Assembly: GCA_003646995.1 (NCBI GenBank)
Contig: QMLZ01000129.1
Coordinates: 1 to 8,037 of the forward strand
Direction of reading: 5' to 3'
DNA: 8,037 nt
Source: Deltaproteobacteria bacterium
GTDB taxonomy: Bacteria > Desulfobacterota > DSM-4660 > Desulfatiglandales > Desulfatiglandaceae
Part shown: piece by piece, positions 1 to 8,037 of the stretch
Numbering within the stretch: the stretch's first letter is position 1
Layout: each line of letters opens with the position of its first letter
Notes under the pieces: model-generated
Database searches by the model: none
What the model saw: the letters and a program-made list of their open reading frames with translations, nothing else
What the model was told of the DNA's origin: nothing
Position numbers and translations under genes: made by a program

Positions 1-1
1 A

Positions 2-1084
2 GGTGGTGGCCGGCGGACAATCTATCTAGATGAAGTTCCCGGAGATATTGTAGATTCTGTATGGGATGACATTCCTCCAGTTAACCCTATGGGTTCGGAG
101 CGTTGGGAGTTCGCAACACAAAAACCAGAAGCATTGCTTGAGCGGATAATCAAGGCCTCGTCGGATAAAGGAAGCCTCGTTGCTGATTTCTTCTGCGGAT
201 CAGGTACCACCCTCGCTGTTGCAGAAAAACTTGGTCGTCGCTGGATCGGCTGCGACCTGTCTCGGTGGGCCATTCATGTCACCCGTAAGCGTTTGCTTGG
301 CATCGAAAACTGCAAGCCATTTGAAGTGCTAAACCTTGGCAAGTACGAACGAAAGTACTGGATGGGCGTCACATTTGGTGAGAAGAAAAAGGACGACCAG
401 CAGATGGTTATCTTCCAGTATATCGCTTTTATGCTTAAGCTATACAGTGCTGAGCCATTGACGGGCATGCAACACATTCACGGAAAGAAAGGCCGAGCCC
501 TGGTACATATTGGAGCAGTGGATGCTCCTGTGACTATTGATGAGGTGAATGCCTGTATAGAAGAATGCCTGGGAGTGGGACAGTCTGAGCTTCACATTTT
601 GGGTTGGGAGTGGGAGATGGGTATGACTCCTTACATTGTTCAAGAAGCAAAGCGACGGGGTGTTAAACTACTCTTGGTGACCATTCCGAGAGAGGTTATG
701 GAGCAGCAGGCGGTTGACAAAGGAGATATTCGGTTTTTCGAGGTGGCACATTTGGATGTGGATATCAAGACAAACGAGAAACGGCAGGTAACTGTGACGC
801 TCACTGACTTTGCCTTCCCTTATTCAGACATGATCCCTGAAGATGTAAGAGAAAAGATCAAGAAGTGGTCGGACTATATTGACTACTGGGCAATTGATTG
901 GAACTTTCAGAACGACACTTTCATGAATGGTTGGGTGGCCTACCGCACTAGAAAGAATAGGAAACTCCCTGTTTCTTCAGACCCACATACTTATGAAAAG
1001 CCCGGTACATATACGATCATGGTAAAGGTGGTGGACATTTTCGGTAACGATACCTCACAAACCTTTGAGATAGAGGTCAAATAG
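2..1084 (+). CDS. Type III RM Mod-like DNA methyltransferase, 5'-partial
   Basis: This is the C-terminal part of a site-specific DNA methyltransferase (N6-adenine or N4-cytosine) using S-adenosylmethionine. The frame is open to the left edge, so the gene begins outside the window; the ATG at 89 is internal, because the 29 codons before it continue the family pattern (YLDEVPGDIVDSVWDDI). Counting from the ATG at 89, TQKPEALLERII (10-21) is followed by the SAM-binding motif DFFCGSGTT (33-41) and LGRRWIGCDLS (48-58). The catalytic (D/N/S)PP(Y/W/F) motif is not seen; in beta-class enzymes it lies N-terminal to motif I, so it should be upstream. A long tail follows: an alpha/beta, Rossmann-like stretch (about 136-200) and a beta-rich PKD-like end (about 262-331, with HTYEKPGTYTI and VVDIFGNDT). 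The stop is 2 bases before the Res-like gene, which supports a Mod-Res pair. Modification specificity cannot be read. Family assignment is firm; Type III is inferred from the neighbour. Confidence 0.93.
   Translation, partial: GGGRRTIYLDEVPGDIVDSVWDDIPPVNPMGSERWEFATQKPEALLERIIKASSDKGSLVADFFCGSGTTLAVAEKLGRRWIGCDLSRWAIHVTRKRLLGIENCKPFEVLNLGKYERKYWMGVTFGEKKKDDQQMVIFQYIAFMLKLYSAEPLTGMQHIHGKKGRALVHIGAVDAPVTIDEVNACIEECLGVGQSELHILGWEWEMGMTPYIVQEAKRRGVKLLLVTIPREVMEQQAVDKGDIRFFEVAHLDVDIKTNEKRQVTVTLTDFAFPYSDMIPEDVREKIKKWSDYIDYWAIDWNFQNDTFMNGWVAYRTRKNRKLPVSSDPHTYEKPGTYTIMVKVVDIFGNDTSQTFEIEVK
1072..1077 (+). promoter_or_regulatory. Ribosome binding site of the Res-like gene
   Basis: AGAGGT lies inside the last codons of the methyltransferase gene, nine bases before the ATG at 1087. 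It supports that start, and its position inside the upstream gene fits coupled translation of Mod and Res. Confidence 0.6.
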
Positions 1085-1086
1085 CC

Positions 1087-3837
1087 ATGCCACAGCCGGT
1101 AATCTCCTATGATAAAGATTTGCCTGAGATCCCCGATCGCCAGCCCTATCTGCCTCCAACAGCTTACCTGCGCAAAAAGAAAGACAAAAAAGATGAGTTC
1201 GAAATTATTCAGGGCCGACGTCCAAGTAAGCTCCTCTTGATCAAGAAACTACGTGAAGCAGTGGAAAAGTGGCGTAGTAATGGATACCCAGGAGCCTCAA
1301 GTGTTTCTCAGCGTCTCTTTACCTTTTGGTTCGATGAAGATCATTTAGTCGGGACTAGACCCTTCCGGTATTACTTTGGGCAGCGAGAAGCCATTGAAAC
1401 GCTGGTATATCTTTACGAGATAAAAAAGAACCGGGATGCCAAAAAGCTGATCGACGATTTTGGTGAGATCTTTTATCCAGAAGGAAGCCAGCAACAATTC
1501 CCAGGCATGGGAATAACGCATCAGACCACCATGGACGGCAAACGACAGATCCGCCGTTACATTCCTGAAGTAGAGGGGGAGACTATTCAGGATCTGCCTG
1601 CCAAAAACCTGCGGCGTTATGCGTTCAAGATGGCTACTGGTAGCGGAAAGACCGTAGTCATGGCCATGGTAATGGTTTGGTGCTATTTTCATAGGAAAAT
1701 GGTCAAGGGGTCTGATCTTTCCAAAAATTTCCTGCTTCTTGCCCCAAACGTGATTGTCTATCAGCGCCTAGAAAAGGATTTTGCAAATAACCAGATTTTC
1801 TACGAACTTCCTCTCATTCCCCCTGAGTGGAAATCACTCTGGAATGTGAAGGTCATTCTTAGGGGTCAAAGTACCGAACCGGATCCCTCTGGTAACCTGT
1901 TCTTAACCAATATCCAGCAGATTTATGAATCCCGACAGGTTGAATGGACGCCAGCGACAGCCATAGACGCTTTACTGGGAAAAAAGCCGGTTAAAGACCT
2001 AGCATCTCAAGAACGTCCAATGTTGGAACGTCTGCAAAATCTTCCCCATCTTGTCGTTCTAAACGATGAGGCCCATCACGTTCATGATGAAGAACTTCAA
2101 TGGCACAAAACGCTCATGAGCCTTCACCAGACCTTACCTTCAGGCCTTGCTTTTTGGCTCGATTTTTCAGCAACACCAAAAGATCAAAATGGCACTTATT
2201 TCCCCTGGATCATCTGTGACTATCCCTTGGCTCAAGCAGTTGAAGACAGGATTGTTAAAGCACCACTGATAGTACATCAAGTCAATCGACAGGAGCCAGA
2301 AAAAGTAACCCGGAAAAATGTTATTGAGGTCTACAGTGACTGGCTGCTTGCAGCTATTGCACGGTGGAAAGAGCATTATGATACCTACAAAGCATTCGGT
2401 CAGAAACCGGTTCTTTTCATAATGGCCGAACAGAATAACATGGCGGATGAAATTGGCAATTGGCTCATTTCTACTAAGGAGACTGGTCTAAAGAAAAATG
2501 AGGTTCTTGTTATCCATACCGATAAGGAGGGAGAGATCACTAAGAAGGATCTCGAAAAGGCTCGTGAGGCTGCGCGAGATATTGATAAACCAGGAAATAA
2601 AATAAAGGTAATTGTAAGTGTCCTCATGCTTCGGGAAGGATGGGATGTTAGGAATGTTACAGTGGTACTCGGACTCCGTCCATTTACATCCAAGGCCAAA
2701 ATTTTGCCAGAGCAAGCTGTGGGACGTGGCCTTCGCCTCATGAGTGGAATTGGTCCAGATAAAACCCAAACCCTTGAGGTGATGGGGACCAGGGCTTTCG
2801 AGGACTTCGTTCGTCAGCTAGAAACCGAAGGAGTGGGAATAAAAACAGTTACAACTCCGCCAAAACCACCTGTTCGCATAGAACCTGTGGCCGAAAAAAT
2901 AGGCTTTGATATTGTCATCCCCATAACCAAACCGTCATATGCTCGTAACTACAAACGGCTTCATGAGCTTGATCCTTTGTCTTTGGAGCCTGTATATGAT
3001 CAAGAGGAATTGGAAGAACCTTTACGTATTAAACTCAGAATGGAGTTTGCTACTACAGAAACAGAGGTACATCAAGCAGATATCGCCGCAGGAACTCCTC
3101 CTTTGGTTCAAGAGATAATCGCTTCAATAACCAATAAAGTTATCAAGACAGCAAAGCTTACAGGCGTTTTTGACGATCTATACCCAATTGTAAAGAGTTA
3201 TCTCAGCAGTCGTTGTTTTGGCAGTGAAATCGATTTAGAAAAGCCTGACATTCGGTTAAAATTACGCGACCCTATGTTGCAAGAAGGAATCGCAAAATAC
3301 CTTGCAAGAAAGATTGGAGAACTCACCGCAGAAATACGACCTATCAAGTTCAAGAGTAAAAACTTCAGACTCTCGGAGACTGCTCCTTTCACCTGGCGGC
3401 GCAATCTGCCGTTGCTTTCATGCGATAAAACTATCTTCAACCTTGTTGCCACCTACAATGATTTTGAAAAGAGTTTTGCCCGGTTTCTTGAAAAAGCGAG
3501 CGATATCCTACGCTTTGCTTCCCTGGGCACCACAGAGCAGGAGAGCGGGACCTCCTTCCGCGTTGATTATCTGAAGCCAAGCGGAGCAACTGGCTTCTAT
3601 TATCCTGATTGGGTGGCGGTTCAGCAGATGGATGGTGGAGAGGTAAATTGGATTATTGAGACTAAAGGCAGGGTATGGGAAGGCACAAAGGCAAAGGACA
3701 AAGCTATTCGTTTATGGTGTGAGAAGGTAACGCAACAGACCGGCAAACCATGGCGTTATCTCCGTGTCAACCAGACAGAATTTGGCACCGGGGCTTGGAG
3801 TAGCTTGACTGAAATGTTAAATCAACTTTCTGGATAG
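1087..3837 (+). CDS. Type III restriction Res-like helicase-nuclease
   Basis: This 916-residue protein is an SF2 DEAD/DEAH helicase/translocase with a C-terminal endonuclease domain, as in Type III restriction (Res) subunits. Visible motifs in order: Walker A ATGSGKT (183-189), motif Ia LLLAP (216-220), Walker B DEAH (327-330), motif III SATP (361-364), a motif V-like REGWDV (516-521) and motif VI QAVGRGLR (543-550). A PD-(D/E)XK nuclease core follows near the end: PDW (840-842) and IIETKG (856-861), giving D841, E858 and K860 as likely catalytic residues. Every key residue is present, so the protein looks active. Length is close to that of typical Res subunits. It starts 2 bases after the methyltransferase and ends 2 bases before the DruA-like gene. 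It would be expected to cleave DNA lacking the cognate methylation, using ATP. Classical Type III behaviour (paired inverted sites, cutting downstream) is family knowledge and cannot be seen here. Confidence 0.95.
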   Translation: MPQPVISYDKDLPEIPDRQPYLPPTAYLRKKKDKKDEFEIIQGRRPSKLLLIKKLREAVEKWRSNGYPGASSVSQRLFTFWFDEDHLVGTRPFRYYFGQREAIETLVYLYEIKKNRDAKKLIDDFGEIFYPEGSQQQFPGMGITHQTTMDGKRQIRRYIPEVEGETIQDLPAKNLRRYAFKMATGSGKTVVMAMVMVWCYFHRKMVKGSDLSKNFLLLAPNVIVYQRLEKDFANNQIFYELPLIPPEWKSLWNVKVILRGQSTEPDPSGNLFLTNIQQIYESRQVEWTPATAIDALLGKKPVKDLASQERPMLERLQNLPHLVVLNDEAHHVHDEELQWHKTLMSLHQTLPSGLAFWLDFSATPKDQNGTYFPWIICDYPLAQAVEDRIVKAPLIVHQVNRQEPEKVTRKNVIEVYSDWLLAAIARWKEHYDTYKAFGQKPVLFIMAEQNNMADEIGNWLISTKETGLKKNEVLVIHTDKEGEITKKDLEKAREAARDIDKPGNKIKVIVSVLMLREGWDVRNVTVVLGLRPFTSKAKILPEQAVGRGLRLMSGIGPDKTQTLEVMGTRAFEDFVRQLETEGVGIKTVTTPPKPPVRIEPVAEKIGFDIVIPITKPSYARNYKRLHELDPLSLEPVYDQEELEEPLRIKLRMEFATTETEVHQADIAAGTPPLVQEIIASITNKVIKTAKLTGVFDDLYPIVKSYLSSRCFGSEIDLEKPDIRLKLRDPMLQEGIAKYLARKIGELTAEIRPIKFKSKNFRLSETAPFTWRRNLPLLSCDKTIFNLVATYNDFEKSFARFLEKASDILRFASLGTTEQESGTSFRVDYLKPSGATGFYYPDWVAVQQMDGGEVNWIIETKGRVWEGTKAKDKAIRLWCEKVTQQTGKPWRYLRVNQTEFGTGAWSSLTEMLNQLSG

Positions 3838-3839
3838 AA

Positions 3840-4994
3840 ATGGAGTGTACAGCATCAAAATCCGAGATAAGAGCCTTGCGGAAGAAAGTTATCCTCTCTT
3901 TGGAAAAGCAAGGTTTTCTCTTTGATGGAGATAAGATAAACCTCCCCGCTGACATTGATAAACAGGGGATTCGGCAGCTCCACCAGGAAGCCGTCCAGAC
4001 GAGAATAGAAAAATCTAAAAGGGGCCTCATTCGGCATGAACCGGAGCTCCTTTCTTACATTGCCGATGGTAGAGAGGTAGATCCTAATAAGATCTCTCCT
4101 TTGCTGATTCAGGTTGAACCGGAGACAGAGAACGAACTGCTTTTTCGTTATGCCTCCCTTCACTGGAGCATTCCGGTCTCATCTGGGTATGGAAGGCGTC
4201 TGAGATTTCTCGTTTTTGATGAGAGTAACGGGAAACTCATTGGCCTATTCGGATTAGGGGACCCGGTCTTCAGTCTTGCTGCAAGAGATGAATGGATAGG
4301 CTGGAATAAAGAACAAAGAAGGAATAGATTGAAACACGTAATGGATGCATTCGTTTTGGGCGCTGTTCCGCCCTATTCCCATCTCCTGTGCGGAAAGCTG
4401 GTTGCTATGCTTCTCGCAAGCGACGAAGTGAGAAAGGCATTTAGGAAGAAATATCGGGGAAAAGTCTCCTTGATAAGTCGGAAAAGCTTTGATGGAAGAC
4501 TCGCCTTGATTACAACCACATCAGCGCTTGGCCGGTCTTCCATATATAACCGGGTGAACTTTAATGGCATGCCGTTGTTTAATCGTATTGGATATACGTC
4601 GGGCTCAGGGGAATTTCATTTTTCAAACGGCCTCTATGCTGAGCTTAGCCGATTCGCTGCCCTTTATTGTCAGCCGACGGCAAAACAGGAGCGTTGGGGC
4701 ATTGGATTTCGAAGTAGGAGGGAGATCGTACGTAAGGTTCTCCCTTTACTCGGTCTTCCCCATGACCTGATCTACCATCAAGTAAAGAGGGAGGTCTTTG
4801 CAATACCTCTCGCCATGAATACGAACCAGTTTCTCCGGGAAGAGCATGAGCGGGTAAAGTGGTACCATATGCCGGCCCAAGAGATATTTGAATATTTTAG
4901 AGACCGATGGCTGCTTGGAAGGGCAGAGCGGGATTCAAGTTATCGCAAATTTAGACCTTCATCCTATGCATTATGGATGAAGAAAGGGGATTGA
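3840..4994 (+). CDS. druA: DUF4338 protein, Druantia DruA family
   Basis: This 384-residue protein matches the DUF4338 family, best known as DruA of the Druantia Type I anti-phage system. The recognisable conserved blocks are GDPVFSLAARDEWIGW (140-155), VLGAVPPYSHLLCGKL (172-187) and TTTSALGRSSIYNR (225-238). The N-terminal 100 residues are variable and charged, and the C-terminus is rich in Arg/Lys, which fits nucleic acid binding. No signal peptide or membrane segment is seen. The start is 2 bases after the Res stop (TAG-AA-ATG) with only a weak upstream GGAT, so translation probably depends on termination of the upstream gene. None of the other Druantia proteins (DruB-D, or the very large DruE helicase) is in the window; the gene instead sits between a Type III-like RM pair and NurA-HerA. 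Its molecular activity is not known to me. The symbol denotes family membership, not a complete Druantia system. Confidence 0.88.
   Translation: MECTASKSEIRALRKKVILSLEKQGFLFDGDKINLPADIDKQGIRQLHQEAVQTRIEKSKRGLIRHEPELLSYIADGREVDPNKISPLLIQVEPETENELLFRYASLHWSIPVSSGYGRRLRFLVFDESNGKLIGLFGLGDPVFSLAARDEWIGWNKEQRRNRLKHVMDAFVLGAVPPYSHLLCGKLVAMLLASDEVRKAFRKKYRGKVSLISRKSFDGRLALITTTSALGRSSIYNRVNFNGMPLFNRIGYTSGSGEFHFSNGLYAELSRFAALYCQPTAKQERWGIGFRSRREIVRKVLPLLGLPHDLIYHQVKREVFAIPLAMNTNQFLREEHERVKWYHMPAQEIFEYFRDRWLLGRAERDSSYRKFRPSSYALWMKKGD
4984..4990 (+). promoter_or_regulatory. Ribosome binding site of the nurA-like gene
   Basis: AAGGGGA lies in the final codons of the DruA-like gene, eight bases before the ATG at 4999. 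It decides that start and places the initiation signal inside the upstream gene. Confidence 0.55.
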
Positions 4995-4998
4995 CTCC

Positions 4999-6150
4999 AT
5001 GGGAACTGAAGAGACCCCTTTTGTTGATCTTCCAGCCGCCTTAGTGGAGGAGGTGATCCAGCAAACTGCTGACATAAGCGACATTCTCCTCGACACATTC
5101 AAAAGGGTTAAGTCTGATCAAGAGAGTTTCAGAAAAGAGCTTTTGAAGAAGGCTCTTGTGATGAATGAATCTTCCCTCGGTTATCCTCCATTACCGACTA
5201 CCTGTGGCACTGATGGGTCATATGGAATCGAGAGACTTTTAACTGCGGATTTTGTGGCAGCAGCAGCCGTTGCTGTTGAAGGGCTGAGGCCACCGTCTGA
5301 AAAAAGGCACTGGGAGCAACCCAGGCACATCACTTACATGAAGTCTGAAACACATCATCCAGATACAGCTACCGTGGTAAGGGCAATCATGATCGGCTAT
5401 GAGCTGGTACTGGCCAACAAGGCTCCTCACGAGCTGATCATGATCGACGGATCACTGACAATCCCGATCATCTATTTCAACCAGGCAATAAACAAGGCCC
5501 ACGAAGCTCCAGAACTTCAGTGTTCAGGGAACTTCATTGAGAACGTCGCTGCCTATCTAGAGGCTTACGCGTCGATTATAAAGTCTGAAAGATCAGACCG
5601 GAATTTCGTAGGTTTACCAAAATACTCAACCCGCCGTGAAATTGGAAAAAAGCTGGGATGGCCTCCTCAGTATGACGATAGGGGCATGCTTACATTCCTT
5701 CTTAATCCGGGAGAGTTCACCAGGCCCATTGGCATGGAGCAGCCTGACCAGCAGAGATGGCATCTCTATACTAATTACCTGCCGAAGGAAATCCAGGCTC
5801 GTGCAAATGAATTGGCTGAGATTATAATCGACAATTTGGAACAAGTTTCCATCATCTATTACAAACCTCACCACTGGATTCCAGCTCTTCGTATTGAGGT
5901 TCCAAAGGTCGTCTCAACCAATAAACATAGGCTGGCAAATGTGCTCCAGGGGATCAAGCACCAGTGTGCCACCCCTTCCATGCTGGAACCTTACCCTTTG
6001 TATCTGGCTGATAGGACGGTCAAAGCCCTGTCCCGGGCCATTCCGACCTTTCGGCAAGTTACTACCCAAAGGATTTCCGAGAAATACAAAGGGAATATTG
6101 GGGAGATCTTCATGGCCATGCATGGCTATCGCAGTGAATCCGGGAGGTAG
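4999..6150 (+). CDS. nurA: NurA-domain nuclease
   Basis: This 383-residue protein belongs to the NurA family, RNase H-like-fold nucleases that act with the HerA motor to resect DNA ends in archaea and some bacteria. The first family motif is TDGSYGIERL (71-80, with D72 as probable metal ligand). The second is ELIMIDGSL (145-153, D150). YDDRGMLTFLL (225-235) and a C-terminal block EPYPLYLADRTVKAL (330-344, D338) follow. Two DGS motifs about 78 residues apart, plus the final PYPLYLAD block, are the strongest signs. The acidic residues look intact, so nuclease activity is expected, probably needing divalent metal (family knowledge). No membrane segment is seen. The gene lies 4 bases after the DruA-like gene and 2 bases before the HerA-like ATPase, the classical partner, which strongly supports the assignment. 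In this setting it more likely serves DNA degradation in defence than housekeeping repair, but that is inference. Confidence 0.88.
   Translation: MGTEETPFVDLPAALVEEVIQQTADISDILLDTFKRVKSDQESFRKELLKKALVMNESSLGYPPLPTTCGTDGSYGIERLLTADFVAAAAVAVEGLRPPSEKRHWEQPRHITYMKSETHHPDTATVVRAIMIGYELVLANKAPHELIMIDGSLTIPIIYFNQAINKAHEAPELQCSGNFIENVAAYLEAYASIIKSERSDRNFVGLPKYSTRREIGKKLGWPPQYDDRGMLTFLLNPGEFTRPIGMEQPDQQRWHLYTNYLPKEIQARANELAEIIIDNLEQVSIIYYKPHHWIPALRIEVPKVVSTNKHRLANVLQGIKHQCATPSMLEPYPLYLADRTVKALSRAIPTFRQVTTQRISEKYKGNIGEIFMAMHGYRSESGR
6142..6148 (+). promoter_or_regulatory. Strong ribosome binding site of the herA-like gene
   Basis: GGGAGGT is a near-perfect Shine-Dalgarno sequence whose last base is the T of the nurA TAG stop. 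The ATG of the ATPase gene follows at 6153. It is the strongest such site in the window and suggests high, coupled expression of the ATPase, which may fit a hexamer-to-dimer ratio. Confidence 0.7.
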
Positions 6151-6152
6151 AT

Positions 6153-7916
6153 ATGTCAAACGAACAGAAAGACCTTAATTCAATTCTGGATCAAACCGAA
6201 CGCTTAGGGGTGGTGGGTTCCCCCTCCTCCAGCTCAGAGCTGGCAATAGATATCCTGGGATCTGCCGTCACCCGAAAATTAGTGGGGGAGCTGGCCCTTT
6301 TTCATTTCCTACAGGATAATGCTCCCCACTATGCCCTTGGTCAGATTACAGAAGTGCAGCTTCGCAATATATGGCATGAAGATCCCACAATGAGGAGTCT
6401 TATCCGTCAACGGGGATGGGTGGATGCCGTGAGCGAAAGACAGGATACCCACCTCGGAAAAATGGGAGTGAGCGCGGTATTCCAAAAAGGTGGGCCCGCC
6501 GGCTATGAGCCAAGCATTCTGGGAACGGTCCCTTCCACCGGAACACCCATACATATCGTCTCAGACGATATCCTTGATGAGCTCCTCCATCCGTATCAAG
6601 ATCAAATCTTCTATCTTGGTCATGTTTATGGATCAAAGCCCAAACTACCTCTCTGGTTCAAGCATTTTGATCGAGGTCCAGATGGAGCTGGTGAGGCTTA
6701 CCATATTGGGATATTTGGAAAGACCGGATCAGGAAAATCCGTTCTGGCCAAGATGATTCTATTGGCCTATGCCCGTTATCCCAAGATGGCTCTGCTTGTT
6801 ATTGACCCACAGGGAGAATTTGCGAGGGATATGAAACCAGGGGGAAGTTCCAGTGAATTCGCCTTGCCAGTCGGGGATATTATAAGGAAATCGGGCAAGC
6901 AGATCGTTGTACTAACGGTCCGTAACTTGGTTCTTGACCGATGGGAGCTGTTGGAACAGATTCTTTTTGAGTCTTTATTTTTTGAGCGACTTACTATCCC
7001 TAAGAGCGAAAACAGAGAATTGGCCTGTGGTATTTTGGCCGATCGTCTTAAAAAAGCAAAGGTCAAGCTTCCGGATCTTCACCTCAGAAAATCCTTTGAC
7101 AAGGCTTGGGATCTTCTTGGAGAGGATCGCGTTCAGAGAGTTTTTTATCGGACAGAAGCATCTCGAGCCCGGTTTAAAACAGCGTTAGAAGAAGCTGATC
7201 CTGACGAATTTTTTTCACAATATTGGGGGCCTGTTGCAGAACTCTTCCGTGTAGACAGGCCGGGTGCCAAAAGTGTCAACAAAGCTCTGAGCTGGCTGCT
7301 TAGCTTGGAAACGGAAAACCGGCCTATTCTAGTTATCGATCTATCTCGGGAGCAGGCCCATGGCCTCTTTTGGAATGAGAGGATTCAATCTCTGGTTATT
7401 AAAAGGCTCTTGGATGGGCTTAACCAAACGGCCGAATATTTCTATAAGGAGGGACAAAGCCTCAACGCCCTTGTAGTTATAGACGAAGCTCACCGACTTG
7501 CACCCCGTGATCTCCCGAGAGAGGATGAGGCATCTCGAGGAGTTAGGGGAATGCTCATCGATGCGGCTCGGACCACTCGAAAGTATGGACTTGGATGGCT
7601 TTTTATAAGCCAAACGCTGTCGAGTCTACACCAAGAAATCCTCCAACAATTACGGATATTTTTCTTTGGTTTTGGACTCGGACTTGGCCAGGAATTCCAA
7701 TCCCTCAGACAGCTTGTAGGGTCATCCGGTCCAGCGCTTGGCCTTTATCAGTTGTTCAGAGATCCTCATTCCGCTTTCGATGTTACCAGTCGTCAATATT
7801 CATTTATGACCATTGGACCGGTCAGTCCTCTTTCTTTCTCGGGAACACCTCTCTTTTTCAATGCTTTTAACACTGTGGAAGCATTCTTGGGAGCCAACAG
7901 TCTGAAAGCCAAATGA
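6153..7916 (+). CDS. herA: HerA-like DUF87 ATPase (FtsK/HerA superfamily)
   Basis: This 587-residue ATPase is of the HerA/FtsK type, predicted to form a ring-shaped DNA translocase. The N-terminal 165 residues end in a beta-rich segment (LGTVPSTGTPI near 123-133, IFYLGHVYGSKPKLPL near 152-167) that resembles a HAS-barrel. Walker A is GKTGSGKS (189-196, K195), followed by LLVIDPQGEF (214-223), typical of DUF87. A long middle region (about 230-385) precedes the second core half: ILVIDLS (392-398), Walker B LVVIDEAHRL (440-449, D444 and E445), and AARTTRKYG (471-479) with ISQTL (485-489), matching sensor and arginine-finger regions. No nuclease or SIR2 domain is fused, so the effector is probably the adjacent NurA. 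The protein is longer than archaeal HerA (about 500 residues), mostly through the middle region. It is the last gene of the cassette. Confidence 0.92.
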   Translation: MSNEQKDLNSILDQTERLGVVGSPSSSSELAIDILGSAVTRKLVGELALFHFLQDNAPHYALGQITEVQLRNIWHEDPTMRSLIRQRGWVDAVSERQDTHLGKMGVSAVFQKGGPAGYEPSILGTVPSTGTPIHIVSDDILDELLHPYQDQIFYLGHVYGSKPKLPLWFKHFDRGPDGAGEAYHIGIFGKTGSGKSVLAKMILLAYARYPKMALLVIDPQGEFARDMKPGGSSSEFALPVGDIIRKSGKQIVVLTVRNLVLDRWELLEQILFESLFFERLTIPKSENRELACGILADRLKKAKVKLPDLHLRKSFDKAWDLLGEDRVQRVFYRTEASRARFKTALEEADPDEFFSQYWGPVAELFRVDRPGAKSVNKALSWLLSLETENRPILVIDLSREQAHGLFWNERIQSLVIKRLLDGLNQTAEYFYKEGQSLNALVVIDEAHRLAPRDLPREDEASRGVRGMLIDAARTTRKYGLGWLFISQTLSSLHQEILQQLRIFFFGFGLGLGQEFQSLRQLVGSSGPALGLYQLFRDPHSAFDVTSRQYSFMTIGPVSPLSFSGTPLFFNAFNTVEAFLGANSLKAK

Positions 7917-7924
7917 GAATCCAA

Positions 7925-7980
7925 AGTGATATTAGTGATATTAGGGACGTCCTTAAATAAGTAAATAACTTTAGAGGGAC
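7925..7980. repeat. Small tandem repeats and palindrome after the cassette
   Basis: Immediately after the ATPase gene, AGTGATATT occurs twice in tandem (7925-7933 and 7934-7942). GGACGTCC (7945-7952) is a perfect 8-bp palindrome. TAAATAA occurs twice, separated by one G (7954-7960 and 7962-7968). AGGGAC occurs at 7943-7948 and again at 7975-7980, 32 bases apart. The block resembles the dispersed AT-rich GGGAC-flanked repeats I associate with REP-type or transposon-end sequences, but no transposase is in the window and that identity is only an impression. It has no G/C-rich hairpin with a T-run, so I do not call it a terminator. Confidence 0.45.
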
Positions 7981-8005
7981 AGCTTCAGCGTTAATGCGTT
8001 TGTAC

Positions 8006-8010
8006 AGGAG
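8006..8010 (+). promoter_or_regulatory. Ribosome binding site before the right-edge ORF
   Basis: AGGAG lies four bases before the ATG at 8015. The spacing is a little short but plausible, and it is the main reason to take the ATG as a real start. Confidence 0.4.
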
Positions 8011-8014
8011 AAGC

Positions 8015-8037
8015 ATGGGTTTTCGTTTCTGGAGACG
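8015..8037 (+). CDS. Possible DUF4236 protein start, 3'-partial
   Basis: Only seven codons and two bases of the next are visible, reading M-G-F-R-F-W-R and then a codon starting CG (Arg). The pattern MGFRFxRR is how DUF4236-family proteins characteristically begin, and a Shine-Dalgarno motif stands just upstream. DUF4236 is a short N-terminal domain of unknown function found in many bacterial proteins. About 100 bases of repeat-like sequence separate it from the ATPase gene, so it is probably not part of the defence operon. With so few residues this remains a guess. Confidence 0.35.

Follow-up and report, generated by a model that had tools for sequence, protein, structure and literature searches.

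The window, by which we mean the entire 8,037-nucleotide stretch of DNA analyzed here, is made of two modules, a DruA–NurA–HerA triad and a Mod–Res pair, and the triad is a compact gene set that travels together across distant bacterial groups. Taken as a whole, the window is probably a mobile DruA–NurA–HerA module for DNA destruction that stands behind a type III-like restriction-modification (RM) pair, with DruA in a marking or controlling role. Judged from sequence and predicted structures, the triad would be a new variant of HerA–nuclease defense, and the link to DNA processing or phage defense that a preliminary description drew for these families is upheld as their probable role.

Five genes in the window

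Five open reading frames share the forward strand, separated by gaps of 2, 2, 4, and 2 bases, and the matches to N6_N4_Mtase, ResIII, DruA, NurA, and the HerA central domain all lie above Pfam cutoffs, bearing out the five families and compact layout first described. Only the completeness of the gene set did not hold. Mod (positions 2 to 1084, forward), a type III-like beta-class DNA methyltransferase (N6_N4_Mtase, 83 bits; MTase_III, 219 bits when the window was compared with PADLOC protein models), is incomplete because the window begins within it: the protein aligns with about the last 350 amino acids of a 651-amino-acid relative at locus L002, its N-terminal part lies outside the window, and motif IV (DPPF) falls beyond the edge. 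The full-length L002 protein matches the type III Mod 6k0w (E of 1.4e-19) and the EcoP15I Mod 4zcf (E of 5e-17).

Res (1087 to 3837, forward) is a Res-like SF2 helicase (ResIII, 63 bits against a cutoff of 22.5; Walker A at residue 185 and DEAH at residue 327) with a C-terminal PD-(D/E)XK-type motif, PD...ETK, although RE_endonuc scores 16.7 bits, below its cutoff of 23.4. The pair is like type III RM in that Mod and Res adjoin and Mod matches EcoP15I Mod, but it differs in that Res is nearest to the BPTD_3080 family (281.7 bits with this closest NCBIfam model, under the cutoff of 800) and in the extra triad downstream.

The triad core begins with DruA (3840 to 4994, forward; PF14236, DUF4338), a putative acyltransferase of predicted GNAT fold that scores 392 bits in Pfam and 401 bits with PADLOC DruA1 (PDLC00002). 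The NurA nuclease (4999 to 6150, forward; 32 bits against a cutoff of 21) has the NurA fold with catalytic Asp motifs, conserved Asp72 and Asp150 lying in two DG motifs; its structure was predicted with intermediate confidence (pLDDT 71.8), and by sequence NurA found no PDB match at E up to 1 and no NCBIfam match at all. HerA (6153 to 7916, forward; DUF87/HerA central domain, 48 bits), a translocase-type P-loop ATPase adjoining NurA, carries Walker A at residue 189 and Walker B, LVVIDEAH, at residue 440. It scores far under NCBIfam cutoffs, while its PDB profile matches are 8wiv, 9c1m, TdpA 8wet, 8xau, and 9x1l. Solved structures from HerA–NurA and TdpAB contain proteins similar to both NurA and HerA. 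Promoter and terminator scans of the window stayed at or near shuffle level, and E. coli held no match to it.

DruA, NurA, and HerA travel together

A search for NurA gave at least 1,798 candidate relatives. In loci selected by NurA, DruA lies just upstream of NurA in 28/28, spread over 10 labeled phyla, and HerA comes after NurA in all 26 that are readable. Spacing is tight, with median gaps of -4 and 3 bases and distances within 60 bases in 27/28 and 24/26. When HerA was the query, 395 genomes yielded seven matches, of which six were full length and had NurA and DruA alongside (6/6); with DruA as the query, the same 395 genomes gave eight full-length matches, accompanied by NurA–HerA in 7/7 readable cases. 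The hypergeometric p for the triad is 5.5e-12, or 1.5e-8 once seed genomes G001 and G002 are removed, phylogeny being ignored in both values. Divergence is also correlated among the three proteins (Mantel r of 0.68, 0.64, and 0.48 over 23 loci; 0/5,000 permutations each). Gene order and partners vary, the order being NurA–HerA–DruA at L142 and L143 and DruA–TmtA-like–NurA–HerA at L152. The sample of G010's phylum contained 12 full-length DruA matches, six of them with NurA and HerA; among the other six, HerA and an unassigned neighbor accompany one, a contig end cuts another, and neither NurA nor HerA was found with four, one of which stands opposite a Druantia type I DruE.

Such a gene set could also serve housekeeping or element-borne processing of DNA ends, as in recombination repair, rather than defense. 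HerA–NurA of archaea and Deinococcus is tied to end resection in the accessible text of PMC12977600, and HerA is the most conserved member of the triad (mean identity of 75% over 23 loci). However, HerA of this kind is rare, being present in 2/398 genomes at E up to 1e-50 (both already known loci) and 7/395 at E up to 1e-30, and it is patchy over the 10 labeled phyla. Several loci have RM, Tiamat-like, GmrSD, or DruE-like genes as neighbors, one copy lies among phage tail genes, and another sits beside a serine recombinase, and we regard an end-processing role as improbable.

A plasmid or phage origin was rejected after searches of plasmids, viral contigs, and phage records. In plasmids, the matches to NurA and HerA were all distant, with identities no higher than 32%. 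Viral contigs returned no match with a single NurA protein as the query, one match with a NurA alignment, and seven DruA loci, three of them with NurA–HerA. Phage records gave six matches, to DUF4338 alone, at 25 to 32% identity and with at most 58% covered.

Mod–Res is an optional neighbor

The preliminary description saw three modules fused into one system. Instead, the five-gene unit is rejected as a single conserved system because Mod–Res adjoins only 1/22 triads with at least 1 kb readable upstream (locus L002; the six of 28 loci with less than 1 kb, L006, L007, L009, L015, L018, and L026, were left out), and in G055 and G150 no triad adjoins Mod–Res, leaving two modules of which Mod–Res is the optional one. 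The complete five-gene order is not confined to the source genome, since it recurs at L002 and in G250, where the Mod frame is broken. An RM pair and a NurA–HerA pair that move independently, with DruA following neither, had been named as evidence against the five-gene composite; the independent movement is what we found, whereas DruA goes with NurA–HerA.

These distributions would suit two independent defense systems, a type III-like RM and a self-sufficient triad, placed side by side in an island with no common mechanism, and the Tiamat (TmtA) and NERD-helicase genes near the L002 copy are what an island would be expected to hold. On the other hand, gaps of 2 to 4 bases run throughout the window. 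Among five close Res relatives in 297 genomes, the triad lies immediately downstream of two (G002, one of these, had been a seed in the search for triads), is elsewhere in the genome for one, and was not seen for two. Res and triad also co-occur in genomes above chance (p of 9.2e-6, or 4.1e-4 without seed genome G002, phylogeny ignored). We give the independence of the two systems roughly even chances, and cooperation between Mod–Res and the triad is our guess from their linkage.

Further genomes add detail to this picture. Res searches within G250's class (46 genomes) gave one further match, 33% identical, and G767, whose triad is 92 to 96% identical to that of the window, gave no Res match, though its contig starts at DruA and such a negative proves little. 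At L011, sequence that distantly resembles Res (26%) and Mod (40% over 83 residues) lies 3 to 9 kb upstream of the triad and was not counted as Mod–Res. In viral contig L071, a type IIG enzyme overlaps the end of HerA, and another lies one gene beyond DruA at L142.

DruA as a putative acyltransferase

The predicted structure of DruA has the GNAT acyltransferase fold, in line with the published assignment of DUF4338 as a GNAT domain (PMC10853773, accessible text), and this fold lends no support to the initial suggestion that DruA is an adaptor or extra nuclease. The top structural match of the model is phage Mu Mom, a DNA modifier, tied with others. By sequence, DruA found only one unrelated weak match in the PDB at E up to 1, and hhalign comparisons with Mom were not significant, giving a probability of 1.1% with a 26-row alignment and of 0.4% and 3.7% with alignments of 72 rows for DruA and 121 rows for Mom. 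The DruA–Mom E values were 0.15 and 0.012, the latter resting on a tail present in some Mom rows only, and the controls NurA, HerA, Res, and Mod gave 0.29 to 0.89. Membership of DruA in the Mom family by sequence was therefore rejected, and a motif likeness seen by eye was discarded, as it fails statistically. Because the profile comparison is not significant, the case for a DNA target draws on fold and gene company.

That company includes DUF4338 domains fused to Tn5-type transposase domains (L110 and L138), a DUF4338 gene within one phage clamp-loader gene set, and a DUF4338–DndF fusion reported in the accessible text of PMC10853773. All three weigh against the alternative that DruA acetylates a protein or tRNA, as an abortive-infection toxin or as a switch for NurA–HerA, rather than modifying DNA; we nevertheless hold acetylation of such a target to be a serious possibility, if one somewhat short of even. 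The idea that DruA is a transposon protein holds for short DUF4338 proteins, which are fused to or beside Tn5-type and IS66 transposases and are multicopy in some genomes, but in each of the 22 triad genomes examined there is a single match to DruA.

A model for the triad and its relation to known systems

In the model that we favor, the mobile DNA-destruction module, HerA would form a ring motor and feed double-stranded DNA to a NurA dimer for degradation, the arrangement known from solved HerA–NurA complexes. Marking or control would fall to DruA, an enzyme belonging to the module itself; its most plausible target is DNA, with a mark that either spares modified self DNA or flags invading DNA. 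In the window and its two five-gene relatives, Mod–Res may supply a second discrimination of self from foreign DNA and may create double-strand ends where HerA–NurA can load.

A bolder form of the model makes the triad a stand-alone RM system, in which DruA, as a bacterial counterpart of Mom, places an acyl-type mark on host DNA that holds off a processive HerA–NurA restriction motor, unmarked DNA is destroyed, and conventional RM enzymes (type III-like and type IIG) are repeatedly added for entry points. We think this unlikely, but if it is true, the DruA of Druantia would also be a DNA-marking enzyme. The tie of DruA to NurA–HerA in 10 labeled phyla makes the role of DruA in Druantia directly testable.

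Among the closest parallels are systems built on a HerA-type motor. In the Tdp system, a modification enzyme, TdpC, stands beside the HerA–NurA-like pair TdpAB; compared with Tdp by description, the set in the window has a GNAT protein, rather than TdpC, as its presumed modifying enzyme. HerA–NurA of archaea and Deinococcus differs in that the set in the window has a dedicated DruA partner and that triads of its type have defense-type neighbors in several loci. Sir2–HerA and DUF4297–HerA, named as defense systems in the accessible text of PMC12977600, likewise combine HerA with an effector enzyme, but the effector here is NurA, with DruA in addition. The HerA/FtsK capture systems of PMC10853773 are similar in that a HerA motor and nucleases occur in mobile neighborhoods directed against invaders, but NurA and DruA are absent from the accessible main text of that paper.

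Druantia type I, given as DruABCDE in the accessible text of PMC13316683, has a DruA of the same family, and DruA had been described as a part of Druantia. Within the window, however, NurA–HerA takes the place of DruB, DruC, DruD, and DruE, none of which is among the PADLOC matches listed for the five proteins (for Mod, the best 25 of 63), and DruA goes with NurA–HerA. We also found no named system with the five-family combination, as first claimed. A literature search, with most subscription papers beyond its reach, gave no paper with DruA and NurA as whole words, and by word start both strings occur in the accessible text of a gut review (PMC11493637). HerA-based defenses would gain a NurA–HerA–GNAT set, which stands beside two types of RM, one type III-like (the window, L002, and G250) and the other type IIG (L071 and L142).

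Five genes of the window

The preliminary description read the window as an uninterrupted row of five genes from five families, and both readings held: five plus-strand ORFs are separated by 2, 2, 4, and 2 bases, and N6_N4_Mtase, ResIII, DruA (PF14236), NurA, and the HerA central domain score above Pfam cut-offs. The Mod ORF is open at the left edge of the window; by comparison with its 651-aa homologue at locus L002 of genome G002, in which DPPF occurs early and FFCGSGTT later, about 300 Mod residues are missing. Res has a Walker A motif at aa 185, DEAH at 327, and PD...ETK close to its end, and both the Pfam endonuclease model and the nearest NCBIfam model, the BPTD_3080 family, match it under their cut-offs. 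HerA carries Walker A at aa 189 and LVVIDEAH at aa 440. PADLOC protein models pick out DruA, HerA, MTase_III, and REase_III in the window and give no match for its NurA. At the end of Mod (window 986-1078), Pfam PKD_4 matches weakly (E 0.00054, under cut-off); this is odd for a methyltransferase, yet the stretch also lies within the PADLOC type III MTase match.

Constancy of the DruA–NurA–HerA triad

One genome-contig scan with a NurA alignment (two peptide patterns) selected 28 loci, and DruA lay directly upstream of NurA in every one, counting L007 and L009, whose contigs start within DruA. HerA was the next gene of the set in all 26 loci that extend beyond NurA. The DruA-to-NurA gap was within 60 bases in 27 of 28 loci (median, -4) and the NurA-to-HerA gap in 24 of 26 (median, 3), the exceptions being L019 (100 and 526 bases) and L010, where the NurA frame is broken. 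Ten phyla are labelled among these loci in the tree listing, and mean pairwise identity across 23 loci was 58% for DruA, 61% for NurA, and 75% for HerA.

Because the 28 loci had been chosen by NurA, searches were also started from DruA and HerA. Among 395 genomes of G002's phylum, 60 had some DruA match and eight matches to PF14236 were full-length; NurA and HerA were in the cluster for seven of these, and the eighth, in G237, stops at a contig edge. HerA (E up to 1e-30) gave seven matches in the same genomes, and NurA and DruA accompanied all six that were full-length; the seventh, in G059, covered 192 of 587 residues and was left out of the count. With phylogeny ignored, the hypergeometric p for the association was 5.5e-12, rising to 1.5e-8 when seed genomes G001 and G002 were left out. 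In a third phylum, that of G019, HerA occurred in 2 of 398 genomes at E up to 1e-50, both known loci.

Pairwise distances in DruA, NurA, and HerA are correlated (Mantel r 0.68, 0.64, and 0.48; 0 of 5,000 permutations each), and several sister pairs are common to all three trees (the window and G767, L006 and L024, L022 and L025). In G250, DruA groups with L005 and L009 in a starred clade and NurA and HerA group with viral contig L069; in L007, DruA pairs with viral L067 and NurA and HerA do not. As read from these trees, triad parts have been exchanged. The order is NurA–HerA–DruA in L142, L143, and, by Pfam, L146, and in L152 (8757-11885) a Tiamat-like TmtA (NOV_C) gene separates DruA from NurA. 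This NurA and HerA have kept a DruA through exchange and rearrangement alike, and nothing else argues as strongly that the three proteins act together.

Frame-broken or fragmentary copies (L010 NurA, Mod in L075 of G250, HerA in L169 of G059) suggest decay or assembly error. Just past the triad's HerA in L005 lies a second HerA-like fragment, 38% identical (13025-13540).

Mod–Res as a separate module

The five genes had also been proposed to form one fused unit, a view that the wider survey does not bear out: Mod–Res adjoins only one (L002) of the 22 triads, among the 28 loci, that are readable for at least 1 kb upstream, and G055 and G150 carry the pair with the triad absent from the surrounding 19-kb stretch, G150 having a triad about 335 kb away. 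The five-gene order does recur in G002 and G250. Of 297 genomes of G002's phylum, 78 had some Res match and five a close one (at least 52% over most of the length). G002 has Mod–Res and then the triad; G250 has RadC–UvrD/PDDEXK–Mod–Res–DruA–NurA–HerA, with the Mod frame broken; G055 and G150 have RadC–UvrD/PDDEXK–Mod–Res, interrupted in G055 by an AlbA-like gene; and in the stretch around Res in G276, neither Mod nor the triad was found. DruA matches in G055 and G276 were short ones only, with no HerA match among those listed. The RadC-like gene and UvrD helicase with a PD-(D/E)XK nuclease precede Mod–Res in three genomes (L075, L076, L078), and together these four genes look like an independent system.

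In the trees of NurA and HerA, though not in that of DruA, L001 groups with L002 as its sister, and only L002 has Mod–Res. The G767 triad is 92-96% identical to that of the window, and no Res match was found in that genome, whose triad contig begins at DruA. Of the 297 genomes, 5 carry Res, 4 carry the triad, and 3 have both (p 9.2e-6, or 4.1e-4 without G002, again with phylogeny ignored). The two modules are separable, yet not indifferent to each other. Upstream of the L011 triad, at a distance of 3 to 9 kb, are genes with a distant resemblance to Res and Mod (2-5779).

A possible mechanism

In the families concerned, HerA rings drive DNA into a dimer of NurA, and type III Mod–Res both methylates and cleaves; in the Tdp system TdpAB is accompanied by a modification enzyme. 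Gene content, conservation, and predicted folds are established directly; we infer that HerA–NurA would destroy foreign DNA, that DruA may mark or gate, and that Mod–Res, in loci that carry the pair, would supply DNA ends. In the literature searched, the whole words "DruA" and "NurA" did not occur in one and the same paper, and the triad is probably best regarded as a candidate new form of HerA–nuclease defence. Three associations of DUF4338 lead us to favor DNA as the DruA target: the domain is joined to Tn5-type transposase domains, is fused to DndF according to a published account (PMC10853773), and lies within a phage clamp-loader set. Mom domains of jumbo phages fused to restriction-type nucleases, as described in PMC7824862, offer an earlier example of acyl marking in an RM-like pairing. 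A bolder and rather doubtful reading makes DruA a DNA-marking partner.

DruA outside the triad and other triad neighbours

The 398 genomes of G010's phylum gave 12 full-length DruA matches. Six were accompanied by NurA and HerA, and three of these were seeds in the NurA scan (G010, G012, and L015 of G448); one (G416) had a HerA-domain protein and one neighbour without a family assignment; beside four (G648, G662 twice, and G497) the profiles used found neither NurA nor HerA; and the last, in G613, was unreadable past DruA on the downstream side. Given these mixed partners, membership of the long DruA family does not always mean an association with NurA–HerA. Druantia uses DruA of this family too; G648, one of those where NurA–HerA was not found, has type I DruE.

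Short DUF4338 proteins are fused to or adjoin Tn5-type or IS66 transposases (L110, L138, L094, L103), and some genomes have several copies; the DruA label there does not mean Druantia. Phage DUF4338 genes occur in Synechococcus phage S-SSM7 (L159, 2698-3840) and Pelagibacter phage Mosig (L158, 3563-4861), one of them embedded among clamp-loader genes (gp44/gp62).

The genes beside many triads are ordinary ones; examples are a mechanosensitive channel (L010), shikimate dehydrogenase (L028), a TonB-like gene (L025), and LepA (L021). A UvrD/PDDEXK gene lies directly upstream of the triad in L004 and L012 and farther upstream in L001; as these proteins share only 24-27% identity with the UvrD/PDDEXK proteins of L075, L076, and L078, we claim no gene shared by both locus groups. 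L014 has a DruE-like helicase upstream of the triad and GmrSD downstream, and a TmtA gene precedes Mod in L002. Type IIG enzymes lie near triads in L142 and in L071, a viral contig where the triad is followed by the enzyme, which overlaps HerA, beside phage tail genes (8001-15247).
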